Source of the DNA: Fodinibius salipaludis
GTDB taxonomy: Bacteria > Bacteroidota > Rhodothermia > Balneolales > Balneolaceae
Assembly: GCF_002287075.1 (NCBI RefSeq)
Contig: NZ_NSKE01000009.1
Location: forward strand, 1 to 64,000
Length of the DNA: 64,000 bases
Reading direction: 5' to 3'
Shown: positions 1 to 64,000 of the stretch, in pieces
How the letters are laid out: each line of letters opens with the position of its first letter
Position numbering within the stretch: the first letter of the stretch is position 1
Notes under the pieces: generated by a model
The model's database searches: none
Told to the model about the DNA's origin: nothing
The model's input: the letters and a program-made list of their open reading frames with translations, nothing else
Translations under genes and position numbers: made by a program

Positions 1-654
1 CCTGGTAAACTCCCCACAAGCATACTGGATACCACGATCGGAGTGGAACAACAGCGAATCCGTCGGTCGGCGTCTTGCCAGCGCCTGTGTCAAGGCTGCA
101 ACAGAGGTGGCTTTGGCCGAAAGGGTTCGGCTAAGATTCCAACCTATAATTTGTCGGTCTCCCAAATCCATCACCGTGGTAAGGTATAACCATCCCCCGC
201 TACTGGGCAGGTAGGTAATATCGCTCACCCATACGGTCCCAAGCCCCGATGGAGCAAACTGGCGATCCAGCAGGTTGGGAGCCACCGGAAACACGTGCCG
301 AGAATCTGTGGTCGCTTTCCATTTACGTCGAATTCGGCTTTGCACACCCATGGCTTGCATCAGTCGAGCTACCCGCGGGCGACTGGTCGACCACCCTTCG
401 GCCTCCAGTTGCCGGTAAATGCGAGGCGCTCCGTAGATCCGGTCTGAGGCCTCCCAAACACGGAGGATTGCTCTTTTGAGCTGTTGGTTGGCCATAGCAC
501 GCCTTGAGGGCCCACGACCCCGCCACTGGTAATAGCCGCTTCGGGAGACCCCGAATAGTCGTGACATCTTCGCAATAGGGAACCTGTGATTATGGTCTGT
601 CATAAACTGGTAGATTACCCACGGCGGCTGGTGAAGATGCCAATGGCCTTTTTT
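1..654 (-). CDS. IS3-family transposase OrfB (DDE integrase), partial
   Basis: The frame is open from 660 to the window edge with no stop. It encodes an HTH_21-like region (RLFGVSRSGYYQW; then YGAPRIYRQL) followed by the rve core. The first catalytic Asp is in VWVSDITYL and the second in FHSDRGIQYA; the final Glu is beyond the edge. Translation most likely enters by -1 frameshifting from OrfA at the A AAA AAG heptamer (654-648). An in-frame ATG at 603-601 could also start a separate OrfB. No frame damage is seen, so the element may be active if complete outside the window. Confidence 0.85.
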
Positions 655-920
655 AGAATATCACGCTCCATCCGGGCATCTGCCAACTCCCGGCGGAGTC
701 GGTCCACCTCGGCTTGCTCGGGGGATAGCTTCGGTATGCCATTACCGGGAAAACTTTCCTCGGGAGCCTCCTTGTATTCGGTTCGCCAGCGGTAGATCAG
801 CTCTGGGCGAAGCCCCAACTCATCAGCCAGCTCCTTTATGTTATCTCGCTGGTAACTCTGGGTGATCACGTCCAGCTTGTACTCCTTGCTAAATTTTCGT
901 CGTGTTCTTTTTTCTGTCAT
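615..920 (-). CDS. IS3-family transposase OrfA
   Basis: This 101-residue protein is the DNA-binding half of an IS3-type transposase. It starts with the typical RRKFSKEYKLDVI helix-turn-helix segment. A leucine-zipper-like stretch near its end (LRRELADARMERDILKKAI) mediates multimerisation in the family. The slippery codons CTA AAA AAG lie about 12 codons before the stop, the usual arrangement for making the OrfAB fusion. Alone, OrfA usually acts as a regulator of transposition. Confidence 0.9.
   Translation of the reverse strand: MTEKRTRRKFSKEYKLDVITQSYQRDNIKELADELGLRPELIYRWRTEYKEAPEESFPGNGIPKLSPEQAEVDRLRRELADARMERDILKKAIGIFTSRRG
648..654 (-). promoter_or_regulatory. Programmed -1 frameshift site A AAA AAG
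   Basis: In the OrfA frame the codons read CTA AAA AAG, which fits the X XXY YYZ rule exactly. Slipping back one base gives AAA AAA GGC, the frame that stays open through OrfB. This is the classic IS3-family control of transposase output. Confidence 0.8.
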
Positions 921-984
921 CGTTGGTATGGGTACGTTATAGCCACAATCTATGACTTAACCGGGTGTCCACCAAAATGTAGCA

Positions 985-1226
985 ACTTCAGAGATTGGGG
1001 CTAACCTTTCACCTTGTTACTCAGTAACTTTATTACTTTGTCACTGCATCACCTAATTACCCCTTCACCATTCACCACCGTCGTCCGTCCCTGGTCCAAC
1101 TTTGCAACTTAGTCAATCTGTTACTACCCTTAAAACAAAAAGGAAACTGAATATCCACTCATGATTTTTTAGACAGATATTTTATATATTATCAATCTGG
1201 TAAGAAACTCAACATCGATTGTTATC
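985..1226. repeat. Intergenic phrase-repeat block
   Basis: No gene is seen between the IS end and the ORF at 1227. Positions 1013-1137 contain reiterated GTTAC/GTCAC phrases, then GCATCACCTAATTACCCC, a CACCGTCGTCCGTCC segment and CAACTTTGCAACTTAG. Near-identical stretches recur at 2165-2315 and 5650-5750. The final 90 bases are AT-rich and probably hold the promoter of the downstream pair; no clear box is visible. Confidence 0.7.
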
Positions 1227-1430
1227 ATGATTCATAAAGCAAAAATCCTTAGTAGAGAACAAGCTGAACAGGAGAATATTTCCTATTGGAAGTCGAAAAC
1301 ACCGGAAGAACGTCTAAGTCATCTACAGGACATACGAGAGCAACACATCAAGCTATTTAATAAAACCAAAGCATACAATGAGGCTCGAAGAGGACTACGA
1401 AGAGTTTATAGAATTGTTAAACGAACATAA
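1227..1430 (+). CDS. Small protein paired with nucleotidyltransferase
   Basis: This 67-residue charged, helical protein has a middle segment SPEERLSHLQDIREQ-like (actual TPEERLSHLQDIREQ) and a basic tail GLRRVYRIVKRT. That layout is familiar from small proteins encoded just ahead of DUF6036/AbiEii-like nucleotidyltransferases in Bacteroidota. It overlaps the next gene by 53 nt, so the two are translationally linked. By analogy it may be the antitoxin-like or accessory partner, but no function is visible in the sequence. The overlap and conserved tail argue that it is a real gene. Confidence 0.6.
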   Translation: MIHKAKILSREQAEQENISYWKSKTPEERLSHLQDIREQHIKLFNKTKAYNEARRGLRRVYRIVKRT

Positions 1431-1836
1431 GATACAATACCTTATCGTTGGAGCCTATGCAGTTTCGTTTTATGCCCGCCCAAGAAATACCGGTGACATC
1501 GATTTTTTTATCGATAACTCTTCTAAAAATATCTCTAATCTTTTAAAGGTACTCCAAAAATTCGGATTTGGGGAACTCGATCTTACTTCGGATGATTTTG
1601 AAGGAAATGATAATATCATCCAATTAGGCTATGAACCGGTTAGAATAGATATTATGACCGGCATCAGCGGTATATCTTTCACTCAGGCTTACAAGAATAA
1701 AGTACGAGGTAAATTAGGGAATCAGCCTGTTTATTTTATTTCTTTAGATGATCTGATTATCAATAAAAGATCGAGCAATAGAACACAAGATATGGCAGAT
1801 GCTGAGCTATTGGAAAAGTTTCAAAATAAAAATTAA
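1378..1836 (+). CDS. DUF6036-like nucleotidyltransferase
   Basis: This 152-residue protein has a nucleotidyltransferase core. LIVGAYAVSFY supplies the small-residue turn and NTGDIDFFI carries the Asp-x-Asp metal-binding pair (about residues 40-45). A further Asp lies in VRIDIMTG (about residue 93). It resembles stand-alone minimal nucleotidyltransferases (DUF6036, related to AbiEii and MenA toxins) that add nucleotides to RNA or protein. With the overlapping small upstream ORF it looks like a toxin-antitoxin-type pair. It sits beside an IS3 element between direct phrase repeats, which fits an accessory cassette. Toxicity is inferred only. Confidence 0.7.
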   Translation: MRLEEDYEEFIELLNEHKIQYLIVGAYAVSFYARPRNTGDIDFFIDNSSKNISNLLKVLQKFGFGELDLTSDDFEGNDNIIQLGYEPVRIDIMTGISGISFTQAYKNKVRGKLGNQPVYFISLDDLIINKRSSNRTQDMADAELLEKFQNKN

Positions 1837-2323
1837 ATAGTTCCTTCCAGTGGGTATTGGTCCTCAGAGAAAGCAAAAAATGCTTCTCCATTCTGGCTCA
1901 AATGACGTCATCCCGTATCAATACTTCACAACTTGAAGTCCCTCCCTGCTTGCGGGGAGGGATTTAGGGTGGGGCAAAACATTGCTCGCGCGTACAATTC
2001 ACTCACAACCTTGTAGGGCTGTAAACGAAACCATCCTCAGCCACGAATTAAAAACAAAGATTTCTCCACTCCCTATCGGTCGGTCGAAATGACATCTACA
2101 TGTATTAGATTCACCATTAAAATCTAATATTAAATGCTTCAACCGTCATTGGTCATCCATCTTCCGTCAATCTGTAACTTTGTTACTCGATCACTCAAAA
2201 ACTTCCTCACCTAATCACCCTTCACCATTTCCCCGTCGTCCGTCCCCGGTCTAACTCTGTAACTTTGCTTCTTTGTCACTTTGCAACTTAGTCACCCAGT
2301 AACCTCATCACCAAAAACCGCTC
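1837..2323. repeat. Intergenic mosaic of dispersed repeats 3' of cysN
   Basis: No ORF is supported here. At 1940-1980 there is a G/C-rich phrase (CCCTCCCTGCTTGCGGGGAG, then ATTTAGGGTGGGG). At 2065-2095 there is TCGGTCGGTCGAAATGACA. At 2165-2315 there are GTAAC/GTCAC phrases with CCGTCGTCCGTCCCCGG. The last block ends about 11 nt from the cysN stop, so it would be the 3' untranslated region of cysN. Confidence 0.7.
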
Positions 2324-3604
2324 TTAAAGAATCATCCCCGCACCCACGGTCTCATTGGTATATTCATCGATCAGGATAATACTCCCCGTCTTGCGGTTAC
2401 GCTTGTAGCTGTCATAGAACAGCGGCTTGGTGGTGCGGATTTTGATCCGACCAATGTCGTTGAGGCCAATCTCTTTATCCCCTTCCACGCGGTGCAGCGT
2501 ATTGATATTCACTTTGTATTTTACATCCTTGATGATGCATCGCGCTTCTTTGGTTGTATGCTTGATGGCATACTTTCCATTGGGATCAAGCGGCTCTTTA
2601 TTCAGCCAGCAGACCATCAGCTCGATATCCTGCCCCACTTCCGGCTGATTATCCGGCTTGGCAATCATATCGCCGCGGGAGATATCAATATCATCCTCGA
2701 GCGTCATCGTCACCGACATAGGAGAAAAGGCTTCCTCCTCATCCTGCTCAAAGGTTTGTATCTGGTCGATGGTACTGGTAAAGCCGGATGGAAGAGCAAT
2801 AATTTCATCACCGGGCTTAAATACACCACCGGCAATTTGTCCGGCATAGCCGCGGTAATCGGGGTAGTCGGTGGACTGCGGACGCGTAACCCACTGCACG
2901 GGAAAACGGCTGTCGACGTGATTGTAGTCGCTGTCTACCTGCACGTTTTCGAGGGTGTACAACAGCGTAGCCCCACCATACCACGGCATGTTATCAGATT
3001 TATCCACCACGTTATCTCCATACAGGGCGCTGATGGGTATATAGTGGATATCGGGGACATCCAGCTTGGAGGAGAAGGTCTTGAACTCTTCGCGGATCTC
3101 TTTGAATCGCTCTTCACTGTAGTCAACCAGATCCATCTTATTGACACAAAGCACCACGTGCTTAATTCCCAGCAATGATGCAATAAATGAGTGTCGGCAC
3201 GTTTGCTCGATGACGCCACTGCGCGCATCCACCAGAATAACAGCCAGGTTCGCCGTAGAGGCTCCAGTCACCATGTTGCGGGTGTACTGCACGTGTCCCG
3301 GCGTATCGGCAATAATAAACTTGCGATTGGGAGTCGAAAAATAGCGATAGGCTACATCAATAGTAATCCCCTGCTCGCGTTCGGCCGAAAGGCCGTCGGT
3401 AAGCAGTGCCAGATTCGTATATTCGTCTCCCTTTTTGCGACTGGATTCCTCAATTTTCTCCATCTGATCGTCAAAGATCGATTTGGAATCGTACAGCAAG
3501 CGCCCGATCAGGGTACTCTTGCCGTCATCCACGCTGCCCGCCGTCGTAAAGCGGAGCAGATCCATGTCTAAATATTTTTGTGCTTCAGTTTCGTCAGTGC
3601 TCAT
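2324..3604 (-). CDS. cysN: Sulfate adenylyltransferase subunit 1 (GTPase)
   Basis: CysN is the regulatory GTPase of ATP sulfurylase; with CysD it makes adenosine phosphosulfate from ATP and sulfate. At 426 residues it is full length without a fused APS kinase. Visible motifs are the P-loop GSVDDGKST (residues 23-31), DTPGH (100-104) and NKMD (155-158), then EF-Tu-like beta-barrel domains. It is last in the minus-strand order cysD, four-helix-bundle gene, cysN, with 92 nt before it instead of the usual tight cysDN junction. A separate cysC lies upstream at 5754-6293. Confidence 0.95.
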   Translation of the reverse strand: MSTDETEAQKYLDMDLLRFTTAGSVDDGKSTLIGRLLYDSKSIFDDQMEKIEESSRKKGDEYTNLALLTDGLSAEREQGITIDVAYRYFSTPNRKFIIADTPGHVQYTRNMVTGASTANLAVILVDARSGVIEQTCRHSFIASLLGIKHVVLCVNKMDLVDYSEERFKEIREEFKTFSSKLDVPDIHYIPISALYGDNVVDKSDNMPWYGGATLLYTLENVQVDSDYNHVDSRFPVQWVTRPQSTDYPDYRGYAGQIAGGVFKPGDEIIALPSGFTSTIDQIQTFEQDEEEAFSPMSVTMTLEDDIDISRGDMIAKPDNQPEVGQDIELMVCWLNKEPLDPNGKYAIKHTTKEARCIIKDVKYKVNINTLHRVEGDKEIGLNDIGRIKIRTTKPLFYDSYKRNRKTGSIILIDEYTNETVGAGMIL

Positions 3605-3681
3605 TGTGATTACTCAGTATCTTAAAATTAAATTCGTTAAATATTCTCAGCCTCAACAGCAGATATTGTTGAATGTTATAT

Positions 3682-3700
3682 GTTGAAGGTTGCAGGTTAA
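3682..3700. repeat. Left arm of inverted repeat flanking four-helix-bundle gene 1
   Basis: Reads GTTGAAGGTTGCAGGTTAA on the plus strand and covers the stop codon of the 3697-4107 gene. Its reverse complement matches 4113-4131 at 18 of 19 positions. Weaker similarity continues outward for about 14 more bases. Confidence 0.75.
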
Positions 3701-4107
3701 GTTCCATAATCAACTAAAATATCCTTAACCCTGTCATTAGAACTGTACCCTTCCAAATAAGAAATTAACTTCTTTGTCTTTTTGGAAATAGTTGTACATC
3801 GATCAAAAAGTGTATGGAACTCCGAATCAGTAATATAATTACAATCTAAAGCTACATAAGATAGAGATCTTGTTTCACCACAAGATCCTTTAGAATGTCC
3901 CAAGTAATTAATGAATCGCTTAGTTATTCTACTTTCAAATCCTTCACTAATATTACTCATAACTGAAACAGAAGAGCGACGAATCTGATCCTTTAACCCA
4001 TAGTCTTTAGAGAACTCTTTTTTTCGAGTCAATTTATAAACATCTCTAACAAGCTGTCTTGCCAGCTGCCAAATATCTAAGTCTTCAAATTTCTCAATCG
4101 ATGCCAT
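3697..4107 (-). CDS. Four-helix-bundle protein (23S rRNA IVP/S23 family), copy 1
   Basis: The protein has 136 residues of four amphipathic helices. Family signatures are FEDLDIWQLARQLV at the N-terminus, LKDQIRRSSVSVMSNISEG (about residues 40-58) and GETRSL in the third helix. Relatives are encoded by intervening sequences inserted in 23S rRNA genes and by the avd genes of diversity-generating retroelements; basic surfaces suggest nucleic-acid binding. Here it splits cysD from cysN and is closely bounded by an 18/19 inverted repeat, so it looks like an inserted cassette. Function in this position is unknown. Confidence 0.85.
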   Translation of the reverse strand: MASIEKFEDLDIWQLARQLVRDVYKLTRKKEFSKDYGLKDQIRRSSVSVMSNISEGFESRITKRFINYLGHSKGSCGETRSLSYVALDCNYITDSEFHTLFDRCTTISKKTKKLISYLEGYSSNDRVKDILVDYGT

Positions 4108-4112
4108 AACGT

Positions 4113-4131
4113 TTAACCTGCAACATTCAAC
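4113..4131. repeat. Right arm of inverted repeat flanking four-helix-bundle gene 1
   Basis: Reads TTAACCTGCAACATTCAAC, 6 nt upstream of the gene's start codon (minus strand). It pairs with 3682-3700 with one mismatch. The same phrase family (TTTAACCTTCAACATTCAAC-like) recurs in other gaps of the first 14 kb. Confidence 0.75.
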
Positions 4132-4151
4132 CTTTAACCTGTAACTGCCCT

Positions 4152-5057
4152 TTAAAAATACCCTTGCTTCTTTCGCTCTTCCATGGCCGCTTCCGCTTTC
4201 TTGTCATCCGTGCGATTGCCGCGCTCGGTAATACGTGCAGAGGCCACTTCCTCAATAATTTGCGGAATAGTATCGGCATCGGATTGAAAAGCTCCGGTGC
4301 ATGTCATATCGCCGATAGTACGGAATCGGATCTTCTTCTCTTCGTACTCTTCCTCTTCGGAAAGGGTAATAAATTTCGACTTTGCCAGGTATGTCCCTTC
4401 TCGCTCCACCACATCACGGGTATGCGCCAGGTACAGGCTGGGGATATCGATATCCTCGGCGGCAATATACTGCCAGACGTCCATTTCCGTCCAGTTACTC
4501 AACGGAAACACGCGGAAATGCTCGCCTTGGTTCTTGCGTCCGTTATATAGATTCCACAACTCCGGACGCTGGTTTTTGGGATCCCACTGCCCAAACTCAT
4601 CGCGATGTGAGAAAAACCGTTCTTTGGCTCGCGCCTTTTCTTCATCACGTCGCGCGCCGCCAAAGGCAGCATCAAAGTCATGATCTTCCAACGCCTTTAA
4701 CAAAGTGGGGATCTGTAGCTTATTACGACTGGGATTTGGCCCTTTCGGTGCCTTCACTTTACCCTCGTCAATCATATCCTGAACGTGAGCTACGATGAGC
4801 TCCACGCCCAGATCATCCATCAGCTGGTCGCGGAATTCGATCGTCTCATCAAAATTATGTCCCGTATCAACGTGTAAAAAGGGAAAGGGAATTTTGCCGG
4901 GCCAAAACGCTTTTTGAGCCAGCCGCGCCATCGTAATTGAATCTTTTCCCCCTGAAAACATCAGCACGGGATTCTCAAATTGGGCCGCAACCTCTCGGAA
5001 GATATGAATAGATTCCGACTCCAGTTGCCGGATATGGTTCAGTTTATATAAATGCAT
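4152..5057 (-). CDS. cysD: Sulfate adenylyltransferase subunit 2
   Basis: CysD is the catalytic, PP-loop ATPase subunit of ATP sulfurylase. The 301-residue length is typical. The PP-loop SGGKDS is at residues 35-40 (preceded by PVLMF) and the family segment FHVDTGHNFDE-like (LHVDTGHNFDETIEFRD) follows around residue 65. ARRDEEKARAKERFFS and PLSNWTEMDVWQYI are further family marks. The C-terminus ends EERKKQGYF as in other CysD proteins. A short AGGAA precedes the ATG. Together with CysN it serves PAPS formation for assimilation or sulfation. Confidence 0.96.
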   Translation of the reverse strand: MHLYKLNHIRQLESESIHIFREVAAQFENPVLMFSGGKDSITMARLAQKAFWPGKIPFPFLHVDTGHNFDETIEFRDQLMDDLGVELIVAHVQDMIDEGKVKAPKGPNPSRNKLQIPTLLKALEDHDFDAAFGGARRDEEKARAKERFFSHRDEFGQWDPKNQRPELWNLYNGRKNQGEHFRVFPLSNWTEMDVWQYIAAEDIDIPSLYLAHTRDVVEREGTYLAKSKFITLSEEEEYEEKKIRFRTIGDMTCTGAFQSDADTIPQIIEEVASARITERGNRTDDKKAEAAMEERKKQGYF

Positions 5058-5753
5058 TTCCTGATATTATTTTAGAGTAAAACTAAAGCGCATGAAATTA
5101 AGGATTTTAACATACAATGACTATTGGGATTATGACTCTCGCGGAAGGAGTCTTCTATCGGACGACTATATTTGCCATCCGATAGATGTAATAGTTTGAA
5201 TATTCGATTTGTTTGGAGGGGTTGCAAAGTTTGAAGGGAGTTGTACCCCCGAGAAACGCTCCCTGATATTGTTCGAGGGTGCAACCCTCTCACAACTTCA
5301 ACGACAAGAATTCCAAACGCCTAACAGATACTCCTTTTGATTCTACGCGAATCTATTCGAGGAGATTCCTGTAAGAAAGGTTTTTTCCTCTCAACTTCAC
5401 GGTTTTAACCTTTAACCTTAAACACTGAAAACCTTATCTCTCTGTCCCTTTGTTTCTTTGTCACTGAATGACACAGTCACCCAATCACAGCTTTAAATTC
5501 CGTTACAGACATCCAACATCCGTCAAACCACACACCCCGACCCCGAAGATTCGCCCCCCCCTCTCAAGAGGGGAATTTCCCAGTGCCGGGTTCACGGTTT
5601 TAACCCAACATTTAACATTCAACCTTCAACATTGAACTATACTCTGTCCACAGTCAACCGTCGTCCGTCCTCCATCCCCAGTCCAACTATGCAACTTTGT
5701 TTCTTTATCACCGCATCACCTAATTACCCCTTCACCATTCAACACCGCCCCAA
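5058..5753. repeat. 696-bp repeat-rich intergenic region between cysD and cysC
   Basis: No gene is supported. It holds the leader of cysD (5058-5130). At 5217-5303 there is a phrase GGGAGTTGTACCCCCGAG, then CGCTCCCTGATATTGTTCG and GGGTGCAACCCTCTCACAAC, which recurs at 14109-14176. CACGGTTTTAACC occurs twice (5398, 5588). At 5605-5750 there are TTTAACATTCAACC phrases, CAACCGTCGTCCGTCC and GCATCACCTAATTACCCC. The last block ends 6 nt from the cysC stop. Confidence 0.7.
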
Positions 5754-6293
5754 TCATCCGTCAGCTTCTCCGCGCAAATACTCAAAAACCCTTTGCACCC
5801 CTTCCTCAGGAGTAATATTGGTAGTATCAATGCTGAGTTCCGGATCTTCCGGTTCTTCATAGGGATCACTGATGCCGGTAAAGTTATCAATTTCTCCTTT
5901 TCTGGCTTTTTCGTACAATCCTTTTACATCGCGCTCCTCACAAACTTCGAGCGGCGTCGATATATGGATTTCGGTAAAATCCTGACACATATCGCGGACA
6001 AAGTCGCGGGCATCCTGGTAAGGCGAAATAAACGAAGCAACCACAAAAACACCGTGCTTTTGCAGCAGGCTCGCTACAAAGCCGACTCTCTTAACGTGAT
6101 CATCGCGCTCTTTTTTAGAAAATCCGGTCGTAGGAAACACTTCACGTACTGCATCTCCATCTAAATGCTCAACCTCATATCCCTGTTCCTTTAGCTGCGC
6201 ATATACCCTTTCTGATATCGTACTCTTCCCCGAGCCGGATAAACCCGTAAACCAAAGGACGGTGGGCTTAAGGGCACTTTTTTTATTTTTCAT
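5754..6293 (-). CDS. cysC: Adenylyl-sulfate kinase
   Basis: CysC phosphorylates APS at the 3' hydroxyl to give PAPS. The 179-residue protein has the Walker A FTGLSGSGKST (residues 16-25), LDGDAVREVF, FVASFISPYQDARDFVRD and the FTGISDPYEEPEDPEL substrate loop near the C-terminus. It is a stand-alone kinase, unlike CysNC fusions. It lies between cysQ (with a four-helix-bundle gene between) and cysD on the same strand, so the cluster provides the full route sulfate to APS to PAPS, with CysQ removing PAP. Confidence 0.96.
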   Translation of the reverse strand: MKNKKSALKPTVLWFTGLSGSGKSTISERVYAQLKEQGYEVEHLDGDAVREVFPTTGFSKKERDDHVKRVGFVASLLQKHGVFVVASFISPYQDARDFVRDMCQDFTEIHISTPLEVCEERDVKGLYEKARKGEIDNFTGISDPYEEPEDPELSIDTTNITPEEGVQRVFEYLRGEADG

Positions 6294-6327
6294 AAAACAA
6301 TTTTTTTCCTAATAGTTTAACCTTTCA

Positions 6328-6354
6328 GACGGGCGACAAATGACTGATGACCGC
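6328..6354. repeat. Left arm of inverted repeat flanking four-helix-bundle gene 2
   Basis: This 27-nt stretch, starting GACGGGCGAC and ending GATGACCGC, directly abuts the stop of the 6355-6714 gene. Its sequence matches the reverse complement of 6740-6766 at 21 of 27 positions, including nine identical bases at the inner end. Confidence 0.65.
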
Positions 6355-6714
6355 CTATGTCAATGCTTTTAAAAATGCATTTAATTTTGCAAATAATGTG
6401 GATCCCAACTGTTTAAAATCTTTAACCAACTTACTGTTTGGATCTATATAATCTCGCCTTTGAATTAATCGAATACATGCAATAACCTCTACATGAGACC
6501 GAATTGCAAAAGATAAAAATCTTGACTGCTGAGCATTACTTTGCCCTGTAGAACCTTCAGCAATATTCAAAGCGATTGAAGTAGAGGCTCTTCTGAGTTG
6601 TGAATTCAAATTATACTTTTCACTTTCCGGTAATTTCTCAGCTATATCATATGAAAGTGCGTTAAACTCCATTGCAAGTTTCCATACTTCAAGTTTCTCA
6701 AACTTATATGTCAT
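6355..6714 (-). CDS. Four-helix-bundle protein (23S rRNA IVP/S23 family), copy 2
   Basis: This 119-residue four-helix protein has the family signatures FEKLEVWKLAMEFN, LNSQLRRASTSIALNIAEG (about residues 37-55) and a helix with SFAIRSHVEVIACI. It differs clearly in sequence from copy 1 (3697-4107), so it is not a recent duplicate. It lies between cysQ and cysC, again with inverted repeats hugging both ends (6328-6354 and 6740-6766), here drawn from the CCGTC-type phrase family. Mobility or an RNA-linked role is plausible; no enzymatic motif is seen. Confidence 0.85.
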   Translation of the reverse strand: MTYKFEKLEVWKLAMEFNALSYDIAEKLPESEKYNLNSQLRRASTSIALNIAEGSTGQSNAQQSRFLSFAIRSHVEVIACIRLIQRRDYIDPNSKLVKDFKQLGSTLFAKLNAFLKALT

Positions 6715-6739
6715 GATAATAAGATCTTAATTAAATGAA

Positions 6740-6766
6740 GCGGTCATCCGTCGTCTATCAACCGTC
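6740..6766. repeat. Right arm of inverted repeat flanking four-helix-bundle gene 2
   Basis: This 27-nt stretch, starting GCGGTCATCC and ending CAACCGTC, lies 26-52 nt upstream of the gene's start. It pairs with 6328-6354 at 21 of 27 positions. Confidence 0.65.
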
Positions 6767-6847
6767 TTTAATGTAAGACCATCAATCAACACCTTACAAT
6801 ATTTTTGAAAACGGTCTCCCGTCCCCGGTCCTCTATCATTCAAAAAT

Positions 6848-7618
6848 TTACAATTTAACATTCTCTTTCAGCCCAATTAAAAAGGAGCCATTTTTCAAAT
6901 CCGGCTTATTATAGGTTAACGGCGATTCATGAACGCCTTCCCGCGCCGAATAGCGATACACCGCATCCCCCGCTGCCACATCCCATTCCATGGTAGGCCC
7001 CATTCGCGGATAGATATCAGCCCTGCCTTCGGCCACTAAACAAAACTTTATGGAACTTCCGGCCGGAATCGTCTCCTCTACCGTAAGTCCTTTCTCTTTT
7101 AGCTGAGTGACAAGTTTACCCGATCCGTGGGACCGGCTCTGTACGGCCACAAGTGCTTCATTTTTATCACTGCCCGTAGAATAGATACGTTCCGGGGCCT
7201 CCGTTCCCACCTGCTTAAATGATCCTTTCCCTTCTTCTGCATAGTACATCGTCTGCTTATCCGGGACATACACCACTCCCATTATGGGCTGACCATCCTC
7301 AATCAAAGCGATATTAACCGTAAATTCCCCATTCTTTTTAATAAATTCTTTGGTCCCATCCAGCGGATCGACGATCCAGAACTTGGTCCATTTTTTACGC
7401 TCTTGGTAATCAGGTATACCCGATTCTTCTGATATGACGGGCGTTTCAGGATCCAGTTCCTTTAGGGCATCAATAATGATGTGATGCGAAGCCAAATCAG
7501 CTTTCGTAAGCGGAGAATCATCTTCCTTTCGGGTGATCTCCACATCCTGCGCATCATGATAAATTTCCAGCATCGCTTCGCCGGCTTCTTTTGCAACACC
7601 AATAATTTCTTTAAGCAT
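6848..7618 (-). CDS. cysQ: 3'(2'),5'-bisphosphate nucleotidase
   Basis: CysQ hydrolyses PAP, the by-product of PAPS use, to AMP. The 256-residue inositol-monophosphatase-fold protein shows the metal ligands SEES (about residues 63-66) and WIVDPLDGTKEF (81-92). A later EWDVAAGDAV motif completes the lithium-sensitive phosphatase signature. SPLTKADLASHHII near residue 35 is typical of CysQ. It is first in the minus-strand run cysQ, four-helix-bundle gene, cysC. Its presence implies PAPS turnover, by reductase or sulfotransferase encoded elsewhere. Confidence 0.94.
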   Translation of the reverse strand: MLKEIIGVAKEAGEAMLEIYHDAQDVEITRKEDDSPLTKADLASHHIIIDALKELDPETPVISEESGIPDYQERKKWTKFWIVDPLDGTKEFIKKNGEFTVNIALIEDGQPIMGVVYVPDKQTMYYAEEGKGSFKQVGTEAPERIYSTGSDKNEALVAVQSRSHGSGKLVTQLKEKGLTVEETIPAGSSIKFCLVAEGRADIYPRMGPTMEWDVAAGDAVYRYSAREGVHESPLTYNKPDLKNGSFLIGLKENVKL

Positions 7619-8113
7619 AATTTTTTAATCAATATTGCGGGAATACAACTCCCTTTAAACTATTCTTTGTTTTAGTACTTAACCTTCAACATTTAACTTT
7701 TGCACGGTCAACAGCCATCACTTCACACTTAAAACTTAACACTTTATAACTCTGTTTCTTTGTCACTTAGTTACTTAATCACCCTAATTTATCAGGAGTA
7801 CAACTCCCTTTAAAAACTATTCTTGGCTTTAGTACTTAACGTTCAGCACCCAATATTTAACCTTTCTTATCACTTTTTCGTTACAACGCAGAGCACTGCT
7901 ACGTTAAAAACTCCGTAGGACAGGCATTGTAGCGAGATTAAAATATCCAACCCAAACACCGTCCGCAGTCACCCGTCGCCCGTCTTCCGTCACAAGTCCA
8001 TAGTCAATCATTCCTACGCGAACCTAATGGCAGGAGATCCCTCGGCACCGCTCGGGATGACATTGCTTTTAATTGAACATTCAACACCCAACATTCAACC
8101 TTCAACATCTAAT
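7619..8113. repeat. 495-bp repeat-rich intergenic region between cysQ and SLC13 gene 1
   Basis: No gene is supported. It holds two copies of a phrase ending ACAACTCCCTTTAAA (about 7640 and 7798). At 7745-7790 there are GTCACTTAGTTACTTAATCA phrases. At 7873-7935 there is an AACGCAGAGCACTG phrase of the hairpin family seen near etfA and fixX. At 8034-8067 there is CTCGGCACCGCTCGGGATGA. At 8075-8110 TTCAACATTCAACC-type phrases run right up to the stop codon of the permease gene. Confidence 0.7.
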
Positions 8114-9883
8114 CTAAAACGGCCAAATCTGAGGCACCAAAAATATAGTAATCGCTGCAATCATCAAATTCAAAGGCAGCCCTATTTTGGTAAAATCGGT
8201 AAATTTATATCCGCCCGGTCCATATACCATCAGGTTGGTCTGGTAGCCAATAGGCGTTGAAAAACTGGCTGATGCCGCCATAATAATCGTCATTACAAAC
8301 GGCATATAGCTAACCCCGAATGATCCGGCCAATGATATCGCAATGGGAAATATGAGCACCGCTGCGGCATTATTGGTAACCATTTCGGTTAACAGCCACG
8401 TGGCCAGATATACTCCTGCCAGTGCTAAATACGGACTGCCCTCAGTATATCCTAAAAACTCTTCTGCCAAAACAGTGGCCCCGCCCGTATATTGGAGCGC
8501 GCTGCCGAGGCCAAGGCTGGCAGCAATCACAAGCAACACCGACCAGTCGATATAATCTTTCGCAGTAGCCGCCCTGCAACAACCCGTCGCAACCATTAAT
8601 CCCGCCGCTAAAAACGACGCCTGAAACATTGAAAGCCATCCCAATGCCACGGTAGCCACCATCACTCCCAACACGCCCCATGCCATACCGGACTTCTCAT
8701 AATTGGGCGGACTCGAATCACTGATTCCGCTCGTCAAATAGTAATCACTGGAATTTTTAAACTGCTCCAAAAAGTTGGGATGGGCCTCCAGCAAAAGCGT
8801 ATCGCCCGTTTTCAGGCGAATATCTCCCACTTTCTCTTTGATACGTTCTCCATTCCGGGATACCGCCAGCACAACGGCATCATAAATATTACGAAAGCGC
8901 CCTTTTTTAATCGTTGTTCCGTTTACCGGATGGGAGGGCGAAACTACGGCCTCAATCATCAATCGCTCGCGACGAGGAGCGTTCAATTTAAAAATTTGGT
9001 CGGTGGCGGGCTTCAAGCCCTTTATCTGCTGCAGATCCACAATAGAATCAACGACTCCCGTAAAAATAAGACGGTCACCGCCCTTTAGCTTCTGCTCTGG
9101 GTCAACAGCAGCAATAATATGATCTTGGCGATAAATTTCCACCAGGTATAATCCCGGGAGGTGGCGTAGCCCTGCTTCTTCTACCGTTTTCCCCGGCAGT
9201 GGACTATCATCTTCAATAATCATTTCAATAGTATATTCACGCGGATCCTTAAAGGTATCGAAGCCGGAGCCCCGATCGGGCAACAGCTTTTTGGCAAAGA
9301 CTGTTAAATAGATAAAACCGACAATAGCCGCTGGCACGCCAATAAGTCCTGGCTCAAAAATTCCAATGGTATCCGTAGAGGCCTCCTCAATAAGCAGGCC
9401 GTTGACAATAAGATTGGTACTGGTTCCGATGAGCGTACAGGTGCCTCCCAGGATAGCGGCATAGCTCAATGGAATTAATATCTTGGACACGGCAATTTGA
9501 TTCTTTCGTCCCCAATCTTCCAATGCGGGGATAAAAGATGCCACTACGGGTGTATTATTCAGGAACGCACTAACCACCATTACCGGTGCCATAATGCGAA
9601 CCTGCGCGCCCCGAATGCTTTTTACCTGTCCAATAATCTTGTTCACCACAAAATGAATGGCTCCGGTCTCTTTCATTCCCGCCGCTACAACATAGAGGGC
9701 CGCTACCGTAAGCATTCCCTGATTCGAAAATCCGACAAGCGCCTCTTCGGCCGGAACCACCTGGCTCACAATTAGTATGGTCAGCCCACCGATAAACACA
9801 ACATCAACCGATAACCGGGTGGTTATCAGCAAGGTAAGACATAGCAAAATAGTGGCTATTACCGTCCAGCCGGCAAAAGTCAT
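8114..9883 (-). CDS. SLC13-family permease with TrkA-C domains, probable sulfate transporter
   Basis: This 589-residue divalent-anion:sodium symporter has two membrane halves separated by two RCK_C/TrkA-C domains (about 205-290 and 295-380). Halves carry the family motifs AFLNNTPVVASFIP and GTSTNLIVNGLL in the first part, and TNNAAAVLIFPIA and TPIGYQTNLMVYGPGGYKF in the second. Family members take up sulfate or dicarboxylates; the cys genes immediately downstream on the same strand favour sulfate. A paralogue lies at 12039-13865. Start is the ATG with signal-anchor-like TFAGWTVIATILLC. Confidence 0.88.
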   Translation of the reverse strand: MTFAGWTVIATILLCLTLLITTRLSVDVVFIGGLTILIVSQVVPAEEALVGFSNQGMLTVAALYVVAAGMKETGAIHFVVNKIIGQVKSIRGAQVRIMAPVMVVSAFLNNTPVVASFIPALEDWGRKNQIAVSKILIPLSYAAILGGTCTLIGTSTNLIVNGLLIEEASTDTIGIFEPGLIGVPAAIVGFIYLTVFAKKLLPDRGSGFDTFKDPREYTIEMIIEDDSPLPGKTVEEAGLRHLPGLYLVEIYRQDHIIAAVDPEQKLKGGDRLIFTGVVDSIVDLQQIKGLKPATDQIFKLNAPRRERLMIEAVVSPSHPVNGTTIKKGRFRNIYDAVVLAVSRNGERIKEKVGDIRLKTGDTLLLEAHPNFLEQFKNSSDYYLTSGISDSSPPNYEKSGMAWGVLGVMVATVALGWLSMFQASFLAAGLMVATGCCRAATAKDYIDWSVLLVIAASLGLGSALQYTGGATVLAEEFLGYTEGSPYLALAGVYLATWLLTEMVTNNAAAVLIFPIAISLAGSFGVSYMPFVMTIIMAASASFSTPIGYQTNLMVYGPGGYKFTDFTKIGLPLNLMIAAITIFLVPQIWPF

Positions 9884-10395
9884 AAACGCAGCATTCTTGT
9901 TACGGAATATATTCGAGACACAAAGAAAACGAATTGTCTCACGTTTTCAAATCAACAAAAACAGCGCAACTGGCACCTTTCCAACTTTTTAAAAGAGTTT
10001 CAAGCTTTGAGAGATTCCGAGACTGGAGAGATCAACTAAGTTTAGAGGGAGTTGTACTCCCGAAAAGATGTATTACACAAGGGGATTCGAATCCCGGTCT
10101 AAAATAATCCTTAAAAATCAATAAGCCCGTTATTTTCCATTTGCCAGCCAGTGCTAACATATTGTTAAAACTCTGACAGGCAAGTTGACAATGCAAGTAA
10201 AAGATATTTTACTTCTCCAAAAGTTGGGATGAGTATATTCGGATTCCCGAATTTAGGATTTAAAATCTATTGCCTTTCCCATCGTCGGATGACATATAAA
10301 TCCATTGCCAAAGTTTCGTTTCTTCTTGATATTTTATCTTCAGATATATGAGCAGACAACGAGGACTGTCTCGTTGAAGCGCGTGTTATGGGGCT
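9884..10395. other. 512-bp intergenic region upstream of SLC13 gene 1
   Basis: No gene is seen. 9884-9950 should hold the promoter of the permease. 10045-10100 has a GGGAGTTGTACTCCCGAAAA phrase of the family at 5217 and 14109. A 7-bp perfect hairpin (CAACGAG, 10357-10363, with CTCGTTG, 10370-10376) lies about 20 nt past the stop of the lipoprotein gene at 10396 and may be its terminator; it lacks a T-run. Confidence 0.5.
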
Positions 10396-10800
10396 TTACT
10401 TACTATTACTATAGCCAAGAATATGTAAATCGGGATTATCTTTTGTCTCTCTTTTATCTACTGATAGGGAAATTTTATACTGTTTATTTTTCTGAAATTG
10501 CTTTGGGTCAACTGTTTCGATGAATAACGTATCCGTAGGAGGCAAGCTTTCTGATGTCCATATTCCATCTGGAGCAACGCAGATTGCATCTTCAGGACAC
10601 TGATTAATAGCAAATATATAGCTCTCGATATTTACGGAATCAGGTGTTTCAATCTCGGTAAGTAATTGTTGAATACTTACAGTCTCAAAATTAAAAGCTT
10701 CTGGATATGTTCTCTCAATCTCCTCATCTGAGTTACTAACATTACATCCAACAAAAGCTAATACACAGGCAACAAATGTGAATAGTTGGATTGTTTTCAT
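10396..10800 (-). CDS. Predicted lipoprotein of unknown function
   Basis: This 134-residue protein has a signal peptide ending in a relaxed lipobox (LAFVGC, Cys at residue 19), so it is probably anchored in the envelope. The mature part is acidic, with two Cys in NQCPEDAICVAPDGIW that could form a disulfide, and no recognised domain. It is a solitary gene between repeat-rich gaps on the same strand as the sulfate genes. No homologous family is recognised by eye; the signal peptide and codon pattern support coding. Confidence 0.6.
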   Translation of the reverse strand: MKTIQLFTFVACVLAFVGCNVSNSDEEIERTYPEAFNFETVSIQQLLTEIETPDSVNIESYIFAINQCPEDAICVAPDGIWTSESLPPTDTLFIETVDPKQFQKNKQYKISLSVDKRETKDNPDLHILGYSNSK

Positions 10801-12038
10801 AACTTAAACCCTGTTTGTTACAGGTGTTTTAGTAAAGTAATAAACAAAAAGAGCTGCTCAAAACTGTTGTTGTACAATTATAAAAGCTGAATAACAGTAA
10901 AAAATGTAGTTTTAAATATATAGAAGTGGGGACCTATCCCTTTCGCAACTGAAAACAATAGCTTCGAGAGAAATGATTTTGCACGCGGACAAGCTGTTCG
11001 TCCTACATCCTAAATCAGCTTTTCGTACACAGCTTACTGTGTACCTCTTGAAACTTACTAATAAAAAGGCAAGCCTTAAATTGATCGTGAGTACAACTCA
11101 CTCACAACTAAGGAATTTATACCCTGATAAAAATATGTAGTTTCTCAAAAGTGGGGGCATGGTGATTACAAAAACAAAAATAGCCCTCTTCGTCTATCAT
11201 CTGTCATATCAAACATCCATCGCCCTCCCGACGGATCGGGATGACACTTCCAGAAGGAGAGATTCATCCCCGACTATTCAAAGTTTTTAAATTCCGGCCT
11301 AACGAATTTTATGCGAAGACCAAAAAGTACGATTATGCATTTTATACCGACCCCTTTTTTATTTCCAAAAGTTCAAGGATCATTAAAATGCATGTATCTT
11401 GCAGGTCATAGCCGATTATAAAATTCTCAGCCGGTGAGTTTTTTGGTTACTTTTTTGCTCATACAAAACAGTAACAATGTCCTACGGTCACAAAAAAATG
11501 GACAGCCTTACCTTGATCCTGGGTACATCTCGCTCACAACTATGGAGTCATAAACCAAACCGTCATCCATCTTCCATCACCTTTTTCCTTCAATCAATAC
11601 CCAAAATCCCGCTACGTCGCTAAAGCATGTCTGCCGAAGCTTTATGCGTAGTGCATGAGCCCACCCACTAAGGCCGCCTGCCTGCGCGTAGCCGAACTAT
11701 GCTTCGGCGAAGGCTGGAAGCACATGTTACGTAGGCCGTACTATGAAGCGTCGGGGACCTGCTCCAAGGGAAATTCTACTGCTATGTTCAATAGTTTTTA
11801 AATCCAACATTCAACCTTCAACATCAAATACTAAAACCGTTACCTGTCCTTTGCCCTCCGTCATCAAAACAAAGATTTCTCCCATCCCTTCGGTCGGTCG
11901 AATTGACAATATCGGTCGTTCGTCAACCGTCGTCAGTCATACATCTTTTCTTTGTCACTTAGTCACCTCATTACTTCATCGCCTAATCACTCAGTCACTT
12001 AATAACTTTAAAAAACCATTCAACCTTGAACCACACAC
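10801..12038. repeat. 1.24-kb non-coding, repeat-dense region
   Basis: No convincing ORF exists on either strand. Two related phrases (GATCGTGAGTACAACTCACT at about 11083 and CTGGGTACATCTCGCTCACA at about 11518) mark a duplicated block. 11225-11250 has GACGGATCGGGATGACAC. 11600-11760 is palindrome-rich: GCCGAA (11691-11696) and TTCGGC (11703-11708) form a 6-nt-loop hairpin. 11805-12035 repeats the TTCAACCTTCAACAT, GGTCGGTCGAATTGAC and GTCACTTAGTCACC phrases up to the SLC13 gene 2 stop. Confidence 0.65.
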
Positions 12039-13865
12039 CTACATCGGCCAAACGTATGGTATCAAGATGATGAGAACAGACCAGAGCGTTATTTGCAATA
12101 GAAAACCTACTTTAAAGAAGTCAGTAAACTTATAATTACCGGGACCATATACCATCAAATTGGTTTGATACCCGATAGGGGTAATTAGCGACATAGAAGC
12201 TGCCAGGGTTATCCCAATGACTAATCCCCGCGCCTCAATGCCCTGTGTTTCTGCAACAGATAATGCAATGGGAAACATCAGAGCTACCGCGCCGTTGTTC
12301 GTAATGAATTCCGTTAATATAACGGTAATGATAACCACTCCCGCCAAGGTTGCCCGGGGGCCGTAAGCGCTTGTCAGCTCAACCACACCTTGACCGATAA
12401 TAACAGCTGCCCCACTCACTTCCATTGCTTTTCCCAACCCCAAGGCCGCCCCTATGACAATTAAAACCGTCCAGTCAATCGACTTTCGGGCTTCTCCGGC
12501 TTCAATAACGTTAAACGATAAGAGTACAGCCACCCCTAAAACACCAGCCAGTGCTATATGAAGTACGCCTCCCGCAACCAAACCAATCACGCCAAATAAT
12601 ACTGCTACTGAAACATATAAGTCTTTACCACCCGGACGCTCCTCCAATATTTCTTCGGGATCTCCGGGTTCTTCTCCCCCAGCCTCACTGGTTAAGAAAA
12701 AGTCTTCGGTATCTTCATGTGCTCCGCGGAAACCACGTCCCGTATCCAGCAAAAGAACATCTCCGGGATGTAACACAAATTTTCCCAGTGGCTGATCAAT
12801 ACGATGTCCGCGGCGACGAACTCCCGTTACAGCTGCACCAAAACGTTCCAGTAATTGGGCTTCTCCCACAGTTGCTCCTACTAAGCGCGATCCCTCTTTG
12901 ACCACGACCTGGTGAAGCTCCCGATCTTTTTCGTTGCGCCTGATGGTCCGCGGGGGCTGATAGGCCAATTTTAGTCCGGGATAACCTTCGAGCTCGGGCG
13001 TTTTTGCAGCGATGCCCCCGTGCGCAGCATAAAAAAGATGATCCCCGGCACGCAGCTTTTCCTCATCAGGGACAGGTGCAATTTCTTGCTCATTTCGATT
13101 TATTCGTGACAGGTAAAACCCTGAAATCGTTGATAATCCCGCCTCCGATACTGTTTGTCCCACAACATCTGCTCCATCTGTAATCTCTAATTCTACCAGC
13201 AGTTTTCTGTTTTGCTCCTCTTCGTAACGGATATCACGCCGGGCAGGAGTAAGTTTCGGTGAAACAATTACCAAATATACTAATCCCACAATTGCACAGG
13301 GGACACCTACCCAGGCCAATTCAAAAAATGAGAATCCCCTGAACCCGTGGCTCTCCAATAACCCATGGGTAATCAGGTTTGTGCTGGTACCAATTAATGT
13401 ACAAAGTCCGCCTAAAATGGCTGCATACGAAAGGGGCATCAGCAGCTTAGATACGGGAATATGGTATTTTTTTGCCCAACTTCGTATCGCCGGTATCCCC
13501 ATAGCCACAATGGGCGTATTATTCAGGAAGGCTGAATAAACCGATACGCTGGGACATAACCGCAATAATATTCGTTGCACACTTCGGGTTTCTTCTCCCA
13601 AAATAAAGTTACTGGCCCTATCCAATGCCCCACTTTCACGCAGTGCTGCTCCTATTACATACAAACTTCCCAACGCCAACAGTGTGGTATTACCGAATCC
13701 AAGGAAAGCTTCCTCAATGCTCATTACCCCGGTGAGAGTAACAACTGCCAAACCGGTTAATAAAACGGCATCCGGACTCCATAAATCAATGGCCAAGGCC
13801 ACAAAGGTGAGCACCAGTACTGCTAATATGATAATAATATCAAAACTCATGAACGCTGCTATCAA
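12039..13865 (-). CDS. SLC13-family permease with TrkA-C domains, paralogue 2
   Basis: This 608-residue protein has the same architecture as 8114-9883: membrane half with AFLNNTPIVAMGIPAI and GTSTNLITHGLL, two RCK_C domains (about 205-290 and 300-380), then a second half with TNNGAVALMFPIALS and TPIGYQTNLMVYGPGNYKF. The paralogues share motif order but differ throughout, so the duplication is old. Substrate is probably sulfate or another dianion. Upstream in-frame ATG codons at the N-terminus (MIAAFMSFDIII) leave the exact start open. Confidence 0.85.
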   Translation of the reverse strand: MIAAFMSFDIIIILAVLVLTFVALAIDLWSPDAVLLTGLAVVTLTGVMSIEEAFLGFGNTTLLALGSLYVIGAALRESGALDRASNFILGEETRSVQRILLRLCPSVSVYSAFLNNTPIVAMGIPAIRSWAKKYHIPVSKLLMPLSYAAILGGLCTLIGTSTNLITHGLLESHGFRGFSFFELAWVGVPCAIVGLVYLVIVSPKLTPARRDIRYEEEQNRKLLVELEITDGADVVGQTVSEAGLSTISGFYLSRINRNEQEIAPVPDEEKLRAGDHLFYAAHGGIAAKTPELEGYPGLKLAYQPPRTIRRNEKDRELHQVVVKEGSRLVGATVGEAQLLERFGAAVTGVRRRGHRIDQPLGKFVLHPGDVLLLDTGRGFRGAHEDTEDFFLTSEAGGEEPGDPEEILEERPGGKDLYVSVAVLFGVIGLVAGGVLHIALAGVLGVAVLLSFNVIEAGEARKSIDWTVLIVIGAALGLGKAMEVSGAAVIIGQGVVELTSAYGPRATLAGVVIITVILTEFITNNGAVALMFPIALSVAETQGIEARGLVIGITLAASMSLITPIGYQTNLMVYGPGNYKFTDFFKVGFLLQITLWSVLIILIPYVWPM

Positions 13866-14389
13866 TTTCTAAAATGATCAATCCTATACAAGATAGAAGA
13901 ACTCTACAAATATGCTATCGCGAATTTTTTATGGGGAAAATGACCAGCATTTTACTAACCATTTCGGCTGAGTAGTATTGTGTTTTTTAAATAACGTTTT
14001 GCATTGGATATCCAAAACCAGATCACCCCGATATTTATTTTATTGAGTAGTCAGTATTTTGACAGGTGATATCGACCGCAATTCCCCTCCCCTCACTATA
14101 AAGTGCTGAGGGAGTTACACTCCCGAAAACGCTCCCTGCGATATTGTTCGAGGGTACAACCTTCTCACAACTTCAACTCAGAATAATGTAACATGATAGA
14201 TTTCTCCGCCCCCCCGACTGCTGTCGGAATCGGTCGAAATGACAAATCAGATATTTGAACTGTTTTCTGGTTCCTCGCAGAGCGTAAAAACGAGATTTAA
14301 AACTTAGCATTAACTACTTAATTCACTTTGTAACCCTGTTACTTTGTCTCTTTGTCACTGCATCACCTAATCCCAGCAGCTTTGTAACC
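13866..14389. repeat. 524-bp repeat-rich intergenic region
   Basis: No gene is seen. 13866-14090 is AT-rich and should contain the SLC13 gene 2 promoter. 14109-14176 repeats the GGGAGTT...CTCCCGAAAACGCTCCCTG phrase found at 5235-5303. 14205-14245 has a CGAAATGACA phrase. 14320-14390 has GTAAC/GTCAC phrases and GCATCACCTAATC, which run to the stop codon of the next gene. Confidence 0.65.
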
Positions 14390-16453
14390 CTAAAACCGTA
14401 CTCTTGCCTGAATACCAATCTCGCTGCGCTGATCTCCTTCAATCTGATTCAATCCACTGCCAATAACCTGTGTATCTTCATATACCGTGATTCCAAATTT
14501 AGCCCAAAGCTCTAAAAAATCGAAGGGATCGTAATTCAACAGTACATACATTCGCTGTCCTTGGTCAAAAAACGATTGACTGGAAAATACATACAGCAGA
14601 TCATTTTCGAACTGGTAGACCCGGGTGGCAAAACTTTCGGTATCGAACATGGAAAGCCGCGTATCCAAGCTGAACTCATCATTAATTTGCAATCGTAAAT
14701 CCTGGTACAGCAAATAACCAAGCTCCAACTCTTCTCCCGCCTGTCGGCTCCGGATCACCTCTCCTCGTGTGCGCAGGCGTACATTTCTGTTTACCCAATA
14801 TTCTAAATTCGCCCGGAAGCTGCTGCGTTGTGCATCACCCAACCTGCGCTGAATTCGACCAAAAGAGTCCAACACCTCATATTCATCATCCTCAATTTCG
14901 CTACGCAGTTGGACATAAAAATTTAAATTACCCGTAAAATCTATCTCTGCCTTTATCAGCCAATCAAAGCCCTGTGTAGGTTGGTTCGTGCCAAAGCGGG
15001 CGCCGGGAAATCGAAACTGGTCGATATACGCACTAAGCGTTACTTTTTCGCCAATAATATGGCTCATCCCCAAATAGATACCTTCTTCGTTTTTGGGCTG
15101 ACCAGATACCTCTCCGAAGCCATTCCCCAAGATAGATTGAAACTCTTTCTGGTACTTCCGATACGCCAACGTTATATCCGTGTCTTCACCAATACCACTT
15201 TCAACACCGGTAATGAGGCCATAACCCCCATTTTCACTTTGAGCAATCTCTCCGAAAACAACCGCTGGTCCGGCTAAAAAAGTATAATCTACCCCATAGG
15301 CATAATTTGATTTCCCCTCAAAATCGTGCTGCGCATACGTCCGGTTACTGGCTGCAATATACCGATCAAAAGTCGTCTGATAGCCGGTTGCGCCAATAAT
15401 ACCGAAGGGCATCTCTAATTGGATATGTCCGCCATATAACATCTGGTGCAAATTATCTTTCTGCAGAAATTCATTTTCAGTACGGTGATAGCCATCCGCT
15501 CTCGGAAAGCGGGTGGTATCGGGACTTATTTCGCTTGCACTGCGTTTTCTGTTCGAATAGAAACCCGTAAGTTGAAGTTTGCCTCCATACGTCAGCGCCC
15601 CGCCACGATAGTAGTTGGTTTCCTGCGCTGATGTGTACGGTTTAATCCCTCGACCGTTTCGGCTCACCGCCCCTGCCACATTACTTCCTTTTCCAAAAGC
15701 AGCTCCGCTCCAAAGCACCAATCCCTGACCAAATCCCAGGCTATAATCTCCGCCCACTAACATTTGCAAACGACCATTATCTTCAAGCGCTACATGCCAG
15801 GTTCGATGATCAAATTGAAAGGGGCCTACGAGTTCTTCTCCGGGATCTTTTTCCTGTGTCAAATTTAGGGACAGGTGATTGCTCTGGTATTCCATACGCT
15901 GATAATACTTGATCGGGCTACCAATATACCCTCCTTCCTGTGGCGGCTGTTGATACCCTACTCCCTCTTGCAAGTCGCGCTGATAACGCGAAAACATCTG
16001 GAATTCCCCATCTGAGGTCCAATAACGCGGATCGGTATAAAGTGCTCGTCCTAACTCGAGGCCACTTCCAACCGTTACATAGGGACGCACTTGCTCCAGC
16101 GTTACCCGACCGATCCCCGTCACCTCATCCAACTCCTCAATCGTTTCAAATGGTTTTACATCAGATCGGTATTCAATAATACCTCGGGCAAGTTTAAGAT
16201 TTAATCCCGGAACCTGCAGTAATGCATTTACGCCGGCATTATTAATATTGATGGGGTTTTCGGCCAGCTCTTGCAGTAGCTGAGTCATCTGTTCACTATC
16301 AAACTCCGTATCACCGGGATCAAAGTTTTCAATAGCATCTTCGATATCATCCTGTACCTCCGACCGGGTAGTATCCTGCTGCTGTGCCAACAGTGTTACC
16401 GGCATTGCAAGAAGAAATACCAATATAATCAGTCTACTGATGCGCATTACCAA
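14390..16453 (-). CDS. Helix-hairpin-helix plus outer-membrane beta-barrel protein
   Basis: This 687-residue secreted protein has a signal peptide (PVTLLAQ), an acidic linker, a ComEA-like helix-hairpin-helix region (about residues 70-135: NPININNAGVNALLQVPGL and FETIEELDEVTGIGRVT) and then a long beta-strand-rich domain ending in a C-terminal aromatic strand (IGIQARVRF), as in outer-membrane barrels. Such HHH-barrel proteins are common in Bacteroidota but uncharacterised. It overlaps the PorV-like gene by 7 nt, so the two are co-expressed. DNA binding is not implied; here the HHH is predicted to be periplasmic. Confidence 0.75.
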   Translation of the reverse strand: MVMRISRLIILVFLLAMPVTLLAQQQDTTRSEVQDDIEDAIENFDPGDTEFDSEQMTQLLQELAENPININNAGVNALLQVPGLNLKLARGIIEYRSDVKPFETIEELDEVTGIGRVTLEQVRPYVTVGSGLELGRALYTDPRYWTSDGEFQMFSRYQRDLQEGVGYQQPPQEGGYIGSPIKYYQRMEYQSNHLSLNLTQEKDPGEELVGPFQFDHRTWHVALEDNGRLQMLVGGDYSLGFGQGLVLWSGAAFGKGSNVAGAVSRNGRGIKPYTSAQETNYYRGGALTYGGKLQLTGFYSNRKRSASEISPDTTRFPRADGYHRTENEFLQKDNLHQMLYGGHIQLEMPFGIIGATGYQTTFDRYIAASNRTYAQHDFEGKSNYAYGVDYTFLAGPAVVFGEIAQSENGGYGLITGVESGIGEDTDITLAYRKYQKEFQSILGNGFGEVSGQPKNEEGIYLGMSHIIGEKVTLSAYIDQFRFPGARFGTNQPTQGFDWLIKAEIDFTGNLNFYVQLRSEIEDDEYEVLDSFGRIQRRLGDAQRSSFRANLEYWVNRNVRLRTRGEVIRSRQAGEELELGYLLYQDLRLQINDEFSLDTRLSMFDTESFATRVYQFENDLLYVFSSQSFFDQGQRMYVLLNYDPFDFLELWAKFGITVYEDTQVIGSGLNQIEGDQRSEIGIQARVRF

Positions 16454-17292
16454 GTAACTTTGAAGTCAATGGCGGGACTATATCCCAATACCCTATTCTC
16501 ATGACGCTGAACAGAAATATTGACCGCCCATAAATCGCTGCCGTACCCAAACCCTCCCGAAAATGTCAGAGGTTCAGTGGTAATACCCGTACGTCCCACC
16601 AAACTTTTAATAATTGATACTTCTACCCCACCGCGATATGAAATAGGAAACTGCACATCTTTAACAACATCGGTGGAGAACAAAGCTTTATCAGATAACT
16701 GATACGATAACCCTATACTTAGCTCTCTGGGCAACTTTTCATTATTTTTTGATCCATACTCCGGCTGATTAATATTCGTGGTCTTGGCTCCAATCCATAA
16801 ATCAGATACAACGGAAGCGGCCAACCCCACATCTACACCAAACGCACCTGCCGATCCGTATCCACCTCCAAATGCAACGTGACTATAATTGAAAATAGCC
16901 CCAAAATGGAATCCGGCAAACGAATGTTTATACCCAAGCCTCAGCCTGCTTTCATTGAAAAGGTCATCCCCATATCGATGTGCACCAGCTCCCATAACGC
17001 CAAGCTTTGTGGGATATGATCCGGCAAAAGCCATATCCGTTATTTCGGACAAACCAAAATAGCGCACACCGAAAAATGAGACCGATCGTGCATCTTCCGA
17101 CATCAAAGCCGGATTCCCAAACATCGACCAATCGGTATTCTGCAAGGCCGTAGTGGCCTGACCAACAGCCAGCTCTCTTGCCCCGATAACAGCTTGTGCT
17201 TGCATCGACGAGCCCACACCATTTATCATTATTAATAGTGCGCTTAATAATATGAGCTTAAATCTGTGTAAATCGAATAGCTTTCGTATCAT
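16447..17292 (-). CDS. PorV/PorQ-like outer-membrane protein
   Basis: This 281-residue protein has a signal peptide (SSMQAQA) and an OmpP1/FadL-like barrel of the PorV/PorQ type. Family hallmarks are ALQNTDWSMFGNPAL near the mature N-terminus, the Gly-rich loop GGGYGSAGAFGVDVGLA, and the terminal strand AIDFKVTW. PorV-type proteins shuttle type IX secretion cargo to the attachment complex. It overlaps the HHH-barrel gene and faces the PorD-like gene (17339) across a 46-nt divergent gap. Assignment to PorV versus PorQ is not possible by eye. Confidence 0.7.
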   Translation of the reverse strand: MIRKLFDLHRFKLILLSALLIMINGVGSSMQAQAVIGARELAVGQATTALQNTDWSMFGNPALMSEDARSVSFFGVRYFGLSEITDMAFAGSYPTKLGVMGAGAHRYGDDLFNESRLRLGYKHSFAGFHFGAIFNYSHVAFGGGYGSAGAFGVDVGLAASVVSDLWIGAKTTNINQPEYGSKNNEKLPRELSIGLSYQLSDKALFSTDVVKDVQFPISYRGGVEVSIIKSLVGRTGITTEPLTFSGGFGYGSDLWAVNISVQRHENRVLGYSPAIDFKVTW

Positions 17293-17338
17293 ATAAATAG
17301 TCTCTCTCTGATGATTTCAAGTAACTTATGAATTCAAA

Positions 17339-18250
17339 ATGAATATTTCTTCTTTAAATTGGGTTTTCGGAGTTTTTTTGGGAATTATCATTGCGATGAG
17401 TGGTGCCCAATCATTGTCTGCTCAGGAATTAAACGCTCAGGTTACCCTAAACAAAAGCCAATTAAGCAGCACCTCTCTTGACTACCTTGACAATCTCCCT
17501 CAACAAATTGAAGCATACATCAATCAATATGAGTGGACTAACGCAAACTTCAATGAAAATGAGCGTATAAAGATGTCTCTACAGATAAATTTATTGTCGG
17601 TAGAGGATTACAATTTTGAAGCCCAAATAATTGTCCGCTCTCAACGACCTATTTATAACACTACTCGAAGTACGGCCCTTTTTCTGTTTAACGATGAGAA
17701 GTGGAATTTTGAATACCCTCCCAACCGTACCTTCCTGCACGACGAACTCCAGTTCGACCCACTCACCAGCTTGCTCGACTTTTACGCTTACACTGTTCTG
17801 GGATATGATTTTGACAGCTTCGAAGAGCTGGGCGGTACCGATTACTATCAGCGGGCGCAGAACATTCTATCTCTTGCACAAACCACCTCCGCAATAGGAT
17901 GGTCGCGTAGCAGAAATCAGCGAAACAGAGCCCAGTTGGTTTCAAACCTCATACAAACTAACTACGAACCGTTTCGGATTGCCCTTTACCAATATCACAG
18001 AAAAGGGATTGATCAATTTTTGGAAAACCCCGAGCAGGCACGCAACGAGATTTTATCGGCATTGGAAAAAATCCAGCAAGCCCAACGACAAACTTCTTCT
18101 AACTTACTTTTTGATACCTTCTTTAATGCCAAGTATCGCGAAATTACATCCATTTTTGAAGATGCCGAACCGGAAATACGACTGGAAGCTTATAATTTGC
18201 TATCAGATATTGATCAAGGTCATCTCAGTGAATATCAAAAATTACAGTAG
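17339..18250 (+). CDS. DUF4835 (PorD-like) protein
   Basis: This 303-residue secreted protein has a signal peptide ending SLSAQ and then the DUF4835 pattern: ELNAQVTLNKSQLSS, a conserved region around LDNLPQQIEAYINQYEWT, and FLHDELQFDPLTSLLDFYAY in the middle. PorD belongs to this family and is needed for type IX secretion in Porphyromonas. In many Bacteroidota the gene is near coaBC and recN, which are not present here. It is divergent from the PorV-like gene. The downstream gap to etfB is 158 nt without a clear terminator. Confidence 0.8.
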   Translation: MNISSLNWVFGVFLGIIIAMSGAQSLSAQELNAQVTLNKSQLSSTSLDYLDNLPQQIEAYINQYEWTNANFNENERIKMSLQINLLSVEDYNFEAQIIVRSQRPIYNTTRSTALFLFNDEKWNFEYPPNRTFLHDELQFDPLTSLLDFYAYTVLGYDFDSFEELGGTDYYQRAQNILSLAQTTSAIGWSRSRNQRNRAQLVSNLIQTNYEPFRIALYQYHRKGIDQFLENPEQARNEILSALEKIQQAQRQTSSNLLFDTFFNAKYREITSIFEDAEPEIRLEAYNLLSDIDQGHLSEYQKLQ

Positions 18251-18408
18251 TACCCAGCTATAGCGTTGCTATATAAGACTTCAAACACTTTTATATGAGT
18301 TGTTGTTTGTAAGTGACTACCAGCTGAACATTTAATCTCAGGTTTTGTATATTCTCAGCCTGATGTGTTACAATCTTTTTCCATTCTAACCGAAAATATT
18401 TTCATCGT

Positions 18409-19179
18409 ATGAAATTTTATGTTTGTATAAAGCAAGTTCCCGATGTAGATGCGCCCATCCAAATTAAAAACGGTGACCTAATGCAGGATACCGATCGCAT
18501 GGTGCTCAATGCCTATGACGCTTCGGCCGTTGAAGAAGCACTGGTACTTACCGAAGAACATGGCGGAGAGGTTGAAGTCGTACTTGTTGGTCCCGACAAA
18601 GCCAAAGAAACCATTCGTAAAGCACTGGCCATGGGTGCCGACAAAGCTACACACATAACTACCGAAGACGACGTTGATTACGATTCTGCCGTGTACGCAA
18701 ACATTCTGGCCACCTTTTTTAAAGACAAAGAATACGATGTCATCTCATGCGGTAAGCAGTCCCAGGATACCGATGCCGGATTAGCCGGAGGCATGATTGC
18801 ACAACATCTCGATCTGCCCTATGCAACTAATGCTGTCGGACTTTCAATTGAGGACGATAATCTTATAGCAAAACGACAGGGCGACTCAGGACAAGAAATA
18901 ATTGAACTTCCACAACCTTGCCTGGTTACCTGCTCCAATGATATGAATGAGCCGCGTATCCCCAGCCTAAAAGGAATTATGCAATCCAAGCGCAAGCCGA
19001 TGGAAACGACCGCTCTTTCGGATATGAACCTCGATGAATCGGCCCTTTCAGCAAAAACGAAGGTAACCGGTTACATGGAGAAGCCGGAACGCGAACCGGG
19101 GCAAAAGTTTGAAGGCGAACCCGACGAACTGGCACAAAAAGTAGCCAACCTTCTCGATGAAGAAGAAAATGTCATTTAA
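18409..19179 (+). CDS. etfB: Electron transfer flavoprotein subunit beta
   Basis: The 256-residue ETF beta subunit (FixA family) starts MKFYVCIKQVPDVDAPI and shows the family signature around MVLNAYDASAVEEAL and the AMP/FAD-binding CGKQSQDTDAGL. The protein is strongly acidic, especially near the C-terminus, fitting a halophile. It carries electrons from acyl-CoA dehydrogenases; two such genes follow within 5 kb. It heads the run etfB, etfA, fixC-like, fixX-like on the plus strand. Confidence 0.93.
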   Translation: MKFYVCIKQVPDVDAPIQIKNGDLMQDTDRMVLNAYDASAVEEALVLTEEHGGEVEVVLVGPDKAKETIRKALAMGADKATHITTEDDVDYDSAVYANILATFFKDKEYDVISCGKQSQDTDAGLAGGMIAQHLDLPYATNAVGLSIEDDNLIAKRQGDSGQEIIELPQPCLVTCSNDMNEPRIPSLKGIMQSKRKPMETTALSDMNLDESALSAKTKVTGYMEKPEREPGQKFEGEPDELAQKVANLLDEEENVI

Positions 19180-19190
19180 TCATGTCAGAA

Positions 19191-19234
19191 GGCAGACCTG
19201 AAAAGGCAAATTCATCTCATATTTGCCGTCTGCC
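19191..19234 (+). promoter_or_regulatory. Intercistronic hairpin between etfB and etfA
   Basis: GGCAGAC (19191-19197) and GGCAAA (19205-19210) pair with TTTGCC (19222-19227) and GTCTGCC (19228-19234). The result is a two-part stem with a 7-nt bulge on the 5' side. No T-run follows, so it is more likely an RNA-processing or stability element than a terminator. Confidence 0.5.
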
Positions 19235-19295
19235 GGTTTGATCATAATGATTTAAAAGCAATGAAATTCAATAGTTAAAAATATTCCTTAAAACA

Positions 19296-20270
19296 ATGAG
19301 CACTCTACTAACCCACATCGCAGTAAGTGACGGAAAAATTAAACGATCTTCTCTCGAAGTATTATCTCGGATGACAGAACTCGCTGAGGCTAACGGACAT
19401 TCCTCTGAAGCCGTTATCATTGATGCCAATGCTTCGGATCTCGTTGAGGAAGTTCAAAAATATGGAGCTTCTAAAGTTTATACCATCTCCGATCCCATCT
19501 TTGAGAATCATCAAAATACACCGCTGCTTAAGGCTCTTTCCAAAGTGATGGATGAAGCTGATCCCTTTGTCTTTGGATTCGGTTCTACCGAAGGTACTAA
19601 AGATATTTTAGGTGCCCTGGCCGCAAATATAGATGCAGCTGTCCTTTCGGATGTTTCCGAATTTGAACTGACCGATGACGGTATTAAAGCTACACGTCCC
19701 GTAATGGCGGCTAAAATCCTTTCCGATAACAAAGCTCACGGCGATAACATCTTAGTTTCTGTACGCTCCGGTTCTTACGATCTAAATGAATCTCCCACCG
19801 AAGCCGAAGTGGTGGATCTCGATTTCAGTTTTGACGAAAGTGAGCTTAAAACAACCCTTCGTGAAATTATTGGCGCTTCAGGCGATAAAATCGACTTATC
19901 CGAAGCCGAGACAATCGTCGCTGCGGGACGCGGTGCCAAAGACGATGAAGGGCAGGAGTTAGTAAACGAATTAGCTTCAGTCCTAAATGCTGCACTCGGT
20001 GCATCACGAGCGTTAACAGAAGCAGGAATCATGGATCCGAGTTTGCAGATTGGTCAAACCGGAAAAGTTGTTTCTCCACAACTCTATATTGCCGTAGGCA
20101 TTTCGGGCGCTATCCAGCACGTAGCAGGTATGGCTAACAGTAAAGTTATTGTGGCTGTTAATAAAGATCCCGATGCTCCCATTTTTGATATTGCTGATTA
20201 TGGTATCGTCGGTGATCTGTACAAAGTACTGCCCCCGTTTATTGAGGAACTCAAAAAGATTAAAGGATAG
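19296..20270 (+). CDS. etfA: Electron transfer flavoprotein subunit alpha
   Basis: The 324-residue ETF alpha subunit (FixB family) has an N-terminal alpha/beta domain and the C-terminal FAD domain with GASRALTEAGIMDPSLQIGQ, ISGAIQHVAGM and VAVNKDPDAPIFDIADYGIVGD. It pairs with EtfB; the FAD-binding residues of the family signature are intact. The gap to etfB is 116 nt and contains a strong hairpin, which is unusual for ETF operons, where the subunit genes are usually adjacent. Confidence 0.94.
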   Translation: MSTLLTHIAVSDGKIKRSSLEVLSRMTELAEANGHSSEAVIIDANASDLVEEVQKYGASKVYTISDPIFENHQNTPLLKALSKVMDEADPFVFGFGSTEGTKDILGALAANIDAAVLSDVSEFELTDDGIKATRPVMAAKILSDNKAHGDNILVSVRSGSYDLNESPTEAEVVDLDFSFDESELKTTLREIIGASGDKIDLSEAETIVAAGRGAKDDEGQELVNELASVLNAALGASRALTEAGIMDPSLQIGQTGKVVSPQLYIAVGISGAIQHVAGMANSKVIVAVNKDPDAPIFDIADYGIVGDLYKVLPPFIEELKKIKG

Positions 20271-20285
20271 GAAATTTTAAGTCAT

Positions 20286-20368
20286 AACTATAATCTCGTG
20301 ACGATGCTCTGCGTCGTCACGAGTAATTCATTTTTGATGTCGCAACGCAGAGTATTGCGGCGAGATAA
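20286..20368. repeat. Hairpin-type intergenic repeat (CGCAGAG family)
   Basis: A 9-bp perfect stem (CTCGTGACG at 20295-20303, CGTCACGAG at 20315-20323) is followed by a second phrase AACGCAGAGTATTGCGGCGA. Related phrases occur at 7873-7935 and 22168-22410. Confidence 0.6.
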
Positions 20369-20393
20369 ATAAATTAATCATTCAACATTTATT

Positions 20394-21722
20394 ATGATGG
20401 ACGAAAAGTTTGACTGTATTATTGTGGGCGCTGGGATTGCCGGATTAGCGGCAGCTATGATATTGGCCCGCAATAACATGAAGTTTTTACTCATCGAAAA
20501 AGGTGAATTTGCCGGATCCAAAAACGTCTCGGGCGGTGTGCTCTGGGGCAGCGACCTGGCGAAGCTCGTCCCCAATTACTGGGAAGAGGAAGACGGCGGC
20601 TGGGAACGATTTATCAACCACCGGCGACTTACGTTCATGGACGATCAGTCAACTTTTTCTATCGATTTTAAATCATCGCACTTCAACGAAACGCCCTACT
20701 CAGGCGTAGTGGTGCTTCGCTCAAAATTTGATCGCTGGCTGGCCGGTAAAGTCCAGGAGGAGATCGATAACAGTGATTATGCTATGGAATCGTTCATCGC
20801 CACAAATATCAAGGTGGATGAAATTCTGATGGAAGATGATAAAGCGGTGGGTATTCGCACCGGCGAAGAAGAATTTCATGCCGATAGTGTCATTATTTCG
20901 GAAGGGGTAAACAATCTACTTACGCGTCAGGTTGGCCTGCAGGATGATTATGTGCCCGCCGATCACATGCTGACCGGAATCAAGGAAGTCATACGATACG
21001 ACCAAAAAGTGCTGGAAGATCGCTTTCAGCTTAACGGACTCAGCGGTATGTCGAATGAATTTGTCGGCTTCGCCACCGATGGCGTAGAGGGCGGAGGATT
21101 TCTTTATACCAACCGTGATACGATATCGCTCGGCTTGGTGGCCGGAATCAAGGATATGCGGGAGAAAGAAAAAAGTCCGCATGACCTATTGAATACCTTT
21201 AAGGGTCATCCGGTAATTCAGGATACCATCAAAGGTGGTGAGGTCGTTGAATATTCGGCACATGTGGTATCATCCGGAGATAAGCGAGCCATGCCTAAAG
21301 AATTGTATAAGGATGGTGTTTTGCTATGTGGTGAATCGGCAAACTTGTTGATGAATGCCGGTAAAGCCATTCAAGGTATGGACTACGCCATGCGATCAGG
21401 TATTCTGGGAGCAGAAACAATTGTGAAAGCGAGAGAGCGCGACGATTTTACAAGCAACACGCTCAAAGAATACAAACAGGCACTTAAGGAAAGCTATGTT
21501 ATGAAAGATATTAACAGCTTCCAGGATGCGGTACACATGCTGCACAATCCGACAATGTATCAAGATGTTCCAAACTTAATTTGTGACTTCGGACGCAAGT
21601 TCTTTACTATTGATAACGAACCGACCAAGAAATCACGTGAGCTGATGAGTGAATCTATTAAAGAGCACTCGTCGTACTGGGATCTCATAAAAATCGGATT
21701 TAAAGGAGCGAAATCGTTATAA
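20394..21722 (+). CDS. fixC: FixC-like electron transfer flavoprotein:quinone oxidoreductase
   Basis: This 442-residue flavoprotein starts with a dinucleotide-binding fold (CIIVGAGIAGLAAAMILA, residues 8-25) and GGVLWG, followed by a geranylgeranyl-reductase-like body with LLCGESANLLMNAGKAIQGMDYAM near residue 310-335. It receives electrons from ETF and passes them, with the next-encoded ferredoxin-like protein, to quinone. In canonical ETF-QO the Fe-S domain is fused; here it is a separate FixX. A second ATG one codon downstream is an equally good start. Confidence 0.9.
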   Translation: MMDEKFDCIIVGAGIAGLAAAMILARNNMKFLLIEKGEFAGSKNVSGGVLWGSDLAKLVPNYWEEEDGGWERFINHRRLTFMDDQSTFSIDFKSSHFNETPYSGVVVLRSKFDRWLAGKVQEEIDNSDYAMESFIATNIKVDEILMEDDKAVGIRTGEEEFHADSVIISEGVNNLLTRQVGLQDDYVPADHMLTGIKEVIRYDQKVLEDRFQLNGLSGMSNEFVGFATDGVEGGGFLYTNRDTISLGLVAGIKDMREKEKSPHDLLNTFKGHPVIQDTIKGGEVVEYSAHVVSSGDKRAMPKELYKDGVLLCGESANLLMNAGKAIQGMDYAMRSGILGAETIVKARERDDFTSNTLKEYKQALKESYVMKDINSFQDAVHMLHNPTMYQDVPNLICDFGRKFFTIDNEPTKKSRELMSESIKEHSSYWDLIKIGFKGAKSL

Positions 21723-21751
21723 GATTTTAGGAGTAACTTCAAAAATAATGT

Positions 21752-21832
21752 GTCATTCTGAACTTGGTTCAGAATCTATACAACAGAGAGCAGTTACAGA
21801 TCCTGAAATAAATTCAGGATGACATGATATTT
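21752..21832. repeat. TCATTCTGAAC-type dispersed repeat
   Basis: Contains GTCATTCTGAACTTGG and, inverted, CCTGAAATAAATTCAGGATG. The arms can pair into a long hairpin. Relatives are at 50412-50522 and 59337-59456. Confidence 0.6.
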
Positions 21833-21861
21833 AAAATGTTAAGTTTTTATTTTTTCGCATT

Positions 21862-22164
21862 ATGAAATTAATGGATCTTACAGAACGACTGGGACTGGTC
21901 AGCTATCGCAACCAGGCAAAATCAGATATTAAGCCGCATATTACTGTGGATACGGATATCTGCAATTCAACCTGTCCGCATAAGTGTACCACCTATGTTT
22001 GTCCGGCCAATTGCTATACCATGGATGAGGATGGTAAAGTGCACTTTCAGGTGGAAGATTGCATCGAATGCGGAACGTGCATGTATGCCTGCGATCAGGG
22101 AGCGGTGGATTGGAACTATCCTGATCCGGAAATCGGTCGCGGCGTAACCTGGAATTTCGGGTAG
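21862..22164 (+). CDS. fixX: FixX-like ferredoxin
   Basis: This 100-residue Fe-S protein is the partner of the upstream FixC. The cluster ligands are in the C-terminal half: CPANCY and the C-x2-C-x2-C-x3-C-like CIECGTCMYAC. Additional Cys occur earlier (CNSTCPHKC), typical of FixX and of the ETF-QO C-terminal domain. PDPEIGRGVTWNFG closes the protein. It is predicted to relay electrons from the flavin to quinone at the cytoplasmic membrane face. Confidence 0.9.
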   Translation: MKLMDLTERLGLVSYRNQAKSDIKPHITVDTDICNSTCPHKCTTYVCPANCYTMDEDGKVHFQVEDCIECGTCMYACDQGAVDWNYPDPEIGRGVTWNFG

Positions 22165-22480
22165 GTTTTCACCGTCACGCAGAGCGTAGTAACATGATGT
22201 AAATTTATCTCATTACGACGCTCTATAATTTTGTTAAAATGCTTATCTGCAAATAGTTCTTTTCTCCCCACGTTGCAACGCAGAGCATTGCAACGAGATG
22301 TAACATTGAAAATACAATCTGCCCGCAATCTCGTTACGATGCCTACCTTCGCAAAGTCATTTAATAATGATGACAACTTATCTTGTTACGACGTTCTACG
22401 TCGTAATGAGTATTTATTCATTCTAATAAAAAAAGGCCATCCCTTTACGGAATGGCCTTTTTCGTTGTGTTTAATACTTT
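22165..22480. repeat. Repeat-rich gap after fixX (CGCAGAG family)
   Basis: No gene is seen in these 316 bases. At least three related hairpin phrases occur: GTCACGCAGAGCGTAGTAAC (about 22172), GTTGCAACGCAGAGCATTGC (about 22274) and a perfect 8-bp stem TTACGACG/CGTCGTAA at 22386-22406. A bidirectional terminator follows at 22428-22463. Confidence 0.65.
22428..22463. terminator. Bidirectional intrinsic terminator between fixX and 22481 gene
   Basis: AAAAAGGCCAT (22430-22440) pairs with ATGGCCTTTTT (22452-22462), giving an 11-bp stem with T-runs on both strands. It serves the converging fix operon (plus) and the small CPD-domain gene (minus). Confidence 0.85.
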
Positions 22481-22831
22481 CTATGAAGATTCCTTGGGTT
22501 CTAACTTAACAGTTATTGAATCTCCGCCTTCCTTCACTTCTACTTCTTGGCTCCAGCCCTCATATCCATCAGCTGATACTGAGAGAGTATAAGTTCCCGG
22601 GCTAACCATTTCAAAAGTGAAAGATCCATCTTCACCAGTAGTGGCTTCCTTATCTACACCCTGTAGAACTAACTGGGCTCCGGATATTGCTTCCTGACTG
22701 GAAGCATCAACCACCTCTCCTGATAGCTCCGCTTCTCCTTGCTCTTGAGCCATTACTGGGTTCGTAAACATTGCAATTCCAATGATCATCACAAGCGCTG
22801 AAAAGAAAGCTTTTTTATTAAAGATATACAT
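22481..22831 (-). CDS. Secreted carboxypeptidase-regulatory-like (CPD) domain protein
   Basis: This 116-residue protein has a signal peptide (FTNPVMAQ) followed by a single CarboxypepD_reg/CnaB-like beta-sandwich (GEVVDASSQEAISGAQLVL, then GSFTFEMVSPGTYTLSVSADGYEG). The start is placed at the ATG at 22831-22829 because AGAGGAGAC lies just upstream; a longer 136-codon frame begins at 22891 but lacks a ribosome site. Such small CPD proteins occur in Bacteroidota envelopes; a role in adhesion or cell-surface assembly is possible but not shown. Confidence 0.75.
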   Translation of the reverse strand: MYIFNKKAFFSALVMIIGIAMFTNPVMAQEQGEAELSGEVVDASSQEAISGAQLVLQGVDKEATTGEDGSFTFEMVSPGTYTLSVSADGYEGWSQEVEVKEGGDSITVKLEPKESS

Positions 22832-23112
22832 ATTGTCTCCTCTTATTTGATTTATTTTAATTCGATTAAGCTCAATGAATGAACTTCTCATCTATACATA
22901 GCTGTATTTTTCATTTTTGTTCCAAGGACGATGAATTTTTATTTCACTATGTTGAAACAATGGCCCTGGATCGGTTTTTTATTATTTGATTACAAAATTT
23001 TACCCACTCCGGATACACTTTCTTCAGCTAAGTCTTCTTTCCCAAAACGATTTATCAAATTTTTTTCTATTTTAATAGATAGAGAAATTCCAATCTATTT
23101 TAATTCCATCTT

Positions 23113-24297
23113 ATGAGTACCGACGTATTACAAAAAGCTACCGGGCTTAATTTTGAACTTTCCGAAGAACAGCAACTCATCCGAGATAGTATCAGAGATT
23201 TTGTTGAACGACATGTTAAACCCGGCGTAAAAGAGCGCGATACCAGTAAAGAGTTTCCACACGACCTCGTTAAAAAATTAGCCGAACAAGGTTTTATGGG
23301 GATGGTTCATCCCGAAAAATATGGTGGCGGTGGTGTGGGGCACGTTAGCTTTTGCCTGGCTATCGAAGAGATCGCCCGATGGGATGCTTCACTGGCCTTA
23401 ACTGTGGCTTCGCATACCTCGCTGGCATCCGGACATATTGCCCTGGCAGCCAACAAATCCCAAAAAGAAAAGTATTTAACGCCCTTGGCTAAAGGAGAAA
23501 AACTGGGAGCATGGTGCCTCACCGAGCCCGGATCCGGCAGCGACGCTTCGGGAATGAAAACAACGGCCATCAAGAAAGACGACAAATACATTCTTAACGG
23601 AACCAAGATTTTTATCACGCAGGGCTCTGTCGGTGATACTTTTGTGGTGCTTGCCAAAACGGATCCGGATAAAGGCACCAAGGGCATTAGTGCTTTTATT
23701 ATTGAGGGTGATTGGGATGGCGTTGAATCCGGTAAGAAGATGGAGAAGCTGGGCATGAATTCCAGTGATACCACGGAAGTTATCTTTGAGGATGTAGAGG
23801 TTCCCGAAGAAAATCTACTGGGCGAACTCGGTCGCGGTTTTGTTGATACGATGAAAGTGCTCGACGGCGGACGTATCGGCATTGGTGCCCTGTCGGTCGG
23901 AATTGCACGCGGAGCCCTCGAAGAATCCTTAAAATATTCGGGCGAACGCAAGCAGTTTGGATCACCCATCGGTGATTTCCAGGCTATTGAAACGAAAATT
24001 TCGAATATAGCCACTGAAGTAGATGCCGCGCGCATGCTGGTGCACCGCGCAGCCTGGCTAAAAGATCAGGATAAACCCTTTACAAAAGAAGTTTCCATGG
24101 CGAAGCTTTTTGCATCCGAACTGGCAGTACGTGCTGCAGATGAGGCCGTACAAATTCACGGCGGCTACGGATACATCAAAGAATATCACGTTGAGCGATT
24201 TATGCGTGATGCCAAGCTGATGACGATTGGGGAAGGCACCTCCGAAGTTCAGCGCATGATTATCGGCCGGGAACTCAAGAAAGAATTCTGGGGATAA
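23113..24297 (+). CDS. Acyl-CoA dehydrogenase
   Basis: This 394-residue flavoenzyme has the three-part ACAD fold: N-terminal helices (LSEEQQLIRDSIRDFVERHV), middle beta domain (GAWCLTEPGSGSDASGM) and C-terminal helices (RKQFGSPIGDFQAIE, IHGGYGYIKEYHVERFMRDAKL). The catalytic base is probably the Glu in MTIGEGTSEVQ, the short/medium/branched-chain position. It oxidises acyl-CoA to enoyl-CoA and would pass electrons to the ETF encoded just upstream. Chain-length preference is not readable from the sequence. Confidence 0.92.
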   Translation: MSTDVLQKATGLNFELSEEQQLIRDSIRDFVERHVKPGVKERDTSKEFPHDLVKKLAEQGFMGMVHPEKYGGGGVGHVSFCLAIEEIARWDASLALTVASHTSLASGHIALAANKSQKEKYLTPLAKGEKLGAWCLTEPGSGSDASGMKTTAIKKDDKYILNGTKIFITQGSVGDTFVVLAKTDPDKGTKGISAFIIEGDWDGVESGKKMEKLGMNSSDTTEVIFEDVEVPEENLLGELGRGFVDTMKVLDGGRIGIGALSVGIARGALEESLKYSGERKQFGSPIGDFQAIETKISNIATEVDAARMLVHRAAWLKDQDKPFTKEVSMAKLFASELAVRAADEAVQIHGGYGYIKEYHVERFMRDAKLMTIGEGTSEVQRMIIGRELKKEFWG

Positions 24298-24435
24298 AAC
24301 CAAGCTTTCAGTGATCAGTTATCACAGTTTGATTAATGTTAAGCTGATAGCTGATTGCTCTTACTCATTTACATTTATTCTCCAACCGCTTACCTTGCAC
24401 AGGGAAATAATTAAGGTAACCAATTTTGTTAATTT

Positions 24436-25653
24436 ATGGCCAGTAACAGTTTTAATATCGACGACCCCTTTCAGTTTGAATCTGAGCTTTCCGAAGATGA
24501 TCGCATGATCATGGAAACAGCTCGCGATTATGCGCAAAGTAAATTAGAACCGCGTGCCCTAAAAGGAAATCAGGAAGAGCATTTTGATCCCGCTATCGCC
24601 ACCGAGATGGGCGATCTGGGGTTGCTTGGTTCCTACCTCCCCCCTGAATACGGAGGCGTGGATGCCAGTCAAACAGCCTACGGACTCATAGCACGGGAAG
24701 TAGAGCGCGTGGACTCTGGGTATCGCTCGTTCATGTCGGTACAGTCGTCCCTGGTGATGTTCCCTATTTTCAAGTTTGGCACCGACGAACAAAAAGAACG
24801 ATTTTTGCCAAAGCTGGCCACCGGAGAACTCATCGGCTGCTTCGGATTGACGGAACCCGATCACGGCTCTGATCCCGGCTCCATGTCTACTACTGCCGTA
24901 AAAACTGACGGCGGCTGGATTCTTAACGGGGCCAAAATGTGGATTACTAACTCTCCCATTGCCGATGTAGGCATCGTCTGGGCAAAAGCAAAAGAAAACC
25001 AAGATGATGAGGGAGAAATCCGCGGTTTCATCGTAACCAAAGATATGGACGGCTACAGTGCACCAGCCACTAAACACAAAATGTCACTCCGTGCTTCTGA
25101 GACCGGAGAAATGGTTTTTGAGGATGTCTTTGTGCCCGATGAGAATGCCTTTCCGGATATCCGCGGACTTAAAGGACCATTCACCTGCCTGAACTCTGCC
25201 CGATACGGCATTGCCTGGGGCACCGTTGGAGCAGCCGAATTCTGCTATCAAAAAGCGCGGGAATATGTGCTTGACCGTAAACAGTTTGGGTATCCCATTG
25301 GAGCTAATCAGCTGCCGCAAACCAAGCTGGCCAACATGCTGACGGATATCACGCAGATGCAATTGCTCGCATGGCGACTGGGTAAACTTAAAGATGAGGG
25401 ACGTTCTCATCACTCAATGGTATCACTGGCTAAGCGTAACAATTGTGGAACGGCTTTGGAAATTGCACGCATTGCTCGTGATATGCACGGTGCCAACGGT
25501 ATAACCGGTGAGTATCGCGTCATCCATCATGTAATGAACCTCGAATCCGTAAACACTTACGAAGGTACTTACGACATTCACGGACTAATATTGGGACGTG
25601 AAATTACCGATATCCAAGCGTTTGTGCCACGAGGCAACGACATGCCGGAATAG
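24436..25653 (+). CDS. Glutaryl-CoA dehydrogenase-like acyl-CoA dehydrogenase
   Basis: This 405-residue ACAD resembles glutaryl-CoA dehydrogenase: PPEYGGVDASQTAYGLIAREVERVDSGYRS contains the conserved Arg-containing substrate segment (DSGYRSFMSVQSSL), and NTYEGTYDIHGLILGREIT holds the catalytic Glu at the GCDH position. The middle domain has CFGLTEPDHGSDPGSM. GCDH both oxidises and decarboxylates glutaryl-CoA in lysine and tryptophan breakdown. It follows the other ACAD by 138 nt and ends at a strong terminator. Confidence 0.88.
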   Translation: MASNSFNIDDPFQFESELSEDDRMIMETARDYAQSKLEPRALKGNQEEHFDPAIATEMGDLGLLGSYLPPEYGGVDASQTAYGLIAREVERVDSGYRSFMSVQSSLVMFPIFKFGTDEQKERFLPKLATGELIGCFGLTEPDHGSDPGSMSTTAVKTDGGWILNGAKMWITNSPIADVGIVWAKAKENQDDEGEIRGFIVTKDMDGYSAPATKHKMSLRASETGEMVFEDVFVPDENAFPDIRGLKGPFTCLNSARYGIAWGTVGAAEFCYQKAREYVLDRKQFGYPIGANQLPQTKLANMLTDITQMQLLAWRLGKLKDEGRSHHSMVSLAKRNNCGTALEIARIARDMHGANGITGEYRVIHHVMNLESVNTYEGTYDIHGLILGREITDIQAFVPRGNDMPE

Positions 25654-25680
25654 AATTTGTGTAAAAAATATCAAAATTTT

Positions 25681-25716
25681 AAGCCTGTCAGATTATTCAA
25701 CCTGACAGGCTTTTTT
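25681..25716 (+). terminator. Intrinsic terminator after glutaryl-CoA dehydrogenase gene
   Basis: AAGCCTGTCAG (25681-25691) pairs perfectly with CTGACAGGCTT (25702-25712), loop of 10, followed by TTTTTT. It separates this operon from the convergent P-type ATPase gene. Confidence 0.9.
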
Positions 25717-25745
25717 AATTAATAGTGGGAGATCACAATTTAACC

Positions 25746-27707
25746 TTATGCCCACCGCAGTCGCATGCCGTTCAGGATTACCGCCATCACCGAAAGCTCG
25801 TGGATAAGCATTCCACCCGCCATTTGCACCGATCCCATAAATACACCCGCAAGCAATGCCGTTACGGTTACAAGCGCTACTACCACATTTTGACGAATAT
25901 TGCCAAGCGTCTTTTTAGATAGAGACAGCGCCTCCGGAATTTTCATCAGATCGTCACTCATAAGTGCCAGATCTGCAGTTTCAATGGCTACATCCGTCCC
26001 GGCCGCGGCCATGGCAATTCCAAGATCAGCGGCAGCCAGTGCCGGGGCATCATTAATACCATCTCCGGTCATCGCTACTTTGTAACCCTCTTTCTGAAGT
26101 TTCTTAACCACCTCCAATTTATCCTCGGGTAGCATCCGAGCATGGACTTCATCGATCCCTGCACCTCCAGCGATGTAGCCTGCCGTCTCGGGAGAATCCC
26201 CGGTAATCATCAACAAGCGTTCTATACCATAATCTCGTAATTTCTCTATCATTTGTGGTGCATCGGGACGCATGGTATCCATGATGCCCAAAGCCCCAAT
26301 CAATTCACCATTTAATGCCACTAATACTACCGTTCTGCCGGAAGCTGCCAGCTTCTCTATTTCTTTTGCAACCTGACCATTAACGGTAACTCCCTGTTCT
26401 TTGATAAACTTCGGTTTCCCAACTAATATATCATTAGACTGATATTCTGCTTCTATTCCCTGCCCGGTGTGAGCAGTAAATCGATCGGCTTCGGCTATCT
26501 CAGAGTTATTATCGGTAGCAGCTAAAATGGCATCGGCCAGCGGATGTTCGGAAGCTGATTCGGCAATTGAAGCCCAATACAAAATATCTTGCTGTTCACC
26601 GGAAAATGACTCTTTCCCATTTTTATCAAAAGTTTTCGGAGTGGCTAATATTGATTCTTCTTCATACGTCCCTCCAACTGAAACGGCAGTCGATTTAAAG
26701 TTCAACACATTCGTTACTTTAGGATTTCCTTCGGTAAGCGTCCCGGTTTTATCCAAAGCTAATGCCGTAATCTTTCCGGCATTTTCGAGGTATTCCCCTC
26801 CTTTAATCAGGATGCCCTTCTTTGCAGCGCGACCTATGCCCGTAATGATTGAGATAGGCGTAGAAATAACGAGTGCGCCGGGACAGCCAATTACCAACAG
26901 CGTTAAAGCCAGTTCAAGATCTTGGGTAAACGCAAATGAGCCTATACTTAATACTACAATACCCGGTGTGTACCACGTTGCAAATCGTTCGATAAATCGC
27001 TGGGTAGGCGCTTTTTCTTCCTGGGCTTCCTCTACCCGGCGGATAATTTTAGCCAACGTCGTATCCCCACCGGAATGGGTTGCCCGAAGCCGAATACTCC
27101 CATTTCGATTGATCGTCCCCGCAAACACTTCATCACCTTCCTGCTTTTCTGCCGGCATAGATTCCCCGGTCACCATACTCTCATCAACCGTAGTATGACC
27201 ACTTTCCACAATGCCGTCCACCGGTATTTTTCCGCCCGGCTTTACCAAAATAAGCGAACCCGACTGCACTTCCCGCGCCGGTATTTCGTTCTGCTGACCA
27301 TCCTCTAACACAATAGCAGTTTCCGGGGCCATATCGATGAGTTCTTTGAGCGTGCTTCGGGTTTTGCTGAGCGTCCGCGCTTCGAGCCATCCGCCCAACA
27401 GAAACAGAAAGGTCACCGCTGCCGACTCCCAATATACCCCTATTGCAAGCCCACCAACAGCTGCAATACTCACCAGCAGCTCAATATTGGTATGCCGATT
27501 CTTCAGCCCCTGCCAGGCACGACTTACGATATCATAGCCGGCCAGCAGGGTGGCAGTAATCATCATCGCATTAAACATAAGCGGAGCGTTAAGAATCCAG
27601 TTGGCGAACCAGCCCATCACGATAAACACCCCGCTTACAGTAAGTAACAATCTTTTTCTGCTTGTCGGATTTCTAATCTTCTGCTTTAATTGATTCAGTA
27701 AGTTCAT
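25746..27707 (-). CDS. Heavy-metal P1B-type ATPase with GCPG motif
   Basis: This 653-residue metal-exporting ATPase has no fused HMA domain. It has the phosphorylation motif DKTGTLTEG (about residue 316), HP motif SASEHPLADAI, and hinge MTGDGINDAPALAAADLGIAM. The intramembrane metal motif reads IGCPGALVIS (Cys at about 275) instead of the usual CPC or SPC. The start is set at ATG 27707, with AGGTGA six bases upstream; a GTG at 27716 is possible. It follows the HMA-domain gene by 18 nt. The metal is uncertain. Confidence 0.9.
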   Translation of the reverse strand: MNLLNQLKQKIRNPTSRKRLLLTVSGVFIVMGWFANWILNAPLMFNAMMITATLLAGYDIVSRAWQGLKNRHTNIELLVSIAAVGGLAIGVYWESAAVTFLFLLGGWLEARTLSKTRSTLKELIDMAPETAIVLEDGQQNEIPAREVQSGSLILVKPGGKIPVDGIVESGHTTVDESMVTGESMPAEKQEGDEVFAGTINRNGSIRLRATHSGGDTTLAKIIRRVEEAQEEKAPTQRFIERFATWYTPGIVVLSIGSFAFTQDLELALTLLVIGCPGALVISTPISIITGIGRAAKKGILIKGGEYLENAGKITALALDKTGTLTEGNPKVTNVLNFKSTAVSVGGTYEEESILATPKTFDKNGKESFSGEQQDILYWASIAESASEHPLADAILAATDNNSEIAEADRFTAHTGQGIEAEYQSNDILVGKPKFIKEQGVTVNGQVAKEIEKLAASGRTVVLVALNGELIGALGIMDTMRPDAPQMIEKLRDYGIERLLMITGDSPETAGYIAGGAGIDEVHARMLPEDKLEVVKKLQKEGYKVAMTGDGINDAPALAAADLGIAMAAAGTDVAIETADLALMSDDLMKIPEALSLSKKTLGNIRQNVVVALVTVTALLAGVFMGSVQMAGGMLIHELSVMAVILNGMRLRWA

Positions 27708-27725
27708 AATACTCACCTGCTTACC

Positions 27726-27953
27726 TTAAAATTGTGATACTTTTGCTTCGTATCCTGTGTTCTGAATAGCCTCAATCAAATCCTGCTCGGAAACGGTATC
27801 CGTATTGTGTTCCACTTCAATCCGCCCGGTATTAAAATGAACCTTCGCTTGTTCAATACCATCCATATTATTCAAGGTTGATTCGATATTACTTACACAG
27901 GATGGACAGCTTAATTCGTCGCTTCGCAGTATTGTTTTTGTCAGTGATTCCAT
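27726..27953 (-). CDS. HMA-domain metallochaperone-like protein
   Basis: This 75-residue heavy-metal-associated domain has the metal-binding pair SCPSC (about residues 15-19), followed by VSNIESTLNNMDGI and the ferredoxin-like fold ending AIQNTGYEAKV. The start is the Met of MESLTKTIL; upstream codons in the frame overlap the DUF6448 gene and lack HMA features. It probably delivers metal to the ATPase encoded 18 nt downstream, whose own N-terminal HMA domain is missing. Confidence 0.85.
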   Translation of the reverse strand: MESLTKTILRSDELSCPSCVSNIESTLNNMDGIEQAKVHFNTGRIEVEHNTDTVSEQDLIEAIQNTGYEAKVSQF

Positions 27954-27987
27954 AGTGTTCTGTTTTTTGATGATTAGTTTTTGCCGG

Positions 27988-28587
27988 TTAATTCCCGATT
28001 CCGTGTGCTGGTCCCGCCTGGATGGTTTTATACAGACTGTGGACATACACGACATATCGCACGTAGGCATCCACGGCCTCACGCCCCAACGCCACACTTT
28101 CATCCTTTCCGTTTTGGGCTTTCATTGCCTGTTGATGTAGCTCCGTGACCTTTTTTTCGATCTCACTGGCAAGCAACGTAGCTACCGGTTGTACATCTCC
28201 TGATTGCAGTGCCTCTTCGGCAACGGCAATATCTTCGGGATTGGGTTGGGCCGGTTTCAATCCGGTATAAGACATGCCTTCGGCTTCGCGGTGCAATCGC
28301 ACGGTGGTCTCCATGAAAAAGCGTTCGGCTAATTCTTTAGATTCTTCGCCCTTTGCATAAACCTTACTTGCCTGTTCAAAGACTGATTTGAGTTCATCGG
28401 ATTGTTTTTCCGTCACCCAGATGAGAGCGTGACTTACCTCACCGGTTTCCAGGGCTTTTCGAGCATCCATCGCTACCGGACCGTTAATTCGATCGCAGTG
28501 CGCTTCGGCCTGTTGTGGGAGGCTTAATCCCGCTAAAAAGAAAAGTGATATAAGTGCAGATAGTTTTGCTGTTTTTAATTCTAACAT
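27988..28587 (-). CDS. DUF6448-family periplasmic protein
   Basis: This 199-residue secreted protein has a signal peptide ending QAEA, and the mature form starts HCDRINGPVAMDARKALETGEV, the conserved DUF6448 opening. A His and Cys at the very N-terminus, plus HREAEG and VHSLYKTIQAGPAHGIGN at the end, could bind metal, but no function is established. It is the first gene of a minus-strand operon with the HMA protein and metal ATPase, downstream of a Crp/Fnr regulator gene. Confidence 0.8.
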   Translation of the reverse strand: MLELKTAKLSALISLFFLAGLSLPQQAEAHCDRINGPVAMDARKALETGEVSHALIWVTEKQSDELKSVFEQASKVYAKGEESKELAERFFMETTVRLHREAEGMSYTGLKPAQPNPEDIAVAEEALQSGDVQPVATLLASEIEKKVTELHQQAMKAQNGKDESVALGREAVDAYVRYVVYVHSLYKTIQAGPAHGIGN

Positions 28588-28621
28588 AATGTTCTCCGTT
28601 TGTTGTCATTGGTTTCTGTGC

Positions 28622-28629
28622 CCAATGTA
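28622..28629 (-). promoter_or_regulatory. Bacteroidota-type -7 promoter element upstream of DUF6448 operon
   Basis: The minus strand reads TACATTGG, a 7/8 match to the TAnnTTTG element of Bacteroidota promoters, about 35 nt before the start codon. Its spacing to the TTGA-N6-TCAT box (about 33 nt centre to centre) suits activation at about -41. Confidence 0.45.
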
Positions 28630-28651
28630 ACGGAGGCCTATCTGCACTAAA

Positions 28652-28665
28652 ATGATCTGGCTCAA
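28652..28665 (-). promoter_or_regulatory. Candidate Crp/Fnr-type operator
   Basis: The minus strand reads TTGAGCCAGATCAT, a 7/8 match to the TTGA-N6-TCAA half-sites of Fnr-like regulators. It lies between the DUF6448 operon and the Crp/Fnr gene (28724-29470), centred near -41 relative to the proposed -7 element. Prediction only. Confidence 0.45.
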
Positions 28666-28723
28666 TTAAGGGAGGATTTATTTACTGCCGGGAAAAAGTA
28701 ACCTTTCCTATACACTACCCTGA

Positions 28724-29470
28724 CTACTCTTTGGCGATATCGGCAAGGCGATTGATATCACTGATCGCAACCCACTGGCGACCGGTTTTAATGATATCCT
28801 GATCTTGAAAGTCGCTCATAATTCGGCTGGCGGTCTCGGAAGACGTTCCCACCATATCGGCCAAATCTTTGCGGGATAGCGGAAGCTGCAAAAGTAATCC
28901 GTATGCATTCTGCTCACCGAATTTTTCAGAAAGCATCACCAGTATATGCGCAATGCGTTTTTTAACGGTGAGCGTGGTGAGGTGACGAATTTTCTCCCGG
29001 GATGACTGAAGTCGGTCGGCCGTAATATCGAGCACAGCCACCGCAACTTCCGGATAATCGTTAAGAAGCGATCGAAAGTTGCTCATCCGAATAGAAAGGA
29101 TACAGACATCGGTTTGGGCGCGAGCGGTCTCCGAGTAAATGGCTTTACCTGTCGTAGAAAAATTCCCAAAATAATCACCCGGCTGAAGCATATCCAACAG
29201 CACATCTTTCCCATCCATAGTGTGACGTACCAGCTTTACCGCACCGTGGACCACAACCCGCAGCATCGTCGCCCGTTCATCTTGGTGATATATGGTTTCA
29301 TCCGCATGATGGTGTGCCGCACTAAATTGCTGATTGATGGCCGTAAGCTTACCTTCATCCAAATCAGTGAAAAAAGGGACCATGCTCAATTTTTCCAGTC
29401 GCAGATCAACCGAACAACGGTGAGTGCCAAGTGAAAAATCTTTGAGCGGGGTGGTTTTGCGACCGGCCAT
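28724..29470 (-). CDS. Crp/Fnr-family transcriptional regulator
   Basis: This 248-residue regulator has a cyclic-nucleotide-binding-like beta-roll (about 30-145; GAVKLVRHTMDGKDVLLDMLQPGDYFGNFS), a dimer helix (VAVLDITADRLQSSREKIRHLTTL) and a winged helix with the recognition segment LSRKDLADMVGTSSETASRIMSDF. One N-terminal Cys (HRCSVD) is present, not the four-Cys cluster of true Fnr, so it is unlikely to hold an oxygen-labile Fe-S cluster. It probably controls the adjacent metal-ATPase operon and perhaps the nitrite genes. Confidence 0.88.
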   Translation of the reverse strand: MAGRKTTPLKDFSLGTHRCSVDLRLEKLSMVPFFTDLDEGKLTAINQQFSAAHHHADETIYHQDERATMLRVVVHGAVKLVRHTMDGKDVLLDMLQPGDYFGNFSTTGKAIYSETARAQTDVCILSIRMSNFRSLLNDYPEVAVAVLDITADRLQSSREKIRHLTTLTVKKRIAHILVMLSEKFGEQNAYGLLLQLPLSRKDLADMVGTSSETASRIMSDFQDQDIIKTGRQWVAISDINRLADIAKE

Positions 29471-29493
29471 AATTCAGGCTTAAGGTTTCATCT

Positions 29494-30282
29494 CTAATAC
29501 AGGGTAATATTAAAACCGAAGGCCAGTATTAAAAATATGACCGCCAAACCGATGCGGTAATATCCAAAGTGACGGAATCCATAGGAATCCACCACTTTCA
29601 GAAATCCTTTCACGGCAACCCAGGCAAAAATGAAGGCGAAAACGCTTCCCAGTCCCAACAGCATAAACTGCTCCATTGATATGCCCGAAGCTGTTTTAAA
29701 CAGGTCATAGCCCGTGGCGGCGGCCATAGTAGGTATCGCCAACAGAAAGGAAAATTCGGTAGCCTGACGCTCGTTATAGCCAATGGCCGCTCCACCGATG
29801 ATCGTTGCCGCCGCTCGTGATGTACCGGGAATAAGTGCAAAACACTGGGCAATTCCAATCATCAGCGCACTCTTGGTAGAAATATCTTCAAGTTCCTTGT
29901 ATTGGGTTTCCCGGTTGCGGGTCCATTTATCGAGCCAGATGAGCACGATCCCACCCAGAATAAGCATGACGCTCACTACAATGGTGTTAAATAAGACCGC
30001 TTTTATAGCATCATAAAACAACAACCCCACTACCGAAACGGGAATAAAAGCCCAAAACAACTTGTAATAAAGCTGTAAGCCAGCAAATAGCTTATCCCGA
30101 TACATCACTACAATGGCCAGTACCGCCGAAAGCTGGATAGAGATCTCAAATGTTTTGAGAAACTCGGTATTCTCTATCCCCATAAAATGGGAGGCCAGAA
30201 TCATGTGCCCCGTTGAAGAAATCGGTAAAAACTCGGTAATCCCCTCAATGATGCTGAGGATGATAACTTCAATAATACTCAT
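29494..30282 (-). CDS. uppP: Undecaprenyl-diphosphate phosphatase
   Basis: The 262-residue polytopic membrane enzyme recycles the lipid carrier C55-PP for peptidoglycan and polysaccharide synthesis. It has both family motifs: EGITEFLPISSTGHMIL (about residues 13-29) and PGTSRAAATIIGGAAIGYNERQATEFSFL (about 150-178), which hold the catalytic Glu, Ser and Arg residues. About eight membrane helices are visible. It is 23 nt upstream-side of the Crp/Fnr gene stop-start boundary, so the two may be co-transcribed. Confidence 0.94.
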   Translation of the reverse strand: MSIIEVIILSIIEGITEFLPISSTGHMILASHFMGIENTEFLKTFEISIQLSAVLAIVVMYRDKLFAGLQLYYKLFWAFIPVSVVGLLFYDAIKAVLFNTIVVSVMLILGGIVLIWLDKWTRNRETQYKELEDISTKSALMIGIAQCFALIPGTSRAAATIIGGAAIGYNERQATEFSFLLAIPTMAAATGYDLFKTASGISMEQFMLLGLGSVFAFIFAWVAVKGFLKVVDSYGFRHFGYYRIGLAVIFLILAFGFNITLY

Positions 30283-30340
30283 ACCGCCATATTTTAGATG
30301 GGAAGAAGGTTTTCAGATTATATCAGAATAAAAAAGAAGA

Positions 30341-30775
30341 CTACATGCCCGGCCATGCTGACCACGGAATGCGAAGCAGGATCAGGAATAATCCCAGACC
30401 ATAAAAAATGAGAATCTTTTTGTATCGGGCAGCATCATCGTCTCCACTTTTTGCCTTGGAGTAGCCGATGGTAATCAACACGATACCGATAATCATCGTC
30501 AGCGGATGCTCGAGCATATAGAGTCGTGACATGGCATCCCCCATCGCTTCACCGGAGAAATTGGAAATACCCATTGGGGAAATAACGTACAGTACTAATC
30601 CGATTAATAACTGGATATGGGCAGCAATCAATCCCACTAATGAAATTTTACGAGATTTTTCGGTAAAAGGCTTTTTATTGATGAAGTTCATAAGTGCATA
30701 ACCAATGACGCCTACTAAAATAAGGAGCACCAAATAGGCCAGACCAGAATGCAGGTGTTGAAAGCCGGTGTACAT
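30341..30775 (-). CDS. Small polytopic membrane protein (cytochrome b-like family)
   Basis: This 144-residue protein has four predicted membrane helices. The pattern FQHLHSGLAYLVLL, AHIQLLIGLVLYVISPMG, and MLEHPLTMIIGIVLITIGYS matches a Bacteroidota family often named cytochrome b; its three conserved His within helices could ligate haem, but no haem site is proved. It is monocistronic or the last gene of a loosely spaced minus-strand group. Function unknown. Confidence 0.7.
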   Translation of the reverse strand: MYTGFQHLHSGLAYLVLLILVGVIGYALMNFINKKPFTEKSRKISLVGLIAAHIQLLIGLVLYVISPMGISNFSGEAMGDAMSRLYMLEHPLTMIIGIVLITIGYSKAKSGDDDAARYKKILIFYGLGLFLILLRIPWSAWPGM

Positions 30776-30889
30776 AGCAGATGGATTTTAAAGGTTTGGT
30801 TTTGAGTGGCTCAATAATAAGAAACTGCCGTTGAAACAGAAACTTAAATAAGATCAATTCTTAATAGCAGTGATTTCTCCAAAAGGTTA

Positions 30890-31381
30890 TCAATTATCAG
30901 CTGGGTTATCCTCTAAAACTGATTTTACGGATGCCACAAATGCTTTCGGGTCATCCGGAGAAATTACAACTTCGCCTTCTTCGGTGGTTAGCACGACCGT
31001 TTTATCCCGATGGGTTACATACGCTTTGTAACTTTTTAGGATGCTATTCCTGAAATAGCCGATGTAGCCGAATAGTCCACCTATACCAAATGTTCGTACG
31101 GACCCGGTCATGGCGTTTGGTTTGAATTCGACTTCGGTAATTTTGGACAAATCGATATCCTTCGACCATCCGAGCCGTAAAATTTTAAGTTGACCGTCTT
31201 GAATATGATATCCGAATATACCGAAACCGAGTGCACCCAAAATAATGGACCACGTTATAAGAGTAGATACAACTCCGGGAGTATAATAATTCAGTCCCAA
31301 CAGCAGTATCGTGACTCCACTCGTCATCAGGATCAGCAACCAATCCCACGGTGCTTTAAAGGTTCTCCTGACATCGTCCAT
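30890..31381 (-). CDS. Membrane-anchored PH-like domain protein
   Basis: This 163-residue protein has two N-terminal membrane helices (WLLILMTSGVTILLLGLNYY; LITWSIILGALGFGIFGYHI) and a soluble bacterial PH-like domain with LKILRLGWSKDIDLSKITEVEFKP and VVLTTEEGEVVISPDDPKAFV. Such proteins are usually of unknown role. It sits 15 nt from the luciferase-like oxidoreductase gene on the same strand and is probably co-transcribed with it. Confidence 0.7.
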   Translation of the reverse strand: MDDVRRTFKAPWDWLLILMTSGVTILLLGLNYYTPGVVSTLITWSIILGALGFGIFGYHIQDGQLKILRLGWSKDIDLSKITEVEFKPNAMTGSVRTFGIGGLFGYIGYFRNSILKSYKAYVTHRDKTVVLTTEEGEVVISPDDPKAFVASVKSVLEDNPADN

Positions 31382-31396
31382 AACATCCTCGTTTAT

Positions 31397-32428
31397 TTAT
31401 TTTTCATTAAGCGCTTTATTTACCGCAGGTTTCACCTCAGTGGCAAACAGCTCAATAGATTTAAGCAGCTTCTTGTGCGGGATGGATCCCACGCTCATCT
31501 GCAGTAAAAAACGATCGTGACCAAAAATTTCGTACTGAAAGAGCACTTTGTCAATAATTTCCTGCGGATCCCCAACGGCATTGGCCCCGCGCAGCGTCCG
31601 CGAAGCCTCAAACTTGTCGCGCGTCATAGGTGGCCAGCCGCGTTCTTTACCAATTTTATCCATCGTTACCTTGAACGCGGGAAAGGAAATATCGGCCGCC
31701 TCTTTGGAGTTTTCGGCAATGAATCCGTGAGAGTTGATACTCAGCTTAGGTGATTCGTGACCGTTTTCTTCGGCTCCCCTTTGGTGGATATCAGCCAGCT
31801 GTTTAAACTGCTCGGGCTGACCGCCAATAATACCCAACGCCATCGGCAGTCCCAGTGCTCCCGCTTGATAAGCTGACTTCGGCGTCCCTCCGACCGCTCT
31901 CCAAACAGGAATCTGATCCTGATACGGCTGTGGATATACACCTCGGTTGTCAATATCAGCGCGATGTTTGCCGCTCCAGGTGATGGTTTCGTTTTCACGA
32001 AGTGTTAGCAACAGATCCAGCTTTTCTTCAAATAGCTCTTCATAATCCTGCAGATCGTAACCAAACAGCGGAAAGGATTCTACAAACGAACCGCGTCCCA
32101 CCATAATTTCGGCCCGGCCTTTGGAAAGTTGATCAATGGTAGCAAACTGCTGGTACGCCCGCACGGGATCTTCGGAACCCAGCACCGTCACCGCACTGCT
32201 GAGTTTGATCTGCTTGGTGCGCGCGGCAGCTGCGGCCAAAATGGTGGTTGGGGATGAAGATAGATATTCCTCACGATGATGCTCCCCGATGCCAAACAGG
32301 TCGAGCCCTGCCTCGTCGGCCAGCTCAATCTCTTCCATCAGGTTTTCGAAGCGTTCGTCAGGCGTAAGCATGCGATCCAATTCGGGATGCGGCGTGTTTT
32401 CAACAAAGGTGTATAGACCAAATTCCAT
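31397..32428 (-). CDS. LLM-class (luciferase-like) flavin oxidoreductase
   Basis: The 343-residue TIM-barrel monooxygenase is of the bacterial luciferase superfamily. Family marks are GLDLFGIGEHHREEYLSSSPTTILAAAAART (about 40-70), SSAVTVLGSEDPVRAYQQFATIDQLSKGRAEIMVGRGSF, and VWRAVGGTPKSAYQAGALGLP. It would use reduced FMN or F420; the substrate is unknown. ATG at 32428 follows GGAACATCT. No partner flavin reductase is adjacent. Confidence 0.88.
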   Translation of the reverse strand: MEFGLYTFVENTPHPELDRMLTPDERFENLMEEIELADEAGLDLFGIGEHHREEYLSSSPTTILAAAAARTKQIKLSSAVTVLGSEDPVRAYQQFATIDQLSKGRAEIMVGRGSFVESFPLFGYDLQDYEELFEEKLDLLLTLRENETITWSGKHRADIDNRGVYPQPYQDQIPVWRAVGGTPKSAYQAGALGLPMALGIIGGQPEQFKQLADIHQRGAEENGHESPKLSINSHGFIAENSKEAADISFPAFKVTMDKIGKERGWPPMTRDKFEASRTLRGANAVGDPQEIIDKVLFQYEIFGHDRFLLQMSVGSIPHKKLLKSIELFATEVKPAVNKALNEK

Positions 32429-32944
32429 AGATGTTCCTTTTAAAAGAGTAATTTATTTTAATGTTAAAATAACTGTCTACAATTGTAATTAAAAATAGCA
32501 TGATCTAATTCCATACTAATTGAACACGAATTCAAATAAATTCCACGAATTTCGAACCAAACGATTTCTTTAAATTATTGTAAAAACAACCTCCCCTAAC
32601 CCCTCCTTACAAAGAAGGGGCTGTTTTGGCAATATAAAATAGAAGTGGTTCCATAAGTCTCCCCTTCTTTAAGGGGAAATACAAAAGGAGTCGGGCCAAA
32701 CAAGAGATAAACTTTAAATGATATCATAACACAAGCGGATGCTTTCCCCATTTTTGTTAAGGTGAAACGGATCCGGTAGTTAATCGATTATTTAGATACC
32801 CGTAAAAATCTGTTCGATTGGCGTCATCCTTGCTCTATTCACATCAGTAAAAACTATGCATTAGATCAGCAGAAAGAATATTTAAAAGTATCCACAGATT
32901 TCTATCTTCAAGTAACTTTGAGATGCCAACAAAACCAACATTCC
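32429..32944. other. Intergenic region with inverted repeat
   Basis: No gene is supported between the divergent luciferase-like and thioesterase genes. AAAGAAGGGG (about 32612-32621) and CCCCTTCTTT (about 32663-32672) are inverted arms; the first belongs to a CCTCCCCTAACCCCTCC phrase of a type common between Bacteroidota genes. The rest is AT-rich and likely holds the two promoters. Confidence 0.5.
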
Positions 32945-33991
32945 ATGCGTCCATTAGATACTTCAATCGAGCGAACCCTCCCCTTTAGCAGTAACAAAAA
33001 ACTCCGTAAAAAATTCATGATTATTGATAAAGATATTCCCGGTAATATCAGGTGGGGACGTCTGCTCGAGGAGCTCGATAAATTAGCGGAAGACATCGCC
33101 CTCGACTACGTGCACCAATTTGACCCTGAAGGCAGGGTGGTGACTGCGGCTGTGGATGATATTGCCCTGCACACTCCCGCAGATATTACGCGAGATGTAT
33201 ATTTACGAGCGCGCATCAATTATGTAGGACGCACATCCATGGAGGTCGGTATTCGAGTCGACCAGGATAAGGAAGCCGAACACTCGCTGGCGGCCTGCTA
33301 TTTTACGATGGTGGCACGCAAAGGCGAAGGCGATGAAGCCGAAAGCCTGCCTATACAATCGCTGGATTATGAAAGTGAGATTGAAAAACGACGATACAAC
33401 GACGCTATAGAACGGCGGCAAAAATACCAAGAGCAAATTAATGCCCTTGAAGAACCGCCCAGCAAGGAAGAGTTTGAGATGTTGCGTGAACTACACAATG
33501 CCCAAGAAGCAGAGGACTTCAATGGACTGCTGGCAGGCAAGCAGATTCGTAACAGTGTGGAGCGAATGTACCCGGATCTGGAAAACGTGCCCCACAAAAT
33601 ATTTGGAGGCTACGTCATTCGGCGGGCCTATGAGCTGGCACTTATTCAAGCCGAAGAAATTATGCCCGACCGGCCGATATTTGTTCGTGTTAACCGAATT
33701 AACTTTTTGCAGCCCATCCGGATTGGTGACAAGCTCGACTTCACCAGTCGTGTGGTCTACACCGGCGATACCTCTATGACCCTTGAAATTGATATCGAGC
33801 GGACCAGCATGGACAAAGTGACCAAGGCGCTGTCAAACACCTGCGTGTTTACCTTTGTAAATGTAGATGAGGATCTAAATCCAAAACCGGTGCCCGATGT
33901 TTATCCCACTACCTATGCCGAAGATGAACGGTACCTTAAAGCGCATCGGCGTCGGATTGAGCACCATCAAACGGAACACCAAAAAAGCTAA
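32945..33991 (+). CDS. Double-hotdog acyl-CoA thioesterase
   Basis: This 348-residue protein (from ATG 32945; a TTG at 32918 would add nine residues) has two hotdog domains, about 30-130 and 215-325. HTPADITRDVYLRARINYVGRTSMEVGIRV and the C-terminal HKIFGGYVIRRAYELALI with RVNRINFLQPIRIGDKLDFTSRVVYTGDTSMTLEI show the acyl-CoA hydrolase (BFIT/ACOT9-like) pattern. It hydrolyses fatty acyl-CoA esters. It is followed after 3 nt by the response-regulator gene, although their roles are not obviously linked. Confidence 0.85.
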   Translation: MRPLDTSIERTLPFSSNKKLRKKFMIIDKDIPGNIRWGRLLEELDKLAEDIALDYVHQFDPEGRVVTAAVDDIALHTPADITRDVYLRARINYVGRTSMEVGIRVDQDKEAEHSLAACYFTMVARKGEGDEAESLPIQSLDYESEIEKRRYNDAIERRQKYQEQINALEEPPSKEEFEMLRELHNAQEAEDFNGLLAGKQIRNSVERMYPDLENVPHKIFGGYVIRRAYELALIQAEEIMPDRPIFVRVNRINFLQPIRIGDKLDFTSRVVYTGDTSMTLEIDIERTSMDKVTKALSNTCVFTFVNVDEDLNPKPVPDVYPTTYAEDERYLKAHRRRIEHHQTEHQKS

Positions 33992-33994
33992 CTT

Positions 33995-34681
33995 ATGCGA
34001 GCTCTTATCGTCGAAGATGAACCGCTGCTAATTGAAGATCTCGAAGAGTGTTTGCTCGAAGAACAGTTCAATGTAGACTTAGCTCAAAAGCTGACCAAAG
34101 CTTCAGATTTGGTAGCAGCCGAAGAATATGATCTAATTTTACTGGATTTGGGTTTACCCGACGGCGATGGGCTTGACCTACTCAAAACAATAAAAAATGA
34201 TCATCAAGAAACCGCTGTAATCATTATAACTGCACGCAGCGAAACAGAGGATAAAGTAAAAGGTTTGGAGCTGGGTAGTGATGATTATCTGGCTAAGCCA
34301 TTTCCCATTGCCGAGCTGAGAGCACGTATTCATGCCGTAATGCGGAGGAAATACAACATCAATGATAATCAAATTGCAGCCGGACCGGTAAAACTAAATG
34401 TCGATCACATTAAATTGCTGGTAAATGATGAACCGATGGAGGTCACTGAGACCGAGTACAAGATGATGCGTTACCTGATGCTTAACAAAAATAAGACCAT
34501 CACTCGTATTGCTCTGGCAGAACACATTTGGGGAAGCAAAATTGACGATCGTTTTTCACTGGATTTTATCAACTCTCACATGAAGAATATCCGCAAAAAA
34601 TTAAGCGCGGCCGGAGTAGAAAATCTCATTAAAACAGTGTATGGTGTAGGTTATAAACTGACGACTTATGAAACTGAATAA
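33995..34681 (+). CDS. OmpR/PhoB-family response regulator
   Basis: The 228-residue regulator has a receiver domain with the acidic pair EDE (residues 7-9), phospho-acceptor Asp51 (LILLDLGLPDGDG), Thr/Ser switch (IITARSE) and Lys in LAKPFPIAELRARIH. A winged-helix domain follows (FSLDFINSHMKNIRKKL, TVYGVGYKL). It overlaps the histidine-kinase gene by 14 nt. Position upstream of a metal-efflux operon suggests it controls that operon in the manner of CusR/CzcR. Confidence 0.92.
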   Translation: MRALIVEDEPLLIEDLEECLLEEQFNVDLAQKLTKASDLVAAEEYDLILLDLGLPDGDGLDLLKTIKNDHQETAVIIITARSETEDKVKGLELGSDDYLAKPFPIAELRARIHAVMRRKYNINDNQIAAGPVKLNVDHIKLLVNDEPMEVTETEYKMMRYLMLNKNKTITRIALAEHIWGSKIDDRFSLDFINSHMKNIRKKLSAAGVENLIKTVYGVGYKLTTYETE

Positions 34682-35987
34682 CAAAATACTGCTGAGCAAT
34701 ACCCTTTTAACGCTGATTGTTTTTGCACTCTCTTCAATCGGCATTTATTACCTGGTCAATTCTACCGTTTATGGTGAACTCGATAATCATCTGCTACAGC
34801 ATAAAATTGATCTTATAAATCAGATCGACGAAGATGCTTCCAGCCTTCAAGATATCAAGGAACTGGGCATTCTCGGATCATACGAGTGGATCGACATACA
34901 AAAATATGACGGCACCGTTGCCCCCAATGCAAACGATTTCGCAACTATTGATACCATGCGAAATCCTAACAAAGAAATTGAGAAAAAATCCTATCGTCGG
35001 TTGACCACAGCCATCAATGTCAACGATACCTATTATACCATACGGCTATATGAAGAAGTCGCTTCCTGGGAACACATCAGCAGAACAATATTACTGAGCG
35101 TGCTGGCCGGACTGCTGATCTGGATTCTGTTGCTCTATGTTCTCAATCAATTTGTACTGGATAAAGTTCTTGCCCCCTTTTATGAAACCGTATCTAAGCT
35201 TGAACATATTTCCAACCCTTCAGATCTTACCGAGACTTTTCCTGATACGACCACATACGAAATTAATGTTCTTAACCGAGCGTTAAACTCAATGATGCAT
35301 CAGATCCGATCATCATTCGAGGACCAGAAACAGTTTATTCAAAATGCGTCTCATGAGTTACTGACTCCCCTCTCAATTATCCGGCAAAAGGCGGAGAAAA
35401 TTCTTTCGAATGCAGACGCACTCGACGAACAAACCATTAAAGCAGCGGGAAATATACAAGATACGGCCGTGCGACTGAGTCGCCTGAGCAACGCCCTGTT
35501 GCTTATTAGTCGGATAGAAAACCGGCAATATTCACTTGATGAAGACGTCGAGATTACTAACATCACTGAAAATGTAATAGATGAGCTCAGTGATTTTATT
35601 GAAATGAAGCAACTCACGATGCATAAAGAGTTTGACTGTACGATAACCGTAAAGGGGAACAGCGAATTAATTCGGGCGACCATCTATAATATTATTCAGA
35701 ATGCAATCAAGTACACGCCAAGCGGGGCTTCTATTTTCCTCAGAACAAGCTGTGATGAGGAACAACGTATCTTTTCGGTACTGGATGAAGGCCCAGGCAT
35801 TCCACAAGAGTTTATTGATTCGGTCTTCGATCGGTTCCAAAAAACACAAAATCACACCCATGGTTTTGATGATAACAGTCCCGGTTTGGGACTCTCCATT
35901 GTCCAAAGCATCTGTCGACTGCATGATTTCAATTGCTCGGCCCATAATCGCCCGGACAAAGGAGCCGAAGTTTCCATCCAGTTTTAA
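34668..35987 (+). CDS. Sensor histidine kinase
   Basis: The 439-residue membrane kinase has two membrane helices (about 10-30 and 143-165) bounding a roughly 110-residue periplasmic sensor. A HAMP-like linker is followed by the H-box FIQNASHELLTPLSII with phospho-His at about residue 229 and an ATPase domain (NIIQNAIKYTPSG, DEGPGIP, SPGLGLSIVQSI). The H-box has ELLTP instead of the usual ELRTP. It pairs with the overlapping response-regulator gene; a periplasmic metal signal is inferred from the downstream efflux genes. Confidence 0.9.
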   Translation: MKLNNKILLSNTLLTLIVFALSSIGIYYLVNSTVYGELDNHLLQHKIDLINQIDEDASSLQDIKELGILGSYEWIDIQKYDGTVAPNANDFATIDTMRNPNKEIEKKSYRRLTTAINVNDTYYTIRLYEEVASWEHISRTILLSVLAGLLIWILLLYVLNQFVLDKVLAPFYETVSKLEHISNPSDLTETFPDTTTYEINVLNRALNSMMHQIRSSFEDQKQFIQNASHELLTPLSIIRQKAEKILSNADALDEQTIKAAGNIQDTAVRLSRLSNALLLISRIENRQYSLDEDVEITNITENVIDELSDFIEMKQLTMHKEFDCTITVKGNSELIRATIYNIIQNAIKYTPSGASIFLRTSCDEEQRIFSVLDEGPGIPQEFIDSVFDRFQKTQNHTHGFDDNSPGLGLSIVQSICRLHDFNCSAHNRPDKGAEVSIQF

Positions 35988-36250
35988 ATCCAAGACTATA
36001 CATATAAAGTCAACAATTAGTCATTGATTGGCAGCCCTCGGATTTAACTGCATCTCTCGTTTGCAAGAATCTCTCTAATTATTACAAAAACCTTATTCAA
36101 GAGAGCAGGCCATAGTATTTCCTTGAGATGGCGAATAAAGGGTCTATAACTGTCGAGGGTCCAAATCCATATTCTCTACAGATTTGATTATTACGTTAGT
36201 CCACAGAACAACTACGCTTTCTCGCGTTTTAACGGACAAAGAAATACGTA

Positions 36251-37489
36251 ATGATTTTTTCTGTAATAATTGCACTACTTGTTTCATTTCAACCGATTCC
36301 ACAGGATACAACCGACCTTAATAATTTGAGCGTTGGCAAAGCCCTTGAAATTGCCTACGAACATAGCCCACAGGTTAATCAGCTAAAAAATAGTATTGAA
36401 GCCCAAAAACAACAGGCCGGTCTAAGTCTGGGCATTAAAAATCCTACTGTTACCTATGCCAAGGAAGGCATTGGTCAGGGTACATTTGGAGAACAGCGCT
36501 GGATTGTTTCACAATCATTGGACTTTCCCTTAACCGGCTACTATCGGGTAAAAAGCGAACGTGCTAATACCAGTTCGCTGGAACTCCAACTACAGGCATT
36601 GAAACTTCAGCTCAAGGCCAATGTGAAATCTGCCTATACCAAGCTTGCCTATGCTATCGAATCGAGCCACCTGGCACAAGAGCGGGTGCAACTGTTAAAA
36701 AACTTGCGAAATGCGGCACAAGCTCGGTCCGATCTCGGTGAATCCTCCGAAATTGACGCCATGCAGGCCGATCTTCAGCTTACCGAAGCACAAAATAATA
36801 TGGAGAAAGCCTACCAGCAGATTATGGAGGCACGCTACAATTTATTTGAGACGATTGGGCTGGATGAGGAGCAACAAACCTATGAAATTGGCTTCCCCGA
36901 TACACTGCATTATGTAGAAGTGAATATTAACCAAGAGGAAGTCCTTCAACAATTAGAAAGCCATCCACAACTGCAGCAAATAAATAAAGAACAGCTTGCT
37001 GCTTCCTATCAGACAAAAGCCGCCAAGAGCAGTTATCTGCCTGACCTAAATGTTATGTACTACCGGCAGGATTTTGGCAATGGTTTTGATTTCAACGCTT
37101 TTGAAATTGGAGTGAGCGTGCCCCTTTGGTTCGGTATAAACCAGTCTAACAAAGTGCAACAGTCGAAAGCAGAATATCGCAGAGTCGAATGGAAACACCG
37201 TGAAGAACAACTTTCCATCAAAAAGCAGGCTGAGCAAGCCTGGCACGGCTATGAAACTACGCGTGCCAACGTAATTCGATATCGCAGATCTATCCAAGAA
37301 AAATCAAAACAGTTGGTAGATATGACCCAAAAAGGGTACCGACTCGGTGAGCTGGATCTGCTTACCCTGCTGGAAGCCCAGCGAACGTACCTGCGAACAC
37401 AGCAATCGTATTACGAAACACTGAGAGATTATTATCTGCGAGTCATCGAACTCGAGAAATATCTGCAAACAGATATCATATTTAATTAA
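36251..37489 (+). CDS. TolC-family outer-membrane efflux protein (CusC/CzcC type)
   Basis: This 412-residue protein has an N-terminal signal sequence and two long helical repeats (SVGKALEIAYEHSPQVNQLKNSIEAQ and LAQERVQLLKNLRNAAQARSDLGESSEIDAMQADLQL) with intervening beta segments such as EIGVSVPLWFG, the outer-membrane-factor pattern. It forms the exit duct of the tripartite pump with the adaptor (16 nt downstream) and RND permease. Gap of 263 nt from the kinase gene presumably holds the operon promoter; no operator could be read with confidence. Confidence 0.9.
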   Translation: MIFSVIIALLVSFQPIPQDTTDLNNLSVGKALEIAYEHSPQVNQLKNSIEAQKQQAGLSLGIKNPTVTYAKEGIGQGTFGEQRWIVSQSLDFPLTGYYRVKSERANTSSLELQLQALKLQLKANVKSAYTKLAYAIESSHLAQERVQLLKNLRNAAQARSDLGESSEIDAMQADLQLTEAQNNMEKAYQQIMEARYNLFETIGLDEEQQTYEIGFPDTLHYVEVNINQEEVLQQLESHPQLQQINKEQLAASYQTKAAKSSYLPDLNVMYYRQDFGNGFDFNAFEIGVSVPLWFGINQSNKVQQSKAEYRRVEWKHREEQLSIKKQAEQAWHGYETTRANVIRYRRSIQEKSKQLVDMTQKGYRLGELDLLTLLEAQRTYLRTQQSYYETLRDYYLRVIELEKYLQTDIIFN

Positions 37490-37504
37490 AATCCAGCATC
37501 TATT

Positions 37505-38734
37505 ATGAACGTTTTGTCATCACAAAAAATAAATTCATCCATTAAATCTGCGGGATTGATTCTGTTGTCTCTTCTTTTTCTTGGAAGTTGCAGCTCAGAT
37601 ACCAGTCCGGAAGGGACTACTACTGATCCGGGAACCCCGCCTTCCCTTTCGGATAAAGAAACCCAGGAGCAGGTGGTGCGGCTCACCGAGCAACAAGTTG
37701 AAGACCTCAATATTAAAGTGTATGCCGTAGAAAAAGATCAGATTAATTTCTCAATTAATGCGCCAGGACAAGTTTTTGCGGCCCCGGAACGCATTTCTGT
37801 GGTTAGCTCCCCTATTAACGGAAGGGTATCTAAAATTTATGTCCACGAGGGAGACCGGGTGCAAAAGGGAGATCCCCTACTAACGTTGGAAAGTCTGGAA
37901 TTTGCCAACTTGGTTGGTGATTATTTGGAAGCAACCGCTGAAGTCACCTATCAAGAACAACAGGTAGAACGCCTGAAAGTGTTAACGGAAGAAAAGATTA
38001 GCCCGGAACGCACCCTTCAACGATCACAAGCCGACCTCCGAAGAGCAATGACGAAACAGAGCGCTTCTTTAGCTCGGCTTCGTGCTGTGGGTATTACAAA
38101 CAATGAGGTTCAAAATTGGGATCCTTTTACCTCGGACCCAAAATCTGAACTCACGATTCATGCCCCCATTTCAGGCGTATTAAATCAGCATCTGATAGAT
38201 CTTGGAGAATCCGTCAACTCCTATGACAAACTCTTGGATATCATTGATAATACCGAAGTTCTTGTTAAAGGCTTTGTTTCAGCAGCAGACGCCCCCTTTG
38301 TGCGTGAGGGTACCCCCGTTGTAATTACCGAAAAAACAGAAGGCAGTACGCCTCAAAAAAAGAGAATTGAATCGACGGTTAGCTCGGTCAATCCGGCTCT
38401 GGACGAAGCAAACAAATCCATCGTGCTTAACAGCATTGTACCGACTCAGAACAACTGGCCTATCGTGGGTCAGAGTGTACGGATGAATTACGCCGCACAA
38501 CCCTCAGATTCAAGTTTTACGATTCCCCTTTCTGCTATTCAATTTGAACAACAAGATGCTGCTGTTTTTGTACAGCGTTCTCCGCGAGAATATGTAAAGA
38601 GGATCGTCGAGGTTGAACGTATGACTAATGATCGTGCCGTCATAGGTTCAGGACTAAAACCGGGAGAAAAGATCGCAGTGAGCCAGGTTTTCAGCCTTAA
38701 AGCATTAGAACGTTTCGAACAATTTGCCGACTAA
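37505..38734 (+). CDS. RND efflux periplasmic adaptor lipoprotein
   Basis: This 409-residue membrane-fusion protein has a lipobox LFLGSC (Cys29), a hydroxyproline-free acidic/Thr-rich linker, then barrel-sandwich segments VVSSPINGRVSKIYVHEGDRVQKGDPLL and LTIHAPISGVLNQHLIDLGESV bracketing an alpha-hairpin (about 150-205). C-terminal region ends with GSGLKPGEKIAVSQVFSLKALE. It bridges the TolC-like duct and the RND pump. No N-terminal Met-rich CusB-type copper motif is seen. Confidence 0.92.
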   Translation: MNVLSSQKINSSIKSAGLILLSLLFLGSCSSDTSPEGTTTDPGTPPSLSDKETQEQVVRLTEQQVEDLNIKVYAVEKDQINFSINAPGQVFAAPERISVVSSPINGRVSKIYVHEGDRVQKGDPLLTLESLEFANLVGDYLEATAEVTYQEQQVERLKVLTEEKISPERTLQRSQADLRRAMTKQSASLARLRAVGITNNEVQNWDPFTSDPKSELTIHAPISGVLNQHLIDLGESVNSYDKLLDIIDNTEVLVKGFVSAADAPFVREGTPVVITEKTEGSTPQKKRIESTVSSVNPALDEANKSIVLNSIVPTQNNWPIVGQSVRMNYAAQPSDSSFTIPLSAIQFEQQDAAVFVQRSPREYVKRIVEVERMTNDRAVIGSGLKPGEKIAVSQVFSLKALERFEQFAD

Positions 38735-38752
38735 CCTACAGTTTCGCCTACT

Positions 38753-41700
38753 ATGTTAAACAGAGTTATCGATTTTAGTTTAAAACAGAAATTTGTAGCC
38801 CTTGCCCTGGTCTTGCTGATGGCTGTTGGGGGTGTGTTTTCATTATCAAATATCCCAATAAATTCTCAACCTGATGTTACTCCGGTTCAAGTACTGGTCA
38901 TTACTAAAGCCGGTCAATACTCACCCTATGATGTAGAACGGTTGGTGAGCTATCCCATAGAGACGTCAATGAACGGGCTTCCAAATGTTAAAGAAGTTCG
39001 CTCTATTTCACAGTTTGGCTTGTCAGCAGTAACCATATTGTTTGAAGAGGGTACCGACATCTATTTTGCCCGCCAACAGGTAAGCCAGCGTGTCCAAAGT
39101 ATTGCGGGCGAACTACCTGAAGGTGTATCCACCCCCAATTTGGGCCCTATATCTACCGCTATGGGCGAAATTGTTCAGTATGAGGTAAAAGGCAAAAACC
39201 ATACTCTTACCGAACTCCGCACTATTCAGGATTGGCTGATTGCCCCTCAATTAAAAACGGTTGATGGAGTAACCGAAATCAACTCGTTCGGAGGCTTTGT
39301 AAAGCAGTATGATGTATCAGTAGATCCTGATAAGCTAAGGAACTTTGGCATTGGCCTAAAGGATGTTACCGACGCTATTAAAAACAATAACAGCGTATCC
39401 GGAGGTAATTTTCTTGAACACAACCGGGAACAGTATATTATCCGGGGTTTTGGGCAAATTTCCAATGCCGATAATATCGAGAACATCATTGTTAAACGAT
39501 CGGAAGATCGTCCCATCTATGTTAAAGACATTGCAGATGTAAATATCGGCAAACAATTGCGGCAAGGCGCGGTAACCCGCGATGGACAGGGAGAGATCGT
39601 CACCGGTATTGTAATGATGCTTCGCGGAGGAAATGGCCGCAAAGTAATCCAGGATATGGACCAAAAAATTGACGAGGTCAATAAAAGTTTACCCGAGGGG
39701 GTAACAATTGAAAAATTTTATGATCAATCTGATCTCGTTGACCGTACGACCGACACCATTATTACCAACCTGGTAGAGGGTGGGTTCTTTGTGATTGCCG
39801 TGTTGCTACTCTTACTCGGTGAAATTACCGGTGCCCTCATCGTTGCAGCGGTAATACCGTTGTCTATGCTCTTTGCATTTATTGGAATGGATCAGCTGGG
39901 ACTTGCCGCAAACCTTATGAGTTTGGGAGCCATTGACTTTGGTATGGTCGTCGATGGATCGGTAGTGATGGTGGAGAATATTGTAGAGAAACTGAACAGC
40001 GATAAAACGGAAAAATCAAAACTGAAGATCATTCGGGAGGCCGCTCATGAAGTAGCCCGTCCTATTTTCTTTGGGGTGTTAATTATCCTGATGGTATATG
40101 TCCCCGTAATGACTTTTTCGGGAATGGAAGGTATTCTATTTCGACCCATGGCTATCACCGTGGGAGCTGCGGTTCTGGGATCGCTTATTTTAGCCTTGGT
40201 TTATGTGCCTGCTATATCAGCTCTTGTGTTTCGTAATGGAGTGAAAACGCGTAAAAACTATGTCATTAACTGGCTAAAGCCTCGCTATGAAAATTTCCTC
40301 AAGCAAAGTCTGAATAAAAAGGGCATCATTGTGGGTTCTGCTGTAGCAATATTTGGTATTTCCATTGCAATAATGCCCTTCCTTGGCACCCAGTTTTTAC
40401 CGGAGTTAGATGAGGGATCCATACTCATTGAACAAATCCGCATGCCGTCGGTAACGCTGGATGAATCAATAGAAAATGCCAATTGGCTGGCCGGCAAAAT
40501 CAAAAAGAACATCCCTGAAGTCAAAACGGTTGTACCTAAAACAGGACGCTCAGATCTTGCCAATGATTGGATGGGCATTCACCAGACGGATGTGTGGGTA
40601 ATGCTCCATCCTCGAGATCAGTGGCGTGATGGAATCAGTAAACAAGATATTATCGAAAGTATTCGCCCCTACCTGGAAACGGAGCCAGGTCTATCCTACA
40701 ACTTTACCCAACCTATCGCCATGCGTGTGGATGAGTTAACGAGTGGGGTCAAATCTGATATTGCGGTGAAAATATTCGGTGAAAAGCTTGATACCCTCAA
40801 TGCCGTGGGACAAAAAATATCAGGACTACTCAGTGACCTTAAGGGGACCGATAACTTTATCATGGAGCAGAGTAGCGGACAACCCTATTACAATATTCAA
40901 ATTGATCGTGAAGCAGTAGCCACCTATGGGCTCAATGTAAATGAAGTTCAAAGTGTGATTGAAACAGGTATAGGCGGGAGTACAGCCGGGCAGATTTTTG
41001 AAGGCCAGCGCCGCTTTGATATCAGGGTGCGTCTTCCTGAAAACCTGAGAAAGGATTTTCAGGACATTATGGATGTTCCCATACAGCTACCCAACGGTGG
41101 ATATATTCCGCTTAAAGAAGTTGCCAATATTAATGCTGAGGAAGGGCCCCGGCAAATTTCTCGAGAAAACGGATGGCGGCGTGCCATACTGGGTATAAAT
41201 ATCAAAGATATTGATATCGGTACCTACGTATCCAATTTAAGAGAGGCCATCAATGAAAATATTGATATCCCGGCCGGATACTTTCTGCAGTACGGTGGAA
41301 CGTTTGAAAACCAACAGCGAGCCATGAATCACCTCTACATCGTGGTACCCATTTCGTTACTGATTATTATTGGGTTGCTTTATATGATGTTTGGCAAGTT
41401 CAGATTTACCCTGTTGATATTTCTTAACCTGCCAATGGCCTTGTCCGGAGGTATTTTCATGCTCTGGATAAGAGGACTCTACCTCTCTGTATCAGCCAGC
41501 ATCGGTTTTGTGGCCCTTTTCGGGGTGGCCGTACTCAACGGTATTGTTCTAGTCTCTCATTTAAATGATCTGAGGAGAGAAGGACAAGACCTCAAGACAG
41601 CCGTCATCCAAGGAGCCAGCGACCGTTTACGTCCCGTACTTATGACCGCCCTGGTAGCCAGCCTCGGATTTATCCCGATGGCCTTTAACACCGGACCCGG

Positions 41701-41842
41701 TTCGGAAGTACAACGTCCATTGGCCTCAGTAGTCGTAGGCGGACTTGTTACAGCAACACTGCTAACACTGCTGGTATTACCCACCATCTATCACTGGATG
41801 GAAAAAGGAAAAGAACTGGTATCGGAGGAGGAATCCTTCTAA
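38753..41842 (+). CDS. Heavy-metal efflux RND permease (CzcA/CusA family)
   Basis: The 1029-residue proton-driven pump has 12 membrane helices and two large periplasmic loops. The helix-4 signature is GAIDFGMVVDGSVVMVEN (Asp395 and Asp401), matching DFG-x3-DG, the divalent-cation HME class; copper/silver CusA proteins have an A-x-G-x4-D form. N-terminal INSQPDVTPVQVLVITKAGQYSPYDVERLVSYPIE is typical of the HME family. Export of Zn, Co, Cd or similar from the periplasm is the best inference. Confidence 0.93.
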   Translation: MLNRVIDFSLKQKFVALALVLLMAVGGVFSLSNIPINSQPDVTPVQVLVITKAGQYSPYDVERLVSYPIETSMNGLPNVKEVRSISQFGLSAVTILFEEGTDIYFARQQVSQRVQSIAGELPEGVSTPNLGPISTAMGEIVQYEVKGKNHTLTELRTIQDWLIAPQLKTVDGVTEINSFGGFVKQYDVSVDPDKLRNFGIGLKDVTDAIKNNNSVSGGNFLEHNREQYIIRGFGQISNADNIENIIVKRSEDRPIYVKDIADVNIGKQLRQGAVTRDGQGEIVTGIVMMLRGGNGRKVIQDMDQKIDEVNKSLPEGVTIEKFYDQSDLVDRTTDTIITNLVEGGFFVIAVLLLLLGEITGALIVAAVIPLSMLFAFIGMDQLGLAANLMSLGAIDFGMVVDGSVVMVENIVEKLNSDKTEKSKLKIIREAAHEVARPIFFGVLIILMVYVPVMTFSGMEGILFRPMAITVGAAVLGSLILALVYVPAISALVFRNGVKTRKNYVINWLKPRYENFLKQSLNKKGIIVGSAVAIFGISIAIMPFLGTQFLPELDEGSILIEQIRMPSVTLDESIENANWLAGKIKKNIPEVKTVVPKTGRSDLANDWMGIHQTDVWVMLHPRDQWRDGISKQDIIESIRPYLETEPGLSYNFTQPIAMRVDELTSGVKSDIAVKIFGEKLDTLNAVGQKISGLLSDLKGTDNFIMEQSSGQPYYNIQIDREAVATYGLNVNEVQSVIETGIGGSTAGQIFEGQRRFDIRVRLPENLRKDFQDIMDVPIQLPNGGYIPLKEVANINAEEGPRQISRENGWRRAILGINIKDIDIGTYVSNLREAINENIDIPAGYFLQYGGTFENQQRAMNHLYIVVPISLLIIIGLLYMMFGKFRFTLLIFLNLPMALSGGIFMLWIRGLYLSVSASIGFVALFGVAVLNGIVLVSHLNDLRREGQDLKTAVIQGASDRLRPVLMTALVASLGFIPMAFNTGPGSEVQRPLASVVVGGLVTATLLTLLVLPTIYHWMEKGKELVSEEESF

Positions 41843-41860
41843 ACTTAAAACGGAGTTATT

Positions 41861-42367
41861 ATGGAAGCTGATTATTTACATCTCGTCGTCAATCATATTC
41901 CCATTTTCAGTGTTGGTTTTGGCCTGCTGATCTTAGTGTGGGGATTGATCAAGAAAAATACTTCTATACTGCAAATTGCCCTTACCTTCTTTCTGATCGG
42001 GGCTGTGAGCAGCTATGCAGCCATGGAAACCGGCGAAGCCGCCGAAGATATTGTTGAAGAGCTAAATGTGGCTTCTCATGATGTGATTCACGATCACGAA
42101 GAAGCTGCTGAAATTGCCTTCTGGTTCACTATTCTAACTGGCGTGATAAGTGCCGTGGGATTTTTTGCCCTCTCCTACAATATTCGCTGGCAAAACACCC
42201 TCTTTGGAATTCTTACCATCTCGGCATTGGTCTCACTGGGAGCACTGCTGTACACCGCTTATCAGGGAGGAAAAATTTTTCATTCAAAAAATCAAAGCAG
42301 CAGTGTTATACACCTGCATCAAGATGAAGAGGCGACCCAACAGCCACCACTAATTTATTATATTTAG
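41861..42367 (+). CDS. Small DUF2231-like membrane protein
   Basis: This 168-residue protein has four predicted membrane helices. It opens HLVVNHIPIFSVGFGLLILVWG, as in DUF2231-like proteins, and has His/Glu-rich stretches (HDVIHDHEEAAE in the middle; SSSVIHLHQDEEATQQ near the end) that could bind metal in the periplasm. It lies 18 nt after the RND gene, so it is probably part of the efflux operon. Function unknown; an accessory metal-binding role is inferred from context only. Confidence 0.7.
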   Translation: MEADYLHLVVNHIPIFSVGFGLLILVWGLIKKNTSILQIALTFFLIGAVSSYAAMETGEAAEDIVEELNVASHDVIHDHEEAAEIAFWFTILTGVISAVGFFALSYNIRWQNTLFGILTISALVSLGALLYTAYQGGKIFHSKNQSSSVIHLHQDEEATQQPPLIYYI

Positions 42368-42477
42368 CCTACCCAGAGCAAATCATCTGGGCAGGAATTG
42401 AGTAAACTATTATTAAACTTTCTATTATTAGAGCAAATTCATACATTTAAGACAATTTACTCTTTTAATATAATTAC

Positions 42478-42897
42478 GTGTTAAATAGGCTAAAACACAT
42501 ATCGTCTGTGGTGCTCTTCATTTTCCTGGGAGCATCAGTATTACAAGGGCTATCTCCAATCGTCATGCAGCAAATGAACGCTCATCACGACGGAGAAGTC
42601 ATGGCTTGTAACATGAATGGAGATTGCGACTCTTCCTGTGCCGTCGATGGAGAAAAAGTCTGCAGTTGCAATCACACTGCATCAGATGAAAATTCTAACG
42701 CCACCAAGATATGCGGCTGTGATCATCACGGGAATGAACCCGTTGGCACGAATGCCCCATTTCAAATCAAAGCTCCATTGGTTTCGGTTTTTGACAGTAT
42801 TACCTTTTCTCCAAAAACGGTCTTTTTAAGACTAAAACAGCACTCTTTGTTTATCTTTACGGATGATATTTTTCATCCGCCCCGCCTACGCGCATAA
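42478..42897 (+). CDS. Cys/His-rich small secreted protein upstream of TonB receptor
   Basis: This 139-residue protein probably starts at GTG 42478. A hydrophobic N-terminus (VVLFIFLGASVLQGLSP) is followed by a dense metal-ligand region: HHDGEVMACNMNGDCDSSC, then CSCNH and ICGCDHHG, about eight Cys and five His within 60 residues. It ends IFHPPRLRA, a tail seen in small proteins next to metal TonB receptors. It may bind copper or another soft metal at the periplasmic membrane face. No named family is recognised. Confidence 0.65.
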   Translation: MLNRLKHISSVVLFIFLGASVLQGLSPIVMQQMNAHHDGEVMACNMNGDCDSSCAVDGEKVCSCNHTASDENSNATKICGCDHHGNEPVGTNAPFQIKAPLVSVFDSITFSPKTVFLRLKQHSLFIFTDDIFHPPRLRA

Positions 42898-42943
42898 TCT
42901 GCTTATTTTTTTATCAATTACAATAATCAATCTGCATAATAAT

Positions 42944-42962
42944 ATAGTTACAGCATAACTAT
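42944..42962. promoter_or_regulatory. Palindrome upstream of TonB receptor gene
   Basis: Perfect inverted repeat ATAGTTA-N5-TAACTAT, centred about 53 nt upstream of the receptor start codon. It could be a metal-regulator operator; a partly similar sequence occurs near 45755-45775. No regulator can be assigned. Confidence 0.4.
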
Positions 42963-43005
42963 AGCTGAACGTCTTTATGCAGATAAATAAGACTATGACA
43001 GAATT

Positions 43006-45285
43006 ATGCGTTTACAAAAAATATTTTCTCTAACAATAGGATTATTACTCCTTTTTGCCCTTCCGAATGCTGCTTGGGCCCAGGAAACTATTTCCGGTAA
43101 AATAGTAGATCAATCAAACAACAAACCACTGGTCGGAGCACACATACATTGGACCGAAGGTGATCTTACTACTATCACCGATGCCAACGGTACATTTAGC
43201 TTTACCGCTGATGCCAATAAATTCACGCTTCGCATTACGTATATAGGCTATAAAAGTAGAACTGTTCAACTCACCGCAAGTGATATTACTGATGAGACAA
43301 TATCGATCTATTTGCGCAAGTCAACGGAGGCTATGAGCCCGATCACTGTACTTTCTCGAAAAACATCCAATCAGCCCGACCAGTTTATGGATGCGATTTC
43401 GACCGTCAATATCTCGCATGATGCGGGGCAATTTCTCAAAGATTCACCCAATATTTCTGGTATACGTAAGGGCGGCGGATTCGGCGTCGATCCGGTATTG
43501 CGCGGCTTTCAAAAGAATCAGCTGATGGTCGAGATGGACGGCGTTCTGCAATCACAAGGCGCCTGTCCTAACCGTATGGACCCGCCCACCTCACATGTTC
43601 AGATGGAGCATATCGAAGAGGTTGAAATCTTAAAAGGACCCTATGCCCTCAAACACGGTCCTTCGTTTGGCGGAGTCATTAACTTTAAATCCCAGCAGCC
43701 GGATTACTATAGCGACCCCGTTCTTTCAAGCTATTTTACGGTAGGCTATGAAAGCAACATCGACCGCCAACGCTATGCCGGCGGCATCAAAAAAGAAGGC
43801 GGACGCTGGACGACCAATCTCTACGGGGCTTTTGCATCCACCGAAAATTATGAGGATGGTTCCGGAAACAGCATCAACGCCGGGATGTCGAATGCCGAAT
43901 ATACGGTTGAAACCTCGGTTCAGTTAAATGATGCAAATTCCATCAAGGCGAAGCTGAGCCAGAATTTTGCCCGGGATGTCCAATATCCCGCGCTGATGAT
44001 GGATATGCGTGAAGATAACATCACCAATGCTACGCTTACTTACACCAATACTAATCTTGGCAATGGACGTTTTGAGAGCTCATTTTTTGGTTCTTACGTA
44101 GCGCATATAATGGATAATTTGGATCGGGAGATGTCCAACATGACCGAAGCAGTAACCGATCTCTCTACCGAAACTTATGGTTATGATCTTTCCTATGTGC
44201 TTCCGGCGGCATCCGGCAACTGGACCCTCGGCACCGATGCAACACTTCGCTATATGGAGGGCTTCCGCACTCGGGATTTCAACATGGGTTCGATGGCCGG
44301 ACAGACCGTCACTGATAACGTCTGGCAGGGCGGTAAGCGCAATCGCTTTGGGGGTGTCGTTGAATATCAGCCAAATATCAGTGAATGGAATGTAGTACTC
44401 TCTTCCCGCCTTGATTACTACTATTCTAATGCCAGCGATCCCGATACCTATTTTGCACAGACACTTGGACAACTTGATCAAGAACACCTCGGATGGAGTG
44501 CCAGTGCCGGCTTTACCAAAGATCTGCACTCCAACTGGACAGCCGGCTTTTGGGTGGGACGATCAGAGCGTTACCCAGGCATGGATGAGCTTTTTGTCAA
44601 CTATCTGGCTATCGGGATGGATCCCTATGAATACGTCGGAAATCCACAGCTGAACCCTGAGACCAATCACCAGGTAGATGCGATGGTCAACTATACAAAC
44701 GGAGCGATCAGTATAGAAGGGTCGCTATTTTACAGCTACGTTACCAACTATATCAGCGCGACTGTTCGGTCTGATTTAAGCCCTAAACAAATGGGAGCAC
44801 CGGGTGTTAAGCAGTTTGTGAATGTAGACCAAGCAGCCCTTTATGGCTTTGAGCTGACCTTTCAGAACAATGGAAACATTAAATTGGGATATAATTTGTC
44901 CACAGCCTATACCATCGGCCGCAATTTAACAATGAATGAAGATCTTCCACAAATTCCAGCTTATGAGGCGAATTTGAAACTGGATTACAGCTTCTTAAAT
45001 CGAAAGCTAATTCCTCAATTGCATCTGCGCGGAGTAGCAGAACAAAGCCGTGTGGCCGAATCATTTGACGAGCAGCCAACAGACGAATATCTGCTAACAC
45101 ACTTCAAGCTAAGCTCGCAACTGGGAAGTGGCATTCAACTCTCAGCGGGCGTTAACAACCTGTTTGATGTGACCTACCACGAACATCTGAACCGAAGCCT
45201 GCAGGGATCAACCATGCCGCTTAATGATCCCGGACGAAGCCTATTTGTGGAACTCAAATGGAACGGCATATTGTCATCACTGTAA
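43006..45285 (+). CDS. TonB-dependent receptor, OprC/NosA copper-receptor-like
   Basis: This 759-residue outer-membrane receptor has a signal peptide (AAWAQ), a CarboxypepD_reg-like domain (about 28-110), plug domain (about 118-230) and 22-strand barrel ending FVELKWNGIL. The plug contains GACPNRMDPPTSHVQMEHIE, close to the Cys/Met motif typical of TonB-dependent copper receptors, and extracellular segments are Met-rich (MMDMRED, MSNMTEA, MGSMAG). It is likely to import copper, which the nitrite reductase and cupredoxins downstream need. It ends at an intrinsic terminator. Confidence 0.85.
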   Translation: MRLQKIFSLTIGLLLLFALPNAAWAQETISGKIVDQSNNKPLVGAHIHWTEGDLTTITDANGTFSFTADANKFTLRITYIGYKSRTVQLTASDITDETISIYLRKSTEAMSPITVLSRKTSNQPDQFMDAISTVNISHDAGQFLKDSPNISGIRKGGGFGVDPVLRGFQKNQLMVEMDGVLQSQGACPNRMDPPTSHVQMEHIEEVEILKGPYALKHGPSFGGVINFKSQQPDYYSDPVLSSYFTVGYESNIDRQRYAGGIKKEGGRWTTNLYGAFASTENYEDGSGNSINAGMSNAEYTVETSVQLNDANSIKAKLSQNFARDVQYPALMMDMREDNITNATLTYTNTNLGNGRFESSFFGSYVAHIMDNLDREMSNMTEAVTDLSTETYGYDLSYVLPAASGNWTLGTDATLRYMEGFRTRDFNMGSMAGQTVTDNVWQGGKRNRFGGVVEYQPNISEWNVVLSSRLDYYYSNASDPDTYFAQTLGQLDQEHLGWSASAGFTKDLHSNWTAGFWVGRSERYPGMDELFVNYLAIGMDPYEYVGNPQLNPETNHQVDAMVNYTNGAISIEGSLFYSYVTNYISATVRSDLSPKQMGAPGVKQFVNVDQAALYGFELTFQNNGNIKLGYNLSTAYTIGRNLTMNEDLPQIPAYEANLKLDYSFLNRKLIPQLHLRGVAEQSRVAESFDEQPTDEYLLTHFKLSSQLGSGIQLSAGVNNLFDVTYHEHLNRSLQGSTMPLNDPGRSLFVELKWNGILSSL

Positions 45286-45307
45286 TAACCGATAATTCTT
45301 ATTACGA

Positions 45308-45336
45308 GGGGATGCTTTATAGACATCCCCTTTTTT
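45308..45336 (+). terminator. Intrinsic terminator after TonB receptor gene
   Basis: GGGGATG (45308-45314) pairs with CATCCCC (45324-45330), followed by six T residues, 23 nt after the receptor stop codon. Confidence 0.85.
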
Positions 45337-45373
45337 ATCAATCGCTATAAAAGGTTACTAAAGATTTAATCGG

Positions 45374-45757
45374 ATGGACAAAAAAACGTTACACTCATTT
45401 ATCCAAACGACATCTGCAATCATTGCCACCATTTTCGGCTTGATTACAATATGGATAGGTGGAATGACGCTTTTTGGCTTCTTCGATCCCGGGTATGTTA
45501 TCTTTGTACCCTTACTGACATATAATGTCATAATGGGACTTTTCTATACAGCCATAGGAATATTAATCTGGCGACAACATCCCAAAGCAACCCAAGCGTC
45601 TAAATTTATTTTCCTATTGGATATTGTTGTGTTATAAATCATCACCCTACTATATTGGACAAACTTAGAAGTAGCTTTCGATAGTGTAAAAGCTATGTTA
45701 TTTAGAACACTGGTTTGGGGAATTATTTCTTTCAGTTTATCAAAAACAGGATATTAA
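45374..45757 (+). pseudogene. Small membrane protein gene interrupted by in-frame TAA
   Basis: The frame from ATG 45374 encodes a three-helix membrane protein (IIATIFGLITIWIGGMTLFG; LLTYNVIMGLFYTAIGILIW) up to TAA at 45635-45637. The same frame continues without further stops for 39 more codons (IITLLYWTNLEVAFDSVKAM, then LFRTLVWGIISFSL) to TAA at 45755-45757. The tail completes a fourth helix-like segment, so a single nonsense mutation is the simplest reading. The first 87 residues could still be made. Function unknown. Confidence 0.6.
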
Positions 45758-45786
45758 TATAGTTACTATAACATAATTCCAATAAA

Positions 45787-45817
45787 AAAGGGCATCCAAA
45801 TGAAATGGATGCCCTTT
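45787..45817. terminator. Bidirectional intrinsic terminator
   Basis: AAAGGGCATCCA (45787-45798) pairs perfectly with TGGATGCCCTTT (45806-45817), with A/T runs on both sides. It separates the plus-strand metal island from the minus-strand nirK operon. Confidence 0.85.
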
Positions 45818-45841
45818 GAATTACTAATAGTTAGCTAAAAG

Positions 45842-46297
45842 TTATTCTCGAACTTGTAATACACCTTTCATACCGGCTGGATAGTGTCCGGGAAAAGTAC
45901 AGATATACTCATAGTCTCCCGTTTCTTTAGGCACGGTAAAGGTTATTTCTACGGTTTCCCCCCCACCGGCAAGACCTGTGGCCGCAATAATTTCATCCTT
46001 ATATTCAGGAGAAATATAATCATTATCTCGGGCTCGGGCCGAAGCATTTGCAACCTCATCCACATTAGCATCTTTGTCTATAACCACAACGTTGTGTGCC
46101 ATGGCCTGTTTAGGAATTTGGCTTTTTGTGGTAAGCTTAATCGTAATCTCTTCACCGGGAGAAGCCTCAATAGTAGTTACGTCAAACTTCATATTGTCCA
46201 TGCCAACTATTTCTATGGTTCGCTGTGCCATAGCAGAGGACACGACCCCGGTAAAAATGAGTGCAAATATTAGCGTTATTTTTGTAAGTGATTTCAT
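45842..46297 (-). CDS. Azurin/plastocyanin-like cupredoxin
   Basis: This 151-residue periplasmic blue-copper protein has a signal peptide (SSAMAQ). Type 1 copper ligands are predicted as His in MAHNVVV, Cys in YICTFPGH, the His of that motif, and Met in PAGMKG. It begins RTIEIVGMDNMKFDVTTIEA, as in azurin. It is the last gene of the nirK operon and is likely an electron donor to nitrite reductase. A lipoprotein relative with nearly the same core is at 57573-58145. Confidence 0.92.
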   Translation of the reverse strand: MKSLTKITLIFALIFTGVVSSAMAQRTIEIVGMDNMKFDVTTIEASPGEEITIKLTTKSQIPKQAMAHNVVVIDKDANVDEVANASARARDNDYISPEYKDEIIAATGLAGGGETVEITFTVPKETGDYEYICTFPGHYPAGMKGVLQVRE

Positions 46298-46332
46298 AGT
46301 AAGTAACCTCTTTTATGTTTATTGGTATGTAT

Positions 46333-46815
46333 TTATTGATTTAAAAACTGTTCTGTCTCAGTACTCAATTTTTGTAAAACTACGTTGGGCATCCCTTCTT
46401 CGGGATAATCTATCGCAGCATCATAAGACCCTGCTATTACTCGTCCCACATGTCCCATCTTTTCATGGGGAAGGCAAAAATAATCGTACACGCCTTCTTC
46501 TTTTATATTCAAAAACCACTGGTCGCCCTGCTCCATCAGCCCCGAATCAAAAGGCTTTGCCAAATCTGGAATTCGCTTTGGTCGCCGGTTTGTGGGATGG
46601 TACGCCGTTACCGTATGTAATCCCTCGCGTACGATAAATTCTATCACATCGCCCGGATTCACCGCCACTACCACCGGGTCGAATCGCGCATCTGCATCCG
46701 TGCCTTTAACTTCTACTGTCACCGTATCTGTCTGGAAAACATCAGAAGCAATTGCACGGCCCCAGCCAGTGATCAACACAAGAGTTATTAATAATGTTAG
46801 TACTGAAAATTTCAT
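46333..46815 (-). CDS. Cupredoxin-domain protein
   Basis: This 160-residue secreted protein has a signal peptide (GRAIAS) and a plastocyanin/pseudoazurin-like fold. Predicted copper ligands are His in GLHTVTAYHP, Cys in YDYFCLPHEKMGHVG and the following His and Met. It ends with a 35-residue tail after the fold. It abuts the SCO gene (stop codon of one overlapping the next start by 1 nt) and may be a second electron carrier or a copper-delivery protein for NirK. Confidence 0.88.
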   Translation of the reverse strand: MKFSVLTLLITLVLITGWGRAIASDVFQTDTVTVEVKGTDADARFDPVVVAVNPGDVIEFIVREGLHTVTAYHPTNRRPKRIPDLAKPFDSGLMEQGDQWFLNIKEEGVYDYFCLPHEKMGHVGRVIAGSYDAAIDYPEEGMPNVVLQKLSTETEQFLNQ

Positions 46816-47429
46816 TATTTGTTCAGCCTATCCATTATTAACTCAATTGTTCCCTTAACTTCGTCCATAGGCTGATTCAATCCCTCGACCCTGTGGGCAA
46901 TTCTGCCTTTCTCATCTAATACTGTTACCAAATTCGAATGCGCAAAATGTCCGTCACTTTTCTTCGAATACTGCACCCCCAACATCATGGCAAGCGTGCG
47001 TACGTCGGCATCATCGGCCGTCATAAAGTGCCAACCGGGGATATCCAACTGCTCATACTTTGCATACTCATTTAATACCTCAGGCGTATCGTTTTCTGTA
47101 TCAAAACTCACAGCCAGCACGTTGATATCCTCGCGGACAGATTCATCCACGCTACTATATAGTCGCCAGGCATCCTGTATCAGGATGGGACAAACGTCAG
47201 TACAGTTTCCGTAAAACATCACTACAATCACCGGTTGCCCCTTAAAATCATCAAGTGTTACCGTACCGCCGCGATGACCTGTCCACTTGGCATCCAGGTG
47301 ATATATGGAGTGCTCAGAATCAATTTCTTTAACATCAAGAGTGTTATCAGCACTATGGTTGTGATTATGCTGAGCAACTAAGCTCGTAGCTGTAAATAAA
47401 AGCAGTATGATGAGGAATATTTTTTTCAT
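46815..47429 (-). CDS. SCO-family copper chaperone/thioredoxin-like protein
   Basis: This 204-residue secreted protein has a thioredoxin fold with the SCO copper site CTDVC (GNCTDVCPILIQDAW) and the partner His in HFAHSNLVTVLDEKGRI. The N-terminus is a signal peptide followed by a His-rich stretch (HNHNHS) that may help bind copper. SCO proteins insert copper into oxidases; within this operon the probable client is NirK or the cupredoxins. It overlaps the SUMF1-like gene by 1 nt (ATGA-type junction). Confidence 0.93.
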   Translation of the reverse strand: MKKIFLIILLLFTATSLVAQHNHNHSADNTLDVKEIDSEHSIYHLDAKWTGHRGGTVTLDDFKGQPVIVVMFYGNCTDVCPILIQDAWRLYSSVDESVREDINVLAVSFDTENDTPEVLNEYAKYEQLDIPGWHFMTADDADVRTLAMMLGVQYSKKSDGHFAHSNLVTVLDEKGRIAHRVEGLNQPMDEVKGTIELIMDRLNK

Positions 47430-48223
47430 TATAAACTCGCTTCTTTTTCTTCAATCGTTTCTACATCGTAAGCGCAGCGAAATCCCACGGTGCTGTTGGT
47501 GCTTTTGGGACTAAAACTCATGCGTGTGATATACCGGATAGACGCAGCATAGCTATAGGCATTGCCGAGTTTTTGCATGCGTCCCACCGTGCCACAATCC
47601 AATGAAAGATCATTAGCAATGACCGGTTTAAAATCTTGAACCCATTCCATAATCAATCCAAACTGATCTTTAACGCCATATCGATTTTCGATTCCGGTAG
47701 ATCCCACGTCTCCGACATTTTCACTATCAAAAGTGGAGTACCAGCTCATTAACCTATTGGCAAATTCTCGTGCATCGGCGGATGAATCAAAATCCATAAG
47801 CTGTGCCGAATACTCCCATTCATTGAGGGTAGGCAGTCGTCCACCTACCGATTGGCAATACGCATTGGCCGCATACCATGAAACACTTGTAACCGGTTCA
47901 TCCGGGTTTACAACTTCATCAGAATTGGTATTTTCCCAGCTTTTCAGATATCCCTTATAAGCAAAAATGCTCGGAACGTTTCCAGGTTGCCAATCCTCAT
48001 GATCTTGTAAAAATTCACTGTACTCTTTATTTGTTACAGCTGTCGTATCCATATAAAAAGAATTAACTGCAACAGGTTCTCCTTTTACTTCGGGCATTAC
48101 GGAATGAAATGATCCCGACGGAACCAGCACCTGTGCCCCTACCCAGTTGGGGAGGCTTAGCATCACCACTGCCAGTACAGTCAGCGTGATTTTAACAGGT
48201 GCTATGTTCGTCAGGAGTTTCAT
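47429..48223 (-). CDS. SUMF1/FGE-fold secreted protein in nirK operon
   Basis: This 264-residue protein has a signal peptide (NWVGAQ) and an FGE-sulfatase fold: FYMDTTAVTNKEYSEFLQDH, PVTSVSWYAANAYCQSVGGRLPTLNEWEYSA, QFGLIMEWVQDF and the closing GFRCAYD. The region where formylglycine-generating enzymes have their two active-site Cys (before the GFRC motif) reads LGNAYSYAASIRYITRMSF, without Cys, so FGE activity is not expected. It is encoded between nirK and sco with tight spacing, implying a role in nitrite-reductase maturation or anchoring; this is inference. Confidence 0.85.
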   Translation of the reverse strand: MKLLTNIAPVKITLTVLAVVMLSLPNWVGAQVLVPSGSFHSVMPEVKGEPVAVNSFYMDTTAVTNKEYSEFLQDHEDWQPGNVPSIFAYKGYLKSWENTNSDEVVNPDEPVTSVSWYAANAYCQSVGGRLPTLNEWEYSAQLMDFDSSADAREFANRLMSWYSTFDSENVGDVGSTGIENRYGVKDQFGLIMEWVQDFKPVIANDLSLDCGTVGRMQKLGNAYSYAASIRYITRMSFSPKSTNSTVGFRCAYDVETIEEKEASL

Positions 48224-48263
48224 TTCAATATTTAATAATTGTTACTAATTATTATTCTGTGAT

Positions 48264-49397
48264 TTACTTCTCGCGTGGACCGGCTTTCAATGTTCCCGTC
48301 GCACCTTTTTCTGCATCAGCGAATTCGTGATCGATCAGGATGTATTTTCCTTCTTCAGGAACAATCATATCTATTGTCGCTGAACTTGAAGCACCTAACA
48401 GTACCGTCTGCATGCCGCGCATTTCATTGAAGGGATGTCCTTCGAGCCATACTCGATCGAAGATGCCACCAATTACGTGAAAACTTGACGTTCCGCTTGG
48501 ACCATTATTGGATACGTGTAAGCGAATACGATCACCGGCATTGGCTTTTAGCGGCTGATCGTGCAAGATTGTTTGGTGTCCATTAAATACGACGTGAGAA
48601 GGATTTCGATTTTGAGCCGCCTCATAATCATACTGGAAAAGATCTCCAGACCCTTTTTTCAAGTAATATTCGGATTGTACGACTACATATTCCTTGTCCA
48701 CTTCATAATCTGTGTCATAGCCATCCTTGGGCGAAACAACGACTACACCGTGCTGTCCCATAGCTGTGTGCATAAGTACACTGGGTGTTCCACAGTGATA
48801 GATATATGAGCCAGCATAGTTGGCAACCCAATCAAACTTGATGGATTGGCCCGGAGCAATAGTTCTCCACTTGTCATCTTTAGCTACCGTTCCCGCGTGG
48901 AAATCCATGGAGTGTGGCATGGGCATCGTAGCTTCTTTAGCTTTCATATAATTATTCTGGGCCACCTGCTGCATAAAAGGCGAACCTTCTTTGGTCGGCT
49001 CTGTAATGGTTACCGGTTCATCCGAACGATTCTTCATTGTAAAGGTAATGCGATCGCCCTCTCTGACGTGCAGTACCGGACCGGGAACGGTTCCACCGAA
49101 CGTCCAGGCCTCGTATTTTACGCCATCAGCCACTTCAATTTCCTGGGCAATGATATCGATGCGAACTTCGTGTGTCTTGTTGCCCTCGTAATCGAGTGGC
49201 TCAAGATTCGGAAGCATACTCAAGTGGTCTCCTACGACGGGAGGTCCGTCATAATCTTCGGTGAATACTTCAGCTTCAGGCATGCCAAATGTCTTGCCAT
49301 CTATTTGATATTCACCACTTTGGGCATAGCTTAGGGTCGTAATCCCGGTCAGTAACAATCCTATTATAAGAGTAAAAGTAAATTTTATTGATTTCAT
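48264..49397 (-). CDS. nirK: Copper-containing nitrite reductase
   Basis: This 377-residue periplasmic enzyme reduces nitrite to NO. After a signal peptide (TLSYAQ) come two cupredoxin domains. Ligands by hand alignment are: type 1 copper His162 (MPHSMDFH), Cys202 (YHCG) and His210 (VLMHTAMGQHG); type 2 copper His167, His201 and His307 (SSFHVIGG); catalytic Asp165 and a His in FNGHQTILHD. The position of the type 1 axial Met (His210 plus five) is Gln215. First gene of the operon nirK, SUMF1-like, sco, two cupredoxins. Confidence 0.93.
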   Translation of the reverse strand: MKSIKFTFTLIIGLLLTGITTLSYAQSGEYQIDGKTFGMPEAEVFTEDYDGPPVVGDHLSMLPNLEPLDYEGNKTHEVRIDIIAQEIEVADGVKYEAWTFGGTVPGPVLHVREGDRITFTMKNRSDEPVTITEPTKEGSPFMQQVAQNNYMKAKEATMPMPHSMDFHAGTVAKDDKWRTIAPGQSIKFDWVANYAGSYIYHCGTPSVLMHTAMGQHGVVVVSPKDGYDTDYEVDKEYVVVQSEYYLKKGSGDLFQYDYEAAQNRNPSHVVFNGHQTILHDQPLKANAGDRIRLHVSNNGPSGTSSFHVIGGIFDRVWLEGHPFNEMRGMQTVLLGASSSATIDMIVPEEGKYILIDHEFADAEKGATGTLKAGPREK

Positions 49398-49427
49398 AGC
49401 AGTTAGTTTTATTGCTAATTAAGAATT

Positions 49428-49443
49428 AAGACAACTTTGTCTT
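49428..49443. promoter_or_regulatory. Palindrome upstream of nirK
   Basis: Perfect inverted repeat AAGACAA-CT-TTGTCTT, 31-46 nt before the nirK start codon. It may be an operator or a 5' leader hairpin. It is not the usual Fnr/NnrR arrangement (TTG-N8-CAA). Confidence 0.45.
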
Positions 49444-49590
49444 TTATTTGTTCTGGGTAATATGTTCACAAAATGTATGCCAAAATTGAAATTATCTAAA
49501 AGAAATCAAAGCCTGTTCTCAAATGGATCTTTTTCTCTGCTATGGAAAATTATTCTACCAAGTATATGGCACCAATGCAATACTTCCAGT

Positions 49591-49622
49591 TTCCCGGTAT
49601 TGCAACAGTGCAATACCGGGAA
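49591..49622 (-). terminator. Perfect 14-bp hairpin downstream of DUF2249 gene
   Basis: TTCCCGGTATTGCA (49591-49604) pairs perfectly with TGCAATACCGGGAA (49609-49622) around loop ACAG. It begins 3 nt past the stop of the DUF2249 gene. No T-run follows, so it is either a T-less terminator or a 3'-end stabilising structure, and it also lies upstream of nirK. Confidence 0.55.
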
Positions 49623-49624
49623 TG

Positions 49625-50371
49625 TTACTCTTCAAGTTTCATCACTTTCACCTTCCACTCCTTGGGCATGGTCTCCAGGTATTCCCATTTAAACGGTTCA
49701 TCACTTTCAGCCTCCATCTGGTAGTACAACGGCTTGGGATCGTGATCATTGACAAAAACAAATGCTTCGCCGGGATTTAGCTCATCAAAAGCGTCAAAGA
49801 CCATATCGTGACGTTTGGCAGGGGCATGCGGACGCACATCAAACGAATTTACGATCGATACATCCTCAAGCACTGGATCAGTTTCTTCTCTTTTAGTCAC
49901 ATGGATCACGTATTCGCCCGGCAGATCTTTTTTATAACTCCACGTATATTCACCGTCAAACTTCTTCTTAAATATTTTTCGAATTTCTTCCGGATCCTTC
50001 TCGGATATTATTTCCATCGTATCCCCTTTCAACATCATCCCGTAGCGGTGAAATACGGCATATTTCCAGTCTTTAGGATCAGCTTTCCTGAGATCCATTA
50101 AAGTAGAGACATCCTCAAATTCGCGTCCTTGTGAGGCTTCAATTCGGGTTACGCGTACCTTCCACTCTTGTCCCCCACGCTGCAGGTATTCCCAGCCGAC
50201 CACATCGCCATATATCGATCGGAATTCGTAATAAAGCGGCTTGGGATCGTGGTCGTTGATAAAAACAAAACTGTCTCCCGCCGGCAGCTCCTTAAAGAGC
50301 TTTAGCAGTTTTTCGTGTCGTTTAATGGGGATTAACGAGCGTACATCAAGCTCTTCATCAGTTGCTTTCAT
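49625..50371 (-). CDS. Triple DUF2249-like domain protein
   Basis: This 248-residue protein has two good DUF2249 domains: residues about 8-80 (DVRSLIPIKRHEKLLKLFKEL, FINDHDPKPLYYEF) and about 170-245 (DVRPHAPAKRHDMVFDAFDEL, VNDHDPKPLYYQM). The middle region (about 85-165) has the same spacing but a degenerate motif (ISEKDPEEIRKIF). DUF2249 proteins accompany hemerythrin/RIC and NO-handling genes; the conserved His and HDP motif suggest metal or haem binding. A single-domain relative is at 55357-55599. Confidence 0.85.
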   Translation of the reverse strand: MKATDEELDVRSLIPIKRHEKLLKLFKELPAGDSFVFINDHDPKPLYYEFRSIYGDVVGWEYLQRGGQEWKVRVTRIEASQGREFEDVSTLMDLRKADPKDWKYAVFHRYGMMLKGDTMEIISEKDPEEIRKIFKKKFDGEYTWSYKKDLPGEYVIHVTKREETDPVLEDVSIVNSFDVRPHAPAKRHDMVFDAFDELNPGEAFVFVNDHDPKPLYYQMEAESDEPFKWEYLETMPKEWKVKVMKLEE

Positions 50372-50411
50372 GTTAAATTTAAGTTATTTGTTTTATGATA
50401 GATTCAGGAAA

Positions 50412-50522
50412 ACCATGTCATGCTGAACCCCGATGTATCGGGACAGGCTTTGTTTCAGCATCTATAAGCATTAATTATATAGATATATTCTTTAGAACCT
50501 GAATAAATTCAGGGTGACACGA
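50412..50522. repeat. Dispersed CATGCTGAACCCCGATG-type repeat
   Basis: 50417-50466 is a 49/50 inverted match to 59404-59453. A second part (50491-50520, CCTGAATAAATTCAGGGTGA) resembles 21800-21825. The gap otherwise holds only the leader of the DUF2249 gene. Confidence 0.8.
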
Positions 50523-50538
50523 TAATCGCATTATAAAT

Positions 50539-50916
50539 TCATTTGTTCTCTAAAAACTCTTTTAGTACCTGAGCGTGATTATGCCCTTCATCTTTGGCAG
50601 CATAAAGGAGCGTTATCTTTTGCTCTTCTGCTATTTTAAGTAAGTGCTCAACCACCTCTTCTTTCTGAGTTAACTCTGATTTATACCGATCCGAAAATTC
50701 ATCAAATTTATCAGGATCATGATCAAACCATTTGCGCAATTCGGTAGAGGGAGCAATTTCTTTGAGCCATTCGTCCAGCCAGGCCTCCTTTTTGGATACG
50801 CCCCGCGGCCACAGCCGATCCACCAGTACGCGATAGCCGTCATCTTCGGCACATTCCTCGTAAATCCGTTTTATATAAAATTGCTTGTCCATAATTTCTA
50901 ATTGGTATTTAGACAT
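50539..50916 (-). CDS. DUF488-family protein
   Basis: This 125-residue protein belongs to the DUF488 family (YeaO-like). Characteristic segments are [43 protein letters not shown] and the closing [22 protein letters not shown]. The fold is compact alpha/beta; function is not established. Two starts are possible (MSKYQLEIM or the internal Met 9, [11 protein letters not shown]); the latter matches the usual family length. It precedes the phosphosulfolactate synthase on the same strand in transcriptional order after it. Confidence 0.85.
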
Positions 50917-50960
50917 AAGCCACCTTGGAGATAGCCTATGTCTATTCGAATAATTCTATT

Positions 50961-51794
50961 TTATTCTTTATACGTCAGTACCCGTCCCCAAAGACTTTTA
51001 GTGCCCCAGATACCGCGTCGCAACGTTTCCAGCTGCACGATCTGGCTGTGATCCACAAACATATTGACTTCGGGACCATAGTTTTTGATATACCAAGCGA
51101 ACACTTCCGGATCGGCTGCTTCAAACATCAGCTTTTCCAGGCCGATTTCGTTGATAAAGGCCGCCGGGACATCGGTTCTCCACGGGTCAGCATTTTCGGT
51201 GATGCCTTCCGACTCAATCATGATCATATAGGCTCCGGCATCTACAAACCTTTTGGCTTGCTTTACGGCATAGCTGGTATCCAATGTGCCTTCAGATTCC
51301 AATTCGCCCTGCGCTGTATCGCCGCCGGCTCCAAACTGGATACCAATTTCGGGCTTGGCCTTAAGTCCGGCCTCCTGCACTTTCTCGATCAGACGCAGCC
51401 AGTCGTCGGTGGGCAGGGTGATAAATCCGGCCGAGAGCTCAATAATATCGAAACCGTAATCTTTGCAGGTATCGATATATTGGTCGACGGCGTCTTTACC
51501 CTGCGTAAGCACGTACTCCATGAATCCACCGGTAGATACCAACGCATCGTGATCGTGGGCAATGTCAATCAGTTCAGTTACCTTATCTTTGGGCATAATT
51601 GAAAACGATCCACCAGAAAATTTCAGTGAGTCTACATGTTCGCCCATCGTTTCCATGATATCATTGAGATACCGTTTGCCCATAACCGCGTAATACGGGC
51701 CGCGGATTTCGGTAATGCCAGTTTTTCTGGGTTTAGGTTCTCGTTCGTTTTTATTTAAGAAGTCGAATGTTTTTTCGTCGGCCATAACAGCCAC
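50961..51794 (-). CDS. comA: Phosphosulfolactate synthase
   Basis: This 277-residue TIM-barrel protein of the ComA family adds sulfite to phosphoenolpyruvate, giving (R)-2-phospho-3-sulfolactate. Family marks are KTGITEIRGPYYAVMGKRYLNDIME, SLKFSGGSFSIMP, STGGFMEYVLTQ, FDIIELSAGFITLP, IGIQFGAGGD and NMFVDHSQIVQLE. ComA is known from coenzyme M synthesis in methanogens and sulfolactate synthesis in Bacillus; no comB or comC is visible here. It lies 56 nt downstream of the MmgE/PrpD gene on the same strand. Start may be Met 4 (MADEKTFDF). Confidence 0.88.
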   Translation of the reverse strand: MAVMADEKTFDFLNKNEREPKPRKTGITEIRGPYYAVMGKRYLNDIMETMGEHVDSLKFSGGSFSIMPKDKVTELIDIAHDHDALVSTGGFMEYVLTQGKDAVDQYIDTCKDYGFDIIELSAGFITLPTDDWLRLIEKVQEAGLKAKPEIGIQFGAGGDTAQGELESEGTLDTSYAVKQAKRFVDAGAYMIMIESEGITENADPWRTDVPAAFINEIGLEKLMFEAADPEVFAWYIKNYGPEVNMFVDHSQIVQLETLRRGIWGTKSLWGRVLTYKE

Positions 51795-51850
51795 CTTTTA
51801 TTTATTGTTGTTGGGATACGGAAACCGTATCCGCACAATTCAAATATTCC

Positions 51851-53218
51851 TTAAGACTCTAATTTTACTTTTGTTAATAGGTTCATCAAATCAGATACCG
51901 AATGCTGTTCAAAATCCTGTACGGTCTCAATAATCTGGTCACGTAATTCTTCGGAAGTATAAGGTTGAGCTAACCCTTTAAATTTTTGGATGATGGTGTC
52001 CCAGCTCATGGGACGCGTGTGAAAGCCTTCGTAATCGCGCTTTTTGATGGAATGTCTTTCTCCACTCTTGAGGTGCACCGTCAGTTTGGTCGGCATCTCA
52101 TCGGGAAAGCGATCGCTGTACTCCTGTTTCGGTGAGACCTTCACTTTCTGTAACAGCGACTGAATGTCATCAGCTTCAATGCGATTCTTCTGATACTGTT
52201 CCGGCATTACTGGTCCGTCTAATAGCGCTGCTGAAACCATATATTGCAGGCTGTGATCGGCCTCTTCTTTGGTACGGACAATCGTTTTATCGCCTTCTTC
52301 ACCACCGCCTATAATGTGATATGCTACATCAAAGATGTCGATCTCAATTTTCTCAACATTTTCCGCTGTAAAGTCGTGCTTCTCCTTCAGCTCGATCATT
52401 CCTTCAATGGAGGACTGGGAATGTATCTCGGCATTGTATTTCTTAATAATGGTATTGGACACGCGCTCCAGATCTTCGTTGAACCAATCGATGGAAAATT
52501 CTCCGGCAATGGAATCCATAAATCCTTTGTTGCCTTCGAAAACAGCGGGTGGACCAGTAATGCCATATTTAGCAAGAAATGCAGCGTTGGTACCTCCAAA
52601 AGCGGTATGTGGATAGGCCAATCCCTTCCAGTTGGAAAGTGCACCGGTTCGGGTTACGCGCAGGGCGTTTAGTGCTGTACCTGCAATCGAAATAGCATTA
52701 GCCGTTTTATCTTCATCTAATCCCAGTGCTTTGGAAACTCCAGCTGCTACCGCATAAGAGCCCTGGGTGGTGTGGTCAAATCCCTTGTCGCGCACAGGCG
52801 CTTCATCACTCAACCGACACTGCACGTGGTAGGCGACACCGAGGGCAGTCAAAAAATCTTTTCCACTTAAATCAGTAGTCTCACCGGCTGCTAAAATAGA
52901 CCCGATATTATCGCTCGGATGGCACGTTTCGCCCTTCGCCAGGTAGCTGTCGTTAAAATCAAGGTAGCGAACGAGTCCGCTGTTATAGAGTGCAGCGCGA
53001 TCGGGCGTTGTTTTGCCGCCACCAATCAAAGTACTTTGTTCCGAACCACCAAAATCATCGAGCATCTGCCGTATTGCTTTAACCGGTGGGCCTTCAATAG
53101 CGCCAATGGCCGTACCCAGCGAATCGAGAAGCCTTATTTTAAGCTGTTTTCTGGCCTCGTTAGATAAATTACTATAAGTAGCTTGATCAGTAAAAGTTGC
53201 CAAGTCGTGTACAATCAT
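51851..53218 (-). CDS. MmgE/PrpD-family protein
   Basis: This 455-residue protein resembles 2-methylcitrate dehydratase and cis-aconitate decarboxylase. Motifs include LGTAIGAIEGPPVKAIRQML, LVRYLDFNDSYLAKGETCHPSDNIGSILAAGE (about 80-110) with the family Asp and His residues, and GALSNWKGLAYPHTAFGGTNAAFLA. The substrate cannot be read from sequence; no prpB or prpC is nearby, so propionate catabolism is not supported. Pairing with phosphosulfolactate synthase suggests a dehydratase or decarboxylase acting in C3-sulfonate or related metabolism. Confidence 0.88.
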   Translation of the reverse strand: MIVHDLATFTDQATYSNLSNEARKQLKIRLLDSLGTAIGAIEGPPVKAIRQMLDDFGGSEQSTLIGGGKTTPDRAALYNSGLVRYLDFNDSYLAKGETCHPSDNIGSILAAGETTDLSGKDFLTALGVAYHVQCRLSDEAPVRDKGFDHTTQGSYAVAAGVSKALGLDEDKTANAISIAGTALNALRVTRTGALSNWKGLAYPHTAFGGTNAAFLAKYGITGPPAVFEGNKGFMDSIAGEFSIDWFNEDLERVSNTIIKKYNAEIHSQSSIEGMIELKEKHDFTAENVEKIEIDIFDVAYHIIGGGEEGDKTIVRTKEEADHSLQYMVSAALLDGPVMPEQYQKNRIEADDIQSLLQKVKVSPKQEYSDRFPDEMPTKLTVHLKSGERHSIKKRDYEGFHTRPMSWDTIIQKFKGLAQPYTSEELRDQIIETVQDFEQHSVSDLMNLLTKVKLES

Positions 53219-53337
53219 GATACTGTGGTTTACGATTCGTGATTATAAAATCATTTGATCCTGCAAATACGAGAAATTATTATGTTTAATACTATTTTAT
53301 CCTTTTATATAATGAACGTTATCTATAGACGATACAT

Positions 53338-53967
53338 TTAATCCGTCGGGATATTATAGGTACATGAGTAATCACCATCAGCGATATAGCTGGTTCTCTC
53401 TGCATTTTCATTAAACAATCTCTTATAAAACATCTCTTCGAGTTTGCATGGCAGGCGGGTCTCTTTCACAACTTCACTAAAGGGGCAATTACACTCCCTT
53501 ACCGTCAGCGACTCATCACTCTTATCAAAATCGAATTCCGGCATGAACCCCTCCTCTTCCAGCATCTGCATCAGTATCTTAATCTTGGACTCCGGATCCT
53601 CGGCCGATGATTCCTTGATCCGATCCTGGGCTTCTTCGAGGCGCTGATCCCAGAAATCCTCAAAAAAATCTTCCACCAACTGTTCGCTCCCTTTCGTTTT
53701 AAGATACTTGATAATATTGCGAATGAGCTTTGACTCGGATGAAGGAAACAAACTATTCCCTTTTGAGGTCAGCTGATACTGCAGGCTGGGGCGACCCGGT
53801 CCCGATCGTACGTAATCACGCTCTACATAGCCATCACGCTCTAACTGCAGAAAGTGTTCACGCAGAGTCGTTTTAGCCAGATCAATTTCTTCCACGGCCT
53901 CATCAATAGAAAGAGTACCTCTCCGTTTTATTAAATCGATTATCTCTTTTTTTGAACCGGTAAACAT
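53338..53967 (-). CDS. SufR-like winged-helix regulator with C-terminal Cys motif
   Basis: This 209-residue regulator has a DeoR/ArsR-like winged helix (KKEIIDLIKRRGTLSIDEAVEEIDLAKTTLREHFLQLERDGYVE) with SGPGRPSLQYQLT wing, a helical middle and a Cys-rich end: ECNCPFSEVVKETRLPCKL and GDYSCTYN. This Cys spacing resembles SufR-type Fe-S regulators, so it may sense NO, oxygen or Fe-S status. It is 32 nt downstream of the RIC-like gene, so the pair is probably one operon. Confidence 0.82.
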   Translation of the reverse strand: MFTGSKKEIIDLIKRRGTLSIDEAVEEIDLAKTTLREHFLQLERDGYVERDYVRSGPGRPSLQYQLTSKGNSLFPSSESKLIRNIIKYLKTKGSEQLVEDFFEDFWDQRLEEAQDRIKESSAEDPESKIKILMQMLEEEGFMPEFDFDKSDESLTVRECNCPFSEVVKETRLPCKLEEMFYKRLFNENAERTSYIADGDYSCTYNIPTD

Positions 53968-53999
53968 AATGTGGGCTCTATATTTTTAACCTATACAAT

Positions 54000-54773
54000 T
54001 TAGCTTTTGGCTTTTATCTGTTCTTTAACGCATGGTAAAATCTGATCCTTCTCTATCTCAAACTGTTTTTCTAATTTAGAAAACAGGATTTTAAAATTCT
54101 CATTTTGAATTCGCAGTGTTGAACACGCATTTCCGGGATTTTCGAACTCATTCCCTTTCTCCCGAATCGTCTTCATCAAATTTCGCAGACGAGGCTGATC
54201 TCTTTCAATTACGCTAAACGATTTCTCTAATTTTTGGATGGTCCCGTGGTTCAGATTGTTATTACTATTATTTTTGAGGCGTTCGATTAGCGGATAAAAC
54301 TTTTCCTGTTCAAACGCATAATACATACCGAGGGCTTCTCGGAATTTGTCATAATGCCACTTCATCGTCTTAAGCCACGGATACTGATTGCCGTGTATTT
54401 TGCGGATGCGGGGAAAGTTTTCGTCTATCTCTTCCAATAGCGATCGATTGGGGCTAATATATGATTCTTCCAGATATGTAGTCCATTCTGGCAGTGTAGA
54501 ATCTTTATCAGGCTTCTCCCTACTTTTATTTGAAACTTCCCCATTTGTCGTCGAACCGTGTTTCTTTAACCACCGGAGCACTTCTACTTCACTCCATTTA
54601 CGCTGCTGACAGATTGACCGGAGCGTTTCCTGTTCATGATTGGCTGGTGATAACCCAATAGAAGAAAGCAGCTCACCCGCCTCACTATCCGAACGAACTA
54701 TTTCTGTAATAGTAGCTTCAGGAGTAAGATTTGAAAGGGATTGATCAGAATTCATATCATCATTTTTATTCAA
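54000..54773 (-). CDS. RIC/ScdA-like hemerythrin-fold protein with degenerate di-iron site
   Basis: This 257-residue protein has a ScdA-N (DUF542-like) domain (about 14-75, TPEATITEIVRSDSEAGELLSSIGLSPANHE) and a hemerythrin-like bundle (about 95-255). RIC proteins repair NO-damaged Fe-S clusters with a di-iron site of five His and two Glu. Here the first HH-type site reads YISPNRS, the E-x-HM site reads YYAFEQEKFYP, and the last H-x-H-x-EN site reads EIEKDQILP; one His (KIHGNQYP) and perhaps one Glu remain. Catalysis is doubtful; a sensor or scaffold role with the adjacent regulator is possible. Confidence 0.75.
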   Translation of the reverse strand: MNKNDDMNSDQSLSNLTPEATITEIVRSDSEAGELLSSIGLSPANHEQETLRSICQQRKWSEVEVLRWLKKHGSTTNGEVSNKSREKPDKDSTLPEWTTYLEESYISPNRSLLEEIDENFPRIRKIHGNQYPWLKTMKWHYDKFREALGMYYAFEQEKFYPLIERLKNNSNNNLNHGTIQKLEKSFSVIERDQPRLRNLMKTIREKGNEFENPGNACSTLRIQNENFKILFSKLEKQFEIEKDQILPCVKEQIKAKS

Positions 54774-54818
54774 ATTGGATTTGTTTCCAATCCGTCTCTA
54801 AGATATCGATGATTTTAT

Positions 54819-54828
54819 GATTAATCAA
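54819..54828. promoter_or_regulatory. 10-bp palindrome in divergent RIC-ferredoxin promoter region
   Basis: TGATTAATCA within a 150-bp divergent gap between the RIC-like gene and the ferredoxin gene, flanked by TTTTA/TAAAA-like runs. Candidate regulator site, for instance for the SufR-like protein; not proved. Confidence 0.35.
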
Positions 54829-54923
54829 TAAAAAAGGTTAAAACCGTTTTTATAGTTGATATTCATTTTAGGGACTCCTACCTTTTGGGTGAAGCAATAA
54901 AAATCGAGTAGTATTTAGCAGCT

Positions 54924-55280
54924 ATGGCATACGTTGTAACCGATCCATGCATCCAATGCAAACACACCAACTGCGCTGCGGTTTGCCCCGTTGATGCGTT
55001 CAGGGAAGGACCCAACTTTTTGGTGATTGATCCCATTGAATGCATTGATTGTGATGCCTGCGTAGCCGAATGTCCCGAAGAGGCAATTTATCCGGATGAT
55101 GAAGTACCGATGGAGTGGGAAGATTATATCGAGTTAAATGAACGGCTTTCTGAAGAATGGGCCGATCATATCATCAACCAAGCTAAAGAGGCCCTGCCGG
55201 ATGTTGATCAATGGAGCGGCCAAGAAAATAAACGCAAACACCTTATTAAAAGCTGGCAAGAAGAAAAAGCAGTGAAGTAG
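54924..55280 (+). CDS. fdxA: 7Fe/8Fe ferredoxin (FdxA-like)
   Basis: This 118-residue ferredoxin starts MAYVVTDPCIQCKHTNCAAVCPVDAF, the FdxA 3Fe-4S/4Fe-4S signature (Cys at about 9, 12, 17, 21), followed by the 4Fe-4S motif CIDCDACVAECPEEAIYP. The C-terminal half is acidic and helical, as in FdxA. It is divergent from the RIC-like gene and heads the plus-strand run DUF2249, DUF59 and NnrS-like genes. It may supply electrons for NO-related repair; the partner is unknown. Confidence 0.9.
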   Translation: MAYVVTDPCIQCKHTNCAAVCPVDAFREGPNFLVIDPIECIDCDACVAECPEEAIYPDDEVPMEWEDYIELNERLSEEWADHIINQAKEALPDVDQWSGQENKRKHLIKSWQEEKAVK

Positions 55281-55356
55281 TTATTGGTTAATAGTTATTC
55301 GTAGGTGCAAAACCTAATAATTATTAACCAATAACTAATAACTAAAGTCAAAAACA

Positions 55357-55599
55357 ATGCCTGATACAGTAGAAGAAATTGACGTTCGTAAAATTCCTCC
55401 TCATAAAAAGCATGCAACAATTTTTGATACCTACGATGAGCTTGATGAGGGAGAAGCTTTTATCATTATAAACGACCATGATCCCAAACCGCTGCGTTAC
55501 CAAATGTCTGCCATGCACGGACAGGATAACTACAGTTGGGATTACCTTGAAGAAGGTCCTGAGGTTTGGAAAGTACATATCGGCAAAACTACTGAATAA
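55357..55599 (+). CDS. Single-domain DUF2249 protein
   Basis: This 80-residue protein has a complete DUF2249 domain: EIDVRKIPPHKKHATIFDTYDELDEGEAFIIINDHDPKPLRYQMSA and WDYLEEGPEVWKVHIGK. It is a stand-alone version of the repeats in the 49625-50371 protein. It lies in a plus-strand set with ferredoxin and DUF59 genes, a grouping that recurs with NO-stress functions. Six nucleotides separate it from the next gene. Confidence 0.88.
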   Translation: MPDTVEEIDVRKIPPHKKHATIFDTYDELDEGEAFIIINDHDPKPLRYQMSAMHGQDNYSWDYLEEGPEVWKVHIGKTTE

Positions 55600-55605
55600 C
55601 GAATT

Positions 55606-55932
55606 ATGGATTCTACTCCCATAGATAGGCGCACGATAGTCCGGCAGCTCCGCGATGTCATTGATCCCGAGTTAGGGGTCAACATCGTTGATTTGGGACT
55701 GGTATATAACATCTTGATTGGCGATGACAAGGTGGTGCTTGAATATACCGTTACTACGCCGGGCTGTCCCATGCGCCGATACCTGCAGCAAGAGATCGAG
55801 AAAGCGCTGGAATCAATAGAGGAAATTGATAACTACGAAGCGAAAATTGTCTGGGAGCCGGAGTGGAATGTGGATATGATAAAAGATGACGTTGAGTTTT
55901 TTGCTCATCCCCCACCCCAACAACGTGTATAA
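55606..55932 (+). CDS. DUF59/MIP18-family metal-sulfur cluster assembly factor
   Basis: This 108-residue protein of the SufT/PaaD family has the signature DVIDPELGVNIVDLGLVYNI and the reactive-Cys motif TVTTPGCPMRRYLQQEIE. Such proteins aid Fe-S cluster assembly or transfer. Embedded between DUF2249 and NnrS-like genes, it likely helps maintain Fe-S proteins under NO stress. Spacing of 6 nt upstream and 12 nt downstream supports an operon. Confidence 0.9.
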   Translation: MDSTPIDRRTIVRQLRDVIDPELGVNIVDLGLVYNILIGDDKVVLEYTVTTPGCPMRRYLQQEIEKALESIEEIDNYEAKIVWEPEWNVDMIKDDVEFFAHPPPQQRV

Positions 55933-55944
55933 TTACTCCAGAAC

Positions 55945-57054
55945 ATGAACAAAGTACCAACCTCTGTACTTGTGGGACTGCTGATTTTGGCGGCCGTAGG
56001 ATTACTTGCCGGCCTATATTCCGGCTTGGTCCGCCTGGGATTGCTCTCTTTCGCAACCCCACTGGTATCGCCTATAGCCCACGGACCGCTAATGATCAAT
56101 GGTTTTTTGGGCACGCTCATCGGCCTGGAACGCGCCGCTGCTCTCGAAAAAAAGTGGGCCTACGCCGCTCCGGTATTTTTAGCGGCCTCAACCATCCTGC
56201 TGCTGATTGGATTTCCCGGCCCCTCCAACGGTGCGCTGATCCTGGGATCGGTAGGACTTACGTTCGTCATGGGATACCTGTACTACCTACAGCCCAAAAT
56301 CTATCATTTAATTATGGCGCTGGGGGCCTTTTCACTGTTAGTAGGTAATCTACTCTTTGTGGCTGGTACCCCCATTTACTCGATTGTTGGTTGGTGGGCG
56401 GCCTTTCCCATGCTCACTATTTTTGGCGAACGACTCGAGCTCAACCGCATCATGCGTCCACCCAAGCAGGCTCAGCATATTTTTACAATGCTCATTTTAG
56501 GGTGGCTGGCCTCCCTGTCCATCACTCATATTGATCACACAATTGGCTGGCGTATAGCCTCTCTCCTGCTCATCGGTATCGCGGGATGGCTCATCAAATA
56601 CGACATTGCTCGTAAGACCATTAAATCTGTAGAATGGACGAAATACAGTGCTATCTGCCTGCTCACTGGTTACGGCTGGCTTATCCTTGCCGGACTTTTT
56701 GGTCTGCGGTATGATCTTCCTACCGCCGGACCTATCTATGACGGACTGTTGCACATGCTGTTTGTTGGGTTTGTATTCAGCATGATCTTCGCTCATGCCT
56801 CGGTCATTATCCCTTCGCTTTCGGGCAAACTGGTGCCCTGGCACACTTATTTCTACCTGCCGCTTATACTGTTACACAGTTTTCTATTGATACGAATAGC
56901 CGGTGATATGATGGGGCTACATCAAGTGAGAATTATTGGCAGCTATGGAAATGTGGCGGCTATTATCTTGTTTTTAGGAGGCATTATGTACCAATTAACG
57001 AAAGAAATTTTTTCTCAGAAATCTGAATCAATATCAACAAAAACACAATCTTAA
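55945..57054 (+). CDS. NnrS-like membrane protein
   Basis: This 369-residue protein has about 11-12 membrane helices. SPIAHGPLMINGFLGTLIGLERA at the start and YDGLLHMLFVGFVFSMIFAHASVIIPSL late in the chain place His residues in helices as in NnrS haem-copper proteins, which protect against NO. It is distinct from the other His-motif membrane protein at 61187-62440. It follows the DUF59 gene by 12 nt. The family call rests on motif layout and on the nitrite/NO neighbourhood. Confidence 0.75.
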   Translation: MNKVPTSVLVGLLILAAVGLLAGLYSGLVRLGLLSFATPLVSPIAHGPLMINGFLGTLIGLERAAALEKKWAYAAPVFLAASTILLLIGFPGPSNGALILGSVGLTFVMGYLYYLQPKIYHLIMALGAFSLLVGNLLFVAGTPIYSIVGWWAAFPMLTIFGERLELNRIMRPPKQAQHIFTMLILGWLASLSITHIDHTIGWRIASLLLIGIAGWLIKYDIARKTIKSVEWTKYSAICLLTGYGWLILAGLFGLRYDLPTAGPIYDGLLHMLFVGFVFSMIFAHASVIIPSLSGKLVPWHTYFYLPLILLHSFLLIRIAGDMMGLHQVRIIGSYGNVAAIILFLGGIMYQLTKEIFSQKSESISTKTQS

Positions 57055-57067
57055 ATAATACAACATT

Positions 57068-57505
57068 ATGCCTACACGTAGAGCAAATGCACAATGGAAT
57101 GGAGACCTAAAAAACGGAAAAGGAACAATGGAGCTGGAAAGCGGTTCCTATAAAGGAGCATATTCATTCGCTTCAAGGTTCGAAAATGGAGATAGAACTA
57201 ATCCCGAAGAACTTATTGGGGCCGCTCATGCCGGATGTTATTCCATGGCGTTATCTAACGAACTTGCCAAGGCGGGATACGATCCACAGTCGGTAGAGAC
57301 CGAAGCGAATGTGACATTTGAAGTTACCGATGATGGACCAACAATTACCAAAGTTAAACTTATCACAGAAGCTAATCTCTCTGATATTGATGAAGATACT
57401 TTTCACGAATTTGCCAACGGCGCTAAAGAAGCATGTCCCGTTTCTAAAGCGTTGTCGGGCACAGAAATATTACTTGATGCCACACTGCTTACTACAGCAA
57501 AATAA
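57068..57505 (+). CDS. OsmC-family peroxiredoxin-like protein
   Basis: This 145-residue protein is of the OsmC/Ohr family, which reduces organic hydroperoxides. The two catalytic Cys are Cys57 (IGAAHAGCYSMALS) and Cys123 (KEACPVSKAL). The N-terminal strand region AQWNGDLKNGKGTMELESGSYKG is typical of the OsmC (not Ohr) branch. It is 13 nt after the NnrS-like gene and probably in the same operon, fitting nitrosative and oxidative stress defence. Confidence 0.92.
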   Translation: MPTRRANAQWNGDLKNGKGTMELESGSYKGAYSFASRFENGDRTNPEELIGAAHAGCYSMALSNELAKAGYDPQSVETEANVTFEVTDDGPTITKVKLITEANLSDIDEDTFHEFANGAKEACPVSKALSGTEILLDATLLTTAK

Positions 57506-57572
57506 TGTGTAATCACATAAATACTTTCGTATCTTATATACTTAATTTTTAACCTAAGAATAACTCACATTT

Positions 57573-58145
57573 ATGACACGTTTTGCACCTTATTTATTTT
57601 CACTGATGTTACTTTTTGTAGCAGCTTGCGGCGGTGGTTCTGATCAACAAGCCGAAGAACAAACAGCTGATACTCAAGCTCAAGCTACCGAACAAGCTGA
57701 TGATGTTCGAACTATTGAAATGGTCGGTATAGATCGCATGAAATTCGTCGTTGAAGGCGAAGAAGAAGGTATTAAAACCGGAGAAAAAATGGGTGATTAT
57801 GTATTGCTCGAATCTATCACAGCCGAACCTGGCGAAGAACTCCGCATTCGTCTGACTACAGAAAGCACGTTACCAGCTTCGGCCATGGCGCACAACTTTG
57901 TGCTGCTTACCATGAACGCTGATGCTACTGCATTTGCCAACGCTGCATCCAAAGCACGTGACAATGAATACATTCCTGCCGACATGGAAGATCAAATCAT
58001 AGCACATACTGATCTTGCTTCCGGTGGAGAAACTGTTGAGGTTACTTTTACCGCTCCCGAAGAAACCGGAGAATATGAGTATATCTGTAGTTTCCCCGGC
58101 CACTATTCAGGCGGAATGAAGGGTATCCTTAACGTAGAAGGATAA
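57573..58145 (+). CDS. Azurin-like copper lipoprotein
   Basis: This 190-residue blue-copper lipoprotein has a lipobox VAACGG (Cys19 or so) and a Gln/Ala/Glu-rich linker. The azurin-like domain begins RTIEMVGIDRMKFVV; its ligands are His in MAHNFVLL, Cys and His in YICSFPGHYSGGMKG, and Met in the same motif. It is a lipoprotein counterpart of the periplasmic azurin at 45842-46297, so NirK may have both soluble and tethered electron donors. A terminator follows. Confidence 0.92.
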   Translation: MTRFAPYLFSLMLLFVAACGGGSDQQAEEQTADTQAQATEQADDVRTIEMVGIDRMKFVVEGEEEGIKTGEKMGDYVLLESITAEPGEELRIRLTTESTLPASAMAHNFVLLTMNADATAFANAASKARDNEYIPADMEDQIIAHTDLASGGETVEVTFTAPEETGEYEYICSFPGHYSGGMKGILNVEG

Positions 58146-58173
58146 CCTTTATTAACGTTTTATTTTTATTACC

Positions 58174-58206
58174 AAAGGCGGCTGAACAGATCAGTCGCCT
58201 TTTTTA
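58174..58206 (+). terminator. Intrinsic terminator after azurin-like lipoprotein gene
   Basis: AAAGGCGGCTGA pairs with TCAGTCGCCTTT (one G-T wobble) around loop ACAGA, followed by a run of T residues. Confidence 0.8.
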
Positions 58207-58232
58207 TTTCTGTCATTTTCTCAAAACAGCAA

Positions 58233-58733
58233 ATGATAACTATGTATTATCTCTCAGTATTTATTCACATAACTTCGGCTATTTTCTGGATTGGCGGCAT
58301 GCTGTTTACAGCCGGTGTGTTAGTTCCGGCAACACGTCACGAGTTACTTAAAAACAAGAAGGGCGAATTTTTCACGCTTGTCGGTAAAAAGTTCAGCCGT
58401 ATCTCCTGGGTATTATTTATCGCCTTAATAGTAACTGGTATTACCAATTTATTAACTCGGGGATATACGATTGAACAACTTCTTACCGGATCGTTCTGGA
58501 TAGAGGTCTTTGGCGGATATCTATTTATAAAATTATTGGTATTTGGATTGGTGCTGATCGTCAGCGGTATACACGATTTTTATGCCGGTCCTAAAGCGGC
58601 CGAACTCATGGATGAGCAGCCTGACCATTCCCAAACAAAACAAATGCGCAAAATTTCAAGCTGGCTGGGACGCCTTAACTTGATTCTGGGATTAGTCATT
58701 TTGTATTATGCCATGCGCTTACTGAGAGGATAA
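58233..58733 (+). CDS. CopD/DUF4149-like four-helix membrane protein
   Basis: This 166-residue protein has four membrane helices. VFIHITSAIFWIGGMLFTAGVLVPATRH carries the His and Gly-rich pattern of CopD-like copper-resistance and DUF4149 proteins. A second His occurs in VSGIHDFYAGPKAAEL. It could take part in copper transfer or bind haem. Two ATG codons (58233 and 58242) are possible starts. It is the last plus-strand gene before a convergent minus-strand set. Confidence 0.7.
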   Translation: MITMYYLSVFIHITSAIFWIGGMLFTAGVLVPATRHELLKNKKGEFFTLVGKKFSRISWVLFIALIVTGITNLLTRGYTIEQLLTGSFWIEVFGGYLFIKLLVFGLVLIVSGIHDFYAGPKAAELMDEQPDHSQTKQMRKISSWLGRLNLILGLVILYYAMRLLRG

Positions 58734-58785
58734 AAAGTATCAAGTAATGAGTAGAGTAATAAGTTATTTTTTTACTTCTTACTCA

Positions 58786-59193
58786 TCACATATTATAACT
58801 TACGGCCCGGTTCCAGTGCAGAAGAATAAACAGTGCAACAGCTCCCACTTCCAACAGACGTCCGATTATCGTAGCAGTTGAATTTAGTATATTCAGATAG
58901 GATGCTACATTGATTAAAATACCGAGATTTAATAACCCAACCATTACCAGTGCGAGCCTGGGATTTCCCCTCGACTTTGTTTTGAGGTAGCGCGGTAAAA
59001 TCCAATAGGCCGTGCCCATTGTCAGCTGAATGATCCATCCGAAAATACTCACTTCGATGTGGACTGAAAGCAAGCTCCATACCGAAGAATATTCGGGATA
59101 TACTTTGCTGATTAAAATCAGCGCTCCAATAGTAAACCCTACCAACATGTACAGCATCGAAGCTTTAATCATCCAGCGACTGAGTGTAGGCAT
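58786..59193 (-). CDS. Small four-helix membrane protein with haem-copper-like motif, copy 1
   Basis: This 135-residue protein has four membrane helices. SVHIEVSIFGWIIQLTMGTAYWILPRYL resembles the His-x(n)-G-W-x2-Q-x3-G-x2-Y/W-x3-P segment of NnrS and cbb3/NorB subunit I. It shares this pattern with the 59474-59932 protein, its probable paralogue. No catalytic function can be claimed; haem binding or an accessory role in NO handling is inferred from position. Confidence 0.65.
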   Translation of the reverse strand: MPTLSRWMIKASMLYMLVGFTIGALILISKVYPEYSSVWSLLSVHIEVSIFGWIIQLTMGTAYWILPRYLKTKSRGNPRLALVMVGLLNLGILINVASYLNILNSTATIIGRLLEVGAVALFILLHWNRAVSYNM

Positions 59194-59336
59194 GATTTCA
59201 TTATTTGGTTATTAAATTGTTATTGAGATTCAAGATCAAAACATTTTCTGTGATATACATCCACATTTATGCCTTTGGAATTTCTATCAAATATAGACTC
59301 TTCATGGAGTACAATTTTTAATTTTTGGATCAATTT

Positions 59337-59456
59337 ACATGTCATCCTGAACTTGTCGTATCCCTACCATTCGGGGTTTCAGGATCTGTAAGGAAATTTA
59401 AATTATAGATGCTGAACCAAAGCCTGTCCCGATACATCGGGGTTCAGCATGACACT
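59337..59456. repeat. Dispersed GTCATCCTGAAC-type repeat, second arm of 50-bp inverted repeat
   Basis: 59404-59453 matches the reverse complement of 50417-50466 at 49 of 50 positions. The first half (59337-59395) carries GTCATCCTGAACTTGTCG and TTTCAGGATCTGTAAGG phrases. Confidence 0.8.
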
Positions 59457-59473
59457 GGTGCTTTTCCATAAAA

Positions 59474-59932
59474 CTACTTCTTAGCTTTCTGTTTCTGCCG
59501 TTTTTTCTTTCGCTGCTTTCGGCGCTGCTCTTTGGATTGTATCCGTGGCCAGAGCTCAATGATGTAAACCACCGCTGCCGCAACCTGGCTCACCGCTGAT
59601 ATTACGATCAATATACTCCACAATTCTGCTTCAGCTACATAGGTAGCCGGTTCGGCAACTATTCGGAACAGTAATCCCATATTCAGAAATATGTACGTGA
59701 GCCAGCCCCAAAGCTGTGCTTTAAAACCTTCTTCGCGGGTTCGGCCGGGAAACATCCACATGGATACGCCGAAGATGATCTGCGTAATCCACCCGACCAT
59801 CAACAGGTGCCAAAAGAGCGGCACTATTCCTGGAAACTGCAGCCAGTTAAATTCAATTGCTAATCCCAATATCAGCGAGGCTAAAAAGTAAATAAGTCCC
59901 GTTTTGATAAATACGCGTGCTATTCTTGGCAT
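59474..59932 (-). CDS. Small four-helix membrane protein with haem-copper-like motif, copy 2
   Basis: This 152-residue protein has four membrane helices and PLFWHLLMVGWITQIIFGVSMWMFPGR, the same His/Gly-Trp/Gln/Gly/Pro pattern as copy 1 (58786-59193). It ends in a strongly basic tail (about residues 132-152, Arg/Lys/Gln repeats). It overlaps the DUF3565 gene by 13 nt and so belongs to the minus-strand run beginning at 62440. Role unknown; haem or NO-related by context. Confidence 0.68.
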   Translation of the reverse strand: MPRIARVFIKTGLIYFLASLILGLAIEFNWLQFPGIVPLFWHLLMVGWITQIIFGVSMWMFPGRTREEGFKAQLWGWLTYIFLNMGLLFRIVAEPATYVAEAELWSILIVISAVSQVAAAVVYIIELWPRIQSKEQRRKQRKKKRQKQKAKK

Positions 59933-60141
59933 GACGGATCAAAATCTTGAGGTTCGTTGCGATCGCATTTTTTACAATTCAATTCTTTTCCAAGACGGCT
60001 CTTTCGTCCTTCCTCTGTGGTTACCCAGGGACGCAGCATCCACGGTGGATTATGCCGCACATGTTGATTATGTCCGCACTTAAGCTCGGCTACCCAGTCA
60101 TCTTCTTCGTCTTTGTGGAATCCTATAATGGGATGCTCCAT
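59920..60141 (-). CDS. DUF3565-family protein
   Basis: This 73-residue protein has the DUF3565 layout IIGFHKDEEDDWVAELKCGHNQHVRHNPPW and a zinc-ribbon-like CKKC near the end, with four Cys and several His. The start is taken at ATG 60141 because the longer frame would overlap the upstream cytochrome gene and lacks family similarity. Small DUF3565 proteins are common near respiratory and NO genes; metal binding is likely but function is unknown. Confidence 0.78.
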   Translation of the reverse strand: MEHPIIGFHKDEEDDWVAELKCGHNQHVRHNPPWMLRPWVTTEEGRKSRLGKELNCKKCDRNEPQDFDPSCQE

Positions 60142-60146
60142 TAAAC

Positions 60147-60599
60147 CTATTGCTCTACCCTTGCCGTGGAAATTGGTTCGCGATAGTTCGAGTGACAATC
60201 CACGCAGCCCTGCTGGGTTATGCGATAATGCTTAAGCACTTTCTGCATATTTTCCTCAACGGCCGCCATTCGCATCGAATCGGCATGATGGTGCACGACC
60301 ATATCAAACTTCACAAACTGCTGTATCTCTTTACCTAATGTTTGCTTCACCAGTTTTTTATCCTCAGGTGTCATTGTCGGATGATCAGATATATTTCCTG
60401 CTCCTTCTTCGATCATAGCAAAGTTTTCTGTATAAATGCCACGATCAACCTCCTGAATATCCTCCAGCAATTGCTGCATCATGGGAACCAGCGGCATGGT
60501 TTCCGGTTGACTGGCTTTTTGCTGCGGGAACCAACTCCATCCCATTACACTTATTGAAAAACCCAACACAACTACTAAAATCAATATAGATCGCTTCAT
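60147..60599 (-). CDS. Cytochrome c'-like monohaem protein
   Basis: This 150-residue protein has an N-terminal signal/anchor helix and a helical domain with the haem site CVDCH near its C-terminus (about residues 132-136), the cytochrome c' position. HPTMTPEDKKLVKQTLGKEIQQFVKFDMVVHHHADSM precedes it. Cytochromes c' bind NO and help protect cells. It sits among haemoglobin and NO-related genes on the same strand, supporting that reading. Confidence 0.82.
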   Translation of the reverse strand: MKRSILILVVVLGFSISVMGWSWFPQQKASQPETMPLVPMMQQLLEDIQEVDRGIYTENFAMIEEGAGNISDHPTMTPEDKKLVKQTLGKEIQQFVKFDMVVHHHADSMRMAAVEENMQKVLKHYRITQQGCVDCHSNYREPISTARVEQ

Positions 60600-60606
60600 T
60601 TTCTTC

Positions 60607-60795
60607 TCACTTTTTTTGAATTATTCTTTCTAAATCCAGCCGCTGTATTGAACTAATTGCTGCTTCCATAGCGCCTTCGGTGCATAAGCCGCTGATCGAG
60701 GCATCTTTAAATCCATCGCGTGCCGCTTCAATGCAGGTTTTTCGAACCAATTCAGCTAATTCCCTTTCTGTACGTTTTTGATCATCATTTCCCAT
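60607..60795 (-). CDS. Conserved small protein, unknown
   Basis: This 62-residue helical protein has no signal peptide. LAELVRKTCIEAARDGFKDASISGLCTEGAMEAAISSIQRLDLE contains the small-residue motif GLCTEGAMEAA seen in short Bacteroidota proteins of unknown function. It lies 2 nt downstream of the haemoglobin gene and 7 nt upstream of the cytochrome, so it is very likely expressed. No function is proposed. Confidence 0.7.
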   Translation of the reverse strand: MGNDDQKRTERELAELVRKTCIEAARDGFKDASISGLCTEGAMEAAISSIQRLDLERIIQKK

Positions 60796-60797
60796 AA

Positions 60798-61184
60798 TTA
60801 GTCCTCACTATTTTGATCAAACTTACCATCCATCGCCATTCGCGTGCTGAATGAGTTTGCTATATTTACAGCCAACTCTTTTGCGTAATCAGCCCGATTA
60901 CCTTCAAAGTGCTCATCTACCGTTTCGGTAAAGAGTCCTACCCACCGGCCAAAATCATCACGCTCAATCGGGAGCAGCAAGTGTTCTCGAAACGGGCGTC
61001 CTTTATATCGCTCGGTTCGAAATAACATCTTCGACCAAAAATCCACCATCTTGGGAAGGTGCTCATCCCAATCTACATCGGCGACCTCATTAAAAATATG
61101 CCCCAAACGCTCATCATCCTCTATCTTCGCATAGAAGGCATGCACCAGGGTAGTAATATCTTCTTCATCTCTGATATCTGTCAT
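60798..61184 (-). CDS. Group III truncated haemoglobin
   Basis: This 128-residue globin has the trHb-III pattern: ITTLVHAFYAKIEDDERLGHIFNEV, WDEHLPKMVDFWSKMLF and RPFREHLLLP with the proximal His region near residue 75. The start is ATG 61184, just after the upstream stop (61187); the longer frame to 61313 lies within the preceding gene. Globins of this group are linked to NO and oxygen chemistry, consistent with nirK and the c'-like cytochrome. Confidence 0.88.
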   Translation of the reverse strand: MTDIRDEEDITTLVHAFYAKIEDDERLGHIFNEVADVDWDEHLPKMVDFWSKMLFRTERYKGRPFREHLLLPIERDDFGRWVGLFTETVDEHFEGNRADYAKELAVNIANSFSTRMAMDGKFDQNSED

Positions 61185-61186
61185 AA

Positions 61187-62440
61187 TCAAATAGATCCCT
61201 TCTTTTGTGATTGAATCAACATCACCCAATATGCAAGTACAGCCAAAATCGGAAGCAGAGCTCCCAATGCCAAGGCATCCACAATCCACGCTCCAGAAAG
61301 TGCCTGAGGCCAAACTCCCGTAAACATCAGCAACGTGAAGAGGGTGACTATTATGGAACCCCCCACAAGGTGGAAGTAGCTTTTTGATACTGAGGTCCTG
61401 CTATTAAACCAAGCAAAAGCCAGTAACGTCAATCCGCCCAATAGGAGAATATGCAAGTAAAGCACACGCAAACCGGGATCGGACAACCAAAATGAACTGG
61501 GCACTACAGAAGCCCCCAGCTGCATAACACCTTTTAATGTCAACAGTGCTACCGGCCAAATCCAGATCGAGTGTCTCCATTTTCCGGATTTAAAAATAGC
61601 AGCCATAACTAATAATAATCCAACGGCGGCAAGTCCGCCCCCAAAACGGGCTGTTCCCAGGAGCATAGGCGTGAGCAGTGATTCAGATATCCCATAGGGA
61701 AACGTCAACGGTGCCCCGATGGCAATGGCTCCCAACGCAAACTGCGGGGAGGTCCACCAGTGTTGTTCTTCAATTTCAAGCTCATTAATTAAAATGGCGC
61801 AAAGTATCAGTACTACCCATCCTTCGGTAAAGGCTGCGAGGAAAAAGTGCGTCATACTTTTCATTAGTAGATGTGATTGCGGGGCCAGCTCCTGAATAAC
61901 AGCTACCCCCCAAGCGCCGAGTGAGCAGACCACCAGTAAAACAAGTGCTCCATCAATCCACGGCAGGCTTTCATCATCTTGCAGTGCGGTACGACTTTTC
62001 CAATATCCGACTATGAACCCATACCATCCGATCATTACAAATCCGGAAAAGATCACCGATAACGGCAACGTAGCAGATCCCATAGCTACCGGACGGTATC
62101 CGTAGAACAAAAAAAACGGATAAGCCATTAACCCGAAAAACAAGATCCAAGCAATGGAATATTTCATCCAGCTGAACCCTTCTCCCATGTCATCCGCTTT
62201 TCCAGAAACTTTTTGCTTGATGATATACAACGGGAGTGGCACTGCCCATCCAAAGAACATAAGATGAGAATGAGCATGACGAATATTGCCCAACGCTAAC
62301 TCTCCGGGCACCCATCCCATCATTCCCAGTCGATACAGAAAACCCGTTAGTCCGGCCAACAAAAAACAGGCTATTGACGCGTGCCACAACCATTGGTTGT
62401 TCAAATCATTGTTACCAGAAAAATTATTTTGTTTAGTCAC
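61187..62440 (-). CDS. Large His-motif membrane protein (NnrS/haem-copper-like)
   Basis: This 417-residue protein has about 12 membrane helices. NIRHAHSHLMFFGWAVPLPLYII (about 52-75) is a His-rich helix like those of cbb3/NorB subunit I and NnrS, and further His occur in SHLLMKSMTHFFLAAFTEGW and YLHILLLGGLTLLAF. No full set of haem-copper ligands is evident, so a catalytic oxidase is not claimed. It is first in the tight minus-strand run with the truncated haemoglobin and c'-like cytochrome. A role in NO handling is inferred. Confidence 0.7.
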   Translation of the reverse strand: MTKQNNFSGNNDLNNQWLWHASIACFLLAGLTGFLYRLGMMGWVPGELALGNIRHAHSHLMFFGWAVPLPLYIIKQKVSGKADDMGEGFSWMKYSIAWILFFGLMAYPFFLFYGYRPVAMGSATLPLSVIFSGFVMIGWYGFIVGYWKSRTALQDDESLPWIDGALVLLVVCSLGAWGVAVIQELAPQSHLLMKSMTHFFLAAFTEGWVVLILCAILINELEIEEQHWWTSPQFALGAIAIGAPLTFPYGISESLLTPMLLGTARFGGGLAAVGLLLVMAAIFKSGKWRHSIWIWPVALLTLKGVMQLGASVVPSSFWLSDPGLRVLYLHILLLGGLTLLAFAWFNSRTSVSKSYFHLVGGSIIVTLFTLLMFTGVWPQALSGAWIVDALALGALLPILAVLAYWVMLIQSQKKGSI

Positions 62441-62490
62441 CGGTTCTCAATCTTTTCTAAAATATTTTTTACTTCAGTTTTATTCCAGAG

Positions 62491-64000
62491 CTATACTGTC
62501 GCTTTCTCATCCTCAACAACTGTTCCTCTCACATCCACGGCATAGGCGCCCTGACCTTCCGGCAACACATATAACGGATTCATCTCTAACTCATCAATGT
62601 TGGGCACATCATCGCCCAGCTGTGACAGTCGCATCAGATATTTGATCACCGTTTCACGATCGGCCGGCGGCTGATTCCGCCATCCCTTAAGCTTAGTCCC
62701 GGCCCGAGTAGCGTCTATCAGGTTTTCAGCCTGTAAGCGGTTCAACGGAGCAACAGCAGACTCAACATCCTGCAGCAGTTCTACATCTATCCCCCCTGTA
62801 CCAAATAACACCATCGGACCAAATTGCGGATCGCGACGAAGCCCCATAATCACTTCCTGTCCGCCGGTTAGCATTTTTTGAACCTGAACGCCCTCCATAT
62901 CAACATCTGTTAACTCAGCCGACTCTTTGATCTCATTCCAAGCACGAAGTACATCTTCTTTGTTCCTGATATCCAGCTTCACTCCATCCACTTCTGTTTT
63001 ATGTGAAATGGATTCAGATTCCAACTTTAGGACTACGGGATAACCGATGGACTCTGTAGCCTTAACAGCTTCTTCCTCTGTCTCAGCAAGCTGCTCCGGT
63101 GGAAAGGCGATACCGTATTCCTGAAGCAGCGATTTCCAATCTTTTTCTGATGTACTTCTTTCAACGTTCTGTTCATTAAAATTAGTAAATCGATCAGGCG
63201 TTTGTTGAGGAATATCAAGCCACTCCTTACGCTTGACCATAGCCGCCAAAACCGAAGCCACACGCTCCGGGAAAGCCACGTTCGGTATTTTTCGTTTGTG
63301 TAATATTTTCAGTGCTTCCTCCACGGATGCTTTCCCCATAATAGATGCAATTACAGGCTTTTGATGCGAACCGGCTACTTCGCCCACTACTTCTGCCAGG
63401 CTGGCCGGCAAAAACCAATCTTGCGGGGCTTGAATAACCACCACCGAATCTACCGTTTCGTCGGTTAGTAAAGCATCCAATGCCACCGCGTAGGTACCCG
63501 GACCCGACCCCGCCAACACATCCACCGGATTACTTACGCTTGCCGCTTTAGGTAATCGTGATTCTAAATACTTTTTGGTCTCTGCAGTCAATTCTGCCAG
63601 TTCCAAACCGGCATTTTCTAAGGCATCAACAGCCAGAATTGCCGGTCCGCCTGCATTTGTCAACACTGCTACCTTTTTCCCTTTCGGAAGCGGCTGCCAT
63701 GCCAGTGCCCGCGCCCAGTCAAACATCTCTTCCATCGTTTCTGCTTGTAGCACACCACTGCGTTCAAAAGCCGCTCCATACGCCTCGGCACTGCCAGCCA
63801 GGGCTCCGGTATGGGATGCCACAGCCCGAGCCCCGCTTTCTCCTCGACCTCCTTTTAACGCTACTACCGGCTTATCCCTGGCTGCCTTTTGAGCCACCTC
63901 CATGAAGTTCTTACCATTCGAAACACCCTCGATATAAGCCGTGATCACCTGCGTTTGATTGTCCTCATGAAGCGCTCTAATCATCTGTGTTTCATTCACG
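62491..64000 (-). CDS. ADP-forming acyl-CoA synthetase family protein, 5' end beyond window
   Basis: About 503 residues of an acetate/acyl-CoA ligase (ADP-forming) family protein are visible. The phospho-His segment ASHTGALAGS (about residues 63-72) lies in the CoA-ligase domain, followed by VLTNAGGPAILAVDALE and SNPVDVLAGSGP. A C-terminal ATP-grasp domain has VVLKLESESISHKTEVDGV, GVQVQKMLTGGQEVIMGLRRDPQFGPMV and DELEMNPLYV. The N-terminal CoA-binding domain must lie past the edge. The GTG at 63999 is not taken as the start because homologous sequence continues. Confidence 0.9.
   Translation of the reverse strand, partial: VNETQMIRALHEDNQTQVITAYIEGVSNGKNFMEVAQKAARDKPVVALKGGRGESGARAVASHTGALAGSAEAYGAAFERSGVLQAETMEEMFDWARALAWQPLPKGKKVAVLTNAGGPAILAVDALENAGLELAELTAETKKYLESRLPKAASVSNPVDVLAGSGPGTYAVALDALLTDETVDSVVVIQAPQDWFLPASLAEVVGEVAGSHQKPVIASIMGKASVEEALKILHKRKIPNVAFPERVASVLAAMVKRKEWLDIPQQTPDRFTNFNEQNVERSTSEKDWKSLLQEYGIAFPPEQLAETEEEAVKATESIGYPVVLKLESESISHKTEVDGVKLDIRNKEDVLRAWNEIKESAELTDVDMEGVQVQKMLTGGQEVIMGLRRDPQFGPMVLFGTGGIDVELLQDVESAVAPLNRLQAENLIDATRAGTKLKGWRNQPPADRETVIKYLMRLSQLGDDVPNIDELEMNPLYVLPEGQGAYAVDVRGTVVEDEKATV

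Follow-up and report, generated by a model that had tools for sequence, protein, structure and literature searches.

The window analysed here, a stretch of 64,000 nucleotides that forms the start of contig 39 in the 3.58-Mb genome of Fodinibius salipaludis, contains a small gene in the gap between cysQ and cysC (Table 1). Its product of 119 amino acids is an S23, or four-helix-bundle, protein (PF05635, E 2e-27; TIGR02436, E 2e-25), and structures of S23 homologs have been solved (2gsc, Xanthomonas XCC0516, and 2rld). In the Pfam search the open reading frame (ORF) matched PF05635 alone, and no transposase, recombinase or reverse transcriptase was found in the unit. The gene is framed by two inverted arms, of which the 5' arm (the right arm, 6740-6766; GACGGTTGATAGACGACGGATGACCGC is its reverse complement) ends 25 nucleotides ahead of the start codon. 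Compared by hand without gaps, the two arms match at 21 of 27 positions, and free local alignment gives them a score of 16.6. An S23 cassette with its own inverted arms between cysQ and cysC, the left arm touching the stop codon and the right arm lying upstream of the start, had been proposed in an initial annotation of this DNA, and the ORF, the profile matches and the arms all confirm it.

A second S23 gene, designated copy 1, lies in the same window between cysD and cysN. The initial annotation had assigned its arms to a different family from those of the target, which is correct, with the refinement that the supposed phrase families are degenerate heptad repeats. The same annotation called the two copies unrelated; this was too strong, since both belong to PF05635 and their proteins share 41% identity across a 51-residue stretch. 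At the contig edge, the ORF calls read as IS3-like transposase genes (1-960 of the window), followed by a nucleotidyltransferase-like ORF at 1378-1836.

Table 1. Coordinates of the target element, its neighbours and copy 1 in the window.
Feature	Position	Strand	Basis and remarks
S23 gene of target element	6355..6714	-	ORF call, PF05635 and TIGR02436; same-site orthologs in G002, G008 and L112, 75-83% amino acid identity, dN/dS about 0.09-0.14
3' arm of target element	6328..6354	-	Abuts the stop codon; GACGGGCGACAAATGACTGATGACCGC on the forward strand, GCGGTCATCAGTCATTTGTCGCCCGTC in gene direction; closes the predicted RNA fold
5' arm of target element	6740..6766	-	Degenerate 7-nt repeat, GACGGTTGATAGACGACGGATGACCGC in gene direction; 21/27 against the 3' arm
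Shortened promoter-like module GTAAG-N14-TCTTAC	6773..6797	-	N18 form in the G008 and L112 orthologs
Outer repeat remnant GAATGATAGAGGACCGGGGACGGGAGACCG	6812..6846	-	Directly after cysQ; relatives have the left arm of a type B S23 element there
cysQ, upstream neighbour	6848..7618	-	Co-directional
cysC, downstream neighbour	5754..6293	-	Co-directional
Copy 1, S23 gene, 136 aa, between cysD and cysN	3697..4107	-	PF05635/TIGR02436 match
3' arm of copy 1	3668..3700	-	Overruns the stop codon; GTTGAAG-type heptads; arm score 21
5' arm of copy 1	4113..4145	-	Sequence, arm scoring

Across 15 related genomes, the gap between cysQ and cysC is occupied by S23 elements of three types (A, B and C) or by broken copies, or is empty. 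Type A, which has GACGG/GACAG arms, is found in the genome under study (G000), G002 and G008; type B, with GAATGTTGAATT arms, occurs in G006 and G010 and is broken in G009; and type C, with a near-perfect pair of arms of about 29 nucleotides, occurs in G003. Decay is seen in G007, where the arms and a promoter-like module are kept and the ORF is lost, and in G011, where a 3' remnant is left. An S23 element has been gained and lost at this site within the genus. The 5' arm in G008 matches the 3' arm in the genome under study at 25 of 27 positions, and the same-side arms match at 21 and 22 of 27. Because the arms resemble each other more closely across sides than on the same side, the ancestral type A arms were a near-perfect inverted pair that has since decayed. 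The target arms changed independently on each side after the split from G008.

A search of the rest of the genome for further members and their arms, as the initial annotation had envisaged, brought the number of PF05635 genes to 12, and inverted arms lie on 11 of them. The arm sequences vary widely, with units such as AGCTATC, GAGTATT, GATGTAAGACGG, GTGATTAG, GTTGAGTTGTTGAG, GTGAAAAGCGAGAAG, GTTGAAG, GTTATTTGTTAATG, TTAAAAATTAAAAATGAG and GACGG. Since the repeat units differ from copy to copy, what the arms have in common is a form, not a sequence. An arm score, defined as the best inverted match between the 150 nucleotides upstream and the 150 nucleotides downstream of a gene, was computed for 661 genes in about 0.85 Mb of this genome. 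Genes were called as simple longest ORFs, with the nearest ATG as start codon; each score is the maximum over many alignments, and the nulls were scored likewise. Nine of the ten highest scores belonged to S23 genes. The controls had a median of 8.6 and a 99th percentile of 17.0, and the value of the target was exceeded by only one non-S23 gene (17.4) among the 661. The S23 genes of this genome scored from 12.6 to 26.8, save L012, at 8.0; repeats in the same orientation, not inverted, adjoin the S23 gene in L012 and in a copy between cas6 and cas4 (L196). The chance occurrence of such arms around random genes, named in the initial annotation as grounds for abandoning its reading, is thus rejected by the scoring of the 661 genes and by nulls of mismatched 5'/3' pairs, which scored low.

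The arms consist of degenerate repeats in tandem, whose period is usually seven and sometimes eight. In S23 flanks, autocorrelation peaks at lag 7 (0.33-0.385), compared with a flat 0.29 in control flanks. A window in which at least 19 of 28 positions match at some lag, which is 7 in nearly all cases, is found in 39-45% of the flanks of named loci and 3-6% of controls. Among the 74 named loci, which were chosen by similarity to the target protein and come from Bacteroidota, Chloroflexota, Nitrospirota, Omnitrophota and others, 54% have an arm score of at least 14, as do 6.5% of mismatched 5'/3' pairs. A phylum-wide sample agrees with these similarity-picked loci: arms scoring at least 14 occur in 65% of 26 loci, compared with 2.3% of mismatched pairs. 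PF05635 was present in 90 of 118 genomes sampled across the phylum, with up to 16 copies, and the S23 copy number across the genus ranges from 1 to 15 per genome.

Heptad-armed S23 genes are found in at least five phyla (Bacteroidota, Chloroflexota, Nitrospirota, Omnitrophota and Cyanobacteriota). On cyanobacterial and Riemerella plasmids, for example, the units of the arms are GTCAGAA, GGGAAAA, GGGAACA, AAAAGCT and GGTTTAA. Two plasmid copies lie within CRISPR operons: one between cmr2 and cmr3 (L200, Picosynechococcus, 1486-1842), and the other between cas6 and cas4 (L196, Pseudanabaena, 1492-1851), where the 3' end of cas6 runs into the heptad array. Phage records gave no S23 match at 1e-3.

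Movement of the whole unit can be followed on cyanobacterial plasmids. A three-gene operon, X-Y-Z, is carried by 10 Nostocales plasmids; on five of the ten, the gap between X and Y is 3 nucleotides, and on three of the ten, an S23 element lies between X and Y, beginning directly behind the stop codon. One strain harbours a reciprocal pair: pNsp_a has S23 between X and Y, and pNsp_c has an empty X-Y junction and a different S23 between Y and Z, two genes that overlap or nearly touch on the other plasmids. Moreover, alignments between three elements (L193, L198 and L203) extend over 416-419 bp at 78-82% identity, with one arm at each end and unrelated sequence beyond, and a Scytonema plasmid also matches this unit. 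As the homology takes in both arms and stops there, the arms move as part of the element. The initial annotation had argued for a repeated insertion process, and this is upheld by the copies in this genome, their spread through the genus and the three element types in the cysQ-cysC gap; its suggestion that empty and occupied sites be compared is answered by the clean alleles on these plasmids and by the arm-to-arm homology.

Further derivatives occur on the same kind of plasmid. In pC052_A, a 170-bp internal-deletion derivative keeps both arms and only the ends of the gene. Inverted GTCAGAA arm pairs also surround short S23-less filler upstream of X on Nostoc plasmids (L198, 755-905; L206, 305-530). 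This filler differs between L198 and L206 and is absent in L208, and these pairs look like MITE-like relatives. On a plasmid of Nostoc N6 (L199, 1480-2044), the S23 gene is broken by a further insert with GTCAGAA heptads of its own. TTCTA, a candidate target-site duplication, stands at both ends of the element at one Nostoc site, and a second site is unclear. The elements are like MITEs and small insertion sequences in that they are short units with inverted ends, their deletion derivatives keep these ends, and in the cyanobacterial relatives the arm-bounded unit moves as a whole. Nonetheless, they differ from both in having neither a conserved terminal sequence nor a transposase in the unit.

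These data bear on the view that S23 is an ordinary operon gene and that its arms are unrelated slippage microsatellites, their match being due to chance or to palindrome correction. Bacteria in general have an excess of heptad repeats, for which slippage has been proposed (PMC4692102), and orphan heptad arrays without S23 occur in the window and in Nostoc, in line with this view. However, the arms single out S23 among 661 genes while mismatched pairs score low, homology at unrelated sites is bounded by the arms, and empty and occupied alleles exist. This view is largely refuted by these results, and we consider it very unlikely.

The orphan arrays in the window (2160-2312 and 5640-5760) consist of heptads and octads, with several types of unit following one another head to tail. 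Such arrays often lie behind stop codons, and are dense in the S23-bearing contigs C2 and C39 and sparse in C1. In the genus, the density of heptads in random 100-kb stretches was not correlated with the number of S23 genes (rho 0.08), a comparison with little power made in stretches away from S23 genes; C2 and C39 are several times denser in heptads than those stretches.

Heptameric repeats as such are known from bacteria, for example the STRR of Calothrix and Nostoc and the GGGAATC/GGGGATT arrays of Xanthomonas and Nostoc, and 70-75 close inverted heptad pairs were counted per Xanthomonas genome in a report that called the bacterial heptamer excess unexplained (PMC4692102). Those arrays resemble the present arms in being degenerate 7-nucleotide arrays in gaps, and in Xanthomonas in forming inverted pairs. 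Unlike the present analysis, that report connects the arrays with neither S23 genes nor a mobile unit. Plasmids probed for GGGAATC arrays with a low-complexity filter in place gave no match.

The S23 protein is under purifying selection. Between orthologs and between homologous elements, dN is 0.09-0.16 and dS is 0.9-1.7, and dN/dS is about 0.08-0.14. The promoter-like module, in its common form GTAAG-N18-TCTTAC, was found with at most one mismatch within the 260 nucleotides upstream of 4 of the 12 S23 genes of this genome, 9 of 19 in relatives, and 11 of 661 genes overall. Exact copies stand at 24 places in the genome (L292-L315), compared with 1-2 for a reversed control. When their translations were read by eye, genes behind the module resembled ssb, comEA, radC, comM, recN and recA, and others resembled an integron-kind tyrosine integrase, RAYT transposases, GIY-YIG, GxxExxY and S23. 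Judging by the genes that follow it, the module is likely to be a promoter that drives, in this genus, a regulon for recombination and competence or one of the SOS kind, and some S23 copies in the genus may be co-expressed with genes for recombination and competence.

That the module is common to S23 and RAYT genes raises the question of whether S23 elements are passengers in a REP-like system, with RAYT (Y1) transposases supplied in trans and the hairpin arms as their substrate. The copy numbers of S23 and Y1 genes are correlated (rho 0.64, p 1e-5, in 39 genomes; 0.84 in a set of 13 genomes), in raw figures that ignore phylogeny and genome size. S23 elements are also built somewhat like the REP/RAYT unit (REPtron), with a gene between inverted repeats and orphan repeats elsewhere, and in this genus RAYT and S23 genes go together in copy number and have the promoter-like module in common. 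In contrast to RAYT units, S23 has no transposase domain, no Y1 gene lies inside its repeat pair, and its arms are built of heptads that change in sequence from one element to the next, where a REP hairpin is fixed. The RAYT genes of these genomes are flanked by REP-type palindromes and not by heptads, and several genomes with 5-8 S23 genes (G002, G006, G008 and G017) have no Y1 match. A REP-like system therefore seems unlikely to us.

Avd of diversity-generating retroelements is a related small four-helix-bundle protein that shares its fold with S23. In a retro-element of this kind, a trans-acting reverse transcriptase would copy the hairpin RNA, and S23 would play the part of Avd. The target does match the Avd model, but weakly (14.6 bits against a cut-off of 80); no reverse transcriptase is found among the operon genes, and no template or variable repeat adjoins the target. 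No RVT_1 match was found in many S23-rich genomes, among them G014, G017, G020 and G035, each of which has between 7 and 12 S23 genes, and the numbers of S23 and reverse transcriptase genes correlate weakly (rho 0.39). A reverse transcriptase acting in trans is thus a weak candidate, and we hold this reading to be highly improbable.

The arms might instead be maintained at the level of RNA, as in an intervening sequence (IVS), for a stem whose cleavage by RNase III frees the operon mRNA of the S23 insert and spares the host genes, a reading that is compatible with the element being mobile. The minimum-energy RNA fold predicted for the target element (456 nucleotides) has -108 kcal/mol and is closed by the two arms. 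Predicted arm-arm RNA duplexes reach -42.7 kcal/mol in this genome and -45.5 kcal/mol at the named loci, compared with -27.6 and -34.7 kcal/mol, respectively, for mismatched pairs. Both neighbours are co-directional with S23 at 51 of the 69 named loci where both were called, compared with 375 of 661 control genes, a bias that could also stem from insertion inside operons. Moreover, the IVS of Coxiella is cut by RNase III (PMC4990558). However, mismatches between arms show no excess of G-U over A-C (112 versus 102 overall; 33:21, 70:69 and 9:12), so selection on the RNA stem is not supported, and the independent change on each side of the target arms since the split from G008 points the same way. 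We regard maintenance at the RNA level as possible, at odds well below even.

The 23S IVS is the closest parallel in other respects as well. In Coxiella burnetii it has GACAGAT heptads before an S23 ORF that is itself decaying, and a 28-bp stem subject to RNase III cleavage (PMC4990558). The present elements are like 23S IVSs in having about 420-430 nucleotides, a single S23 gene, terminal inverted repeats that form a stem of about 28 bp, and a sporadic distribution; the GACAGAT heptads of Coxiella are close to the GACGG/GACAG heptads of the target. In contrast to 23S IVSs, they lie in gaps of protein operons, in many divergent copies with widely different repeat units, and their S23 genes are under purifying selection whereas the Coxiella ORF decays. 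The 23S rRNA gene of this genome spans all 2925 model positions in 2915 nucleotides and has no IVS. With an S23/PF05635 protein, inverted repeats that form a closing stem, and heptads before the ORF, the target element resembles IVS-type elements in its build and probably works as they do. Since it lies outside rRNA and its excision is hypothetical, it does not strictly count as a 23S IVS.

The reading we prefer, to which we give a probability of roughly 0.7, is that the cassette is a mobile element of the S23 intervening-sequence type outside rRNA, which has inverted heptad-repeat arms and inserts into gaps between genes. Such a unit would consist, in about 420 bp or slightly more, of a 5' heptad arm, often a promoter-like module, the S23 gene and an inverted 3' arm. 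It would insert into intergenic gaps, mostly between co-directional neighbours and often directly behind a stop codon, so that neither neighbour gene is broken. The arms may be the ends that are recognized in movement; given how widely the repeat unit varies between elements, recognition would depend on the shape of the hairpin and not on its sequence. S23 may be a nucleic-acid-binding protein that shields or presents the hairpin, and cutting and joining would fall to enzymes of the host or to others acting in trans. Once transcribed, the arms can pair with each other and enclose the gene in a stem, and RNase III would be expected to cut this stem as it cuts that of the Coxiella 23S IVS.

A broader proposal is put forward tentatively, at somewhat less than even confidence. 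S23 elements may constitute a pan-bacterial class of transposase-free mobile elements whose ends are defined by form; 23S IVSs would be the members inserted in rRNA, orphan arms would explain much of the heptamer excess, and in Balneolaceae the elements would be switched on with recombination and competence genes.

To our knowledge, the origin and function of the 23S IVS and of the S23 protein have been open since about 1990, and we know of no accepted cause for the excess of 7-nucleotide repeats in bacterial genomes. In the open-access literature, which was the scope of our search, no report connecting S23 genes with heptad arms outside rRNA was found. Orphan arms of S23 elements are a candidate cause of the bacterial heptamer excess. 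A single mobile unit, common in protein operons, would tie this excess to the origin of S23 and the IVS, and both questions become testable; the material for doing so includes numerous copies of the unit, sites that lack it, deletion derivatives and a candidate promoter. It would also give annotators a meaning for the many genes now labelled 'four helix bundle protein'.
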